47,949 bases of DNA from Deltaproteobacteria bacterium (lineage in GTDB: Bacteria > Desulfobacterota > Desulfarculia > Adiutricales > Adiutricaceae), in contig JAISWF010000275.1 of assembly GCA_031271165.1 (NCBI GenBank), positions 1 through 47,949 on the forward strand, in the 5' to 3' direction. Shown here in pieces: positions 1-47,949 of this stretch (its first letter is position 1; every line of letters starts with the position of its first letter). The translations under genes were made by a program, and so were the position numbers. The notes beneath the pieces are model-generated. The model saw nothing but the letters and a program-made list of their open reading frames with translations. It was not told where the DNA came from and searched no databases.

Positions 1-285
1 AGAGTTGATGTAAGGGGGGTTAGGATTTCAAATCGCCCATTTTGGACGATGAGGGTGGCTTCTTTCCTAGGGTTTAGCCTACCCAACCCCCAGTCTGGTG
101 ATTTTCTTGGACGGCTGTGCTACATTATTTTATTGTCAGACAATTGCCTGGGCCGACCTTGGAAACGTAAGGGCCGCCAGGGGACCGTAAGCGATTACCC
201 AACATTTACAAAGCCCGAGCTGGCCACACTTGCGAACTTTGGTCAGCCAGTGGAAACACCTGTTGAGCTTTGGCCGCAACCAGTC

Positions 286-867
286 TCAGTCTAGACTTTT
301 GGAGGTAAAAGACGGAGCGGTAAAAACCAAAAGATTGGCCTTGGGATCTTCCCAGGCCCCGGGATTCAGACCCGCTTTGACTGAGGTCTGCCTGGCAAAT
401 TCCAAAGGGGTCCAGCCATATTCTTCAGCCACCACCGGCAATAAGACGCCCCGCCCGTGAGGGTGAAGGAGGTACAGTCCGTCCCGGCCAATGACTAAAT
501 CGTCGAGACTGGTCAGTGGTTTTGGTTCAGTCAGGACAGAAATAGTTATTTCCAATAAGTCCAGTTCAGAACTTACGACCGGGTTAAACCGGGGATCGTC
601 GAAGGCCGCCGCTTTGACCATTGACTCAATAGCGTCAGCTAAAAGGCCGGTAAAATCGAACCGTCCAATGCAGCCTCTTAATTTCCCCAATTTTTTGAGG
701 GTCACAAACACCCCGCCCCGCAGATCGGCCAGTTCCTCCGGGGCTGGCGGCAGGCTCTGGCCAGCGGTCGCTGCGGCCAGGATTTGACGGGACCAGGAAA
801 GAATTTTTATTTTGAGATCCTCGGTCAGACCCGGAACCTCGGCCAATGTGGTTTGGCACTCGGTCAT
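286..867 (-). CDS. AMMECR1-domain protein (AmmeMemoRadiSam system protein A)
   Basis: The 193-residue protein matches the AMMECR1 fold over nearly its whole length. The segment GGVFVTLKK at about residues 51-59 and the family hallmark LRGCIG at 63-68 are intact, and the C-terminal part (EYGWTPLEFARQ, then GLNPGAWEDPKANLLVF) also fits. In bacteria and archaea this protein usually occurs with a Memo-like protein and a radical SAM enzyme; neither is in this window, so only one member of that set is visible. The biochemical role of the family is unsettled; the invariant cysteine in LRGCIG is present. The start is supported by AAGGTG seven bases before the ATG. A tiny signal-peptide-like ORF ends 31 bases upstream on the same strand. 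No terminator was recognised downstream. Confidence 0.9.
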   Translation of the reverse strand: MTECQTTLAEVPGLTEDLKIKILSWSRQILAAATAGQSLPPAPEELADLRGGVFVTLKKLGKLRGCIGRFDFTGLLADAIESMVKAAAFDDPRFNPVVSSELDLLEITISVLTEPKPLTSLDDLVIGRDGLYLLHPHGRGVLLPVVAEEYGWTPLEFARQTSVKAGLNPGAWEDPKANLLVFTAPSFTSKSLD

Positions 868-898
868 AGAACACCTTGCAATTCCCGGGGAGGGGAAG

Positions 899-1009
899 CT
901 ATTGACAATTTACTAGGCCAGTTATCTCAAAACCAAAGACCAAACGGTAGTCATCCGAATCAGCTTTGACTGGGCCGGCGGCCCCCAAGGCGACTAAAAT
1001 AAAAATCAT
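899..1009 (-). CDS. possible 36-residue secreted peptide or gene remnant
   Basis: This frame is too short for the ORF track. It reads from an ATG into a hydrophobic stretch (MIFILVALGAAGPVKA) that looks like a signal peptide with an AxA-like end, followed by about 20 polar residues and a TAG. It lies directly upstream of the AMMECR1 gene in the same direction. The Shine-Dalgarno sequence is weak, and the frame stays open upstream to a TTG. It could be a real micro-protein, or the front end of a secreted protein whose body has been deleted. I recognise no family. Confidence 0.25.
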   Translation of the reverse strand: MIFILVALGAAGPVKADSDDYRLVFGFEITGLVNCQ

Positions 1010-1357
1010 CAGGCTCAATCCATCAAAAATTCGCCTTAAGCTCAAAAGTCACAACCGCTCCAACTCAGCCGCAACTTGCTAGAGAAAGAAGTCAAACCGG
1101 GGTTGGAGGCTTTCTTCAGTTAATTATTGAATTTTCTTAAGCCTCTTAAAACCGTTTATTATTTTACTCTCCCCGGAGACCTTTGTCCACGGCTATATTT
1201 TGACATTAAGACAGCCAAACAACACTTCTGCCCCCAACAAAGACATTATTATTTGTTTTCTATAAATCTAACTTTTAAATTAGTTATTATTATCTCGCCT
1301 TTTCATCTTTGCTTTGGCACCATTGCCTCATCAGTCCGTCTTCGACTAACCCAAAAC

Positions 1358-1407
1358 CAAAAAAAGCCGTCCCACCCAAACCACAGTTGGTTCGAGCAGG
1401 GCGGCTT
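1358..1407 (-). terminator. rho-independent terminator after the hypothetical gene at 1515-1913
   Basis: Read on the minus strand, AAGCCGCCC pairs with GGG-A-CGGCTT, with a nested AACCA/TGGTT helix, and is followed by a run of seven T. It sits about 110 bases beyond the stop of the 1515-1913 gene and would end its transcript. Confidence 0.75.
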
Positions 1408-1514
1408 GACCGTAGGTTAAAAGCCGTTACACAGCTGTTTTCCTGCGGGCTGGGGGATAAGATCAAGCCGAGGCCATATGAAACGGGCCGACGGCCTTTT
1501 GAGAAACCGGGTCT

Positions 1515-1913
1515 TTATAGGTACAAACCCGTTTTCTTTTGCGCATAATCCAGCTTCAGCTCGTTGAGCCCTTGAGCCAGGCTGTGATAATCCGACCACA
1601 AGGTCGGGTCATTGGCCAAAACATCCAGGGTTCGGTCCTTGAGCTGGAGAAACAATCTCTCCGTTTCCATAAAACGGGCTGGGCGGGGCACTCGCCCCTG
1701 CCAGTCATCGTTTAAGTCGCTCAAGGCCTGCGAGACGGCAGCCAAATAGGATGGACTACGACAATCCGGTTGAATGGGCTCCGGATTGTCCTGGGCATCC
1801 TGCGGGTAACAAACCAGCAAGCGCCGAATTGTCTTCAGCAGGCGCTCACGGGTGCCACCCAAGCCGCCGGCTAGTAAGCTGGCCGTCAGCTCGTAGTCTT
1901 TAAGTATGCCCAT
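1515..1913 (-). CDS. hypothetical protein, 132 aa
   Basis: I do not recognise this protein. It is predicted soluble, mostly helical and rich in Leu and Arg, with no signal peptide or membrane segment. Its reality as a gene is supported by a strong GGAGG five bases before the ATG, by a convincing terminator downstream (1358-1407), and by amino-acid composition like the other genes here. The N-terminal half (ERLLKTIRRLL) and C-terminal half (LKDRTLDVL, LAQGLNELKLDY) both form amphipathic helices, so a helical-bundle or partner-binding role is possible, but that is a guess. It stands alone, with more than 850 bases upstream to the next gene. Confidence 0.65.
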   Translation of the reverse strand: MGILKDYELTASLLAGGLGGTRERLLKTIRRLLVCYPQDAQDNPEPIQPDCRSPSYLAAVSQALSDLNDDWQGRVPRPARFMETERLFLQLKDRTLDVLANDPTLWSDYHSLAQGLNELKLDYAQKKTGLYL

Positions 1914-2753
1914 GTTTTCCTCCGTGAAACATGTCCCTAAAAGGGATGATTTCTCGGCATCCTTGCCGATACTTGAGGCGCTGAAATTATTCTATTTTTT
2001 GTTTCTTTCAGCGCTTTGTATACTCCTTTCTGGCGCTCCGTATCGCCAAATAAACTAACGGATTGCGGTTGGGTCTAAATTACTCACATAAAATCGTGGG
2101 CACACCACCGCTCTCATATGCCTTCCCGTATTTCTTATCGGCCGGTCCATGAAAAAAGATTAGAACTTTTTTTATATAATTATTTTAAATTATAGATTAA
2201 GGAACTTTCACGGTCCCTCTAAAATAGTTAGAGTATTACGATATAGTAACCCCTCACCATGGCTATGGGCTGACCAAGAGCCAAGTGTAAAGTGTCACTT
2301 TCAAGTTAGACTAAACAGGATTTATGGCCACGTTTGTTGCCGTGCATCACTCCCTGTGCCGTCCCGGCCATTGATTCGGCATCCGGAGGCACTAGCTAGC
2401 CCTTGGGCTTTAGCCTTTAGGTTTCTGCCGCCTAATGGCGGCTGCGGTCTTACTTGGGGACCGACTCCCAGCCACGTTTTAGTTTGCCTGTCCGAGCTTT
2501 GGCTAACTCCTGCACCGGTCTTGGCTCTGTTAACCGCATCATAATCAACCATCAAGGCTTCAACTTTCAGCCTTGAATTAATTAAAAAATCTTTGACTTT
2601 TTGACCCTCAAGATTGTTTTAAAATCATAGCCTTACCAAAACTGGTTAGGCTAAAAACAGTTTGTCTGCCACTTAAAACCTCACTTAGACGAATATTTAC
2701 ACCAGGAACGCTTTTTTGCCGCCTCCGGTTGTGTTAACCTGTAAGAAGAAATT
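1914..2753. other. gene-free stretch upstream of the AEC transporter
   Basis: No convincing gene is present; the two ORFs at 2322-2555 lack ribosome sites and mirror each other. An inverted repeat GCGCTGAAA/TTTCAGCGC lies at 1978-2014 with a loop of about 20 bases, and a tight hairpin GCCGCC-TAAT-GGCGGC lies at 2427-2442 without a T run. The promoters of the divergent flanking genes must be here, but I could not place them. Confidence 0.5.
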
Positions 2754-2770
2754 CGAGGAGGCTAATTCAT

Positions 2771-3721
2771 TTGGCGCCAATTTTAAAGCAAGCTTTCGAA
2801 AGTATCCTGACCCTCTTTATGATGGGCTTGGTCGGGGTCTACGTGGTTCATCGCGGCTGGGTCACCCGGGAAGTCAAAGATTTTCTGGCTCGGTTGGTGG
2901 TGGGCTGTACCCTGCCGCTCTATCTTTTTTATACCGCCGTCCAGGAGCTGACCAAAAAAGACATCCCTGGACTTATGGCCGGCACTACCCATGCCATGTT
3001 GACCATGACGCTGACTTTTTTGCTGTCGCTAGTTTTCGTCAAGATAGCCAAGGTCCGTCAAGGACGCCGAGGTCTTTTTTCGGTCGGTTTTACTTTCTCC
3101 AACACCATGTTCCTTGGGCTGCCCATCAATGTGGCCTTGTTTGGAGAATCGGCCCTGCCGTATGTGATGTCCTATTTTTTTTCCAATTCGCTTATGTTTT
3201 GGACCCTCGGCAATTACATGATGAGCCTGGATGGGCCGGGAAAAAAATCGGAGATCCTGAGTCTGGATACCGTCAAAAGGTTCTTCAACCCGCCTCTGAT
3301 CGGGTTTTTTATCGGTCTATTAGTGGTCATCCTTGAGGTGCCTATCCCAAAATTTTTAACCGGTTCGGCCAAACTGCTAGGCTCGACTACCACCCCGTTA
3401 GCGATCATGTATATCGGAATGGGCCTTGGTGATTTAAATCTCAAAACCATTCACATGGAAAAAGATATCATTTATATTCTGTTAGGCCGTTTTCTGATCT
3501 GTCCGCTGCTAACCGTAACCATATGTCTGGCCTTTAATCTTTTCCCGGCCATGAGCCGGGTCTTTGTCATTCAGTCCTCGCTCCCGGTCTTGGCCAATTG
3601 CTCCATTATGGCCGGCTATTACCGCTCAGACACCTCCTTTGCCTTGATCCTGGTCTCTCTGACTACCTTTTTAAGCCTTCTGACTGTGCCCATTTTCCGG
3701 ATGGCGGTGTCATTATTTTGA
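2771..3721 (+). CDS. AEC-family transporter (auxin efflux carrier type)
   Basis: This is a 316-residue polytopic inner-membrane protein with about ten hydrophobic segments and the glycine/proline-rich breaks typical of the AEC family, for example LVVGCTLPLYLFYTAV, GFTFSNTMFLGLPI and STTTPLAIMYIGMGLGD. Members export or exchange organic acids such as malate or malonate; the substrate cannot be read from the sequence. Translation starts at TTG, supported by GAGGAGG ten bases upstream. It is one of only two plus-strand genes in the window and is monocistronic, ending at a bidirectional terminator shared with the convergent response-regulator gene. The plus-strand ORF at 2716-3336 is an out-of-frame shadow. 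Confidence 0.9.
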   Translation: MAPILKQAFESILTLFMMGLVGVYVVHRGWVTREVKDFLARLVVGCTLPLYLFYTAVQELTKKDIPGLMAGTTHAMLTMTLTFLLSLVFVKIAKVRQGRRGLFSVGFTFSNTMFLGLPINVALFGESALPYVMSYFFSNSLMFWTLGNYMMSLDGPGKKSEILSLDTVKRFFNPPLIGFFIGLLVVILEVPIPKFLTGSAKLLGSTTTPLAIMYIGMGLGDLNLKTIHMEKDIIYILLGRFLICPLLTVTICLAFNLFPAMSRVFVIQSSLPVLANCSIMAGYYRSDTSFALILVSLTTFLSLLTVPIFRMAVSLF

Positions 3722-3776
3722 GCTCAGCCAGCTTTTTGGCCTGGACCAAACCCTTTAATTCGATGGCCTAACTGAT

Positions 3777-3800
3777 AAAAACCTTATGGCCAAGGTTTTT
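3777..3800. terminator. bidirectional terminator between convergent genes
   Basis: AAAAACCTT-ATGGCC-AAGGTTTTT is a perfect 9-bp stem with a 6-base loop and a T run on either strand. It lies between the stop of the AEC transporter and the stop of the response-regulator gene and can serve both. Confidence 0.85.
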
Positions 3801-3858
3801 CCAGGCTGCCCGTTCCAGGATACTTTTAAATGTCCTAAGACCCAAACCACTGACTCAA

Positions 3859-5715
3859 TTAAACTAAAGAGTTCCCCTCATCGACGATCGTCGATAAGGC
3901 CGGGTATTTTTTCAATTTGTAGGGCATAACGTTTCTTTTCAGGCCCAACAGATCAGCGGCCTTAGTCTGAACACCTCTAGACAAAACCAAAGCTCTTCTG
4001 AGCATTTCTTCCTCCATGGCGGCCATGACCGACAACAGATCCGAGCCGTCAGGGAGAATCTCGGCCAGCTGTTCGGATAGAGGAGTAGGCGCCGATTGAG
4101 CCCACTTGTCCCATTTGTATTTGAAAACGTTTCGTTTGAGACCCAAAGCATCAGCAGCTCGGCTCTGGACCCCGTCGCCAGCTTTTAAGGCTTTCCTTAG
4201 AATACCCTCTTCAAGGGCCGACAGCGCCTCGGTTAAACCCACCCCTTTGGGTAAAAGTCTCAGGGCCGGTTCCGGCCAGTCCGAACCAAAATCTGAGAAA
4301 AGAGGACCAGTCCAGGGCCCGCTTTCGAAATCACTGCCGGCCCCCAAACTGCCGGCCGGAAACGCCGAAAATAAAGAGCCATAATTGCTTGGGCTTTGCG
4401 GCCCCGTGAAAGGGGTAGAGGCTCCCTCGGGCTCATTTTTCGGCAAGGCTCCCTGACGAAGAGGCTCCTCTAAAAACGTTCTCTCCTGCCCCGACCGATG
4501 GCCTGAAACAACTGTTGGCCCGGACGACGGGCGCCTGAGCTCTTCAGGCAGATCGGAGGGCATAATGACATCACCAGAAGCTAAAATCAAAGCTCTTTCA
4601 ATAATATTTTCCAGTTCCCTCACGTTTCCCGGCCAACGGTAGGCATAAAGAAGCCTTTTGGTTTCCGCATCCAGAGTCGGCCGCACCCTGCGGTCCCCTG
4701 AAAATTTTTCCAGGAAATGCTCAGTCAGCATCGGTAAATCGTCTAATCTTTCTCTAAGCGGCGGCAGCCTCAAATGGACTACGTTTAAACGGTAAAAAAG
4801 GTCTTCTCTAAACCTTCCCGCCGCTGCCTCGGACTTGAGATCGCGGTTAGTGGCCGAAACAAGCCTAACGTCGACCTCAATCAGTTTTCCTCCGCCGCCG
4901 ACTCGTTCAATGGTTCGTTCCTGGAGAACTCTAAGCAAAGTCACCTGAATGGATGGCTCCATCTCAGCGACCTCATCTAAAAACAGCGTCCCGCCATGAG
5001 CGAGCTCAAATCGCCCCATCCGGCCGGAAACGGCACCGGTAAAGGCGCCTTTTTCGTAGCCAAAAAGCTCGCTGGTTAAAAGACTTTCGGGCAGCGCCGA
5101 GCAGTTGACGGCCACAAAGGAGCGCTCGGAGCGGGGGCTGTTGTAGTGGATAGCCCGGGCTACCAATTCTTTGCCCGTCCCGCTTTCCCCGGTAATCAAG
5201 ACGTTGGCTCGGGTGGGAGCGACCTTTTCTAAAAGCTGATAAAGTTCCACCATGGACTTGGATTTACCGATCAGGCTTCCAAAACTGTGGCGTTTAGACA
5301 AAGCTTCTCGAAGCTCTTTATTCTGGCGGCTGAGACCGAAAACCTCCAAAGCTTTGCGGACGCACCTGATCAGCTCATCGTTATGATAGGGCTTGGTCAG
5401 ATAGTCAAAGGCTCCTTTTTGCATGGCCTCCACAGCTAACTTGACGTCAATATGGGCGGTGAGCATGACCACCGGGACTTCTGGTCGCTCCTTTTTGACC
5501 TTGGTCAAAAGCTCCATCCCGTCGCCCCCGGGCATGGTTATATCAGTTAACACCAACCCCACCTGGGGTCTTTCCAGAAAAAGATCGATCGCCTCCCCGC
5601 CGCTTTGGGCTTCGACCACATCAAAGCCTTCGTTGGCCAACACCTGGCCGAGAACCAGCCGATAGTTGGGCTCATCATCAACTACTAATATTGTCTCGGG
5701 CATATTCTGGGACAT
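3859..5715 (-). CDS. sigma-54-dependent response regulator with two C-terminal Fis-type HTH units
   Basis: This NtrC-family activator is 618 residues from the chosen ATG, whereas family members usually have about 450-480. Using ORF-track numbering, the receiver domain spans 10-125, with the phospho-acceptor Asp at about 60 (VLTDITMP) and Lys110. The AAA+ domain spans about 148-390, with Walker A GESGTGKE, the sigma-54-contacting GAFTGA loop, FLDEVAEM and WPGNVREL. A Pro/Gly/Ser-rich linker of about 95 residues follows. Then come two consecutive HTH_8-like units, about 494-540 (RAADALGLKRNVFKYK) and 561-607 (KAADLLGLKRNVMPYK). The ORF begins at TTG, but AGGAG lies ten bases before the ATG at 5715, which I prefer. 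It probably pairs with the kinase at 6225-8030, although 500 bp separate them. All catalytic motifs look intact. Confidence 0.93.
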   Translation of the reverse strand: MSQNMPETILVVDDEPNYRLVLGQVLANEGFDVVEAQSGGEAIDLFLERPQVGLVLTDITMPGGDGMELLTKVKKERPEVPVVMLTAHIDVKLAVEAMQKGAFDYLTKPYHNDELIRCVRKALEVFGLSRQNKELREALSKRHSFGSLIGKSKSMVELYQLLEKVAPTRANVLITGESGTGKELVARAIHYNSPRSERSFVAVNCSALPESLLTSELFGYEKGAFTGAVSGRMGRFELAHGGTLFLDEVAEMEPSIQVTLLRVLQERTIERVGGGGKLIEVDVRLVSATNRDLKSEAAAGRFREDLFYRLNVVHLRLPPLRERLDDLPMLTEHFLEKFSGDRRVRPTLDAETKRLLYAYRWPGNVRELENIIERALILASGDVIMPSDLPEELRRPSSGPTVVSGHRSGQERTFLEEPLRQGALPKNEPEGASTPFTGPQSPSNYGSLFSAFPAGSLGAGSDFESGPWTGPLFSDFGSDWPEPALRLLPKGVGLTEALSALEEGILRKALKAGDGVQSRAADALGLKRNVFKYKWDKWAQSAPTPLSEQLAEILPDGSDLLSVMAAMEEEMLRRALVLSRGVQTKAADLLGLKRNVMPYKLKKYPALSTIVDEGNSLV

Positions 5716-6224
5716 GGTCAAAAGGCTCCTGCCTCAAACTTAATTAATTGTTTAAATTTTTTTGGCTAAGCCAATCAATGACCGCCGAAGAGTGCTCAAT
5801 CTTCAGCTTTGGTCGAGACTAGGAGCTCTAAATTGAGAGCTCAATTGAGAGGAACTGATTTTCAGGCTCAACATTTCAATTTTTCAATTTGTTTTGTTCT
5901 CTAAACCCAACACCGGGCAGAAAATTATAGGGCAGGATCATTTCGGGGCTCGACCAAATCCCTGGCCTCAGTTCCTAAAGGATTGAAAATGTTACCCGAC
6001 AAGAAAATCTCAGAAGCAATAAATCTCAGGAGCCGCTGCTGATATCTATCCAACTAACGATATTATTACACGCTATTTTAGCCTGATGGCTTACTTTATA
6101 TAACATTTTAACAATACTATGGCAATATATAGTTAATATTTTTGTCGCTCTAATATCTAAATTTGCTTTCAATAGACTCTACCGCCGGGATGTCCTCGCC
6201 CCCAAAGCAAGCTTCCCTTAAGCC
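5716..6224. promoter_or_regulatory. AT-rich spacer between kinase and response regulator, with repeated sites at 5823-5851
   Basis: No gene is present. At 5823-5842 GAGCTCT-AAATTG-AGAGCTC forms an inverted repeat. It overlaps a second palindrome, CTCAATTGAG at 5840-5849, so that AATTGAGAG occurs twice with a 12-base period (5831 and 5843). This lies about 110 bp before the regulator's start codon, a sensible place for an operator or activator site. I saw no clear sigma-54 -24/-12 element. Confidence 0.4.
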
Positions 6225-8030
6225 CTATCCTCTGAAATGGGGCTCCTGGAAGGCTTCGTCCCTAGAACTCTGGTCGCTTGCCTCAAGTTCGCCCGCTCCA
6301 AGTTCCCCTTCTTCAGATTCTTCTTCTTGGGATTCTCCTTCTGGTAATTTTCTTCCTTGGGAGGTCACGATCTGGGGAGGTACTACTGTTTCGCCAGCCT
6401 CGGAAGTACCACCCTCAGTCAGGGAGGCGGTCGTCCTCAGGGGAAGCTTGACCGTAACTTTTAGTCCGTGGAACTCCGGTCCTCCCTCGACGTTGACCAA
6501 TTTAAGGCTTCCGCCGTGACTCTCAACCACGTTTCTGACCAAAACCAAACCCAAGCCGGTCCCTTTGACTTTGGTCGTCCTAAAGGGCTGGAAAAGAGCT
6601 CTGGCCGCCTCCTCCGACAAACCAGGGCCGGTATCGGTTATGGTAATGACAAGATTTCCGGTCGGCTCCCCAGCTCGCTCAAGTTTAGTGGAAACGGTCA
6701 GGAGCCCCCCGTCGGGCATGGCCTGAATGGCATTGACCAAAAGATTCATTAGAGCCCGGTGGATTTGTCCGGCGTCAACCAAAACCGGCCCCGGTTCTTC
6801 GCGGAGCTCAGTCAAAAGCTCGACCCCCGAACGGCTCAGGTCAACCTCCAGCAAAACCAACATCTCCTCAATTATGTCTTCAACCACCACCGGTGCAAAA
6901 ATGGGTTCCTGGGGCCTGGCAAAATCAAGAAAATCGGTCAAAATGGACCAAAGCCTTTCCGATTCGTCCACAATGGCCGCTGCCAACCGGCTTTGAGCCG
7001 GAGTGCCTTTCAGGCCTGAGGCCAAAAAATCAGCCGAGGATCTGATTATACCGAGCGGATTTCTGATCTCATGACTGACGGTGGCCACCATCTGGCCGAG
7101 GTTGGCCAAACGCTCGGTCCGGTTGAGGCGCTCGACCAAAGCCACCTGCTCGGTATTTTTTTGATTGATAATGCTCTCGCCCCTGGCCACCACCATCCAC
7201 AATACCAGGCTCAAAAAGAGACTGCTGACAGCGGCCACCGCCAAGGCCATGTACTGCATGGTGGCGATGCGTGAATATTCCACCGTCAGATCCCGCGTCA
7301 GTTCCAATACTCCAGAAGGCTTTCCAGTGTCGTAATCCTCCATGGCCTGGAAACAGCGGATGGCGAAACGGCCTTGAGGAAAAAAGCTCCCCAAACGATA
7401 GCCGCCCTCCTCCAATACAATAACCGTCCTCTGACGAAGGCGCCCGGGAGTGGCCAGCAATCGAGGATCGCCTGAGGTGGTCAGGCTTCTGGCCAGCGCC
7501 TCCTTATAAGAACTCATTGGTTCAGCCAGCCGCCCTTTAGGGGTGGGCTCTCCGGTTTGGGGGGAGATTTCGTAGGAAACAACCGGGACCTGAGAATCAG
7601 AGGAATAGACCATCATCCCAAATTTTTCGTCATAAATGGCCACCCGGCTGATGTCAAAGCCGTGAATGGTGGTTTGAATGACGGCGTGAAGATACTTGTA
7701 AGTATCGGGCTCGCTGAGTCTGGCCTGACCCTTGAGCACATACATGGGTTTAAGGAAATTGTTGTACATCTGGTAATTAAGATTCTCCATGATGATGATG
7801 GTATCATCGACCACCCGATCATAGATCACCTTTTCAGTGCGGCCGCTCATAAGGCCGGCCAAAACCAGGCAAGTTATAAAAATCAGTATAACGCCGAAAG
7901 ATGAAAAATATTTGGCCAGCCGGAAAGGCTTGCCTCTAGCGGAAACCTTCTGGAGCGAACTGACATTTTCTCCTGAGTGGCCCGGTCCAGCCTCTGCCCG
8001 GACCGGGCTTGGGGTTAAATCCTGACTCAC
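6225..8030 (-). CDS. membrane-bound sensor histidine kinase
   Basis: A 601-residue NtrB/ZraS-like kinase. A short cytoplasmic N-terminus precedes TM1 (about 44-63), an extracytoplasmic sensor region of about 195 residues and TM2 (about 261-283). Then come the HisKA phospho-acceptor His320 in ATVSHEIRNP and an HATPase_c domain with the N box (NLLVNAIQAMPDGG), DTGPG and GTGLGL. The last 40 residues form an acidic, low-complexity tail (EEESEEGELGAGELE) not usual for the family. The gene starts with GTG, whose bases overlap the TGA of pgi as GTGA, so translation is coupled to pgi. It is therefore co-transcribed with a glycolytic gene, while its likely partner regulator is transcribed separately 500 bp downstream. 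The sensed signal is unknown. Confidence 0.93.
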   Translation of the reverse strand: MSQDLTPSPVRAEAGPGHSGENVSSLQKVSARGKPFRLAKYFSSFGVILIFITCLVLAGLMSGRTEKVIYDRVVDDTIIIMENLNYQMYNNFLKPMYVLKGQARLSEPDTYKYLHAVIQTTIHGFDISRVAIYDEKFGMMVYSSDSQVPVVSYEISPQTGEPTPKGRLAEPMSSYKEALARSLTTSGDPRLLATPGRLRQRTVIVLEEGGYRLGSFFPQGRFAIRCFQAMEDYDTGKPSGVLELTRDLTVEYSRIATMQYMALAVAAVSSLFLSLVLWMVVARGESIINQKNTEQVALVERLNRTERLANLGQMVATVSHEIRNPLGIIRSSADFLASGLKGTPAQSRLAAAIVDESERLWSILTDFLDFARPQEPIFAPVVVEDIIEEMLVLLEVDLSRSGVELLTELREEPGPVLVDAGQIHRALMNLLVNAIQAMPDGGLLTVSTKLERAGEPTGNLVITITDTGPGLSEEAARALFQPFRTTKVKGTGLGLVLVRNVVESHGGSLKLVNVEGGPEFHGLKVTVKLPLRTTASLTEGGTSEAGETVVPPQIVTSQGRKLPEGESQEEESEEGELGAGELEASDQSSRDEAFQEPHFRG

Positions 8031-9472
8031 TTGACGACGTATTTATTTTTTTTAGACAAGCCCTTATGGTAGCGGTCGGCCATGTCACTAAATCCATTGC
8101 GGCCCATTAGCCCGTAGGTAAATTTTTTGCTGAGCTCCACCCCGGGCTGATCCAGGGGATTGACCCCATAAAGAGTCCCGGAGATAACGGTAGCCAGCAT
8201 CAAAGTCTGAAGAATGTAGCCCACGGCCCCGGCACTGACCTTGGGGATGGTTAACGTAAAGTTAGGGCGCTGATTTTCGGCCAGGGCCCGAGCCGTTCCC
8301 AGACGCTCAAAAGTCAAAAGCTCGCCCAAAGTCTTTCCGCCAAGATACGAAAGCTCATCGTGCTCAGTAAAGACCTTGGGGATGCTTACATCGCTTCGAA
8401 ACTTTTCAACCCCCAAAAAACAAACCGTCTTGTTGAGGGGGCCTTCCATATACATCTGAAGCTGCGAATGCTGATCGGTCACCCCCACCGCCTTGATGGC
8501 GGTCTGGCCGGTCCCGGCCGGGGAACCGTCGAGGTGGAGGGCTTTACCCAGGGATTCATTCCAGAGCTGTAAAAACCACTCGGCCACCTTGGATAGGGCT
8601 TCGGCGTAGGGCATTAGAACCAAAGTCTCCAAACCTTTGACGGTGGTCTGCAGCCAGTTCAAACCGGCAAACAGAAGTGCTTTGTTACTAAGAACTGGGC
8701 TGGCAAAGTCCTGTTGAGCCTTTTTGGCTCCAGCCAAAAGCTCGTAAACGCTGACCCCAACCATGGCCAAGGGAGCCAGACCAACTGCGGAAAAGATGGT
8801 AAAACGCCCACCCACCCCAGGCGGAACTTCCATTGACTGGTAATCGTTGGCCTCCACCAGTTTCCTTAAGACCCCGCCTTGGGGATCAGTGGTGATCAAA
8901 AGGTGATCCTTAATGGCCGTCCGGCCCAGGGATCTTTGGAGCATATCGTGAATGACCATGAACTGGCTCATGGTCTCCGCCGTGGCCCCGCTTTTGGATA
9001 TAACGTTAAAAAAGGTTTTCGAAGGATCAAGGCTGTCCAAAATTACCCCAAACCCCTCGGGATCGATGTTATCGGCGATAAAAAGCCTGGGCCATTGGCG
9101 CTTGGCCGGCGGCAGGGCATTATGATTAATGGGCCGCAGGGCGTTAAAGACGGCATTGGCCCCCAAAGCGCTGCCGCCAATCCCCAGTACCACCACGGTC
9201 TCAATATTTTTTCGGAGAAGATCGGCCAGTTTCCGGCATTTTTTGGGGATCTCCGAATTTGAGGGCAGTTCGGTAAAAGGCAATAGTCCTTGGCGCCTTT
9301 TAGCCTCGAAATCCTTGTAAGCAGCGGCCAGAGCTTTTTTCATTTCTGCCAGATCCCCTGACGAAAGTCCTTGTCCCCCCAAAGCCTCGGCGGTCAAGTT
9401 GTTGTAGTCCATGGTCATATAATCTGAAATCTGAGAGCGGGTCGAAATCCCGGTCGAGCCTTTTTCAGCCAT
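8027..9472 (-). CDS. pgi: glucose-6-phosphate isomerase
   Basis: The enzyme interconverts glucose 6-phosphate and fructose 6-phosphate in the cytoplasm. Recognisable family blocks are VVLGIGGSALGANAVF (sugar-phosphate binding), GVGGRFTIFSAVGLAPLAM, LHLDGSPAGTGQTAIKAVG and QHSQLQMYMEGP. The length of about 480 residues fits the shorter bacterial form. The ORF opens at GTG 9484, but the sequence AAGGTGAGG sits six bases before the ATG at 9472, so the true start is probably there (481 aa). Its stop overlaps the GTG of the histidine kinase. With malQ and glgC elsewhere in the window it fits an organism that stores and mobilises glycogen. Confidence 0.95.
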   Translation of the reverse strand: MAEKGSTGISTRSQISDYMTMDYNNLTAEALGGQGLSSGDLAEMKKALAAAYKDFEAKRRQGLLPFTELPSNSEIPKKCRKLADLLRKNIETVVVLGIGGSALGANAVFNALRPINHNALPPAKRQWPRLFIADNIDPEGFGVILDSLDPSKTFFNVISKSGATAETMSQFMVIHDMLQRSLGRTAIKDHLLITTDPQGGVLRKLVEANDYQSMEVPPGVGGRFTIFSAVGLAPLAMVGVSVYELLAGAKKAQQDFASPVLSNKALLFAGLNWLQTTVKGLETLVLMPYAEALSKVAEWFLQLWNESLGKALHLDGSPAGTGQTAIKAVGVTDQHSQLQMYMEGPLNKTVCFLGVEKFRSDVSIPKVFTEHDELSYLGGKTLGELLTFERLGTARALAENQRPNFTLTIPKVSAGAVGYILQTLMLATVISGTLYGVNPLDQPGVELSKKFTYGLMGRNGFSDMADRYHKGLSKKNKYVVK

Positions 9473-10042
9473 AACTATCCTCACCTTTATTTAAAATTAT
9501 TGACATCTTAATCTCATCAACAAACAAAAAAACGTTGGAAGTTAACCCAAATCTGAGGTCACCCGGCCCCCCCAAAAACTATTAAAAACATTTCTTAAAA
9601 ACGTGACCTGACTAAATCAGAACTCGGAAGCTTTGCTACTTTTAAAGCACGTACTTTAGGCCCTAGGAGAGCAGCTCCGCCGCCAGATTTTTGCGACGGT
9701 TGACAACCTACCCACCCTCCTGTAAGATTAAAGACAGAATCAATATAGAGGTTGGACTAGGAAATCGCTTGGCATAGGCCTTTATTTAAACAAAAACAAT
9801 ACATTTATCTCAAACAAGTTTAATAAACTGACATTATTTATTTTTTTATCAAAAAGACCACCGTCAGACAGTTGGATTTAAGTGGTTCCTGTTTTTAATT
9901 TTACGCTTATATAGTCTAAAGATCAAGGATTTGACTTTTTTTTAATTTATTCCCTACAACTCTGGACGACCTGCCTTCCTCAAAAGCGCCGGCCAAACCC
10001 AAAAGTTCCTCCCTCAACCCCCTTACTTGCAGCCGGTCCGCC
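9473..10042. other. intergenic region between divergent pgi and the small gene at 10043
   Basis: No gene is visible. The region is AT-rich, includes a strong plus-strand sigma-70-type promoter (separate entry) and must also hold the minus-strand promoter of pgi. Confidence 0.5.
9700..9728 (+). promoter_or_regulatory. sigma-70-type promoter
   Basis: TTGACA, a 17-base spacer and TAAGAT lie on the plus strand, a near-consensus promoter. The next plus-strand gene starts about 310 bases further on, so its transcript would carry a long leader, or the promoter drives a small RNA. Confidence 0.5.
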
Positions 10043-10321
10043 ATGTTTGAAGACACTCTCCAAGAATTAGCCAGGCGTATTTTGGCCCTCGACGAGGAGA
10101 CCCTCATCACCCTGATCCCCAAGTACCGCAAGCGGATGGATAATTTTGAACCGACCAAAGAGTGGGAGGAATCGGTCATTATTTACTTTCTAATCAACGG
10201 CTTACGGGTAAAAAATGCTCAATTTAACGAGCGCATCAAGCGCTATATGGACGATCTGAAGAAAAAAGATCCAGCCGAAGACTGGGTGGCCCCTCGCCCG
10301 GATTTGCGCCTCATAAAATAG
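10043..10321 (+). CDS. hypothetical protein, 92 aa
   Basis: This is a small, charged, soluble protein. It has an acidic N-terminal helix (TLQELARRILALDEETL), a central hydrophobic strand/helix (EESVIIYFLINGLRV) and a Lys/Arg-rich C-terminal part. I do not recognise its family. Its composition looks protein-like throughout, whereas the opposing ORF (9916-10179) looks like a shadow. The ribosome site before the ATG is poor, but the frame offers no better ATG upstream. It is plus-strand and monocistronic, and is probably transcribed from the promoter at 9700-9728. Confidence 0.6.
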   Translation: MFEDTLQELARRILALDEETLITLIPKYRKRMDNFEPTKEWEESVIIYFLINGLRVKNAQFNERIKRYMDDLKKKDPAEDWVAPRPDLRLIK

Positions 10322-10502
10322 CCTCTCCCAGTTCCCGCCCCGGCCTCCTTCGGCCCAACCCCTGTCTTGAGGGGACAGGACCTGAGGCAGCTTACACTTC
10401 CGTCATTTTCACTTTGCCGCTGACTCTTCTAAGTCCTCTTAATCCTCTAAGCCCTCTTATTTGGTCTACCCTCAGCCGGCGCAACCGGTTAAAGGCCCCA
10501 GT

Positions 10503-11030
10503 TCAGTTGAGCCGATCCTCACAGATAACCTCATCGGTCAAGCTCATAACCCGAAACACCCCATCGTGATACAGGCCGTAACTAGGTGGATAGTTCCATT
10601 CAGGCAACCCCAGACTCCCAGGATTCCAGCGGCGGCCTCGGGGACCGTTATCGGCCATGGGCACATGAGTGTGTCCAGAAATCAGGTTAAAAAATCCCTC
10701 AAAGCTCTGTTCTATTTGACGCATCTGGTGGCCGTGGCACAAAAGAAACAGCTGATCCAGAAACAGCCAGGCACTTTCGGGGGTAAACCAGGGAAATTCG
10801 GCCAAATCGGAGTCACTGTCGCAGTTGCCTCGGACCGAAACAACCGGAATAGTCAGACTCGACAAAATCTTGGCCGCCAGCAAACCGTCAAAAGTATCGC
10901 TTCTCAAACCACAATGAATCAAATCTCCTAAAAGGGCCACCAAATCGCAGCCCTCCTTTAAAGCCTTACTGACTATGAACCGGGCTCCGGGCAAGTTGCC
11001 ATGGAGATCGGAAGCAATCAAAATTTTCAA
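10503..11030 (-). CDS. YfcE/MJ0936-type metallophosphoesterase
   Basis: A 175-residue member of the calcineurin-like phosphoesterase superfamily, YfcE branch. The metal-binding motifs appear in order: SDLHGN near the N-terminus, LLGDLIHCG, RGNCDSD, LCHGHQ and SGHTHVP. Together they build the two-metal site. YfcE enzymes hydrolyse phosphodiesters with loose specificity, so the natural substrate is uncertain. The length is normal (about 180 in relatives). The start is TTG with a GAGAGAG sequence a few bases upstream. The gene lies 75 bp downstream of an unknown membrane-protein gene on the same strand and may be the last gene of that unit. Confidence 0.9.
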   Translation of the reverse strand: MKILIASDLHGNLPGARFIVSKALKEGCDLVALLGDLIHCGLRSDTFDGLLAAKILSSLTIPVVSVRGNCDSDSDLAEFPWFTPESAWLFLDQLFLLCHGHQMRQIEQSFEGFFNLISGHTHVPMADNGPRGRRWNPGSLGLPEWNYPPSYGLYHDGVFRVMSLTDEVICEDRLN

Positions 11031-11104
11031 TTGACTCTCTCTTTCCGATCATAATCGTACTGTATTAATTCTGTTACTTAAAAATTATAGTCACCGATAT
11101 CTTT

Positions 11105-12109
11105 TTAGGCTCCCTCCGCCATCCCCACTCCCTCAGGTCTGGCCTCACCCGCCCCCTCTTGGTCAGCCTCGGTCGAAAAGGCCAGCCTATGAAAACCGGC
11201 CAGGGCGACCAAGGGCCACAGCAGGCCCAGGTAAAAGATCACATTGAGGACCATTTTAATTACCAGCTCAGGCAAACCAACGGTCAAGAAAAGAACAGCC
11301 AAAAGCGACGTGATCATAGAGATAATACAAGCGGTCAAAAATAAAATCAGCACACATTGGTTGAGGTGTTTAGGAAAGCCAGCCAAGGCCGCATGAATTC
11401 TCCCAATTATCTTGATCCAAGCTCCTTTTTCTCCGTCACTGAGACTAAAGAAGGCTAAAAATTGTAATACCACCAAGCGTCGGATATGGGGCCAAAGAAT
11501 TCGAACGAAAAAAACCAGCCCGGCCACGATGCCCCCCATGGTCAACAGCCACCCGATCATGTTGGCCTGACCGCTTGAACCGGTCAGCTGCTTGACTAAC
11601 AGCATGGGGACAAAACAGACTATGGTGGCCAGGAACAGTCCCAGGATGAGGATCGAAATAAGGATCATGATCCGGACAGCTGGCCCGTAATATTTCAGGG
11701 CAAACCAAAGACTTTCCAGGCCCGGTCGGTAACCGTCCCAGATATTTACCGCCACTCGGCACAAAACCAGCCAGATCCAGGGAGCCAAGATCAAGGGCAG
11801 ACTCATCGAAACTAAGAGTCGCGAAAAACCAATTGTTTTGATGGCCTCAATAAAGGCCTGACTATGCTCGGGCGTAAGGTCCGGAGTCTGGGCCAACTCA
11901 AAAAAAGCGTTGATATCCTGCATGTAGGGGGCCATTAATAAGGCCGACAAGTGATCGAATACCTGACTGACTAAAGCCAGGGTCACCGCCAAGACCAAAA
12001 GAGGCTTGGGATTTTCCAATAATATAGGCCAGGAGTGCCGGAAAATTTCCCAGTAACTGGCGAGTTTGTTTTTGGACTCCGCTGAACCCATAATTTGTTC
12101 ATCAGCCAT
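11105..12109 (-). CDS. polytopic membrane protein of unknown function
   Basis: A protein of about 334 residues with six predicted membrane segments, including KPLLVLAVTLALVSQVF, LILAPWIWLVLCRVAV, VRIMILISILILGLFLATIV, IGWLLTMGGIVAGLVFFV, VLILFLTACIISMITSLL and LNVIFYLGLLWPLVAL. N- and C-terminal ends are polar. The organisation resembles YciC-like or other 'six-TM, no catalytic motif' proteins, but I cannot assign a family. The ORF track starts at TTG 12115; ATG 12109, seven bases after GAGG, is the better start. It follows the gene at 12137 by only 27 bases, so the two are probably one operon and may work together. Confidence 0.75.
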   Translation of the reverse strand: MADEQIMGSAESKNKLASYWEIFRHSWPILLENPKPLLVLAVTLALVSQVFDHLSALLMAPYMQDINAFFELAQTPDLTPEHSQAFIEAIKTIGFSRLLVSMSLPLILAPWIWLVLCRVAVNIWDGYRPGLESLWFALKYYGPAVRIMILISILILGLFLATIVCFVPMLLVKQLTGSSGQANMIGWLLTMGGIVAGLVFFVRILWPHIRRLVVLQFLAFFSLSDGEKGAWIKIIGRIHAALAGFPKHLNQCVLILFLTACIISMITSLLAVLFLTVGLPELVIKMVLNVIFYLGLLWPLVALAGFHRLAFSTEADQEGAGEARPEGVGMAEGA

Positions 12110-12136
12110 GTGCAATCCTCGCCTTGAGCCGTGCGG

Positions 12137-12541
12137 TCATTGGCCTGACTCCACCAAAGCCAGGTAATCATCTATTTCCTTGAGGGTTTGACGATACCCG
12201 TTGTACAAATCAATCAACGGCTGGTGGCTGCGGTAATCATCAAGGGTCAGAATCAGGACCGGAAACCGGGCCGAAAAGTTTAAAATGCCCTTAATTTCTT
12301 GGAGGGCCCTAATTTCACCGGCGGCCAAGTTTTGGGGCGAAGTTTTACTTATCACCGCCCTCAGATCCGGAATATAGCCAGCCATAGCTTTGGCATCCCT
12401 GAAGCAAAGGTCGTGGACGGTTTCCGGTTTGGGGAATTCATCGGGCGGGTTGAGCTGGCCCAAAATCTCGGTCCAAAATTCACCGTCAAGGTTTTCCATT
12501 AAACCGGTCAAACGTCCATGTAACTGGGAAAAGGTAAGCAT
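12137..12541 (-). CDS. hypothetical soluble protein, about 134 aa
   Basis: I do not recognise this family. The protein is helical and acidic, with conserved-looking aromatic residues (GEFWTEILGQL, HDLCFRDAKAMAGYIPDL, SARFPVLILTLDDYRSH, LIDLYNGYRQTLKEID) and no signal or membrane segment. The ORF track begins at TTG 12562 without a ribosome site. ATG 12541 (MLTFSQLHG) has AGG eleven bases upstream and is a moderately better choice. It sits immediately upstream of the six-TM protein, so a cytoplasmic partner of that protein is a reasonable inference. Confidence 0.6.
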   Translation of the reverse strand: MLTFSQLHGRLTGLMENLDGEFWTEILGQLNPPDEFPKPETVHDLCFRDAKAMAGYIPDLRAVISKTSPQNLAAGEIRALQEIKGILNFSARFPVLILTLDDYRSHQPLIDLYNGYRQTLKEIDDYLALVESGQ

Positions 12542-12999
12542 AAAGTCATCATCCTGTGGCAAAAGCGGTTAAAAACGAGGCCAAACGGTGCGGTAGCGGC
12601 CAAATCAATGGCCCCAAAAAAAACCTTGAATCCTGGCCATAATACCAAATAATTATTTTGGATTTCGTGGTGGAGGTTGGTTACCCCCTAGTGGTTTATT
12701 TTAGCCCAAATCATGGCAAACTCAAAATTTACCGGTTTTCAAAATTCTGGCCTAGCTTTTTTTTAGCCTTCCTTAGGGCTTAACCTTGATGAAACTTAAC
12801 CTTGGCTCGGACTCTTCTTGGCTTTAATCAATCTTGGCTTTAACCCTGGGCTTCTTTGACTTGGCCTTATTTTGACCAAAGCCTCAAATCCATTGGCCAT
12901 AAGACCAACCATCAGGCCGACTGAAGGTCGCACCGTTTGGTTTCAAAAAAGCCTGACCTTATAGGCCACCCTGTTAAGGAGGCCCAAGATCATCAAAGC
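12542..12999. other. gene-free, low-complexity spacer downstream of malQ
   Basis: No gene is present. Between about 12765 and 12880 the sequence drifts through imperfect copies of CTTAACCTTG and CTTGGCTTTAA, giving a degenerate tandem pattern. The malQ terminator is at its right end. Confidence 0.5.
12945..12983 (-). terminator. rho-independent terminator of malQ
   Basis: On the minus strand GCCTCCTTA pairs with TAAGG-TC-AGGC (two-base bulge), followed by six T. It lies 17 bases after the malQ stop. Confidence 0.7.
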
Positions 13000-14550
13000 T
13001 TACGACTCGTAGGTCAGAATGTTGGGATGAATCTGGTTGTCACGGCCCGATAGTTCCCCAAGTTCAGCCAGACTGTCAACTAACTTTTTGGTGAGCTCAT
13101 CTAAGGATTCCAAGCGGTAACCCCAATTGCCAGTCGAAGTGCCTGGAATATTGAGCCGACGATCGGCACCCTGGTTTAAAATGTCCTGTAGAGTTACGAC
13201 GCTTAAGGCCCCGCCGGAAAGGTACGCCAAACGAATCAGAGTCCAGGCGGCATTTTCAGCCGTAACCTGATAACCGGCCACCTCCGACAGTCTCTGGCGA
13301 TCGGCCGCCTCAATGTCATGTTCAAACCAACCTCTAGCGGTGTTGTTATCGTGGGTCGAGGAATAAACCAAGTTGTCCGCTTCAATCCTGAACGGGGCAT
13401 GAGCGGATAGAGGCTGATCTCTACCAAAGCCGAACTGAAGCACCCTCATCCCCGGAAACTCGAACCGGCGCCTGAGCTCAGTTACGTCGGGAGTTATCAC
13501 TCCCAAATCCTCGGCAATGATCTTAAGCTCCCGGCCAGCTGCCGCCTGAGTAAAAAGCTCAGCCCCTGGAGACTTTCGCCAAGCTCCGGTTTGAGCCGTC
13601 GGCGACTTGGGTAATACCTCCCAAAAGGCGAGGAATGCCCGGAAATGGTCCAGCCTGACCCAATCAAAAAGACCGAGGTTGTGATAAATCCGGCTTTTCC
13701 ACCAACTAAAGCCGTCGGGGCGGTGATTGTCCCATTTGAAAACAGGGTTCCCCCAGAGCTGACCGGTGGCGGCAAAATAGTCCGGGGGCACCCCGGCCAT
13801 AAAAGATGTTGAGCCGTCATCAAATAGCTCAAAGAGGTGACGATTGGCCCAGACGTCACTGGAATCGTGATTGACGTAAAAGGCTATGTCGCCGATCAGA
13901 CCCAGTCCTTTAGTCTGGGCCAGGTCCTTTACCAGACCCAAGTGACGGAAAAACAGGTATTGACCGAACTTTATTCGCAAGATGGCTTCGGCCAGCCTTT
14001 GGCCATGGTAAGACAATTCCCGCTCTTCTCTGAACTTTAGGCCATGAGGCCAATCGGTCCAGACCCGGCCGCCCATATCAGCCTTAACCGCCATAAAAAA
14101 GGCGTAATCATTGAGCCAGCTGGCATTTTCGTATATAAATTTGGCAAAATCCGACCGATCAAGCAGCCCCAGTCCCACCTTGGCAAAGGCGGTATCTATC
14201 AGGCTGGTTTTGACCTCCAGGGCCCGATTAAAATCAACCGACCGGCCGGCCGGAAGCTGGGCGGCCGCAGCCTCACCGGCGGTTAGCCAGCCGTCACTGA
14301 CCATGAGATCGGGGCTTATCAACAGTTCGTAACCAGCGAAGGCCGAATAGGCCGAGTAAGGCGAGTTACCCAAAGCCGGAGCAGTGGGATTGACCGGCAA
14401 GACCTGCCAGTAGTGAAAACCAGCCCGGTGCAATAAATCTAAAAATTGATGGGCCGAGGGCCCCAGATCGCCCACCCCGTACGGACTCGGCAGAGATGTA
14501 ATGTGGACGGAAAGGGCCGCAGCCCTCCAGCCCTGATCAAATCGGGACAT
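13000..14550 (-). CDS. malQ: 4-alpha-glucanotransferase (amylomaltase, GH77)
   Basis: The enzyme transfers alpha-1,4-glucan segments between maltodextrins in the cytoplasm and serves maltodextrin and glycogen turnover. GH77 landmarks are visible: the N-terminal ITSLPSPYGVGDLG block, the nucleophile Asp in VRLDHFRAF, the acid/base Glu in IIAEDLGVIT and the transition-state Asp in SSTHDNNT. The ORF starts at 14598, but AAAGGAG five bases before the ATG at 14550 (MSRFDQGW) fixes the start there and gives 516 residues, normal for bacterial MalQ. It is monocistronic, with a clean terminator behind it. Together with glgC at 40 kb it points to glycogen metabolism, although the two genes are far apart. 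Confidence 0.95.
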   Translation of the reverse strand: MSRFDQGWRAAALSVHITSLPSPYGVGDLGPSAHQFLDLLHRAGFHYWQVLPVNPTAPALGNSPYSAYSAFAGYELLISPDLMVSDGWLTAGEAAAAQLPAGRSVDFNRALEVKTSLIDTAFAKVGLGLLDRSDFAKFIYENASWLNDYAFFMAVKADMGGRVWTDWPHGLKFREERELSYHGQRLAEAILRIKFGQYLFFRHLGLVKDLAQTKGLGLIGDIAFYVNHDSSDVWANRHLFELFDDGSTSFMAGVPPDYFAATGQLWGNPVFKWDNHRPDGFSWWKSRIYHNLGLFDWVRLDHFRAFLAFWEVLPKSPTAQTGAWRKSPGAELFTQAAAGRELKIIAEDLGVITPDVTELRRRFEFPGMRVLQFGFGRDQPLSAHAPFRIEADNLVYSSTHDNNTARGWFEHDIEAADRQRLSEVAGYQVTAENAAWTLIRLAYLSGGALSVVTLQDILNQGADRRLNIPGTSTGNWGYRLESLDELTKKLVDSLAELGELSGRDNQIHPNILTYES

Positions 14551-15230
14551 GCTTTCTCCTTTGCTCAATGACTCAGCCATAAAATGGGCCATTAGCAAAA
14601 TTTTAACTTGTTTGGGGACCTTTTTCCAGAAATTCTTTGGTTAAATCTTTGGCCTTAACACTTCAGTCCCTGATTCTCAAGAAAAATAAAACTTTTTTGT
14701 CTATTATAAGCCAGGATGACCCAGTCTTGGCCAGGTGGAGTTCTATAACAAAATTGATTATATGGGTAATATCATTTAATTTTCCAATTAAAATAAAACT
14801 CAGTTAATTTACGATCTATGCCTGAAGATATAATTTCCGCAACCTGGGCTGAAACGTTTTAGGGATGCGGGGAGCGTATTTTAGGGCATAGCTGCCGCTA
14901 AATGGCTGACGGCACTTAAGTTTTTGGAGGGCAGACAGCTTAATAATGGCCCCAAACTACAGCCCCGCTGCCGCCAATTTTCTGGCCTCAAGATTTGGCT
15001 TTGGTCTTTGAGCTGCAGGACAGTTTACCAATCGACTCGGCAGCCGTCACCAGACTTTAAAATCTTTGGCCCATGGCCAAAAACTATCTCTAGGCGATCT
15101 AATTTACTTATTAAATCAAAACTTTAAATTTAGTAACAAACAAAGCCCAGCATTTCGGGCCTTAAATGGGCCATTTCAACAGCCGCCAGCTGAAAGCCCC
15201 CTGAACCAAACTGCTAAATCAAATTAGTTT

Positions 15231-15246
15231 TGTTCCACGTGGAACA
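15231..15246. other. parS: parS centromere site (ParB binding)
   Basis: TGTTCCACGTGGAACA is a perfect 16-base palindrome and agrees with the chromosomal parS consensus known from bacteria such as Pseudomonas and Caulobacter (a one-base-per-arm variant of the Bacillus form). It lies in non-coding DNA. Chromosomal parS sites cluster around the replication origin, so this window is probably in the origin-proximal part of the chromosome. I saw no second full copy in the window and no parAB genes. Confidence 0.85.
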
Positions 15247-15633
15247 TTTTTTTAGGCCAGCCAAGAAAAACCAGCCCTAACCAATTGCCGCTAAACGGGT
15301 ACCTTCTCAGCTCTCCACCTCAGTTGCCACCTTGTTCAAGCAGCTCTTAGGTCAAATTTGAGGAGAAAAATGACAGGGCTAGGCGAAAGCTCCAATGAGC
15401 CAGCGGTCAGAGAGGCTATCGGTTCTGATACTTAGCCGGCCAGCCTGGGCAGCTATTTGATTTTATGCTCAAAAAATCACTAAATTTTTTAAAATATTAG
15501 TTTTATGCTTTTAAAGAAGTCAAATAACATCAGCAATCAAGGGCGTGTTGATTATAGCGGCGGGCCAAATTGGAGCGACGTCAAAGAGGGGGACCAAAAG
15601 AGATAACAAATCAATAAAACAGTTAGGAAGCCT

Positions 15634-15651
15634 AAAAGCCGCCAAGGCGGC
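15634..15651 (-). terminator. possible terminator of the hemerythrin-fumarase operon
   Basis: On the minus strand GCCGC-CTTG-GCGGC is followed by TTTT, about 40 bases beyond the stop of the 15690-16190 gene. The stem is short, so confidence is moderate. Confidence 0.4.
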
Positions 15652-15689
15652 CAAATCAGAGGGCAACCGGATCAGCCAAGTGGACCGGA

Positions 15690-16190
15690 CTAACTTTCAA
15701 GCTGAGGGGCCGATTTTTCGGCCGGCTGATTTTTCGAAGAGCTTAGACCCAATAACCGAACCGTCTCCGGCGACAGTTCATAAAAATGCAGGTCGTTGAT
15801 TTCCAAAGATTCCAGGGCCAAGCGAAAGCATTCCAACTGTTCCTCAAATGTTTGAAACCGGTCCAAGACAACCCACTTTTGATTTCTCAGCGAGCAGCGC
15901 CCGCCTTTAAGCCTGAGCCCAGCAAAAATTAACCGCCCCGCCGAGACCTTAAGGCCCTGCTTTTTGGCTAATTTCTCCAGCTCCGACAAAACCGACAGCT
16001 GCCTTTTGGTCAAATTGCCCTCGCTGGGCTTGCCAGTCTTGGCCCCAAGTTTGGCCGCTTTTTTGGAGCCGATCTTGCGGCCCGGTTTAGCACTGGGTTT
16101 AACTTCTTTTGGGTGAACTTTTGGGCTGATCGTTTCCATACCTTGACGGACGGATTGCTCTTGAGGTTGACCGGAGGAAGCCAAAGTCAT
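15690..16190 (-). CDS. hypothetical protein with a basic N-terminal linker, 166 aa
   Basis: Residues 1-60 form a Lys/Ala/Gly/Pro-rich, probably disordered and strongly basic linker (KPGRKIGSKKAAKLGAKTGK). Residues 60-150 form a compact domain beginning LTKRQLSVLSELEKLAKKQGLKV and containing the block KGGRCSLRNQKWVVLDRF, followed by helices. That C-terminal block (GGxCxLRxxxxVVLDR) recalls small uncharacterised proteins I associate with deltaproteobacteria, but I cannot name a family. The start is fixed by AAGGTGA before the ATG, and the gene begins 15 bases after the fumarase beta stop, so it is the third gene of that operon. It may act on, or simply be co-regulated with, the redox and carbon genes there. 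Confidence 0.7.
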   Translation of the reverse strand: MTLASSGQPQEQSVRQGMETISPKVHPKEVKPSAKPGRKIGSKKAAKLGAKTGKPSEGNLTKRQLSVLSELEKLAKKQGLKVSAGRLIFAGLRLKGGRCSLRNQKWVVLDRFQTFEEQLECFRLALESLEINDLHFYELSPETVRLLGLSSSKNQPAEKSAPQLES

Positions 16191-16205
16191 AACTTTTTCT
16201 CACCT

Positions 16206-16784
16206 TTAACTGCGCCAGGCCGCCGGCCCGCTCTGATAGAGATCGCCGCCTGACAAATCGTTGATGACCACGGCCGGAAAGTCTTCCACCATGAGTTCCA
16301 TTAAGGCCTCTGGACCAAGCTCGGGCCAGGCCAAAATTCGGGCTTGGCGGATCCGTTGGGCGTAAAAGGCCCCAGCTCCTCCAAAAGCGGCCAGATAAAT
16401 CGCCCGGTGCTCCATAAGGGCTTTTTTAACCTCGCCAGAGCGCCGGCCTTTGCCCAAAAGACCTTTGAGACCCAACCGCAATAGAGGTACGGTTAACAAA
16501 TCCATCCGGCCCGAAGTAGTCGGACCAGCCGCCCCAATGACCCGGCCAGGCCGGGCCGGAGTCGGCCCCACGTAATATATAATTTGCCCGACCGGATCAA
16601 AAGGCAATTCCAGACCCTGCTCGACTAAGTCGACCAACCGCTTGTGGGCCTGATCTCTGGCCGCCAAAAGCCGGCCCGATATGATAACCTCATCTCCGGC
16701 CGTTAACCCTTCCAGTACGCCCTCTTCCAAGGGAGCCCTGAGAACCGCCCTGGGACGCCCAAGGCCCTCTCCAGCCAAAGACAC
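16206..16784 (-). CDS. class I fumarate hydratase, C-terminal (beta) subunit, orphan
   Basis: The 192-residue protein matches the beta domain of iron-sulfur fumarase / L-tartrate dehydratase. Visible blocks are GDEVIISGRLLAARDQAHKRL, IIYYVGPTPARPGRVIGAAGPTTSGRMD, an AFGGAGAFYA segment and the C-terminal VEDFPAVVINDLSGGDLY. In heteromeric enzymes this subunit pairs with an [4Fe-4S] alpha subunit, normally encoded just upstream. Here the upstream gene is a hemerythrin, so the alpha subunit must be elsewhere or absent. The GTG start overlaps the hemerythrin stop (TAGTG), implying translational coupling. The oxygen-sensitive Fe-S partner and the oxygen-binding hemerythrin make a suggestive pair. 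Whether the product is fumarase or tartrate dehydratase cannot be decided from this subunit. Confidence 0.85.
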   Translation of the reverse strand: MSLAGEGLGRPRAVLRAPLEEGVLEGLTAGDEVIISGRLLAARDQAHKRLVDLVEQGLELPFDPVGQIIYYVGPTPARPGRVIGAAGPTTSGRMDLLTVPLLRLGLKGLLGKGRRSGEVKKALMEHRAIYLAAFGGAGAFYAQRIRQARILAWPELGPEALMELMVEDFPAVVINDLSGGDLYQSGPAAWRS

Positions 16785-17182
16785 TACCGGCGCCCCTGGT
16801 TTTGGGAGATATAGTAATTGGCAAATTCCTTGTCATGGACCATAATGTGATCTTTGAGCCAGCCGATGACTGCGGAATTTATGGCCAGGACCACGGTCAA
16901 TTTATTGCCGGCCGCCTGATACTGGTCGTAAAGCTCCTTAAATGTCTTGGTAAAATCGACATGGAGTTTTTTGTGGGCCACAAACTTCGGGTAGTTACTG
17001 AGCTTTTGCAGTACTTCCTCGTCGGCAAAATGTTTGGCCACGTAGCCCTTGAGAAAGTTGAGAGTGCTGTCGACTCGATTGGCTTGATTGCGATCAACCA
17101 AAATGTCAACTTGCCGAAAAAGCTCCTTATGCTGTTCATCGATTTTGGCGACCCCGGTTTCCAAACTCTTGGACCATAGCAT
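16784..17182 (-). CDS. bacteriohemerythrin
   Basis: A 132-residue, single-domain hemerythrin. All seven expected di-iron ligands are visible: His18 (DEQHKELF), His51 and Glu55 (HFADEE), His70 and His74 (HKKLH), and His112 and Asp117 (HIMVHDKEF). Such proteins bind O2 (sometimes NO) reversibly and serve anaerobes and microaerophiles in oxygen sensing, storage or delivery. The start is supported by a strong AAGGAGG eight bases before the ATG. It is the first gene of a three-gene operon with the fumarase beta subunit and a hypothetical protein. Protection of an oxygen-labile dehydratase is a plausible inference. Confidence 0.93.
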   Translation of the reverse strand: MLWSKSLETGVAKIDEQHKELFRQVDILVDRNQANRVDSTLNFLKGYVAKHFADEEVLQKLSNYPKFVAHKKLHVDFTKTFKELYDQYQAAGNKLTVVLAINSAVIGWLKDHIMVHDKEFANYYISQNQGRR

Positions 17183-17323
17183 AACTATAACCTCCTTAAA
17201 AAAACAGCCTTTGTCAAACTATTAACATTTTTACCAAGCGCAAACTGAATCATATCCTAAAAGAGCCATAAAAAAAAGTCGTCGTCTCGGAATATCGGAA
17301 GTTTAATACTAGACCAAAATTAC

Positions 17324-18127
17324 TTACCTAATCCTGAGCAAAAAAGTACTGGCCATCAAATCAGCCGGTGAAACGGCTGGCTCGCTTAGATCAAAGTCAC
17401 CGGAAAATCTGACTCCGATCAATTTTTGGACCTCGGGATCGTTTAATGGGTAGTCACCAATTTTTTTTAGAGGGGTCAGACTTAAACCCAAAGCCTTCTC
17501 AAACATCTTGTAAACCAGTTCGGAACAATAGAGTCGATCATCGGTCCATTGGAATTTCAGATCGTAAACCCGGCCTTGGTAGCTTTGATAAACCTGGTTT
17601 AAGGCCGCCAAGGCCTCGGGAGTCAGAATCTGGTCGGCCTGCTTCAAACGCATGATCACATAATCGCCGTTACCTCGGGCCAACCATTTCTCCAAAGGGG
17701 TTTGCGACAAAACTAGAAGCGTCTCCTGGACATAAAAACGTCCGTTATTTTCGGTAACAACGCCACAGTGGGTATAAATAGAACCGGTGACCGCTTGGAG
17801 GGCGGCAGTTTGGGGGGTAGTAATTGCTTGGAAGACGATGTCTCCGGCTCGGGGCCAAGCCTCTTGACCCCGAGCCGGGGTCTGTTGCGCCTCGGAGGAG
17901 GCGCTGGTGAAAGCCAGAATTAAAAAAGCTACCATTGCGGCCGCAGCCAAGTTATTCCAACAGGCCAAGGGCGGCTTTCTAAAGCCAGCCCACTGGAGGA
18001 CCAAACTCCTATAGTTGTTGCTGGCCAAACTTCCTGGGCCGACCTTTTCAAAGTCTTGGCCTTGAAGGACGTCCATAATTGGAGTCGATTTTCCCTGACG
18101 GTTTGGAGAAAAAAGATTTTGGCTCAT
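17324..18127 (-). CDS. YiiX/YebB-like NlpC/P60-superfamily cysteine hydrolase, exported or anchored
   Basis: The C-terminal 180 residues match the permuted NlpC/P60 hydrolase type represented by YiiX. There is AGDIVFQAITTPQ at the domain start, the catalytic His region (SIYTHCGVV) and the catalytic Cys in RLYCSELVYKMFEKALG. The family cleaves amide bonds in peptides, cell-wall fragments or lipids; the substrate here is unknown. Before it lies a hydrophobic segment (AAAAMVAFLILAFTSASS) that looks like a signal anchor or signal peptide, with an unusually long 60-residue N-terminal extension. The upstream start lacks a good ribosome site, so a later start (for example MDVLQGQ) is possible. It lies 140 bp upstream of the hemerythrin gene on the same strand. 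Confidence 0.8.
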   Translation of the reverse strand: MSQNLFSPNRQGKSTPIMDVLQGQDFEKVGPGSLASNNYRSLVLQWAGFRKPPLACWNNLAAAAMVAFLILAFTSASSEAQQTPARGQEAWPRAGDIVFQAITTPQTAALQAVTGSIYTHCGVVTENNGRFYVQETLLVLSQTPLEKWLARGNGDYVIMRLKQADQILTPEALAALNQVYQSYQGRVYDLKFQWTDDRLYCSELVYKMFEKALGLSLTPLKKIGDYPLNDPEVQKLIGVRFSGDFDLSEPAVSPADLMASTFLLRIR

Positions 18128-18440
18128 AAATTTAGGCTCATTGGGCCCAGTCCCTTCAGTTGTCGAAGATAGCTCGTAAATTAACCCTGGCTAATCAGAA
18201 AGATAGTAGCAAGGACTATAGCTCAATAGCAAGGCCGGTTTCGCTTCCGTTCCAATGACCTGACTTATTCGTTTCTGTGGTCCCCGCCGAAGATAACTTT
18301 GACTCCCTTGGTAGCCGAAAACATTATTGCTGCTACGGCTGGTTACTGCTTAGACCAAACGGACTGGTCTCCACCAACCTCCGTTGGCCTCTCCTGGTAG
18401 TCTCTTTATCAATTTTGAAGTAGTTTCTGTAGTCTAATCA
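18128..18440. other. degenerate sequence downstream of the toxin remnant
   Basis: No intact gene. It lies after the truncated YafQ-like frame, where the toxin's C-terminal half would be expected, but I could not recognise residues of that half in any frame. Confidence 0.4.
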
Positions 18441-18545
18441 CTACGCCAGAAGTAAGCTGATTATTTCTTTGATTGTTTCGATATCCAAGCCGCGCTTTTC
18501 GCTTTTCTTGATCTTGTTGTGGTCGATAAAGACGGGCTTTAGCAT
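18441..18545 (-). pseudogene. truncated YafQ-type mRNA interferase toxin
   Basis: A 34-codon frame too short for the ORF track. It starts MLKPVFIDHNKIKKSEKRG and continues through LDIETIKEIISLLLA before a TAG. This matches the N-terminal third of YafQ/RelE-type toxins (MLKP-x-basic-KRG-x-D-x-L-I-LL), while the catalytic C-terminal two thirds are gone. The ATG follows the TAA of the DinJ-like remnant directly (TAAATG), the usual antitoxin-toxin junction. The product cannot be an active toxin. Confidence 0.6.
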
Positions 18546-18740
18546 TTATGCGCCTAACTTCCTGCACAATTCGTTGAGCGCCTTTGGCTTAGCCCTGGTC
18601 ATAACCAGGTTCTGCTTTTTCAATGGTTTGAGCGGAGAGCGAATTAGGAATTTTCAGTTCTAAAGGTCGGACTTTTTCTTTGGCCACCTTGGTCATTATA
18701 ATGCGGAAGGCGTCAGAAGCTGTCAAGTCCATATTTATAT
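18546..18740 (-). pseudogene. DinJ/RelB-type antitoxin remnant, frameshifted
   Basis: The frame reads MDLTASDAFRIIMTKVAKEK followed by RPLELKIPN and AQTIEKAE, a good match to the DinJ core (ribbon-helix-helix antitoxin). After KAEPGYDQ the frame meets a stop, but a one-base shift continues as PKALNELCRKLGA and ends at TAA immediately before the YafQ-like ATG. The part upstream of MDLTAS does not read as the normal N-terminal DNA-binding strand. So this is a decayed antitoxin gene upstream of a decayed toxin. Confidence 0.6.
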
Positions 18741-20017
18741 CGCCGCACGAGGGCTGCTCTCCAAAGCGGACAACGAAATCTTCGGCGTGGTCAATACTGC
18801 CAAATCCGACCTGACTTTGTATAAAGACCCAGTGGTCGTTCAAAACATTTTTCAGTGCGATTTGTGCCTCAACGATTTATTGAATCATGAGGTTTACGTG
18901 AGCCTCTAGCTGTTCACCGCGTCAGCGGACATTGACCACCTGCAGCCCCTCCGGAGCATTTTGTGGGCCAACTCCTGGGTCGCCTGCCCAAAAAAATAGG
19001 ACTCGCCAAAGGGACCAGCCAGTCGGGTAATAATTTCGGGTGTTTTTGATACTCGGTGAGTTCGCCAGTTTAGGAAAGCTCTCCATAATTAAAGCGGGCC
19101 ATTGCCGTCATGGCCGAATGCGGGTTCAAAACTATTTAATCGTCCAGAACCACCAAGTAGCTCAACCAAGCCTACGGGCCGCTCTCATAGCCAACGGCCA
19201 TATTGGGACAGCTTACGCCCTCAACCTCCCAGCGACGTCGGAATAATAATCCCAAAAATGGCCGGCCTGGTGGTTGACATAATAGTTTCCCCTCCGGCGG
19301 GAACAAAACGATACATCCTGTTTAACCAGCATTTCCGAAACAACTCAAGGTTTGCTTACGCCAGACGAAGTATCCGATCACGTGTGGGTGGCCAACCCCT
19401 ATAATAGGGGGTCAGATTGCGAGATTGCCCCACCCATCTTTCTTGGTTCAAAGCTCACTGACAACCTCGATCATAACACCACTTGAGCTCAATATATACG
19501 TCCTCTAGGCCAGCACTGAGCTTGATTATGAGTATCCACTCTTAACTCGGCCTGGAAATATTTCCAAGCATACCTGGCTCAATAATACGATGGCTATCCA
19601 GGGAAAACGTCACTGCCTCTGCGGCCATAGTCAGAGGCCATATGTAGAAGCTTGGAGAATGCAAGTGTCTTAGAAGAATGCACAATAACGCCAACAGTTA
19701 ATAGCACTTGTTTTTCACTAAAGTTCGCATTTGGGTAGGCCATTAATCTTATAAGTCATCGAAAAACCCGGCCTTCCGTGAGGAGGACCGGGTTTTTTCA
19801 TGGAGGCTGATATAACCGTGGTAATCAGGAGACTGTCGTATTGTTTTGTAGTATTTACAATATCATAGCCTGTTTATGTAAAGGCTTAAACAATTGGGTT
19901 ACTAGTCGTTGACCTGGGAGCCGACTGGAATATTTTTCGTTCAATGGGCGGGCCAAATTCAACCAAGCCCGGGGGTTTTAATTTAGTGTTTTGGGAGACG
20001 GTCACTTGAAAAATGGG
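18741..20017. other. 1.3-kb stretch of scrambled, possibly once-coding sequence
   Basis: No intact gene. Plus-strand frames change every 100-200 bases and some pieces read like protein. One between about 19370 and 19440 (SDHVWVANPYN) vaguely recalls the SYMWVY region of IS66-type transposases, but the resemblance is weak. A clear terminator (19762-19798) stands here without an identifiable gene. Confidence 0.35.
19762..19798. terminator. orphan bidirectional rho-independent terminator
   Basis: AAAACCCGG-C-CTTCC-GTGA-GGAGG-A-CCGGGTTTT forms a long stem with one T-G pair, a GTGA loop and T runs on both strands. No intact gene ends nearby, so it marks a lost gene or a small RNA. Confidence 0.75.
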
Positions 20018-20855
20018 CTAGTCACCAGTGATTTCCGACGGTCTTTGCTCCTCTTTCATAAATTCCACCAGAACTTCCGTTCGCCCGCCGACCACCAAAG
20101 CGACCTTGTATATGTCATGGCCTTCTCCCCAATAGGCTTTGGTATAATTTTTATCATCAATCTGTTTGATGGCCTCCTTGGCCTTGGCCAACATCTTCCG
20201 CCGCAGGTCTTTTTTTGGCTCTTGGACCTTTATCTGATCGTCCGAGAAACTGTCTGGGCAGTATTTGATCTCAATGACAAAAATGGTCCCATCTGGCGCC
20301 GTAAAGCTGGCGTCAAGCCTACCGTCTCCTACCGAAACTCCCGTTTCAATTTTGACTTCGGCTAACAGCATGGCCGCTTGAAAGACCGTGTGATAATAGG
20401 CTTCAGCGGGCCCGTGGATAAGATATGGGAACTCGGCCAAAAAACTCCCGAAGGCGTTTTCAAAGCCCTCGGCATCTAATTTGATTAGCGAGATAACCAG
20501 GTGACAGACTTTTTTCCGGGTCTCCAATAGTTGTTTGATAGGTTCCATTGACAACAAAAGAGTGATAATGCCAATTTTTTGCCTCTAAAATAGTGATTTT
20601 CAAATTAAATTTATAAATTTCTTCCTATTTATCGACTTTATCCAGTGTTAGATAACTAGTTTGGAAAAGTACCGGTATTAGTTTTATGGCTTGGCCAAAT
20701 TCTATCGTATTAAGGAATTCAGTGATGGTTTCTTCAGTCTTAAAGCCTTTAAAGTCGATTGGGCCTCCCCACTGACCTTGGATTAGCCTTTTAAGTCTCT
20801 GTGGTTGGATAAAACCTTTTTGAAATTTATTATGATATTTAAAATAATAATAAAA
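20018..20855 (-). pseudogene. decayed AAA-ATPase / PD-(D/E)XK nuclease gene (DUF1703 type)
   Basis: The intact ORF 20018-20557 (179 aa) is the C-terminal nuclease-like domain: YYHTVFQAAMLL, then GDGRLDASFTAPDGTIFVIEIKY (the D...E-x-K core) and AKEAIKQIDDKNYTKAYWGEGHDIYKVALV. This is the PDDEXK_9/DUF1703 domain that normally follows an AAA-ATPase-like domain in proteins of about 500-580 residues common in gut bacteria. Upstream, in a shifted frame with an in-frame TAG, I can still read the end of that AAA part (DFKGFKTEETITEFL, IPVLFQTSYLTLDKV). The remaining N-terminal part is gone. The ORF-track Met start is therefore probably not a true start, although a short nuclease fragment could still be made. 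Confidence 0.75.
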
Positions 20856-21514
20856 AATTTAAAATTAATTTTTTTTGGTTGTATTATTAATTTGGATCAA
20901 TTAAAGCAGTCTTTTTTTGCTTGTAAGGCCGCCTTCAACCGGACAATTTGAATAACCTAGTCTTCGCCTGCCTTTCTTATGGTCGTCAGTTACTCCTTGG
21001 CCAGCTGGGCCATACCAGGCCATATCAGCCAAAAAAGTCACAATTGTGGATTGACAAGTTATGGAAACCGCCGCTCCCAGGCAAAATTCCAAGGTGTTGG
21101 GTTTAGCCACTAAAACAAGGCCAGCCCTATGGGCGCAAGTGTCATTTGAGCGTCCGGGAAAAGTTGCCCTGACCTTTGGTGGGGAGGCGTTGGTTGCCCC
21201 TGTGACACCGGAGCTGGCTTAATGACCAAAGCCCCTTAAACCTTAAGTCTTTCGCTGAAATCTTCTGACTACAGTCAGAAATGGATGGTATAGGCTTGCA
21301 AATTTCTTACAAGTGTTTGCCCTGTGTATTAATTCAATTTGATATCATCACTTCCGGGAGGTGCTGTCAAGCATATTTGAAGAATTTTCTCCTCCGTGAT
21401 GTCAAAGGTGATAATTCGGATTGTGGGCGAAAATCTGAAGGGCGCTCAGCATTTGAAGCCGAACGCCCTTTCTGCGCTGGTTCGAACTTTGTAAACACAT
21501 CAAGCCATCACCAA
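20856..21514. other. gene-free stretch between two broken genes
   Basis: Nothing convincing is coded here. It contains a perfect palindrome TTCTGACT-AC-AGTCAGAA at 21263-21280 and a hairpin AAGGGCG...CGCCCTT around 21438-21471. Confidence 0.4.
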
Positions 21515-21845
21515 TTAAAAAAACCTTAGCTCATAAAATCGCTCAAAAATGGTCTTACCATCAAGGAACGCAAGCGCCTTCATCTCATCGGGCGTTTTCG
21601 CTTCAAGATTCCCTGGACAGGCCAAATCGTACTTTTCTGGGAAGCCGCCATCTTCATAATACGGAGTTGGGCCTGCGATGATGAATTCTCAAGCTGTCAT
21701 CCCGTCTGCTGCCAAACCCTTCGATAAGGTAATCATGCCCATTATACTGGAAATAGAAGGTCTGCAAGCTCTCGATTATTTCAACAATAGCCTCGGGTTT
21801 CGTATCATCTGCCCAGTTTCTACGCATATCTACCGATTGTTCCAT
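21515..21845 (-). pseudogene. frameshifted small gene of unknown family
   Basis: The 5' part (ATG after AAGGTGAGG, a strong ribosome site) reads through KPEAIVEIIESLQTFYFQY and NGHDYLIEGFGSRRDDS. The rest continues in the +1 frame (GPTPYYEDGGFPEKYDLAC, then TPDEMKALAFLDGKTIFERF) to a TAA at 21515. Joined, they make a protein of about 108 residues with the pattern 'F-x-YNGHxYLI ... LDGKTI-x-E-x-F' that I associate with small uncharacterised proteins in gut bacteria. One indel near 21690 would explain the break. A sequencing error or programmed frameshift is also possible. Confidence 0.55.
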
Positions 21846-21895
21846 ATTTTCCTCACCTTCTCAATATAAGCCATCCCGTAATTAGTGGAGCTTCT

Positions 21896-22747
21896 TCAAA
21901 CTCCCTTCACCGCAATATCATCACTTCTGGCAAAGGATGATTCCATGATACTCCGAGGATAAATGAAAGGTTTGTTATCAGCGGTGGTTTTGGCCACTTC
22001 TTTACCGTAAAGTTCCTCCAGGATCGGCTCGGTAACCACCTCTCTGGCGTCCCCGGTGGCCAAAACCCGGCCGTCCTTTACAATGGTGGCCTCATCGCAA
22101 AACCACAAGATGTGGTTAGGGTCGTGACAGCATATAACGGCCCCATAACCGGTATTGACTACCTTGCGGATGGTCTGCCATATTCTTATCTGGTTGCGGA
22201 AGTCCAGTGAGGAGGTAGGCTCATCAAGAAATATCAGAGAAGTTTCCTGAGCCAGAGCCCTGGCCACCAGTACCATTTGCCTTTGGCCGCCAGAGAGGTG
22301 GTTGTAGTTCTCTGAAGCCAAGTGCGAAATCCCCACGTCCTGGAGTGAGCTGGCGACAACCAAGCGATCACGGGCGCTCAAGATGGGTTGTCGTCCCATG
22401 TGGGGTGTGCGGCCCATTGACACCATCTCCCTGACGGTAAAGGGGAAGGCTGGGCGGTGCTCTTGGGGGACGTATGCCAACTCGGACGCCAAGCGTTTGG
22501 TTCCAAAGCTTTCAATGGGTTTTCCCCCAAAAAAGATTTTTCCGGCCTGGACGGGTAAAAATCCTAGGCAGCACCTGAAAAGTGTACTCTTGCCGCTCCC
22601 GTTGGGACCAAGGAGCCCTATCAGTCGTCCGGCCTTAATGTCCAAAGAAATTTTGTGTAGGACTTGTTTGGTACCGTAAGAGAAATCCAAACCCTGGATT
22701 TTCATGATGACCTGGCCGCCAGGTTGCAGGGTGTTGTTAGTGGCCAT
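21896..22747 (-). CDS. metal-chelate ABC transporter, ATP-binding protein (FepC/BtuD type)
   Basis: The ATPase subunit has all motifs: Walker A LLGPNGSGKSTLF, Q loop YVPQEHRPAFPF, signature LSGGQRQMVLVARALAQ, Walker B LIFLDEPTSSLDF and switch His in CCHDPNH. It energises the FecCD-type permease encoded just upstream. The ORF track starts at 22813, inside the permease gene. ATG 22747, seven bases after GGGAGAG, is the likely start (283 aa) and overlaps the permease stop by 11 bases, so translation is coupled. It is the last gene of the TonB receptor / binding protein / permease / ATPase operon. The substrate is probably a ferric siderophore, heme or cobalamin; nothing in the sequence decides. 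Confidence 0.93.
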   Translation of the reverse strand: MATNNTLQPGGQVIMKIQGLDFSYGTKQVLHKISLDIKAGRLIGLLGPNGSGKSTLFRCCLGFLPVQAGKIFFGGKPIESFGTKRLASELAYVPQEHRPAFPFTVREMVSMGRTPHMGRQPILSARDRLVVASSLQDVGISHLASENYNHLSGGQRQMVLVARALAQETSLIFLDEPTSSLDFRNQIRIWQTIRKVVNTGYGAVICCHDPNHILWFCDEATIVKDGRVLATGDAREVVTEPILEELYGKEVAKTTADNKPFIYPRSIMESSFARSDDIAVKGV

Positions 22748-23756
22748 AGATGGCTCTCCCGCGTACTTTAAGGAGCCAGACCAGATATGGCGCCCCAATG
22801 ATGGAAGTGACAATACCCAAAGGTATCTCAGCTGAGGTCAATGTTCTGGCGATGGTGTCACAAACCAAAAGGTAGACCGCCCCCAACAAGGCTGAGCCCG
22901 GCACCAGCCAGCGGTGATCTGGTCCCAATATGAGCCTGGCTGCGTGGGGGATCATAAGGCCAACCCAGGCGATGATGCCACAGGTCGAAACGCAGAAGGC
23001 GGCGGCCAGCGTGGCCGCTATGACTATGACAAGGCGGCTGATTTGGGGGTTAAGGCCGAGACTTTTGGCCTCCTCGTCACCTAAGGTGAGGATGTTCAAC
23101 TTCCAGCCATTATAAATCAAAAAGGCCAGGACTGGGAGACCAACCGCCATGTTTAGCTGGACATCATCCCAGGTAGCGTAATATAGGCCCCCCATCATCC
23201 AAAAGGTTATCTCCCTTAACTGGCTGTCGGCGGCCAGGTACTTCATGATCCCCACCAGGGCCGAGAAAAGGGCCCCGATAACGATACCGGAGAGGACCAA
23301 GGCTATCGACGGGGTCTGACCCCGGACAGTGGCGAGAGAGTAGCTTATGAAGACAGCTGCCAGGGCCATCAGGAAGGCCGTTAACTGTCCCTGGGGGAAA
23401 ACCTGGGGGAAGACCATGGACAGAGCTGCACCAGCGGCGGCACCGGAGGAGACTCCCAGTATATACGGCTCCACCAGTGGGTTACGGAAGCAGCCCTGGT
23501 AGGCCGTCCCAGCCACGCCCAAAGACAGGCCGGCTGAAATGGCCAATAAGACTCTGGGGAGTCTTAGTCTCCAGATGATAATCTCGTGGATCTGACTGAA
23601 GTCGCCCATGTTGGTGCCGGTGAGTTTGAAATAAATAATCCCGAAAATCCCACGAAAGCTCACGTCATACTCCCCGGCTATCAAGCTTAGGACGGAGGCC
23701 CCCACCACAAGTATTAACAAAATGATTATGCCTGAAATCCGTCGCTTAAAACCCAT
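22737..23756 (-). CDS. metal-chelate ABC transporter, FecCD-family permease
   Basis: This is a polytopic inner-membrane permease of the FecCD/BtuC family with about ten helices. Family blocks include VLLAISAGLSLGVAGTAYQGCFRNPLVEPYILG near residue 90-120, the GSALLGAVYLLVCDTIAR segment and the C-terminal EIPLGIVTSIIGAPYLVWLL. The ORF opens at 23813, but MGFKRRISGI at 23756 places the first helix normally (339 aa) and overlaps the end of the substrate-binding-protein gene by 11 bases. A GGATGG sequence lies six bases upstream. It forms the translocation pore with the ATPase encoded next. Confidence 0.93.
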   Translation of the reverse strand: MGFKRRISGIIILLILVVGASVLSLIAGEYDVSFRGIFGIIYFKLTGTNMGDFSQIHEIIIWRLRLPRVLLAISAGLSLGVAGTAYQGCFRNPLVEPYILGVSSGAAAGAALSMVFPQVFPQGQLTAFLMALAAVFISYSLATVRGQTPSIALVLSGIVIGALFSALVGIMKYLAADSQLREITFWMMGGLYYATWDDVQLNMAVGLPVLAFLIYNGWKLNILTLGDEEAKSLGLNPQISRLVIVIAATLAAAFCVSTCGIIAWVGLMIPHAARLILGPDHRWLVPGSALLGAVYLLVCDTIARTLTSAEIPLGIVTSIIGAPYLVWLLKVRGRAIYGH

Positions 23757-24972
23757 TGTCGGCCATCCAATCAAGGATTTGGGTGCTCCTGAGACCCTTG
23801 GCGGTGGTTTCATCTATCCCGTAAACTTTTTGGTAAAACTCCAAGGCGTATTGGTAGACGTTGATATCTTTAAAGCGCTCGGGATAGGCCGCCTTGGCCG
23901 TGATGAGGATATCCAAGGGGTACTCAAGGCGGCGGGCACAGTTCATGGGGGTCCAGGGGAGAGCATAGACCCTTTTTTCCGAAATTGCCCTAAGTTCTCT
24001 TAAATCTTTAAAATAGGCGGCCTCATAGAGTTCCCTGGGGGGATGATAGCCGTTGTAGGTCGGAAGGATTATAACGTCGGGGTCAAGGACGTATATTTTC
24101 TCCAAATTTAGAGGCACTCCGTGCCCTTTGGACTGGAAGGCGTTTGTAGCGTTGGCCAGTTTTTCAATCACAAACGATTCCGGTGTGTCTATCCCGAAGG
24201 CCGCCCCCATGGCCCCACTTTTCTTTAAGTCGGGGTTAAGGCCCAGGTACAATACCTTTGACTTGTCTTTATCGGCAATTGTGCTGGTGCGGTCCCGGAC
24301 AAGATCCTCGGCCGATTTTACCAATGAATAAAGCTCAGAGGCCTTATTTTTCATGCCAAAAACATCTCCGACCACCTCGATCTCGTCTTTGAGCGTTTTT
24401 AACTGCGCCTCCCCAAAGTAACCGGGGGCGTAAATGACTACCAAGGGGATTCCAAGGCTGTTTATGGTATCAATGATTGATTGGGCTTTTTCGGTTTCAC
24501 TTTCTCCTACTGTACAATCGCCAATTCTTAAGATCACCAGTTCCGGGGCTGCGTTGGCCAACACCTCGAAGTTGATGACGTCGCCTTGGGGGGAGTTGAA
24601 GCAGGGTAGCTCGTTGAGGGTGGGGTGGAGGTATCTCATGGTGTTTAAGCCCTGATGACTGTATTGGACACCAGAATCAGTTTCAAAGTCGTAATTGTAG
24701 TCCCTTTTAAGGCTCCATGAGCCGATGGCCGAGACCTTGTCTATGACCCCCAGATAGGTCATGATGCCTTCAACCAGACCGTCATCAATGGTGGCGACTT
24801 TTTTGAGGTCAGCTGGGAATGTGACTTTCACACCCCTCATGTCGGAGATGGTCCTGGTAGGGCCGGTGTCGACCGCCAAGGCCGCAGGAGCAAAAAAAAG
24901 TGAACTTAAGCAAAATGAAGTAATAATAGTTATATAGAAGAAAGAATGTCTTATGGGTTTGGATTTTGGCAT
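23746..24972 (-). CDS. periplasmic substrate-binding protein of the metal-chelate ABC transporter
   Basis: The 408-residue protein has a signal peptide (FFYITIITSFCLSSLFFAPAALA, cleavage probably after ALA). It then has the class III binding-protein layout: RTISDMRGVKVTFPADLKKVATI at the start of the first lobe, a long bridging helix region (FGEAQLKTLKDEIEVVGDVFG) and LDPDVIILPTYNG in the second lobe. There is no lipobox Cys. It should receive the substrate from the TonB receptor and hand it to the permease. A ribosome site AAGGG precedes the ATG. Two hairpins lie between the receptor gene and this one, so its level may be set separately. Confidence 0.9.
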   Translation of the reverse strand: MPKSKPIRHSFFYITIITSFCLSSLFFAPAALAVDTGPTRTISDMRGVKVTFPADLKKVATIDDGLVEGIMTYLGVIDKVSAIGSWSLKRDYNYDFETDSGVQYSHQGLNTMRYLHPTLNELPCFNSPQGDVINFEVLANAAPELVILRIGDCTVGESETEKAQSIIDTINSLGIPLVVIYAPGYFGEAQLKTLKDEIEVVGDVFGMKNKASELYSLVKSAEDLVRDRTSTIADKDKSKVLYLGLNPDLKKSGAMGAAFGIDTPESFVIEKLANATNAFQSKGHGVPLNLEKIYVLDPDVIILPTYNGYHPPRELYEAAYFKDLRELRAISEKRVYALPWTPMNCARRLEYPLDILITAKAAYPERFKDINVYQYALEFYQKVYGIDETTAKGLRSTQILDWMADNGF

Positions 24973-24987
24973 TTTAAACCCTTATTG

Positions 24988-25020
24988 AGCCTTCCCCCCG
25001 GCTTGGGCGGGGGGAAGGCT
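24988..25020. repeat. strong intercistronic hairpin, 13-bp stem
   Basis: AGCCTTCCCCCCG-GCTTGGG-CGGGGGGAAGGCT is a perfect 13-bp stem with a 7-base loop between the TonB receptor stop and the binding-protein start. A T run follows it only on the plus strand, so on the operon transcript it is more likely a stability or processing element than a terminator. Confidence 0.7.
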
Positions 25021-25044
25021 TTTGGCAAAAAAAGGAAAAGAATC

Positions 25045-25070
25045 TTTCGCCCGTTGAAACCGGGCGGAAA
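25045..25070 (-). terminator. possible attenuating terminator after the TonB receptor
   Basis: On the minus strand CCGCCCG-GTTTCAA-CGGGCG plus flanking pairs forms a roughly 9-bp stem followed by a T-rich stretch. It lies 23 bases after the receptor stop and would partly end the receptor transcript. Confidence 0.45.
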
Positions 25071-25092
25071 AAGAAAGCCATTGACGGTAAAA

Positions 25093-27258
25093 TCAATCAA
25101 AGTGGTAGGTGAAACTCAACAGCCCCTCAAAGTAGCGGCCTGGGGCCAGGAATATGTACTGGCCTTCGTATTGAAGATTGGTAAGGTTGGTGCCGACCAG
25201 GGAGGTTGTCATGGTGACCTTGTCGGAAAGCACCCAGTCGCGCCAGATTTTGGCGTTCCACAAATCGACGTTTCGCATGTGATAGTGTAATGTCTCGGCG
25301 TTGGCGTCGTTGTACCACCGCTCATCGGTGTGCTTGTACATGACGGAGGCGTTAATAAGATCTGGTTTGGTAAAAATCAGGCTGTAGGAGCCGACATATT
25401 TCGGTGCATGGGAGAGCTGATTGCCTATATTGCCGCGTGTATTACTTTCTTTGATGACTGAGTTGTTGAAAGTGGCTGAGGCCTTAAATGTCAAGAGGTT
25501 TTTAATCAATTCCTGGCGTAGACTCAGCTCTACCCCCTTGACCTGGACTTTACCCATGTTTCGGCTTTGGGCGAACATGGCACCTGGGCGTCCGGTCAAG
25601 GCTCCGGAGGTGTCACGTACAGAGAAGGTGTACTGGGAATCCTCAATGTTACCGTGGTATAAGGTTACGGAGGCCTCGGTCCCCCAATCGGGCTTATTGA
25701 AGTCTAAACCGAATTCCATCATTGCAGTTTGTTCCGGTTTAAGATCTTGGGAGGTGGCACGGTAGGTGTTGGTGGTATTGTTCCAGCCGGAATAAAACAT
25801 CATCTGTGGATTTTGATAGTAGGCTGTACCATAAGCCGCCCTAATCCCGAAGTAGTCAGTGATATTAAATTTGGCACCTAAACGGTAAGTTATGGTGTCG
25901 AAACGTGCTTCATCAACAAGATTGGCTGGCGTATTTAGCATATTAATATTAGAGTATTTCCATTCATCATATCTTAATCCGCCAATAATTGTAAGTTTAT
26001 CGTTAAACAAACTCAAAGCGTTTTGGAGATAAAAACTAAGCTGGGTCTCCTCCCAGTTGACAAGAGCGGTGATGGCGCCCCGGTTGGCGGGAAGCAGGCT
26101 GACGGTGTAGCTCGGCTCAACGTTTCCCTTGATGTAAGAAACGCCAGCGGTGATGATGTCGTTTTCAATAGGGTGGATGTCTATTTGTAAATCAATGGGA
26201 AACTGGGAGCGGTTACCGGTACCGTAGGCCACCGACCTTTGGACAAGGGTGGGATCGACGACATATTGGTAACTCCAGGCCGGGGAGCCGGGGGCCGGAG
26301 ATACTCCTCTTGGCACGATGGAAAAAGCCTCAATACTCTGATAGCCCATGGCCAGTTTGATTTTTCCCCAATCTCCCAGCAGAGTTGAAGCTCTAAAGGA
26401 AGTCAGCCACTGATCGGCGTTATCCAAACGAATATAGCCTGGTAACCCGCCGTTGAGGTAACGTTGGGCGTAATTTACAGAAAGCGATAAGGAGGTGTGA
26501 TTGTCGTTTTCCCAATCCAGGCGGGTGGCCAGGTAATTGTAACGGAAGTTGTTGTTTTCTATCCCGGCATCAGTAAATCTGTTGCCAGTAAGGTAATAAG
26601 AGCGGAGCATTTCACGGACCGGCAGCATGATGTAACCGTCGGAATAATCCCCTGTGTAGGAAAAATAAAATTTAAAGGTCCCGCTTTGGAGGTTTACGGC
26701 GTTACCGAAGTGGAAATGAGGCCTAACCGTGGACCTCGAACCGTAAGCCAACTCCAGGTTAATGCCCATGCCGCTGTATCCGCTTCTAGTGATCATATTG
26801 ACAACGCCCCCGGCGGCGCTGGCGCCGTAGAGAGCTGAGGAGGGCCCCAAAAGGACATCGACCTGAGCGATGTCATGGGCGTTTATGGTTGAGTTTTGGT
26901 AGGCGTAGATTGGAAGCCCGTCAACCATCTGGATTGAGCGGTTAAGACCGTGGCCCGTGCCGCGCAACTGAATCCAGGACAAACCCCAAGGGTAGAATTC
27001 AGCCACATACACCCCCGGGACCCCTGAGACCATTTCCCCGACAGTGTTGTAGTACCCATGCGGGGACTCCTTTTGCTGCTCTTCGGTGTCGACTGTAAAG
27101 ACGCTGAACGGCACCTTGTCGCGGCTGATATCGGTCTTGGTGGCCGTAACGTCTATCGCCTCCAACCGCCCGCTGTACTCATTGGGGTACTCCTGGGCCA
27201 GGAGCGCAGTGGCAGTCAGAACCACAGTGACAAGGATGGTCAAAGATAATTTGCGCAT
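25093..27258 (-). CDS. TonB-dependent outer-membrane receptor
   Basis: The 721-residue protein has a signal peptide (LTILVTVVLTATALLA), a TonB-box-like AIDVTATK at about residues 34-41 and a plug domain. The plug includes NTVGEMVSGVPGVYV, IQLRGTGHGLNRSIQMVDG and LGPSSALYGASAAGGVVNM. A 22-strand barrel follows, ending in aromatic FTYHFD, the usual outer-membrane signal. It imports a chelated metal or similar large ligand using TonB energy; its operon partners are an ABC binding protein, permease and ATPase. The start is fixed by AGGAGG four bases before the ATG. The 5' leader contains a perfect palindrome and a 17-bp hairpin. No TonB/ExbBD genes are in the window. Confidence 0.95.
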   Translation of the reverse strand: MRKLSLTILVTVVLTATALLAQEYPNEYSGRLEAIDVTATKTDISRDKVPFSVFTVDTEEQQKESPHGYYNTVGEMVSGVPGVYVAEFYPWGLSWIQLRGTGHGLNRSIQMVDGLPIYAYQNSTINAHDIAQVDVLLGPSSALYGASAAGGVVNMITRSGYSGMGINLELAYGSRSTVRPHFHFGNAVNLQSGTFKFYFSYTGDYSDGYIMLPVREMLRSYYLTGNRFTDAGIENNNFRYNYLATRLDWENDNHTSLSLSVNYAQRYLNGGLPGYIRLDNADQWLTSFRASTLLGDWGKIKLAMGYQSIEAFSIVPRGVSPAPGSPAWSYQYVVDPTLVQRSVAYGTGNRSQFPIDLQIDIHPIENDIITAGVSYIKGNVEPSYTVSLLPANRGAITALVNWEETQLSFYLQNALSLFNDKLTIIGGLRYDEWKYSNINMLNTPANLVDEARFDTITYRLGAKFNITDYFGIRAAYGTAYYQNPQMMFYSGWNNTTNTYRATSQDLKPEQTAMMEFGLDFNKPDWGTEASVTLYHGNIEDSQYTFSVRDTSGALTGRPGAMFAQSRNMGKVQVKGVELSLRQELIKNLLTFKASATFNNSVIKESNTRGNIGNQLSHAPKYVGSYSLIFTKPDLINASVMYKHTDERWYNDANAETLHYHMRNVDLWNAKIWRDWVLSDKVTMTTSLVGTNLTNLQYEGQYIFLAPGRYFEGLLSFTYHFD

Positions 27259-27276
27259 ACTACCTCCTAATATAGA

Positions 27277-27300
27277 GGTTATCGTAATTGTACGATAACC
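27277..27300. promoter_or_regulatory. palindromic operator in front of the TonB receptor gene
   Basis: GGTTATCGTA-ATTG-TACGATAACC has perfect 10-bp arms and lies about 20 bases before the receptor start codon, just ahead of its ribosome site. It is not a classical Fur box. A metal-responsive or substrate-responsive repressor dimer would suit the symmetry and the place. Confidence 0.6.
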
Positions 27301-27327
27301 ATGTTTTACAAAAAATACACAAATAAA

Positions 27328-27368
27328 AAGGCCATTTTACAGATTTTATGGATCTGTAAAATGGCCTT
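27328..27368 (-). terminator. 17-bp hairpin with T run upstream of the TonB receptor
   Basis: AAGGCCATTTTACAGAT pairs perfectly with its complement across a 7-base loop. On the minus strand it is followed by TTTTTATTT, a strong terminator form. No gene lies just upstream, so it is either an attenuator in the leader or the end of a lost transcript. Confidence 0.7.
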
Positions 27369-27411
27369 CATGACCTTATGATTGATTTAAAGGCTAATTT
27401 ATTTTTACTAT

Positions 27412-27441
27412 ATTATATAGGTACCTGACTAGATAATCCAA
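27412..27441 (-). promoter_or_regulatory. possible promoter of the TonB receptor operon
   Basis: On the minus strand TTGGAT, an 18-base spacer and a perfect TATAAT lie about 45 bases before the 17-bp hairpin. If used, every transcript must pass the hairpin before reaching the receptor gene. Confidence 0.3.
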
Positions 27442-28687
27442 ATAATAAATGGGTTATTTTAACCCAAAACAGGAGCCTCCCGAGGAAACCCTCCAAAACC
27501 AGACCTGGCTGTTGTGGTGACCAGTTGAGAAATGATAACAGACCTCTGGTCCAGGGGGCTGAATGATTTAGTGGTCTTGGACAGCCGCTTCTCTGGCGGC
27601 TGAGTTAAAAAATATAACAGAGCACGGGTTTATGATACATTAAAATTATTCAAGGTGCAAGTTTTATTACGTTTGGTCTTTAAAAAAATAAACTAGCCAT
27701 GGCGGTGGGTTAACAGCCAGCTAGAACGAGAATAATCTTGATAAAACCTGACTTTTTTTTCCAGATTTATTTTTTAGATTTGACAGTTTATTTTGGACTA
27801 TTATTACAAGAATATATTACTTAGCTGACCTTGTAAGGCTTGTCTGGGAACGTTTAATTGCTAATATTTATTAAAAGTTTAGAGCAAGGCCTGCCAAGAG
27901 CTGGGCCAGTCCTCTCTCTGCTGTGGTTTTAACCACTTCTTTGCCTGCCAGAATCAATTATCATGGCTGAGGGAACATAGTCCATTTATAAACGTAGGGA
28001 TTTGGATTCTTTTAGGTTTGTGTTTCCAGACTTAACATAAGCCTATGCTGGGCCGAAAAAATCCGCCTCAGCCCCAACACGCTTTTTCGGCGGAAGGATT
28101 TTTAATGTAGCCGTTCACAGGTGATCGAAAAGCCATAATCTGGCCAAGGCTGGAAAAAAGCACCATAATTACCAGCAGATTACCGGAAAAACCCAGATTT
28201 TCAGGCTTTCCATTACCTAACCCGCTATTAAGGCTTCTAGCCTGTAATCCATTCGGGGGGCGAAGCCAGTGACTTCTGAATGGTCGGCCAGAGATAGTTC
28301 AAGAAGGCCACAGGTAAGCCCATAGTCACCGTCACCGCATCTGGGTTGCTCAGCGATGGACAAAGCCCGATATTGGTGCCATTAGTTTAGGTCTTGGTCC
28401 TTAAGCCCAGAGCAAAAAATTATTAACTTCGACCCATCCTGCCTAAAACCAGTTCGTCATCCGGCGGACTGCCCTGCTGCCTCGGGTTGTTCCCCACCCA
28501 GCCTTGCTGCGAAGGGGCTTTGACCTCACTAAACAACCTTGACCGTCGCCCTGACCAAAACAAAATTTTGGGAAAAATTACTTACGCCAGCTCTGCAATC
28601 AGTTGACCATAGATTGGCTTTAAGTTGCGTTAAGTGACAAATTGATGTCAGTTAATCGGCCTCAGGAATTGACAATGGGGTTAAGTC
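27442..28687. other. 1.2-kb region without intact genes, with coding-like fragments
   Basis: No gene survives, but minus-strand frames at about 28060-28400 read like protein in two successive frames (NIGLCPSLSNPDAVTVTM, then ENLGFSGNLLVIMVLF). A third piece lies at about 27890-28000. I cannot name the ancestral protein. A hairpin-like element (AAAAATCC...GGATTTTT) lies around 28057-28103. Confidence 0.35.
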
Positions 28688-31267
28688 TTAGTTTAAGTTA
28701 TTGGAGTCGAACATGTCATTGATGAGGAAGTCTTCTTCCGGAACCGAGGCCGCGACAGTTTCCGAAATCCCCGTCCCGACGGTTCCCGCTTTGTAGCAGA
28801 TCCCAAAAGCCCCGCCCGGTGTCATCTGGGCGTCATCGGGAACGGTAAAGTCAATGATTGGAACATCCTTAAGTACATCACTCATATAATACAAAAATAT
28901 CGGTCCGGCCGCCCGGCCTCCTACTTCGCCGACAGCTCGGGGCTTGAGCTGGTCGGTCCCCATCCAGACGGCGGTGACGTATTCGGGGGTAAAACCCACA
29001 AACCAGGCGTCGGATGCGTCGTTGGTGGTTCCGGTCTTCCCTCCAGCCGGCCGGTTTAAAGGCTTAACTGAGGTACCGGTCCCATGGGCGATCACTCCCC
29101 TGAGCATGGATGTCAGAACGCAGGCCGTGCCGGGGCTGATGGCCTGGTGGAAGACCGGCTCAAAGGAGCCTACTACTTGTCCGTGGCGATCTTCAATCCT
29201 GGTGATATAGCGCGGTTCCACCCGGCGTCCGAGGTTGGGGAAGGCTGAATAGGCGGCGATCATTTCCGGCATGGTCACCCCGTGGGCCCCTAGGGCCACG
29301 GATGGACTATGGGGTAGCTTAGTGGTGATTCCCAGATCGGCGGCCGTTTTATCAAGGGCTTCAAAGCCCATCCGTTGCAAAACTTTAATCGAAATCAGGT
29401 TACGGGAGGCTGTCAGCGCACTGTAGAGGTCCATGGGGCCCAAAAATTTCTGATCGCTGTTGAGCGGCTTCCAGCGGAGCCCGGTTGAGGGATCGTCCAT
29501 TACCACGGGCCCATCGATCATAACTGAGCCGGGGGTGAAACCGTTGTCCATGGCCGCAGTGTAGACGATGGGCTTAAATGAGGAGCCCGGTTGCCGTTGA
29601 CTTTGGGTGGCCCGGTTAAACTGACTTTCTCCAAAGTCTCGGCCTCCGACCATGGCCCTGACGCCGCCGTCAGTCAAATCCATGCTGAGTAAAGCCGCCT
29701 GGACATCGGTGCGCTGCTCAAGGATAAAGGAATAAGTGTTAACATTGGTTCCAGAAGCGATATCCTCAATGGTCGCCTGATGATCGGCCGTCGGGTTGGC
29801 GGAAGAAGCTGGTTCTGGGTCCAGTCTGACCCAGACGACGTCTCCCCGGCTGAGTTGTTTGGCCAGGGCACCTTTGGGCAGAATCCATTCCAAATTCTTT
29901 TTGACGATGTCCCCTTCAAAGCTGCCAACGGCCACGTGCAGAGTTTGGTTATCTTTAACTTTCAGGATAACTGCTTGGTAGAGGCGATCTGGTAAAACAA
30001 TTCCCAAAGACAGCTGGCTGTCAGTCAGCTCAAGGAAGTTCTGGATTTGCTGGTCGCTTTCCAGGTGCAGGATAGGCCCTTTAAAACCTCGGCGTCGAGA
30101 GTATTCCCAGAGGCCTCGGGCGACGGCTGCATCAGCCGCTTTTTGGGCATCAAGATTCAAAGTCGTGTAAACCCGCCAGCCGTCGTTGTAGAGACTATCT
30201 TCGCCTATTCTTTCAGCCAGAATACGTCTGACGTGCTCGGTAAAGTAGGGAGCGGCAATGATGTTGGGATTGGGGTGCTCTCCGACTACGTTTAAAACCT
30301 CAGTGGAGGCCATCTGGGCCTCCTCCATGGTAATAAAACCAACGTTGACCATGCGTTCAAGGACGTGGAGCTGGCGCTTTCTGGCCTCCTCGGGATGTCT
30401 GATTGGATTTTTACCTTCTGGAGATTGAGTAAAGCCTGCTAACATGGCTGCTTCCGCCACTGTGAGCTGTTCTATGTGCTTGTCAAAATATGTCTGGGCC
30501 GCCGCCTCGACTCCATAGGCTCCCAGGCCAAGGTAAATTTGGTTGAGATAAATTTCTAAAATTTGGTCTTTGGATAAAATGGCCTCCAGCCGAATGGCCA
30601 GGATTATTTCCCGGATTTTTCTCTCAATCTTTCTTTCGCTGGTTAGAAGCAAACCCCTGACCACCTGCTGGGTTATAGTTGAGGCCCCTTGAAGTTGATT
30701 GTCGAACAGAGATTTGTAAGCCGCTCGGATGATGGCCGGTGGATCAATGCCTCCGTGCCGGTAGAATTTGGCGTCCTCGGTGGCTAGAAAGGCCTCCCTG
30801 ACTATTAAGGGGATTTCGGAAAGAGGTTTGACTATCCGGCGTTCGTGGCTGTATTCCCCGATAACTTGGCCATCAAGGCTATAAAAATAAGTGACGGTTT
30901 TCGGTTGGTAAAATTTTAAGCTTTCGACACTGGGAAGATTTTGGGAGAAATAAGCATAGGCAATGAATATGACCGTCAGACCGGCGATGATTAGACCTAG
31001 CCCGCCCCAAAAGACTGCCAACCAAAATCGAATCCAAAGACTGCCTGATTTTTTTGGCCGGTTTTTGATTTTGGGGAGTTTGGCCTCAGGTACCATCTGG
31101 CCAGGGGTGGTTTTTTTTAGCCGTCCGTTAGGGCGGGGGGCACTAGGCTCCTCGGACAGCTCATCTAAGCTGATGTCCTGGGCCAACTGTTTGAGTTGTT
31201 CAGTGTCAGAATCATCAAGGTCGGATTGAAAGGGAGGATTTTGATTATTGCTATTCGAATCGGTCAA
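28688..31267 (-). CDS. class A penicillin-binding protein 1A (transglycosylase/transpeptidase)
   Basis: The 859-residue bifunctional peptidoglycan synthase has a Pro/Lys-rich cytoplasmic N-terminus and one membrane anchor (FWGGLGLIIAGLTVIFIAYAY). The GT51 domain follows, with ATEDAKFYRHGGID, GASTITQQVVR and LNQIYLGLGAYGVEAAAQTYFDK. The transpeptidase has the nucleophile in PGSSFKP, an SRN motif and KTGTTNDASDAW. An OB-like insert lies between the domains. It polymerises and cross-links glycan strands at the inner membrane. The start is TTG with only a weak GGGG upstream; a perfect TATAAT lies on the minus strand about 90 bases further up. Length and motifs are normal, and no fault was seen. 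Confidence 0.95.
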   Translation of the reverse strand: MTDSNSNNQNPPFQSDLDDSDTEQLKQLAQDISLDELSEEPSAPRPNGRLKKTTPGQMVPEAKLPKIKNRPKKSGSLWIRFWLAVFWGGLGLIIAGLTVIFIAYAYFSQNLPSVESLKFYQPKTVTYFYSLDGQVIGEYSHERRIVKPLSEIPLIVREAFLATEDAKFYRHGGIDPPAIIRAAYKSLFDNQLQGASTITQQVVRGLLLTSERKIERKIREIILAIRLEAILSKDQILEIYLNQIYLGLGAYGVEAAAQTYFDKHIEQLTVAEAAMLAGFTQSPEGKNPIRHPEEARKRQLHVLERMVNVGFITMEEAQMASTEVLNVVGEHPNPNIIAAPYFTEHVRRILAERIGEDSLYNDGWRVYTTLNLDAQKAADAAVARGLWEYSRRRGFKGPILHLESDQQIQNFLELTDSQLSLGIVLPDRLYQAVILKVKDNQTLHVAVGSFEGDIVKKNLEWILPKGALAKQLSRGDVVWVRLDPEPASSANPTADHQATIEDIASGTNVNTYSFILEQRTDVQAALLSMDLTDGGVRAMVGGRDFGESQFNRATQSQRQPGSSFKPIVYTAAMDNGFTPGSVMIDGPVVMDDPSTGLRWKPLNSDQKFLGPMDLYSALTASRNLISIKVLQRMGFEALDKTAADLGITTKLPHSPSVALGAHGVTMPEMIAAYSAFPNLGRRVEPRYITRIEDRHGQVVGSFEPVFHQAISPGTACVLTSMLRGVIAHGTGTSVKPLNRPAGGKTGTTNDASDAWFVGFTPEYVTAVWMGTDQLKPRAVGEVGGRAAGPIFLYYMSDVLKDVPIIDFTVPDDAQMTPGGAFGICYKAGTVGTGISETVAASVPEEDFLINDMFDSNNLN

Positions 31268-31460
31268 GAAAAAAACCCCAGGTAAATGATATGTTGTTTG
31301 GCTGGCCGGCGGTGGCGAAACACAGCGGGCGTATCAGGAGCCGGACTTGCCCTATTATATAGTTTTATGAGGTCAAATGCGGAAAAAAAAGTGAAGTTTT
31401 TGTGGAGATTTTATGGCGGCTGAGGCTGAAAAAAAAGGCGGGCCTAAAGCGCCGGAAATA

Positions 31461-31699
31461 TCAAATTAAAATTAAAAACACCCAAAGGGTGGCCACCAAA
31501 AAAGCCAGTCGCATCTCGTAGGTTAGCCCAAGTCTGGAGCTCTCAGGACCAACAATTTTTGGTTGAGCATTGATTAGGATAAGCTTGGGCTGCACTGGAC
31601 TGGGCCGGCCTGAGCTGAACTTCCGGCGGCAGCGGTTTGGTCCTGGCCAGCTGGGCCGATTTTCGGCAGCTTCCGTTGGGCCTTGGAGAAGATGTCCAT
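31461..31699 (-). pseudogene. possible small tail-anchored protein gene interrupted by a frameshift
   Basis: From ATG 31699 the frame reads MDIFSKAQRKLPKIGPAG... to SAQAGPVQ and then stops. Shifting the frame at that point continues as PKLILINAQPKIVGPESSR, LGLTYEMRLA and a hydrophobic end FLVATLWVFLILI before TGA at 31461. Joined, this would be about 78 residues with a C-terminal membrane anchor. It begins inside the last codons' region of the polA unit, just after its stop. There is no strong ribosome site, so it may be chance. Confidence 0.3.
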
Positions 31700-31724
31700 A
31701 ATTCTGGGGGCTGAAAAGCTGGCT

Positions 31725-34676
31725 TTAGGCGTGGACCCAGGCGTTTGCAGAGGCCACATCGACTTTCAAAGGCACTTTCAGGGGGCCGGTTTTTTCATCC
31801 AAAAAGTCGTTAGCCGCCTCAGTCATTTGTTTGGCAACTAAACTTTTGACCTCAGTCAGTTCCTCATCGGGAACCTCCAAAATCAATTCGTCATGGACCT
31901 GCAGGATAATTTTTGATTTAAGCTTTAGGCGGGTCAGCTCGCGATCTACAGCCAGCATGGCCATCTTGATGATATCAGCGGCCGTACCCTGAATGGGAGT
32001 GTTAATGGCCATGCGTTCGGCTTCCCGTTTGGCTGGTCCCAGGGAGTTGATGCTCGGCAAATACCTTCTCCGCCCAAAAAGGGTAGAGACCTGGCCGGTT
32101 TTTTCGGCCGCCGCCTTGGTGTTCTCAATGAAGGCTCTTACCCCTGGGAAACGCTTGAAATAACTGCTGATAAAATTTTTGGCCTGGGTCTGAGAAATGT
32201 CCAGTCTTTTGGCCAGACCGAAAGCCCCCTGGCCGTAAATGATCCCGAAGTTGATAGTCTTGGCCTCCCGCCTTTTGTCACTGGTGATCTGATCGAGGGG
32301 CAGCGAAAACATCAAAGAAGCCGTCTGGGAGTGGATGTCCTCATCGTTTAAAAAGGCATTGATTAAAGCCTGGTCTCCAGAGAAATGGGCCATGACCCTG
32401 AGTTCAATCTGAGAGTAGTCGGCCGAGACCAGCTTAGAGCCGGCAGGAGCAATAAAAGCGGCCCGGATGCGGCGCCCTTCTTCGGTTCTGGCCGGTATGT
32501 TCTGAAGGTTGGGGTCTGAAGATGACAGACGGCCAGTAGCGGTCAGAGCCTGGTTGTAGGAAGTGTGGATTCGGCCGGTGGCCGGATTAACCGCCAGTGG
32601 GAGCTTGTCGGCGTAGGTGGTTTTGAGTTTAAACATCTCCCGCCAGTCTAAAATCTCCTGGGCAATGGGATAGAGAGTGGCCAGCTCGGTTAAAACTTCG
32701 TTGTCGGTGGAGAAACTGGTTTTCTTGGCGGTCTTTTTCTTGCTCTCCAGGCCGAGCTCGACAAAAAGAATCTCGGCCAACTGCTTGGGGGAGGCGGGGT
32801 TAAAGACCCGACCGGCCAGGGAGTGGATTTTGGCGACCTTCTTTTCCAAGGCCGAGCTGAGTTCTTCGCTCAAGGCGTTTAAGACGCTGCAGTCAATTAA
32901 GACCCCGGTCTCCTCCATGCGGCCTAACAGTTCTTCAAGGGGGAGCTCAACCCGGTCATAGAGCCGCTCAAGGGCCGGGACCTTGTTGAGCTGACTTCTC
33001 AGAAGCGGGCCCAGGCGCCGCGTCAAATCGGCGTCTTCAGCTGAGTAGCGGCAGGCCAGATCCGGCTGGACAAAGGAGAAATCTTTTTTGGGATCCGGGA
33101 CTACCTCCCGAAAGGCAATGGCCTTGTGGGTTAAAAAGCGCATCGACAGGGCATCAAGGCCATGACGATCATCAGGGTTTAAAAGGTAAGAGGCCAGCAT
33201 GGGATCGTCGGCTGGAACGGGAAGTTTCAAGCCATGGCGGGACAGGATATGCCAGTCGAATTTAGCATGCTGGCCGACCTTTGGGGGTAAAGGGCCGGTC
33301 AGATACGGGCCGATACTGGTGACGATTTTTTCCCACGGCTGGTTGACTTCGCTGCTGGTCTGATGGGTCACCGGGATATAAAAGGCTTCATTTTCACCGG
33401 TAGCCAGGCTCATCCCGACGATGGCCGCTTGGCTTGGGTGGATAGAGTTGGTTTCCAAATCAACGGCCAGTGGGCCGGAGCCGAGTTTGTCCAGGGCGTT
33501 TAAAAGGCGCTGCCAGCCTTCTTGCCCGTCCACCAAAACGTAGCGGTCGTAGTTAACGGTTTCGCTGACTGCGTCAAGGCCTGCGTCAGAAGAGGTAATA
33601 AGTTGGTCTAAAGAACTCTCCACTGCCTCGGTGCCGATTGGGGGTTTGGCCGGAAAGAGCCGGCCGGGAGTGAAATCAGTTGACAGGGTCTGGGGGCGAG
33701 AGGCCGTCCCCTGAGCCCGATTGGGCGAATCTTGATGTTCCTCACCGGTAGCCGCTTTGGGGGGGGCGGTTTTAGCGGCGGCTGGCTCGGAAAAGCCTGG
33801 AAAAAGGTTGGGTCCCAGATCCTTTAAAAAACGCCCGAACTGGAGATCTTTAAAAAGGCGGTTGAGGGCCGCAAAGTCTGGCGCTGAACGGACCAAGTCG
33901 CCGATTGTGGCTGGGGGCACCAGAGCTTCCCCCAGCAGGGCCAGGCGCCGCGATAAGCGGGCTGATTGTTCATACTCGGCCAGCCGATCTTTAAGTTTGA
34001 CGTTGGTGAGGGTCGAGAGATTTTGGTAAAGATTATCAATGGTCCCAAATTCGCTGATCAGCTTTTGAGCAGTCTTTTCTCCGACTTTGGGGACTCCTAT
34101 GATGTTGTCGGTGGGATCACCCATTAAGGCTTGCATATCAATAAAAGCAGCCGGCTCAATCCCGAAGCGGGTCCGGAAAACGGCTTCGGTCATGGCCGAG
34201 GATTTTTTGGGATCGGGATCGTACATCGATACATCGGCCGACAACAACTGGTAGAAATCCTTGTCCCCTGAGACGATGACCACCTGATGGCCTTGGGAGG
34301 TGGCCAGCCCGCACAGCGAAGCGATCAGGTCGTCGGCTTCAAATTCTGGCTTTTCTATCGTAAATAGTCCCATGGCCCTAACAATATCGCGGATACTGGT
34401 TTGCTGGGCTATCAGGTCCGGCTCCATGGGTTTGCGCTTGGCCTTGTATTCGGGATAGAGCTTGTGGCGGTGAGTGGGACCTCGGCTGTCATAAACCACG
34501 GCCAAGTAGGTGGGTTTTTTGTCCTTCAGCAGTTTAATCAGAGTCGCAGTAAAACCGTAGGCCGCACCAGTGGGGCGGCCGTCAAAAGTGGTCAAATTTT
34601 TGATGGCGTGATAAGCCCGGTGGATAAAAGCGCTGGCATCCATTAAGTAAACAATGTTGTCCGATTGTTGAGCCAT
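31725..34676 (-). CDS. polA: DNA polymerase I
   Basis: The 983-residue protein has three domains. The 5'-3' nuclease occupies about 1-290 (VYDSRGPTHRHKLYPEYKAKR, IVSGDKDFYQLL, DNIIGVPKVGEKTA). The 3'-5' exonuclease has its acidic residues (VDLETNSIHP, GQHAKFDWHIL, YSAEDADL), so proofreading is probably active. The polymerase shows motif A (VSADYSQIELRVMAHFSGD), motif B (RREAKTINFGIIYGQG) and motif C (LQVHDELILEVP). It repairs and matures DNA during replication. A disordered linker of about 80 residues between the first two domains makes it slightly longer than E. coli Pol I. AAGGAA precedes the ATG. It lies 72 bp downstream of the M48 peptidase gene. Confidence 0.97.
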   Translation of the reverse strand: MAQQSDNIVYLMDASAFIHRAYHAIKNLTTFDGRPTGAAYGFTATLIKLLKDKKPTYLAVVYDSRGPTHRHKLYPEYKAKRKPMEPDLIAQQTSIRDIVRAMGLFTIEKPEFEADDLIASLCGLATSQGHQVVIVSGDKDFYQLLSADVSMYDPDPKKSSAMTEAVFRTRFGIEPAAFIDMQALMGDPTDNIIGVPKVGEKTAQKLISEFGTIDNLYQNLSTLTNVKLKDRLAEYEQSARLSRRLALLGEALVPPATIGDLVRSAPDFAALNRLFKDLQFGRFLKDLGPNLFPGFSEPAAAKTAPPKAATGEEHQDSPNRAQGTASRPQTLSTDFTPGRLFPAKPPIGTEAVESSLDQLITSSDAGLDAVSETVNYDRYVLVDGQEGWQRLLNALDKLGSGPLAVDLETNSIHPSQAAIVGMSLATGENEAFYIPVTHQTSSEVNQPWEKIVTSIGPYLTGPLPPKVGQHAKFDWHILSRHGLKLPVPADDPMLASYLLNPDDRHGLDALSMRFLTHKAIAFREVVPDPKKDFSFVQPDLACRYSAEDADLTRRLGPLLRSQLNKVPALERLYDRVELPLEELLGRMEETGVLIDCSVLNALSEELSSALEKKVAKIHSLAGRVFNPASPKQLAEILFVELGLESKKKTAKKTSFSTDNEVLTELATLYPIAQEILDWREMFKLKTTYADKLPLAVNPATGRIHTSYNQALTATGRLSSSDPNLQNIPARTEEGRRIRAAFIAPAGSKLVSADYSQIELRVMAHFSGDQALINAFLNDEDIHSQTASLMFSLPLDQITSDKRREAKTINFGIIYGQGAFGLAKRLDISQTQAKNFISSYFKRFPGVRAFIENTKAAAEKTGQVSTLFGRRRYLPSINSLGPAKREAERMAINTPIQGTAADIIKMAMLAVDRELTRLKLKSKIILQVHDELILEVPDEELTEVKSLVAKQMTEAANDFLDEKTGPLKVPLKVDVASANAWVHA

Positions 34677-34748
34677 GGGCGTTCCTTTTTGAGGAATTTA
34701 TTTTGATTGGAAAATTAAAAGCAATACTTCAGGATTGACGGCACAAAT

Positions 34749-35846
34749 TCAGGGCACTGGTATTGGCCGCACCTTAAGGCTTGGGGCCCGGGAGCGGACC
34801 GGTTCGGCTAAATAATCGATCGGATTTTCATCAAAGTCATAATACCAGCCATCCCAGCCAGGATCCAGAGTCCAGATGCGCTCGGCCAAGGGTGGGTGGG
34901 AGCTGAAAAAGGTATGTTTCTCCGGTTGAGCCAAAAAGAAGTGGTTAAGACCGGGGACAGAGCCGGATTTTATGAGGCTGCCCTGGCTGAGGCCGCCGAT
35001 TTTTTTCAGCACCCCGGCTAAAGAGGCTGAGTTTCGGGTAAACTGAACAGCAGAGGCATCGGCCAGCATCTCCCGGCGCCGACTAAAGGCGGCCTGAAGG
35101 AGGCGGCCCATAAAGGTGCCGAGGAACCCAAGGGCTACCATGGCCAAGACGACAAGAATGATTCGGCCGTTTCTAACTCTTAGCAGCAAATTTCGGCCGG
35201 TCGTTTGGAGCCAGAAAAGCCCGTGGAGCCAGCCGGCCATGATAGTAAAATGTCTCATGTCGCCGTTAAGGATGTGACTGAATTCGTGGGCGATCAGGGC
35301 CGACAATTCGTCGCGGTCCAGATACCTTAACGCTCCATAGCTTACCAAAACCGCCGCATCATCGGAGGTCAGGCCAGCCGCCATGGCGTTGATGCCGTTT
35401 TCGGCTGGCAGAATATAAAGATCAGGTTCGGAAATGGAGGCCGCCAAACTCATTTCAGCAATGATGTTGCGAAGTCTTTTTTCGCATTCCAGGCCCGCTC
35501 TGGTGCCCAGGATGCCGTCGGGGGACAAGGGGGTGCCTCCGAGTTTGGTGGCGATAAATGTTGACCCCCCCTGATGAATTTGACGGATCTGCAACAGTGA
35601 CAAGATGATGATGGCCAACAGAAAAAAACCGGTAATTATCAGGGCCCGCTTGTCGAATGACCAAATGGTTGCCTTGGGGTCAAGTGGGGTGCGAGAATCG
35701 TACAAGTAAATTTGCCAAAACCTGATAACCAAGTAGAACAAACAAGACCAAAGTATCATCACCATGATGAACGACAACCCGAAGAGAGTGCTAAAGCGCC
35801 GGCTCTCTTCTTGGGACTGAAAAAAATTAAAGGTATTTTGAGTCAT
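34749..35846 (-). CDS. membrane-bound M48-family zinc metallopeptidase
   Basis: The 365-residue peptidase has two N-terminal membrane segments (FIMVMILWSCLFYLVIRFW, ALIITGFFLLAIIILSLL) and the zinc motif HEFSHILNGD. A third zinc-ligand region (RRREMLADASAVQFT) and further hydrophobic stretches follow. It resembles HtpX/Oma1-type proteins that degrade or process membrane proteins under stress, but lacks features that would identify it as HtpX itself. It follows two LemA-family genes on the same strand (95-bp gap), a partnership known from several bacteria, which suggests a joint role at the inner membrane. Confidence 0.88.
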   Translation of the reverse strand: MTQNTFNFFQSQEESRRFSTLFGLSFIMVMILWSCLFYLVIRFWQIYLYDSRTPLDPKATIWSFDKRALIITGFFLLAIIILSLLQIRQIHQGGSTFIATKLGGTPLSPDGILGTRAGLECEKRLRNIIAEMSLAASISEPDLYILPAENGINAMAAGLTSDDAAVLVSYGALRYLDRDELSALIAHEFSHILNGDMRHFTIMAGWLHGLFWLQTTGRNLLLRVRNGRIILVVLAMVALGFLGTFMGRLLQAAFSRRREMLADASAVQFTRNSASLAGVLKKIGGLSQGSLIKSGSVPGLNHFFLAQPEKHTFFSSHPPLAERIWTLDPGWDGWYYDFDENPIDYLAEPVRSRAPSLKVRPIPVP

Positions 35847-35941
35847 GCTTTTCGTCCCGACTCGGCTGGACGCCTTAATTTTTAAGGTGTTCGGCTTTTG
35901 GTTTCACACCTGAAGCGTCGGTTAATATTCAATCCAAGGTT

Positions 35942-36559
35942 TCATGGATTAGCCGGAGGGGTTAGGGTAAAGCGAACCGGTTCGGCTTGGGTTGGGTCGG
36001 TCAGAACCCACAGGTTGGCCGGCAGAAAGCCAAAGAGGCCAGCAAAGAGCACTGACGGGAAAACCTCCCGAGCCTGGTTGTACTCCATGACCAGGTAGTT
36101 GTAAGAAGAGCGGGCCAAGCTGATTTGATCCTCGGTTTTGGTCAGTTCGTTCATTAGCTCACTTATGGTAGAGTCGGCTTTGAGATTGGGATAACTTTCC
36201 ACCACCACCATCAGTTGAGATAAAATTCCCGAAAGGCTACTGTCGGCCTCAGACAGTCTTTTGAGAGCGCCGGCCTGGGAGGGGTCACCAGAGGCACTCT
36301 GGCGGGCCTGAGCGGCGACGTTGCGGGCTTTGATGACCGCATCTAAGGTCTGGCTTTCATGGGCTAGATAAGCCCGGGAACTTTCAACTAAATTTGGGAT
36401 CAGATCGTAGCGGCGCTTGAGTTGGACATCGATCTGGGCAAAGGAGGCTTGAAAGGCATTTTTAGCTTTGACCAAGCGGTTATAGATGAGCGCCAGAAGC
36501 CCACCTATTATGCCCAAAATTACCACTAAAACCAGGAGAAAAAGTAAGACAGAGGTCAT
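35942..36559 (-). CDS. LemA-family membrane protein (copy 1)
   Basis: The 205-residue protein has one N-terminal membrane helix (VLLFLLVLVVILGIIGGLLALIY). A long helical-bundle domain follows with the LemA hallmark VQLKRRYDLIPNLVESSRAYLAHE, and then a segment ending VFPSVLFAGLFGF. The C-terminus is faintly Pro-rich. LemA proteins are anchored in the inner membrane with unclear function, commonly beside M48 peptidases or TPM-domain proteins. AAGGAA precedes the ATG. It shares about half of its residues by eye with the adjacent copy at 36708, so the pair probably arose by duplication. Confidence 0.9.
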   Translation of the reverse strand: MTSVLLFLLVLVVILGIIGGLLALIYNRLVKAKNAFQASFAQIDVQLKRRYDLIPNLVESSRAYLAHESQTLDAVIKARNVAAQARQSASGDPSQAGALKRLSEADSSLSGILSQLMVVVESYPNLKADSTISELMNELTKTEDQISLARSSYNYLVMEYNQAREVFPSVLFAGLFGFLPANLWVLTDPTQAEPVRFTLTPPANP

Positions 36560-36707
36560 AATAATTCCTTATTCTGGCATTTATTGGCGCACAAAAGGTT
36601 AAGAAAATAACCTTTAAGCAAAAGGTCAAATAAGCCAAGCGGCTTTCTGGCCAAAAGAGCCGACGACGCTGGGACTAAGGCCCTAATTAAAACCTTCCGA
36701 CGACAGC

Positions 36708-37331
36708 TCACCGGTCATCAAGTTCCAGCCTTTTGAGAGGGGTGGTGCTGGGGGTTATGGTTTCGGACGGGTTGATTTTCCACAGTCCCGCCGGCCCGAA
36801 CCCGAAAACAGAGGAAAATAGGACGGCCGGAAACATCTCTCTGGCTTGATTGTAGGACATGACTGCATCGTTATATGCCTGCCGGGCGAAGCTGATGCGG
36901 TTTTCGGTGCTCCGGAGATCTTCGGTCAAATTGGCGACCGTTCGGTCGGCTTTAAGATCGGGGTAACTTTCTATGACCGCCCTCAGTTGGGTCAAGGCCG
37001 AGGACAGGGCCGTATCAGCTTGACCCAAGAGCATTAGGGCTGGGACTTGGGTGGGATCCCCATTGGTGCTCAGGCGAGCTCCAGAAGCGGCATTACGGGC
37101 GTTGATTACCGTCTCCAAAGTAATTCGTTCATGGCCCAGGTAAGCTCTAGTACTTTCGACCAGACTTGGGATCAAATCATAACGCCGTTTAAGCTGGACA
37201 TCGATCTGGGAAAAAGCGTTGGTGTAACGATTTTTTAGGACCACTAAACGGTTATAAACAACCAGCAGAACAATAGCCAGAATAAACAGTATTAAAGCTA
37301 AAGTCAATAAAAAAAGTATTAAAGAGCCCAT
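36708..37331 (-). CDS. LemA-family membrane protein (copy 2)
   Basis: A second LemA paralogue, about 207 residues from the preferred ATG at 37331, where AGGTGAT lies upstream; the ORF track starts at GTG 37340. It has the N-terminal helix (LILFLLTLALILFILAIVLLVVY) and VQLKRRYDLIPSLVESTRAYLGHE, and ends MFPAVLFSSVFGF followed by a polar tail. Domain layout is the same as in copy 1, which starts 150 bp downstream. The two copies differ mainly in the C-terminal tail, so they may form a hetero-oligomer or have split functions. Confidence 0.9.
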   Translation of the reverse strand: MGSLILFLLTLALILFILAIVLLVVYNRLVVLKNRYTNAFSQIDVQLKRRYDLIPSLVESTRAYLGHERITLETVINARNAASGARLSTNGDPTQVPALMLLGQADTALSSALTQLRAVIESYPDLKADRTVANLTEDLRSTENRISFARQAYNDAVMSYNQAREMFPAVLFSSVFGFGPAGLWKINPSETITPSTTPLKRLELDDR

Positions 37332-37746
37332 GGAGATCACCTAAAAATTTATGATATTTTTTTGGAAATTACCAATTGATATATGTCAACATACAGAATT
37401 AAAAATTTACTTTTAGAATACAGTTATAATTAAGAAAATATTTGTTAGCTTGATGTTTAAGGTGATTAAAAGGCCAACGGCTGGCCGGCTGAACCGCCGT
37501 CAATTAAAAGGTCCTGGGTTTTCGGTTTAGACTAACGGATCCAGCTTAGCAACTGAGCGGAAAGCTAGTTAGAAAGCCAGTTAAAACCGGTCTCACCAGA
37601 AAGTCTGTTCGAAATGTTCTCTTGGCCAAGGTAATTTTGGCCATTAGCCACTAGGCTGATGGCTAATAGCTGCGGTCAACAAATTTGCTGCGGGAGACAT
37701 CAGCCCGGCCGGAACAGTGCGGGCCGATTAATTTCAAACACTACGG
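37332..37746. other. intergenic spacer upstream of the LemA genes
   Basis: About 400 bases, AT-rich near the LemA start. No ORF, terminator or repeat stands out; it must contain the LemA/M48 promoter. Confidence 0.5.
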
Positions 37747-38643
37747 TCAGGGGATATTGAGGTTGGCCCCGACCGGAGCGACTGTGGTCAAAAGGTGTGG
37801 GTTCATGGCCCGGAAGGTCTTGTAATCCACCTTGTATTGAGCGGCCAGACTTTTGATGTCGGCCGAAGCCTCTAGACGGATCCGTTTAGTCGACAGAATC
37901 GACCAGCCTTTGGTCAAGGTGTAGCCATACACATGAGGATTTGAGTAAAGAACTTTTCCGGCCAAGACTTGGTTGAAAAACTTTTCCGCTGATTCTTCGA
38001 CATAGAGGCGATAATAGTCTTTTTCCCCATCCGCTTGGGTCAGGGCGGTGAGCAGGGCTCTTTGGTCGATGAAGGCCGCCAAGGCCAAGGTCCAGGACCC
38101 CAATGCATTTTTTAGAGCGGCAATTTTGGCTGCTGCCGCCTGGGATGAGGCCACCGGGTCAAGGCGTTCGTCGATTCTATTATTGACGATTAGGCCGGCT
38201 TCAGTGGCCTCGTGAGCAGTCATCCGCCACATGCCCCGCCGGCCTGCGGCCAGGAAGAGAGGGTCGAGATTGGTCAGGGTCATGGGCAGGAACTTGAAAT
38301 CAGCCGGCACATTCTGAGATTCCAAGGCCGCCGTGATAACCGGCAGATATCGTTCTGACCGTCTTAATGTGAGCCAGACTCTGGATTTGGCTTCCGAGAT
38401 AAGTAAAAGCTCCTGATCGAGTCCCTCGTGGACCTCCAGCCGGGACATGGCCACAGGTTCGCCGGCAAAGTTTAGGGCCATGGCTGAAGCAAAGGCCGGA
38501 GAATACAACAGAGCGGGGATCAAAGAAAGGAGAAGAAACCGGAATATAGACGGTGAGCCGGTCCGACCGGCTGAACGGCGCCGGGCGGGCAAGTCCGCCC
38601 GGGAGCTAAAGCCGGGGATTTTTATGGTACGGCAAGCGATCAT
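37747..38643 (-). CDS. secreted lytic-transglycosylase-like protein lacking the catalytic Glu, with LysM-like end
   Basis: A 298-residue exported protein whose signal peptide (FRFLLLSLIPALLYSPAFASA) is preceded by a long basic leader. Residues 92-195 follow the MltD/SLT fold: RSERYLPVITAALESQNVPADFKFLPM, RGMWRMTAHEATEAGL, IDERLDPVASSQAAAAKI and LGSWTLALAAF. The catalytic block, usually LPxVESxFNP, reads LPMTLTNLDP, so Leu123 replaces the catalytic Glu, and the AAYNAG motif has become AAFIDQ. The last 43 residues (SADIKSLAAQYKVDYKTFRAMNPHL...) look like a LysM peptidoglycan-binding module. It is probably a non-cleaving glycan-binding protein. GAGAGG precedes the ATG. It starts 31 bp after the ankyrin gene. 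Confidence 0.8.
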   Translation of the reverse strand: MIACRTIKIPGFSSRADLPARRRSAGRTGSPSIFRFLLLSLIPALLYSPAFASAMALNFAGEPVAMSRLEVHEGLDQELLLISEAKSRVWLTLRRSERYLPVITAALESQNVPADFKFLPMTLTNLDPLFLAAGRRGMWRMTAHEATEAGLIVNNRIDERLDPVASSQAAAAKIAALKNALGSWTLALAAFIDQRALLTALTQADGEKDYYRLYVEESAEKFFNQVLAGKVLYSNPHVYGYTLTKGWSILSTKRIRLEASADIKSLAAQYKVDYKTFRAMNPHLLTTVAPVGANLNIP

Positions 38644-38674
38644 TGATACCTCTCAGGGTCATGATAAGCTGAAC

Positions 38675-40006
38675 TTATTGGCCTGGTTCAGGTTTAGGCT
38701 TCCTCGGTTCTACTCCGGTGAGTTTTGTCAAGGTTTCACTGACAGCTGGGTTACGGTTGTTGTTGACCAAGTCAAAGACATCACGGCCTTCTTTATCCTT
38801 AAGAAAAGGATCGGCCCCGCCGCCGAGGAGAGTTTTGATGATTAAGGGGTCATGGCTGGAAGCCGCCGCCATCATCAAAGCAGTTAAGCCTTTATCGGTT
38901 TGGGCATTGGGATCGGCCCCTTGGAGTAAAAGATATCGGGCGATGTTGGGCTGAGGATTGAGGGCGGCCGCCATAATTGGGGTTAGCAACATCGTATTGG
39001 TCTGGTTGACGTCGAATCCGAGGACCAAAATCCGCCGGATGTTTTCGACGTTGGGGGCGCTTAGAGACGCCGAAAACAAGATACTGGACTCAATTTCATC
39101 GACGGCCTTGGTATTGGCCCCAGCCCCAATAAATGCGGTGAGCACTTCAGGATTAGAATTGGAGGCGGCCCCAAAAATAGGCGTTTCCTGCCGATTGTTT
39201 CTGGCCTCCAGGTTAGCTCCGGCCCGGATCAGAGTCAAAGCCACCTCCGGATTGGTAGAAAAACGGGCGGCGGCAAAAAGGGCCGTTTCCCCGTCAGAGT
39301 TGGCGGCATCAATGTTGGCCCCCAGTTCGATCAGGGCCTTGAGGTTGGGAATGTTTCCGGTCTGAGCGGCATTGAGTAGCGGCCGGAAGCCCTGACCATC
39401 CACCGACTCAATGTCAGCTCCCAATTTGATCAGCGCTTCCAAGACTTTGGGATTGGTATTGTTGGTAGCCGCCTGGTGGATGGCGGTTACCCCGTGAAAA
39501 GTCTGATAGTTAAGGGGTATCTTGGGAGCTAGAACATTTACTACGGCCGGTTCGGGATTAAAGGAGGCGGCAAACATCAGAGCGTTCAGACCATAGTGAT
39601 TTTCAACTGCTTCAGGATCGGCCCCGGCTTTAAGGAGAGCCTCAATGACTTTGGGATCCGGGTTAGAGCCGCTGGCCCGCATCAGAGGCGTCAGGCCGTC
39701 GGGAGTGCGCAGGTTGAGATCGGCCCCTTCTTGGATAGCTTTTTCAACATCCTGGGCCGACCCTTTAGCGCAGGTTTCCAGCCAGGCTTGTTCTTGGGGG
39801 CTGAGGCCAGCAGCGTCTGTTTCTTTGGCCGCCGGGCCAAGTTCCGAAGCCGCCGCTTCCCCGGCATCATTAGGGCTGGTTGGGGCTGGCTCAGCTGCCG
39901 CTGGGGGGTTGGCGGCTTCGGCCGGTGTCTGAGCCAAGCTAGGGTAACAAAAGGCTAATGTCAAACAAAAGAAGCTAATGGTCAGACCGACGGAGATATA
40001 TTTCAT
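38675..40006 (-). CDS. exported ankyrin-repeat protein
   Basis: The protein has a signal peptide (VGLTISFFCLTLAFCYPSLAQ), an Ala/Pro-rich spacer (about 25-70) and then about ten ankyrin repeats of 33-35 residues to the C-terminus. Repeats follow the pattern G-x-TPLM-x-A...NP-x-x-VxxALLKAGADPEA, with an extra NPxP insert in the first loop of most units. A Pro/Lys-rich tail ends it. Being exported, it probably works in the periplasm as a binding scaffold. The ORF starts at TTG 40009; ATG 40006 follows GAGG by ten bases. The next gene, 31 bp downstream, encodes the pseudo-transglycosylase, and the two may form a periplasmic pair. Confidence 0.9.
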   Translation of the reverse strand: MKYISVGLTISFFCLTLAFCYPSLAQTPAEAANPPAAAEPAPTSPNDAGEAAASELGPAAKETDAAGLSPQEQAWLETCAKGSAQDVEKAIQEGADLNLRTPDGLTPLMRASGSNPDPKVIEALLKAGADPEAVENHYGLNALMFAASFNPEPAVVNVLAPKIPLNYQTFHGVTAIHQAATNNTNPKVLEALIKLGADIESVDGQGFRPLLNAAQTGNIPNLKALIELGANIDAANSDGETALFAAARFSTNPEVALTLIRAGANLEARNNRQETPIFGAASNSNPEVLTAFIGAGANTKAVDEIESSILFSASLSAPNVENIRRILVLGFDVNQTNTMLLTPIMAAALNPQPNIARYLLLQGADPNAQTDKGLTALMMAAASSHDPLIIKTLLGGGADPFLKDKEGRDVFDLVNNNRNPAVSETLTKLTGVEPRKPKPEPGQ

Positions 40007-40096
40007 CAATTAAAAACCTCATGAGAAAAAATGCAATAAAATAACTTCTAATTAGATAAGGTTAAAAAATTAAGGGTGCAATATAGACAAATGATT

Positions 40097-41368
40097 TTAG
40101 TTAAAATCTTCCTTGGTGACCACCACTATGCCCCTGCGGGTAACCGAAAAACGAGCCCGGTCCTCCTTGGGGTTGTAACCGATGACAGTGCGGGCCGGGA
40201 GTTTGGCTCCGTCGGAAATAATGGCTTTTTTGATTTTACTAAAACGCCCGATATCGACGTTTTCCATGATTACCGATTCGTCGACCTCAGCTCCACGGTG
40301 GACCGAAACATTGTAGGACAAAACGCTGTTTCTGACCGTACCGCCGCCGATAACGCAACCGTGGGACACCAGTGAATCGCGGGCCAGGCCGTGGAGGGGG
40401 GTACCGTCAGACTCGGTGACTGACAAGGTTTTGACTGGTGGGAACTGGTGCTGGGCGGTTCGCATGGGCCAGCGGACGCCGTAAAGATTAAAAAAGGGAG
40501 CCAGACCGCACAGGTCCATGTTGGCATTCCAGTAGGCATCAAGGTTACCAACGTCGCGCCAGTAACCAGAGTCAGGGGCGACCTCGACCGGTTTTTCGGC
40601 CCGGCTGCCTTCCTCGTCAGTAAAAAAGACCACTTCCTCAATTTTGTTTTCCCGGCGGTAGGGATAAGCGATGACCTTATGGGTCTTGAGGATGCTTGGG
40701 AGTATGTCTTTTCCAAAATCCGGCCGGTCGTCGTTTTTTAACAAATCAATGAGCACCGGGGCCGAAAACAGGTAAATGCCCATCGAGGCCAGACACACGT
40801 CAGGGTTGCCAGGGATGGAGGCCGGATTTTTTGGTTTTTCCTGAAAGCCAGTGACTTCGAAAGATTCGTTGACCTGAAGAACGCCGTACTCTTTGGCTTC
40901 GCTCTTGGGAGTTTCGATGACGGCTATAGTAACGTCAGCATTATTGGCACAGTGATAACGCTTGAAGATTTCGTAGTTCATCTTGTAAACGTGGTCGGCT
41001 GAGAGAATCAAAAGGTGTGATGGTTTCTCGGCTTCGATCATTTCTAAGTTCTGGCGGATGGAGTCGGCCGTCCCTTGGTACCATTTGTCGCCGGTCATCA
41101 TTTGTGGCGGAACGATCCTCAGAAAGTGGCCCAGGGACTGGCTGAAAATGTTCCAGCCCGATTCCAGATGTTGAATCAGGGTCTGGGCCTTGTACTGGGG
41201 AAGTACCAAGATTCGATAGACCTCTGAATTGATGCAGTTGGAGAGGGACAGATCAGCCAGCATGTAAATGCCACCAAAGGGGATGGCCGGCTTGGAGCGG
41301 GATCTGGTCAAAGGCATGAGCCGTTCGCCTTTTCCGCCGGCCATAATCAAAGCAATAACATTTTTCAT
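40097..41368 (-). CDS. glgC: glucose-1-phosphate adenylyltransferase
   Basis: The 423-residue enzyme makes ADP-glucose, the committed step of glycogen synthesis, in the cytoplasm. It shows the nucleotide-binding start IALIMAGGKGERLMPLTRSRSKPAIPFGG, LSADHVYKMNYE, the VTGFQEKP substrate loop and a C-terminal left-handed beta-helix (GCVIGGGTVRNSVLSYNVSVHRGAEVDESVIMENVDIG). The length matches bacterial GlgC. A strong AAGGTGG lies four bases before the ATG, and a candidate promoter (TTGCGT, 16 bases, TATACA) lies upstream on the minus strand. It is monocistronic or leads into the ankyrin gene 90 bp downstream. Confidence 0.96.
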   Translation of the reverse strand: MKNVIALIMAGGKGERLMPLTRSRSKPAIPFGGIYMLADLSLSNCINSEVYRILVLPQYKAQTLIQHLESGWNIFSQSLGHFLRIVPPQMMTGDKWYQGTADSIRQNLEMIEAEKPSHLLILSADHVYKMNYEIFKRYHCANNADVTIAVIETPKSEAKEYGVLQVNESFEVTGFQEKPKNPASIPGNPDVCLASMGIYLFSAPVLIDLLKNDDRPDFGKDILPSILKTHKVIAYPYRRENKIEEVVFFTDEEGSRAEKPVEVAPDSGYWRDVGNLDAYWNANMDLCGLAPFFNLYGVRWPMRTAQHQFPPVKTLSVTESDGTPLHGLARDSLVSHGCVIGGGTVRNSVLSYNVSVHRGAEVDESVIMENVDIGRFSKIKKAIISDGAKLPARTVIGYNPKEDRARFSVTRRGIVVVTKEDFN

Positions 41369-41952
41369 AGGACCACCTTGTTATTTACGGGCCAATTTAG
41401 CGGTTACCGGTTAAGATTGCCGCTTTCAGTCTGTATAACTATTGACTTTTCCAACGCAAAACAAAGTATTGCTCTTAAACTTATTTGATAAAAATAGTCA
41501 ATTATCATATTTCAATAAGTATTGCTGATCTCGGATGAAAAATTGAGGCGAATAATCAAACCAAAGTTTTCCCTTTGGCCCTAATGAATGATAGCACGTG
41601 TTGTCAGATTTTTCTGTTGGTCAAAGTAAAATAGTTGTAAAACAACCTACGAATCAATGAATATATATTATAAAATATAAATATTAAGCATAAAATTGAG
41701 CATATAACCCCGTTAGCCATAATTGATCTGGAAGTTGATCACTTCGGCTTGGGGAGGATTTTTCAATAATTCAATTATAGCCTGTAAGGTCGGTCTTGAC
41801 TAGCAGAAAAATCCAAGCAGTTTAAGGAAGTAAACTGTCTTTGGGGTTAAGGCGTTAATTTTCAGAGTTTAAATAGATAGAAAAGTTTTGTTAAAACGCT
41901 GCGGTCGCGGCCGCAGCGTCGGTCAATGATAATGCTGGTCGAAATTATTGGT
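41369..41952. other. intergenic region between ybeY and glgC
   Basis: No gene. It carries the ybeY terminator at 41896-41919 and the glgC promoter region, and is AT-rich between 41600 and 41720. Confidence 0.5.
41896..41919 (-). terminator. rho-independent terminator of the phoH-HD-ybeY operon
   Basis: ACGCTGCGG-CCGCGA-CCGCAGCGT (minus strand) is a perfect 9-bp stem followed by TTTTAACAAAACTTTT, 34 bases past the ybeY stop. Confidence 0.8.
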
Positions 41953-42390
41953 TCAGAGATCGCATTTGATCAGAGCCAAAAGCCTTTCCGTCTCCTTTTG
42001 CTGGGCTTGGTCTTGGGCCTGGCCCAGTTCATGATCGTGGCCGGCAAGGTGGAGGACGGCGTGGATCAAATAGAAATAAAAAAGCTCACCGGGGTCGATT
42101 CCCTCTTGTTGGGACTGCCTTAAAATCGTCTGGCTGGATATGGCTATGTCGCCCAGGTACCCGGTGAGGCCCTTGGCTAAATTGGTATCGGAAAAGGATA
42201 AAACATTGGTGCTCTGGTCCAGGCCTCTGAAATCCCGGTTAAGGACCCTTATCTCTTGGTCGTCGGTGACTAAAACCGTCAGCCCCGCCCCTTTAAATTG
42301 TAGATTAGCCAGCACCAGGCCTAGTCTGCGCCTGATTTTATACGGGTTAATGGGTAAGACGTTTTGGTTGTTCACTATTGAAATGGCCAT
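41953..42390 (-). CDS. ybeY: endoribonuclease/rRNA maturation factor YbeY
   Basis: The protein carries the UPF0054 signature HAVLHLAGHDHE, whose three histidines bind zinc, and the preceding block NVLSFSDTN...GYLGDIAIS. YbeY helps mature 16S rRNA and controls ribosome quality. The ORF begins at 42432, but MAISIVNNQ at 42390 is where family members normally start (145 aa) and still overlaps the HD-protein gene by 44 bases. There is no clear ribosome site, so translation is probably coupled. It closes the conserved phoH / 7TM-HD / ybeY cluster. Confidence 0.92.
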   Translation of the reverse strand: MAISIVNNQNVLPINPYKIRRRLGLVLANLQFKGAGLTVLVTDDQEIRVLNRDFRGLDQSTNVLSFSDTNLAKGLTGYLGDIAISSQTILRQSQQEGIDPGELFYFYLIHAVLHLAGHDHELGQAQDQAQQKETERLLALIKCDL

Positions 42391-44683
42391 AAATGACTTT
42401 GCTTCGTGCCGTTTGATTTTTTTGGGCCTCATTGCTGACGCCTGGATAGGCGATGCGGTGATGGTAAATGCCGATTAAGATATTGGTAAACACTCTAATC
42501 GTCTCGGTGACGTCTTTAAGGACAAGCTCAGAACAATCCAATTGCCCGTCGTCAAAGACTCGGTTGACCAAAGTGCGGACCAATTCCTGGATTTTGGTCG
42601 GGGTTGGTTCGGTCAGAGTTCTGGTGGCCGCTTCACAGATGTCGGCCAGCATGACCAAGCCCGCCTCTTTGGCGGCCGGCTTGGGGCCGGGGTAGCGGAA
42701 GTCGCCCTCATTGACTTCTGCCGAGTTGGGGCTACGGTTTTCCTTGGCTTTGAAGAAAAAGTAGCTCATGAGGCTGGTCCCGTGGTGCTGTTCGACAATG
42801 TCGATGACCTGTCTGGGAAGCTTATGCTCACGGGCCAGTTCAATCCCTTCCTTGACGTGCCCCACCAAAACCAGGGCCGACATGGTCGGGGTGAGATACT
42901 CATGCCTGTTTTCACCCATTTGATTTTCAATAAAATAAAGTGGCTTTTTGATCTTGCCGATATCGTGGTAATAGGCCCCGACCCGGGCCAGGTGGGGATT
43001 GGCGCCGATGGCCTCGGCCGCCGCTTCCACCATGCTGCCGACGATGACCGAGTGGTGGTAGGTACCGGGGGCGGAGAGCATCAGGTCCCTTAAAAGCTGG
43101 CGGTTGAGGTTGCCCAATTCCATTAACTTCAAATTGGTGGTCAGACCCATCAGGCTTTCGATTAATGGGATCAGGCCGCTGGCCAATATGCCCGACACCA
43201 GGCCGGAAAGAATCGCCGCATAGGTGTCGTGGAGAAATTGTTTACTTAAAAGCTCCCCATCCATCATGGTCAGACCGATTAAAGTCAGGCAGTTGACCAA
43301 GGCGGTCATGGCGGCGGCAGGGATAAGGCGGCTGCGCTCGCTGATACGCCTTAAGTGCCAATTGGAGACCAAACATCCGTTGCAGATGTAAATAAAGGCG
43401 GTTAAGGTGTCCATCGGGGCCACGATGGCTCCCAGAAACGAGCCCAGAAAACATAAAAAGATTGTCCGCTTAAGGCCAAGAAAGATGGCTCCCAGCATGG
43501 CCGCCGTCGGGACCGGCATGGCCATGAAGGTCGTGTGGGGCTCAAAATAGTCGAAGGAGCTTGATAAGCTCCGCCCCAATTGCCCTGACCACCAAGGCAG
43601 AAGGATAAAAAGTAAAAGGAGGGCCGACAGGATAATGAGTTGCTTGTGACCCATTGAGCCTTCCAGGTCGAGCCGGTTTAAGGTCTGGGTCACGGTCATG
43701 AAAATAAAAAGGAGGACCAAAAGACCAATTGAGCGCCTGGCCCAAAGCGAGCCGGACATTTCCGCGCTTAAGGCCGCCATGGTAAGTTCGGCCTCTCTTG
43801 AGACGGTATTGCCTTCCCGAACGATTATTTCGCCGGAGCGGACATGGTGAATGACTTCCGGGACAGCTGCGGCCGCACCTAGCTGTCGTTTTTTTAGGAT
43901 TCCAATGTCCAAAATCAGATTGGGCCGAATCAGACCAACGGTCAGCTGGCTCACCAGAGCCGCATTGGTCGGGTCAGGTCCGAAGGTCCTCAGGCGGGCT
44001 CTGGCCTCGGCCAGGAGCCGGGCCCGTGGCAAAGTCAGAAGCGATTCAAAAGCTCTCATTGAGCGGCCCAGGCCCAGACGGCCTATCTCCACATAGTTAT
44101 TGTCAAAGGCGGCGTAGGAGTCATCGTCGGGTAATATGCCCTGGGCCATGAGTTCGGATGTCAGCCAGCCTACTTGACGCTCAAGCTCGGGTCCAAAGCC
44201 GTCTTGCCAAGTCAAGTTCAGCAGCCGTTGGCAGTCGTTGGTAACAAAAACTTGGCAAAAGATTTGTGACAGTTCCCAAGGCGGGGAGTTATGGCCATTC
44301 TCCCAGAGCTGCTGGCCCTGAGCGAAGGCATGTCGCAGGTATTCCAGAGCCATGGTCCCGGGACGATCGTCAAAAACGAATAGGGGCACTGCCGAATTGT
44401 AGGCCGTCAATCGGGCCTGAGCCGTGGCCTCGGGGTCATTGACAAAAAAGTCCCGATCGCTTCTGACCGTGTGAGAGGCGACCTTGCCAGCCTGGTAAAC
44501 TTGGGGCTGGGGATTGGTTAAAATGACCGTAATAAGCGAGACAAAAAAAATGACTGTCAGACGGATGGTCAGTTCCCTTGAGGGCCGATAGCTGAAACGA
44601 GCGCCGGACCATAGTTTTCGGCCTTTGGGCCGCTGTCCGTGGGGGTGGCCGTTGGCTAATTTTGGATTTTTTTTGTCAATCAT
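42347..44683 (-). CDS. 7TM-HD domain phosphodiesterase (PgpH/YqfF type)
   Basis: The 778-residue membrane protein starts with an anchor (LTIRLTVIFFVSLITVILT). A large 7TMR-HDED extracytoplasmic domain (about 60-330) and seven membrane helices (about 335-560) follow. The cytoplasmic HD domain has TYHHSVIVGSMVEAAAEAIG, YYHDIGK and later HHGTSLMSYFFFKAKE. Proteins of this build in Firmicutes hydrolyse cyclic di-AMP; the same activity here is inferred. The ATG overlaps the phoH stop by eight bases, and its end overlaps ybeY, so the three genes are one translational unit. Confidence 0.9.
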   Translation of the reverse strand: MIDKKNPKLANGHPHGQRPKGRKLWSGARFSYRPSRELTIRLTVIFFVSLITVILTNPQPQVYQAGKVASHTVRSDRDFFVNDPEATAQARLTAYNSAVPLFVFDDRPGTMALEYLRHAFAQGQQLWENGHNSPPWELSQIFCQVFVTNDCQRLLNLTWQDGFGPELERQVGWLTSELMAQGILPDDDSYAAFDNNYVEIGRLGLGRSMRAFESLLTLPRARLLAEARARLRTFGPDPTNAALVSQLTVGLIRPNLILDIGILKKRQLGAAAAVPEVIHHVRSGEIIVREGNTVSREAELTMAALSAEMSGSLWARRSIGLLVLLFIFMTVTQTLNRLDLEGSMGHKQLIILSALLLLFILLPWWSGQLGRSLSSSFDYFEPHTTFMAMPVPTAAMLGAIFLGLKRTIFLCFLGSFLGAIVAPMDTLTAFIYICNGCLVSNWHLRRISERSRLIPAAAMTALVNCLTLIGLTMMDGELLSKQFLHDTYAAILSGLVSGILASGLIPLIESLMGLTTNLKLMELGNLNRQLLRDLMLSAPGTYHHSVIVGSMVEAAAEAIGANPHLARVGAYYHDIGKIKKPLYFIENQMGENRHEYLTPTMSALVLVGHVKEGIELAREHKLPRQVIDIVEQHHGTSLMSYFFFKAKENRSPNSAEVNEGDFRYPGPKPAAKEAGLVMLADICEAATRTLTEPTPTKIQELVRTLVNRVFDDGQLDCSELVLKDVTETIRVFTNILIGIYHHRIAYPGVSNEAQKNQTARSKVIYGHFNSEQPKRLTH

Positions 44684-45737
44684 TGTCTTGGTCCGCAGGG
44701 GAGGCTTTGGTTCCCTTTTCGTAAGCCGCCAGAATCTGGCGCACCAGGCGGTGGCGGACTACATCTCGGCCGCTGAAGCGGCAGAATGCTACGCTTTCCA
44801 GACCCGGCAGGAGTTCCATCGCCTCATTGAGGCCCTTAGGGCAGCCTCCTGGGAGATCGCTCTGTCCGGGATCGCCGGTGACAACGGCTTTGGAGCCCGG
44901 ACCCAGCCGGGTCAAAAACATTTTCATCTGCTCCCGAGTGGTGTTCTGGGCCTCATCCAAGATGACGAAGGCGCCTGACAACGTTCGGCCTCGCATGAAA
45001 GCCAGAGGGGCAACTTCGATCAGACGGTGCTGGTTGAGTCTGGCAAACTTGTCGGGGGCAAGCAGTTCCGAGAGGGCGTCGTAAAGCGGCCGCAGGTAGG
45101 GGTCAATTTTTTCGGCCAGATCGCCTGGCAAAAAACCAAGCCGTTCTCCGGCTTCGACTGCCGGCCTGGTCAGTACCAGTCGAGAGACTTGGCCGCTTAA
45201 AAGGGCTTCCACGGCCATGGCCACGGCTAAAAAGGTTTTGCCGGTACCGGCCGGCCCGATTCCAAAAACCAGATCGTTTTGTCTGATGGCCTCAAGGTAG
45301 AGCCGCTGGGTTGGAGTTCTGGCTACTACCAGCCGCTCTGGTCCAAGTTGGGGCCGGTAGCTCCGGAAAAAACCTTCCAAATCAATGTCGGGATCGGCTT
45401 TTAAAAGGCCGGCCAGGCATTCCACTTCCCAGGGTTTAGGCGTGTCACCCTGGGTGGGCATAAGCTCAAGGGCCTGGATCGCTTTTTTGGCCAGTTCGAC
45501 CGCTTCTGGATTATCATCCAAAAAAAACAGTTCATCGCCTCGTTGGCCGATGTGGACCCCGAGGTGATCGGATAATATTTTAAGGTTGACTGAGGCTGAG
45601 CCTAAACGGGCCCGGCGGGAGGCCGAGACGAACGCTCCTCGGCCTGCACCCGGGGTTGTCCGAGTGTCGGAGTTAACTGTCTGACCTTTCACCGACAAAG
45701 GCCACCCATGAACACTTCCGGTTCGGGCAGAGCGCAA
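44676..45737 (-). CDS. PhoH-family ATPase
   Basis: The PhoH core is complete: PTQRLYLEAIRQNDLVFGIGPAGTGKTFLAVA (Walker A), VLTRPAVEAGERLGFLPGDL, AFVILDEAQNTT (Walker B) and TRLGPGSKAVVTGDPGQSDLP. An N-terminal KH-like stretch (VNLKILSDHLGVHIGQRGDELFF) precedes it. PhoH-like proteins are cytoplasmic ATPases/RNA helicases tied to RNA metabolism and ribosome maturation, consistent with ybeY in the same operon. The annotated TTG start has no ribosome site. A start at an internal TTG/GTG near residues 13-15 is equally possible, and the first 45 residues look poorly conserved. Confidence 0.92.
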   Translation of the reverse strand: MRSARTGSVHGWPLSVKGQTVNSDTRTTPGAGRGAFVSASRRARLGSASVNLKILSDHLGVHIGQRGDELFFLDDNPEAVELAKKAIQALELMPTQGDTPKPWEVECLAGLLKADPDIDLEGFFRSYRPQLGPERLVVARTPTQRLYLEAIRQNDLVFGIGPAGTGKTFLAVAMAVEALLSGQVSRLVLTRPAVEAGERLGFLPGDLAEKIDPYLRPLYDALSELLAPDKFARLNQHRLIEVAPLAFMRGRTLSGAFVILDEAQNTTREQMKMFLTRLGPGSKAVVTGDPGQSDLPGGCPKGLNEAMELLPGLESVAFCRFSGRDVVRHRLVRQILAAYEKGTKASPADQDND

Positions 45738-45891
45738 AGGCGAAGACTGAAAAGCTCGGTCATAAAACTTCCTGAAAGCGAGGCTCCGGGTTATTGGGTC
45801 CGAAGTCTTTGGTTAAGCTGGGTTGGGCCCTGATTTTGGATTTGGGTCCGGTTATCCGGCCGCCGTAAGACGACTGGGAAAAAGTTGGACT

Positions 45892-47235
45892 TCAGGCCAC
45901 CGCCGTGCCAATGATAGTATAAATCAGTAAACTGACTACGTCGTTGGCCGAGGTCACTACCGGCCCGGAGGCCAGGGCCGGGTCGATCTGGACGGACCGA
46001 AAGAAAATCGGAGTTACGGCACCCAAAAAGGCCGAGACCACGATGGCCACCGAGATGGAAAGGCCCACGGCCAAGCCCAGCCTTAAGGTGCCGTGGATGG
46101 TCCCGCTGATAAGGGCAATAGTCAGGCCAAAGGCTAGAGCCATAAAGGCGGTGACCTTTTGTTCTTTTAGGAGCGATTTGAGGAGCTGCCCGGTTCCGAT
46201 GCGGCCCATAGCCAGACCACGGACGGTGATAGTGGCTGATTGTGAACCCACGGCCCCGGAAAGACTCATAACCATGGGGACGAAAGTGACCAAGGCCACG
46301 GTTTTAAGGAGCGAGGCCTCAAACTTGGTCAGAATAAAGGAGGTCACAAAACCCCCAACTAGATTAAATAAAAGCCACGGCAGCCTCAGGGCGGCAGTTT
46401 TGACCGCTCCGCTGGTATAGATCTCTTCTTCGGAAGAGCCGGCCAGCCGATAAAAATCCTGGTCAGTTTCCTCATGCAAGACGTCGATGATGTCGTCAAC
46501 GGTAATGCGGCCTAAGAGGCGGTTTTGGCTGTCGACGACTGGTGCGGCCCGGACGTCGTATTTTTGAAATTTTTGGGCTACCGCCTCCTGATCCTCATCA
46601 ACCCTGACTACCAGGCCAGGGCTTTCCAAAAGGGCGGCAATTTGAGTATCGGGCCTGGCCAGGAGCATGCTTTTAAGGCTGACCATCCCTCTGAGTGTCC
46701 CGTTGGAGTCGACGACAAAGACGTGACCGATGTCGCCGACATCTTCGCCGGCTTCCCGGATGCGGTCGATCACCCTGGAGATGGTGTCGGTGTCGGGTGC
46801 GGAAACCAATTCCAGCTGCATAAGGCCGCCGGCGGTCTCCTCATCGTACATCAAAAGGCGCCTGACGTCTTCGGAGTCCTCAGAGTCGATGGCTGACAGA
46901 ACTTCTTCAGCCGCTTGGTTGTCGAGCTCTCCGACGATGTCGGCGGCATCGTCGGAGTCCATCTCGGCGACCAGTTTAGTCAGTTGGGCTCTCGGCAGCC
47001 CCAAGGCCACCTGATCGCGGGCCGATTCGCTCAGTTCGACCAGAACGTCGGCGGCCTGCTGGATGTCCAGGCAAGACATGACCTTGATGGTCGCCTCCAT
47101 ACCCAGAGGTCCTAAGGCTTCAGCTACGTCGGCCGGATGGAGTGACGATAAAAGGCCGGCCAGCTCGCTTTCCCGGCCGTCCTCCAACAAGGGGGTGATA
47201 TTTAAGCGAGACGGGGCGGGCATGGACAGTCGCAT
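45892..47235 (-). CDS. mgtE: magnesium transporter MgtE
   Basis: The 447-residue protein has the MgtE order. The acidic N domain (about 15-130) consists of helical repeats such as LHPADVAEAL and MDSDDAADIVGEL. A CBS pair follows (about 135-260; VVDSNGTLRGMVSLKSML, VVDSQNRLLGRITVDDII). The five-helix membrane domain contains FVPMVMSLSGAVGSQSATITVRGLAMG and ends near SANDVVSLLIYTIIG. It imports Mg2+ and closes when cytosolic Mg2+ binds the acidic N/CBS part. The ATG lacks a ribosome site. Tandem repeats in its leader could control it. Confidence 0.95.
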   Translation of the reverse strand: MRLSMPAPSRLNITPLLEDGRESELAGLLSSLHPADVAEALGPLGMEATIKVMSCLDIQQAADVLVELSESARDQVALGLPRAQLTKLVAEMDSDDAADIVGELDNQAAEEVLSAIDSEDSEDVRRLLMYDEETAGGLMQLELVSAPDTDTISRVIDRIREAGEDVGDIGHVFVVDSNGTLRGMVSLKSMLLARPDTQIAALLESPGLVVRVDEDQEAVAQKFQKYDVRAAPVVDSQNRLLGRITVDDIIDVLHEETDQDFYRLAGSSEEEIYTSGAVKTAALRLPWLLFNLVGGFVTSFILTKFEASLLKTVALVTFVPMVMSLSGAVGSQSATITVRGLAMGRIGTGQLLKSLLKEQKVTAFMALAFGLTIALISGTIHGTLRLGLAVGLSISVAIVVSAFLGAVTPIFFRSVQIDPALASGPVVTSANDVVSLLIYTIIGTAVA

Positions 47236-47246
47236 TGACGGGCGCA

Positions 47247-47288
47247 GAGAGCCAAAAAAGCCGGGACCTTTGGCTCTCGTGGCTCTCG
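47247..47288 (-). promoter_or_regulatory. mgtE leader with two sense and one antisense copy of an 8-base arm
   Basis: On the minus strand two tandem CGAGAGCCA units (47288-47271) are followed by one complementary TGGCTCTC (47254-47247), 11 bases before the mgtE ATG. Either copy can pair with the single complement, so two mutually exclusive hairpins are possible next to a start codon that lacks a ribosome site. Confidence 0.45.
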
Positions 47289-47847
47289 ACCAAAGAAGAG
47301 GAGCAGGCCGGAGAGGTAAGTTATGACAGGCGGACAGACAACCATTATTTTATCCTGGTGAAAATTGGCGTTCTTCGGTCTGGGTCAGGGTCGCAGCGGC
47401 CTTTAGGAAAAATTTTATAAAAACGAATAAACTTTTGTCTAGCAGGTGAATATGGGCGCCTTTAGATGGCCATAATATAACTGACAGCTATTTTAAGTGG
47501 AAATGTTTGGTCCAAATTGGGCCGTTTTGACTGCTTAAGATATTTTAATATGTGACAACAGCTGGAAGAGGCCAGGCCTCATAAACATTCCCAATCTGGT
47601 TGGGTACTAAAATTTGGTCAGGCCAAAAACGAGTCTTTATTGAAAGTAATATCCTTTAGCCGCCGCAGTTCGCTGGCAATCGTCTTTGACATACTCTTGG
47701 ACAGTTGGGTGAGGACCGGTCAAGCCAAAAATGGTCTTATGGGTAACCTGCTTTTGATTTTACCTGAGTATTTTCAAGAAAGTCAACTAATACTTAAGGC
47801 CTAAGCAGGGCGAAATCATCAAACCTCTCAAAAAAAAAGCAGTCAAA

Positions 47848-47915
47848 GGGGCAAGATTGGCCCCAGACTTGCAATGTCAAGTCGTCCGATCGAATCCCGC
47901 CACCAAATTGGCGGG
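47848..47915. ncRNA. cluster of three hairpins, possible structured RNA
   Basis: GGGGC-AAGATTG-GCCCC (47848-47864), GACTTG-CAATGT-CAAGTC (47866-47883) and CCCGCCA-CCAAAT-TGGCGGG (47896-47915) follow one another within 68 bases. The part GATCGAATCCCGCCACCA resembles a tRNA 3' end, but no matching acceptor, D or anticodon arm was found. Direction and function are unknown. Confidence 0.3.
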
Positions 47916-47949
47916 GGAACTTCATCAGGTTTCTTGGTCAAAACATTAT

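Follow-up and report, generated by a model that had tools for sequence, protein, structure and literature searches.

Why would a bacterium retain a lytic transglycosylase-like protein that appears to have lost its active site, and does the exported ankyrin-repeat protein encoded next to it have a part in the answer? This question is raised by two neighboring genes, referred to here as ANK and pSLT, in a 47,949-nucleotide stretch of DNA (the window) from a member of the Adiutricaceae. This bacterial family of the arthropod gut comprises relatives of Candidatus Adiutrix.

ANK is matched by Pfam Ank_2 with E=1e-60 and shows the tandem helix-loop-helix repeat of ~33 residues found in ankyrin proteins. 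In the list of open reading frames, the gene starts at a TTG located one codon before the ATG used here. The N-terminus is signal-peptide-like and is followed by a disordered Pro/Ala linker, and the AlphaFold2 (AF2) model consists of a short helix, disorder up to residue 64 and then the solenoid. A periplasmic location is predicted from these features. Based on the number of modeled helix pairs, the original prediction of about ten repeats was right. In most repeats, the loop between the helices has an N-P-x-P or N-P-like motif (for example SNPDPKVI, FNPEPAVV and NNTNPKVL) which recurs along the array and in orthologs. ANK orthologs were detected in 32 of 37 Adiutricaceae genomes at E<1e-54.

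Table 1 Features of the ANK and pSLT genes, with coordinates in the window.
Feature	Position	Strand	Basis
ANK, predicted exported ankyrin-repeat protein, 443 aa from ATG at 40006	38675..40006	-	ORF, Pfam, AF2, orthologs
ANK probable signal peptide, residues 1-26, ends ...PSLAQ	39929..40006	-	Sequence reading; AF2 helix 7-18
ANK ankyrin solenoid, residues 70-430, 11 helix pairs	38717..39799	-	AF2 model, pLDDT ~98
Spacer, 31 bp, ANK stop to pSLT start	38644..38674	-	ORF coordinates; terminator scan
pSLT, MltD-fold pseudo-lytic transglycosylase, predicted exported, 298 aa	37747..38643	-	ORF, Pfam SLT, AF2/Foldseek, 30 orthologs
pSLT probable signal peptide, ~residues 1-52, ends ...PAFASA	38488..38643	-	Sequence reading, low-pLDDT N-terminus, lipobox scan
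pSLT codon 123 (Leu), MltD catalytic Glu position	38275..38277	-	Alignment with P. aeruginosa MltD and 20 catalytic homologs
pSLT codon 140 (Arg), invariant, replaces Gln of GLWQ	38224..38226	-	Same alignment
pSLT codons 191-192 (Phe-Ile), replace Tyr-Asn of AAYNAG	38068..38073	-	Same alignment
pSLT LysM-like C-terminal region, residues 253-298, strand-helix-helix-strand	37750..37887	-	AF2 secondary structure, sub-threshold Pfam LysM

The second protein, pSLT, is related to MltD in sequence and fold. Pfam SLT scores 26.1 bits against a cutoff of 21.3, covering only profile positions 35-94 of 117, and the NCBIfam MltD-like model matches at 2.6e-10, yet far under its bit-score cutoff. Pseudomonas aeruginosa MltD is the sole sequence relative in the PDB (E 4e-10). 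It is also the top Foldseek match (8rhf/8rhe; E ~1e-11 to 1e-12, TM ~0.68, ~233 columns) of an AlphaFold2 model which was built from 26 orthologs and has a core pLDDT of ~97, so that the SLT fold is kept, as first proposed. Regarding the C-terminus, the predicted LysM-like end is suggested by the strand-helix-helix-strand order of the model, but Pfam LysM does not recognize it (11.9 bits, cutoff 20.9); the region is nonetheless well conserved among orthologs (DYKTFRDMNPH). pSLT is predicted to be exported to the periplasm. A pattern scan found no lipobox at the end of its signal peptide, which is thus not of the lipoprotein type; the pattern occurs in 4 of 30 pSLT orthologs, one of these being a spurious N-terminal match in the window protein itself.

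The two genes lie on the same strand with a gap of exactly the 31 bp first noted, and no terminator-like site was found in this spacer, with the promoter and terminator scan yielding no more than expected by chance. ANK is located directly upstream of pSLT on the same strand in 20 of 28 database loci, with gaps that range from a -4 bp overlap (three loci) to 564 bp, most of them being 0-150 bp. The pair is adjacent in most Adiutricaceae genera, so the outcome that would have told against the original prediction, a pair conserved nowhere else, did not occur. ANK and pSLT are probably co-transcribed where they form their usual pair. They are split in the Candidatus Adiutrix lineage and in part of genus g8, and both usually persist once separated (as in Smac51 (G026), G006, G013, G034, G020, G028 and G032); in Smac51 they are found at 0.39 and 4.42 Mb. 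The association is therefore a frequent and not an obligatory neighborhood. In genus g8, the genes are parted on the same strand by ORFs spanning ~4 and 16 kb (G032 C205 and G028 C162; loci L142 and L141). One genome, G022, encodes pSLT with ANK undetected. An apparent correlated loss of ANK and pSLT in part of the Adiutricaceae genomes was rejected as a signal: these double absences are uninformative because the flanking genes (GlgC block, HdrA) are also missing from the assemblies or lie at contig edges.

Adjacency has to be read against its surroundings. The pair is part of a conserved block, MgtE-PhoH-PgpH-YbeY-GlgC-ANK-pSLT-(LemA-LemA-M48)-PolA-PBP1A, and because this wider gene order is itself conserved, ANK-pSLT adjacency constitutes weak to moderate evidence of a functional link. 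The strongest alternative to such a link is that the two genes are neighbors through inherited order alone, with pSLT having a partner of its own (the active MltD paralog, PBP1A, LemA or M48 would be examples) and ANK being unrelated. Block conservation and the separation of the pair in several genomes are in line with this explanation, as is branch-rate covariation, which was run on 22 genomes and 15 gene pairs and gave no specific signal for pSLT-ANK (rho 0.30, p 0.056, rank 4 of 15, non-discriminating), the top-ranked pair being pSLT with PolA. However, gaps are very short or overlapping in several lineages, both proteins are predicted to be exported, and both form family-specific ortholog groups of equal breadth. 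We consider inherited order as the whole explanation somewhat improbable, albeit to be taken seriously.

Two further features of the window were observed. The segment downstream of pSLT (34749-37340) encodes two tandem LemA proteins and an M48 (HtpX-like) protease, and this LemA/M48 block varies in relatives, with LemA absent or single and up to three M48 matches in locus L073. At ~20000-24000, cumulative GC skew reaches a minimum near 22 kb, possibly marking a replication landmark; the sign of the skew flips there though most genes on either side are on the minus strand.

To analyze the loss of the active site, 30 pSLT orthologs were aligned with MltD of P. aeruginosa and with 20 catalytic homologs encoded in the same and in related genomes. 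This profile alignment with MltD, which had been suggested as a check of the original prediction, confirms that the catalytic Glu is missing. The ES-motif Glu is absent in all 29 alignable pSLT proteins (of 30), being replaced by Leu (17), Val (4), Met (4) or Ile (4), and the loss is thus conserved across orthologs. At the Gln of GLWQ, 30/30 pSLT proteins carry Arg, and 20/20 catalytic homologs keep Gln. Loss of the AAYNAG motif, likewise foreseen, is borne out: its Asn, present in 20/20 catalytic homologs, is found in 0/30 pSLT proteins (hydrophobic in 30/30), and its Tyr is mostly Phe. pSLT therefore carries neither the ES-motif Glu nor GLWQ nor AAYN(A/C/S)G of MltD/SLT enzymes, while the catalytic homologs retain the Glu, Ser, Gln, Tyr, Asn, Gly, Glu and Thr positions in 20/20 cases. 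Overall, the polar active-site positions (Glu, Ser, Gln, Asn and mostly Tyr) have been changed, largely to hydrophobic residues, with the addition of an Arg. Judged by these residues, pSLT is a true pseudoenzyme and predicted to be non-catalytic.

Could pSLT still bind what it no longer cuts? It was originally suggested that a non-catalytic glycan-binding protein and a repeat scaffold form a cell-wall anchoring or sensing system; pSLT would bind glycan strands, using its former groove, the LysM-like end or both, and thereby anchor or localize the ankyrin scaffold at the wall. The entire MltD fold including the LysM-like end has been preserved, this end is well conserved across orthologs, and both proteins look exported. 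However, all polar active-site positions have been replaced, mostly by hydrophobic residues plus the invariant Arg, and glycan binding in the manner of MltD is therefore doubtful; the LysM match, moreover, stays under the Pfam cutoff. Anchoring would be expected chiefly via the LysM-like end, and the explanation as a whole appears rather unlikely.

Far less likely is that pSLT is still an enzyme relying on a different catalytic residue or chemistry. Its strong conservation would fit such a role, as would E145, a pSLT-specific acidic residue located five residues after R140 and the most obvious new candidate for a relocated catalytic acid. E145 was ruled out, being present in only 26/30 pSLT proteins and missing in the other 4. 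The remaining strictly conserved Asp and Glu residues are either common to active MltD homologs or, as with D76 and E84, precede the core in the N-terminal helices, and the neighboring Tyr, Asn, Ser and Thr were lost together. A catalytic Glu elsewhere in the fold, which would have contradicted the initial proposal, did not emerge, with no substitute acid being found. Newly conserved positions specific to pSLT are instead (near-)invariant Q77, L79, S83, E84, A85 and R88 in the N-terminal helices, together with R140, E145, D162 and positions around V226/G229. We infer that this cluster is compatible with a new protein-binding face.

pSLT is found in 30 of 37 Adiutricaceae genomes. In an order-wide search, its profile scored 380-430 bits inside the Adiutricaceae only, with all other matches, catalytic paralogs among them, at or below 194 bits. 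No further pSLT is present among 52 more distant database matches because Glu is kept wherever the Glu site aligns. A 90-codon fragment in G022 (G022:C249:3894-4160; 115 bits to the pSLT profile, 39% identity) resembles the C-terminal part of a pSLT that would be the second in this genome. In the tree, all 30 pSLT proteins form one clade with 100/100 support and a stem of 2.15 changes per column, although the catalytic group sister to it is not firmly resolved. The computation shows a single origin of pSLT, with the active site lost once. Closer pSLT pairs have dN/dS values of 0.16-0.29, and pSLT is under purifying selection. It is extremely improbable that pSLT represents a pseudogene in decay or an artefact of misassembly, as could be suspected given that most genomes are metagenome bins, and conservation and dN/dS rule out the pseudogene: the core is open and aligned in 30 genomes, dN/dS is well below 1, and the gene is present in the Smac51 chromosome.

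The genome containing the window also encodes a catalytic MltD paralog, on contig C121, in which LAVAES and AAYNAG are present; pSLT, as far as these motifs tell, coexists with an active-looking MltD paralog. The N-terminus of the C121 protein is lipobox-like (judged partly by eye), as in many paralogs of the family and unlike most pSLT proteins. Together, residue loss across orthologs, purifying selection and retention of an active-looking relative mark pSLT as a conserved pseudoenzyme. An MltD-type lytic transglycosylase was probably duplicated no later than the base of the Adiutricaceae. In one duplicate, the active site was lost a single time, and this copy has been maintained as a presumably non-catalytic protein; the other duplicate was retained as the active, mostly lipoprotein-like MltD paralog. 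As regards genomic location, pSLT is found near PBP1A in the window, whereas in Smac51 it is the active paralog that lies ~2.4 kb downstream of PBP1A on the same strand (C1:1924593-1930168, locus L313).

We favor, largely by analogy, the view that pSLT, without catalysis of its own and together with the ankyrin scaffold, regulates peptidoglycan cleavage or serves as an adaptor in it. The ANK solenoid may be a periplasmic protein-binding scaffold that recognizes MltD-type folds, and pSLT may be its dedicated non-cutting partner, acting as an adaptor, decoy or anti-inhibitor. Together, they would set the place or time of peptidoglycan cleavage by the active MltD paralog. Both the ANK-pSLT interaction and the control of the active paralog are inferred from comparison with known systems, and this reading is put forward tentatively as the leading one, at somewhat less than even chances. 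A more specific version, in which pSLT would be a decoy or allosteric partner of the active paralog and the periplasmic ankyrin solenoid the switch or scaffold of a previously undescribed control module, is more speculative and, as it stands, unlikely.

Several known systems offer points of comparison. MltD itself (family 1D; P. aeruginosa 8rhe/8rhf, E. coli) resembles pSLT in fold and perhaps in the LysM-like C-terminal region; in contrast, pSLT is without key active-site residues, confined to Adiutricaceae, ankyrin-paired and, in most orthologs, without a lipobox. AnkB, a periplasmic ankyrin protein of P. aeruginosa linked to the catalase KatB, is like ANK an exported bacterial ankyrin-repeat protein; unlike in AnkB-KatB, no catalase was recognized among the genes neighboring ANK. 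NlpI is a TPR-type repeat protein. In E. coli, Prc degrades MltD with the help of NlpI as adaptor, while NlpI-MltD binding was undetected in the same study (PMC10931528). This is likewise an adaptor system limiting MltD, as proposed for ANK/pSLT, but one that works by proteolysis and has no pseudo-MltD. In P. aeruginosa, the Sel1-repeat protein IltA binds the catalytic domain of MltF and inhibits it, with LiiA serving as anti-inhibitor (PMC10746161). A repeat protein controlling a lytic transglycosylase and a third protein relieving that control constitute a functional analogy to ANK/pSLT; however, IltA has Sel1 and not ankyrin repeats, the IltA and LiiA genes are unlinked (PMC10746161), and LiiA, unlike pSLT, is not described as a degenerate transglycosylase. 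The Neisseria meningitidis transglycosylase LtgA affects a partner enzyme (PMC7083599). The inactive LytM factors EnvC, NlpD, ActS and DipM (PMC10336132, PMC8360153) are degenerate hydrolases kept as regulators, again a functional analogy to pSLT; DipM binds autolysins, transglycosylases among them, and has a stimulating effect on SdpA (PMC10336132). They have the LytM peptidase fold, whereas pSLT has the SLT fold, and Pfam found no LytM/M23 domain in pSLT or ANK, neither of which is thus an inactive LytM factor.

Our literature search found no paper describing a pseudoenzyme lytic transglycosylase, and the ANK/pSLT pair is real, conserved and apparently undescribed in the literature searched. 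These comparisons suggest that pSLT belongs with degenerate cell-wall hydrolases kept as non-enzymatic factors and may regulate or organize work on the wall rather than cut it. The duplication that separated pSLT from MltD is clean, so that lost and newly conserved residues can be read directly, and the exported ankyrin solenoid is an unusual partner. Cell-wall hydrolases are known to be regulated by degenerate LytM peptidases; a lytic transglycosylase that is degenerate, conserved and retained together with an active-looking paralog would be the glycan-cleaving counterpart of these peptidases.
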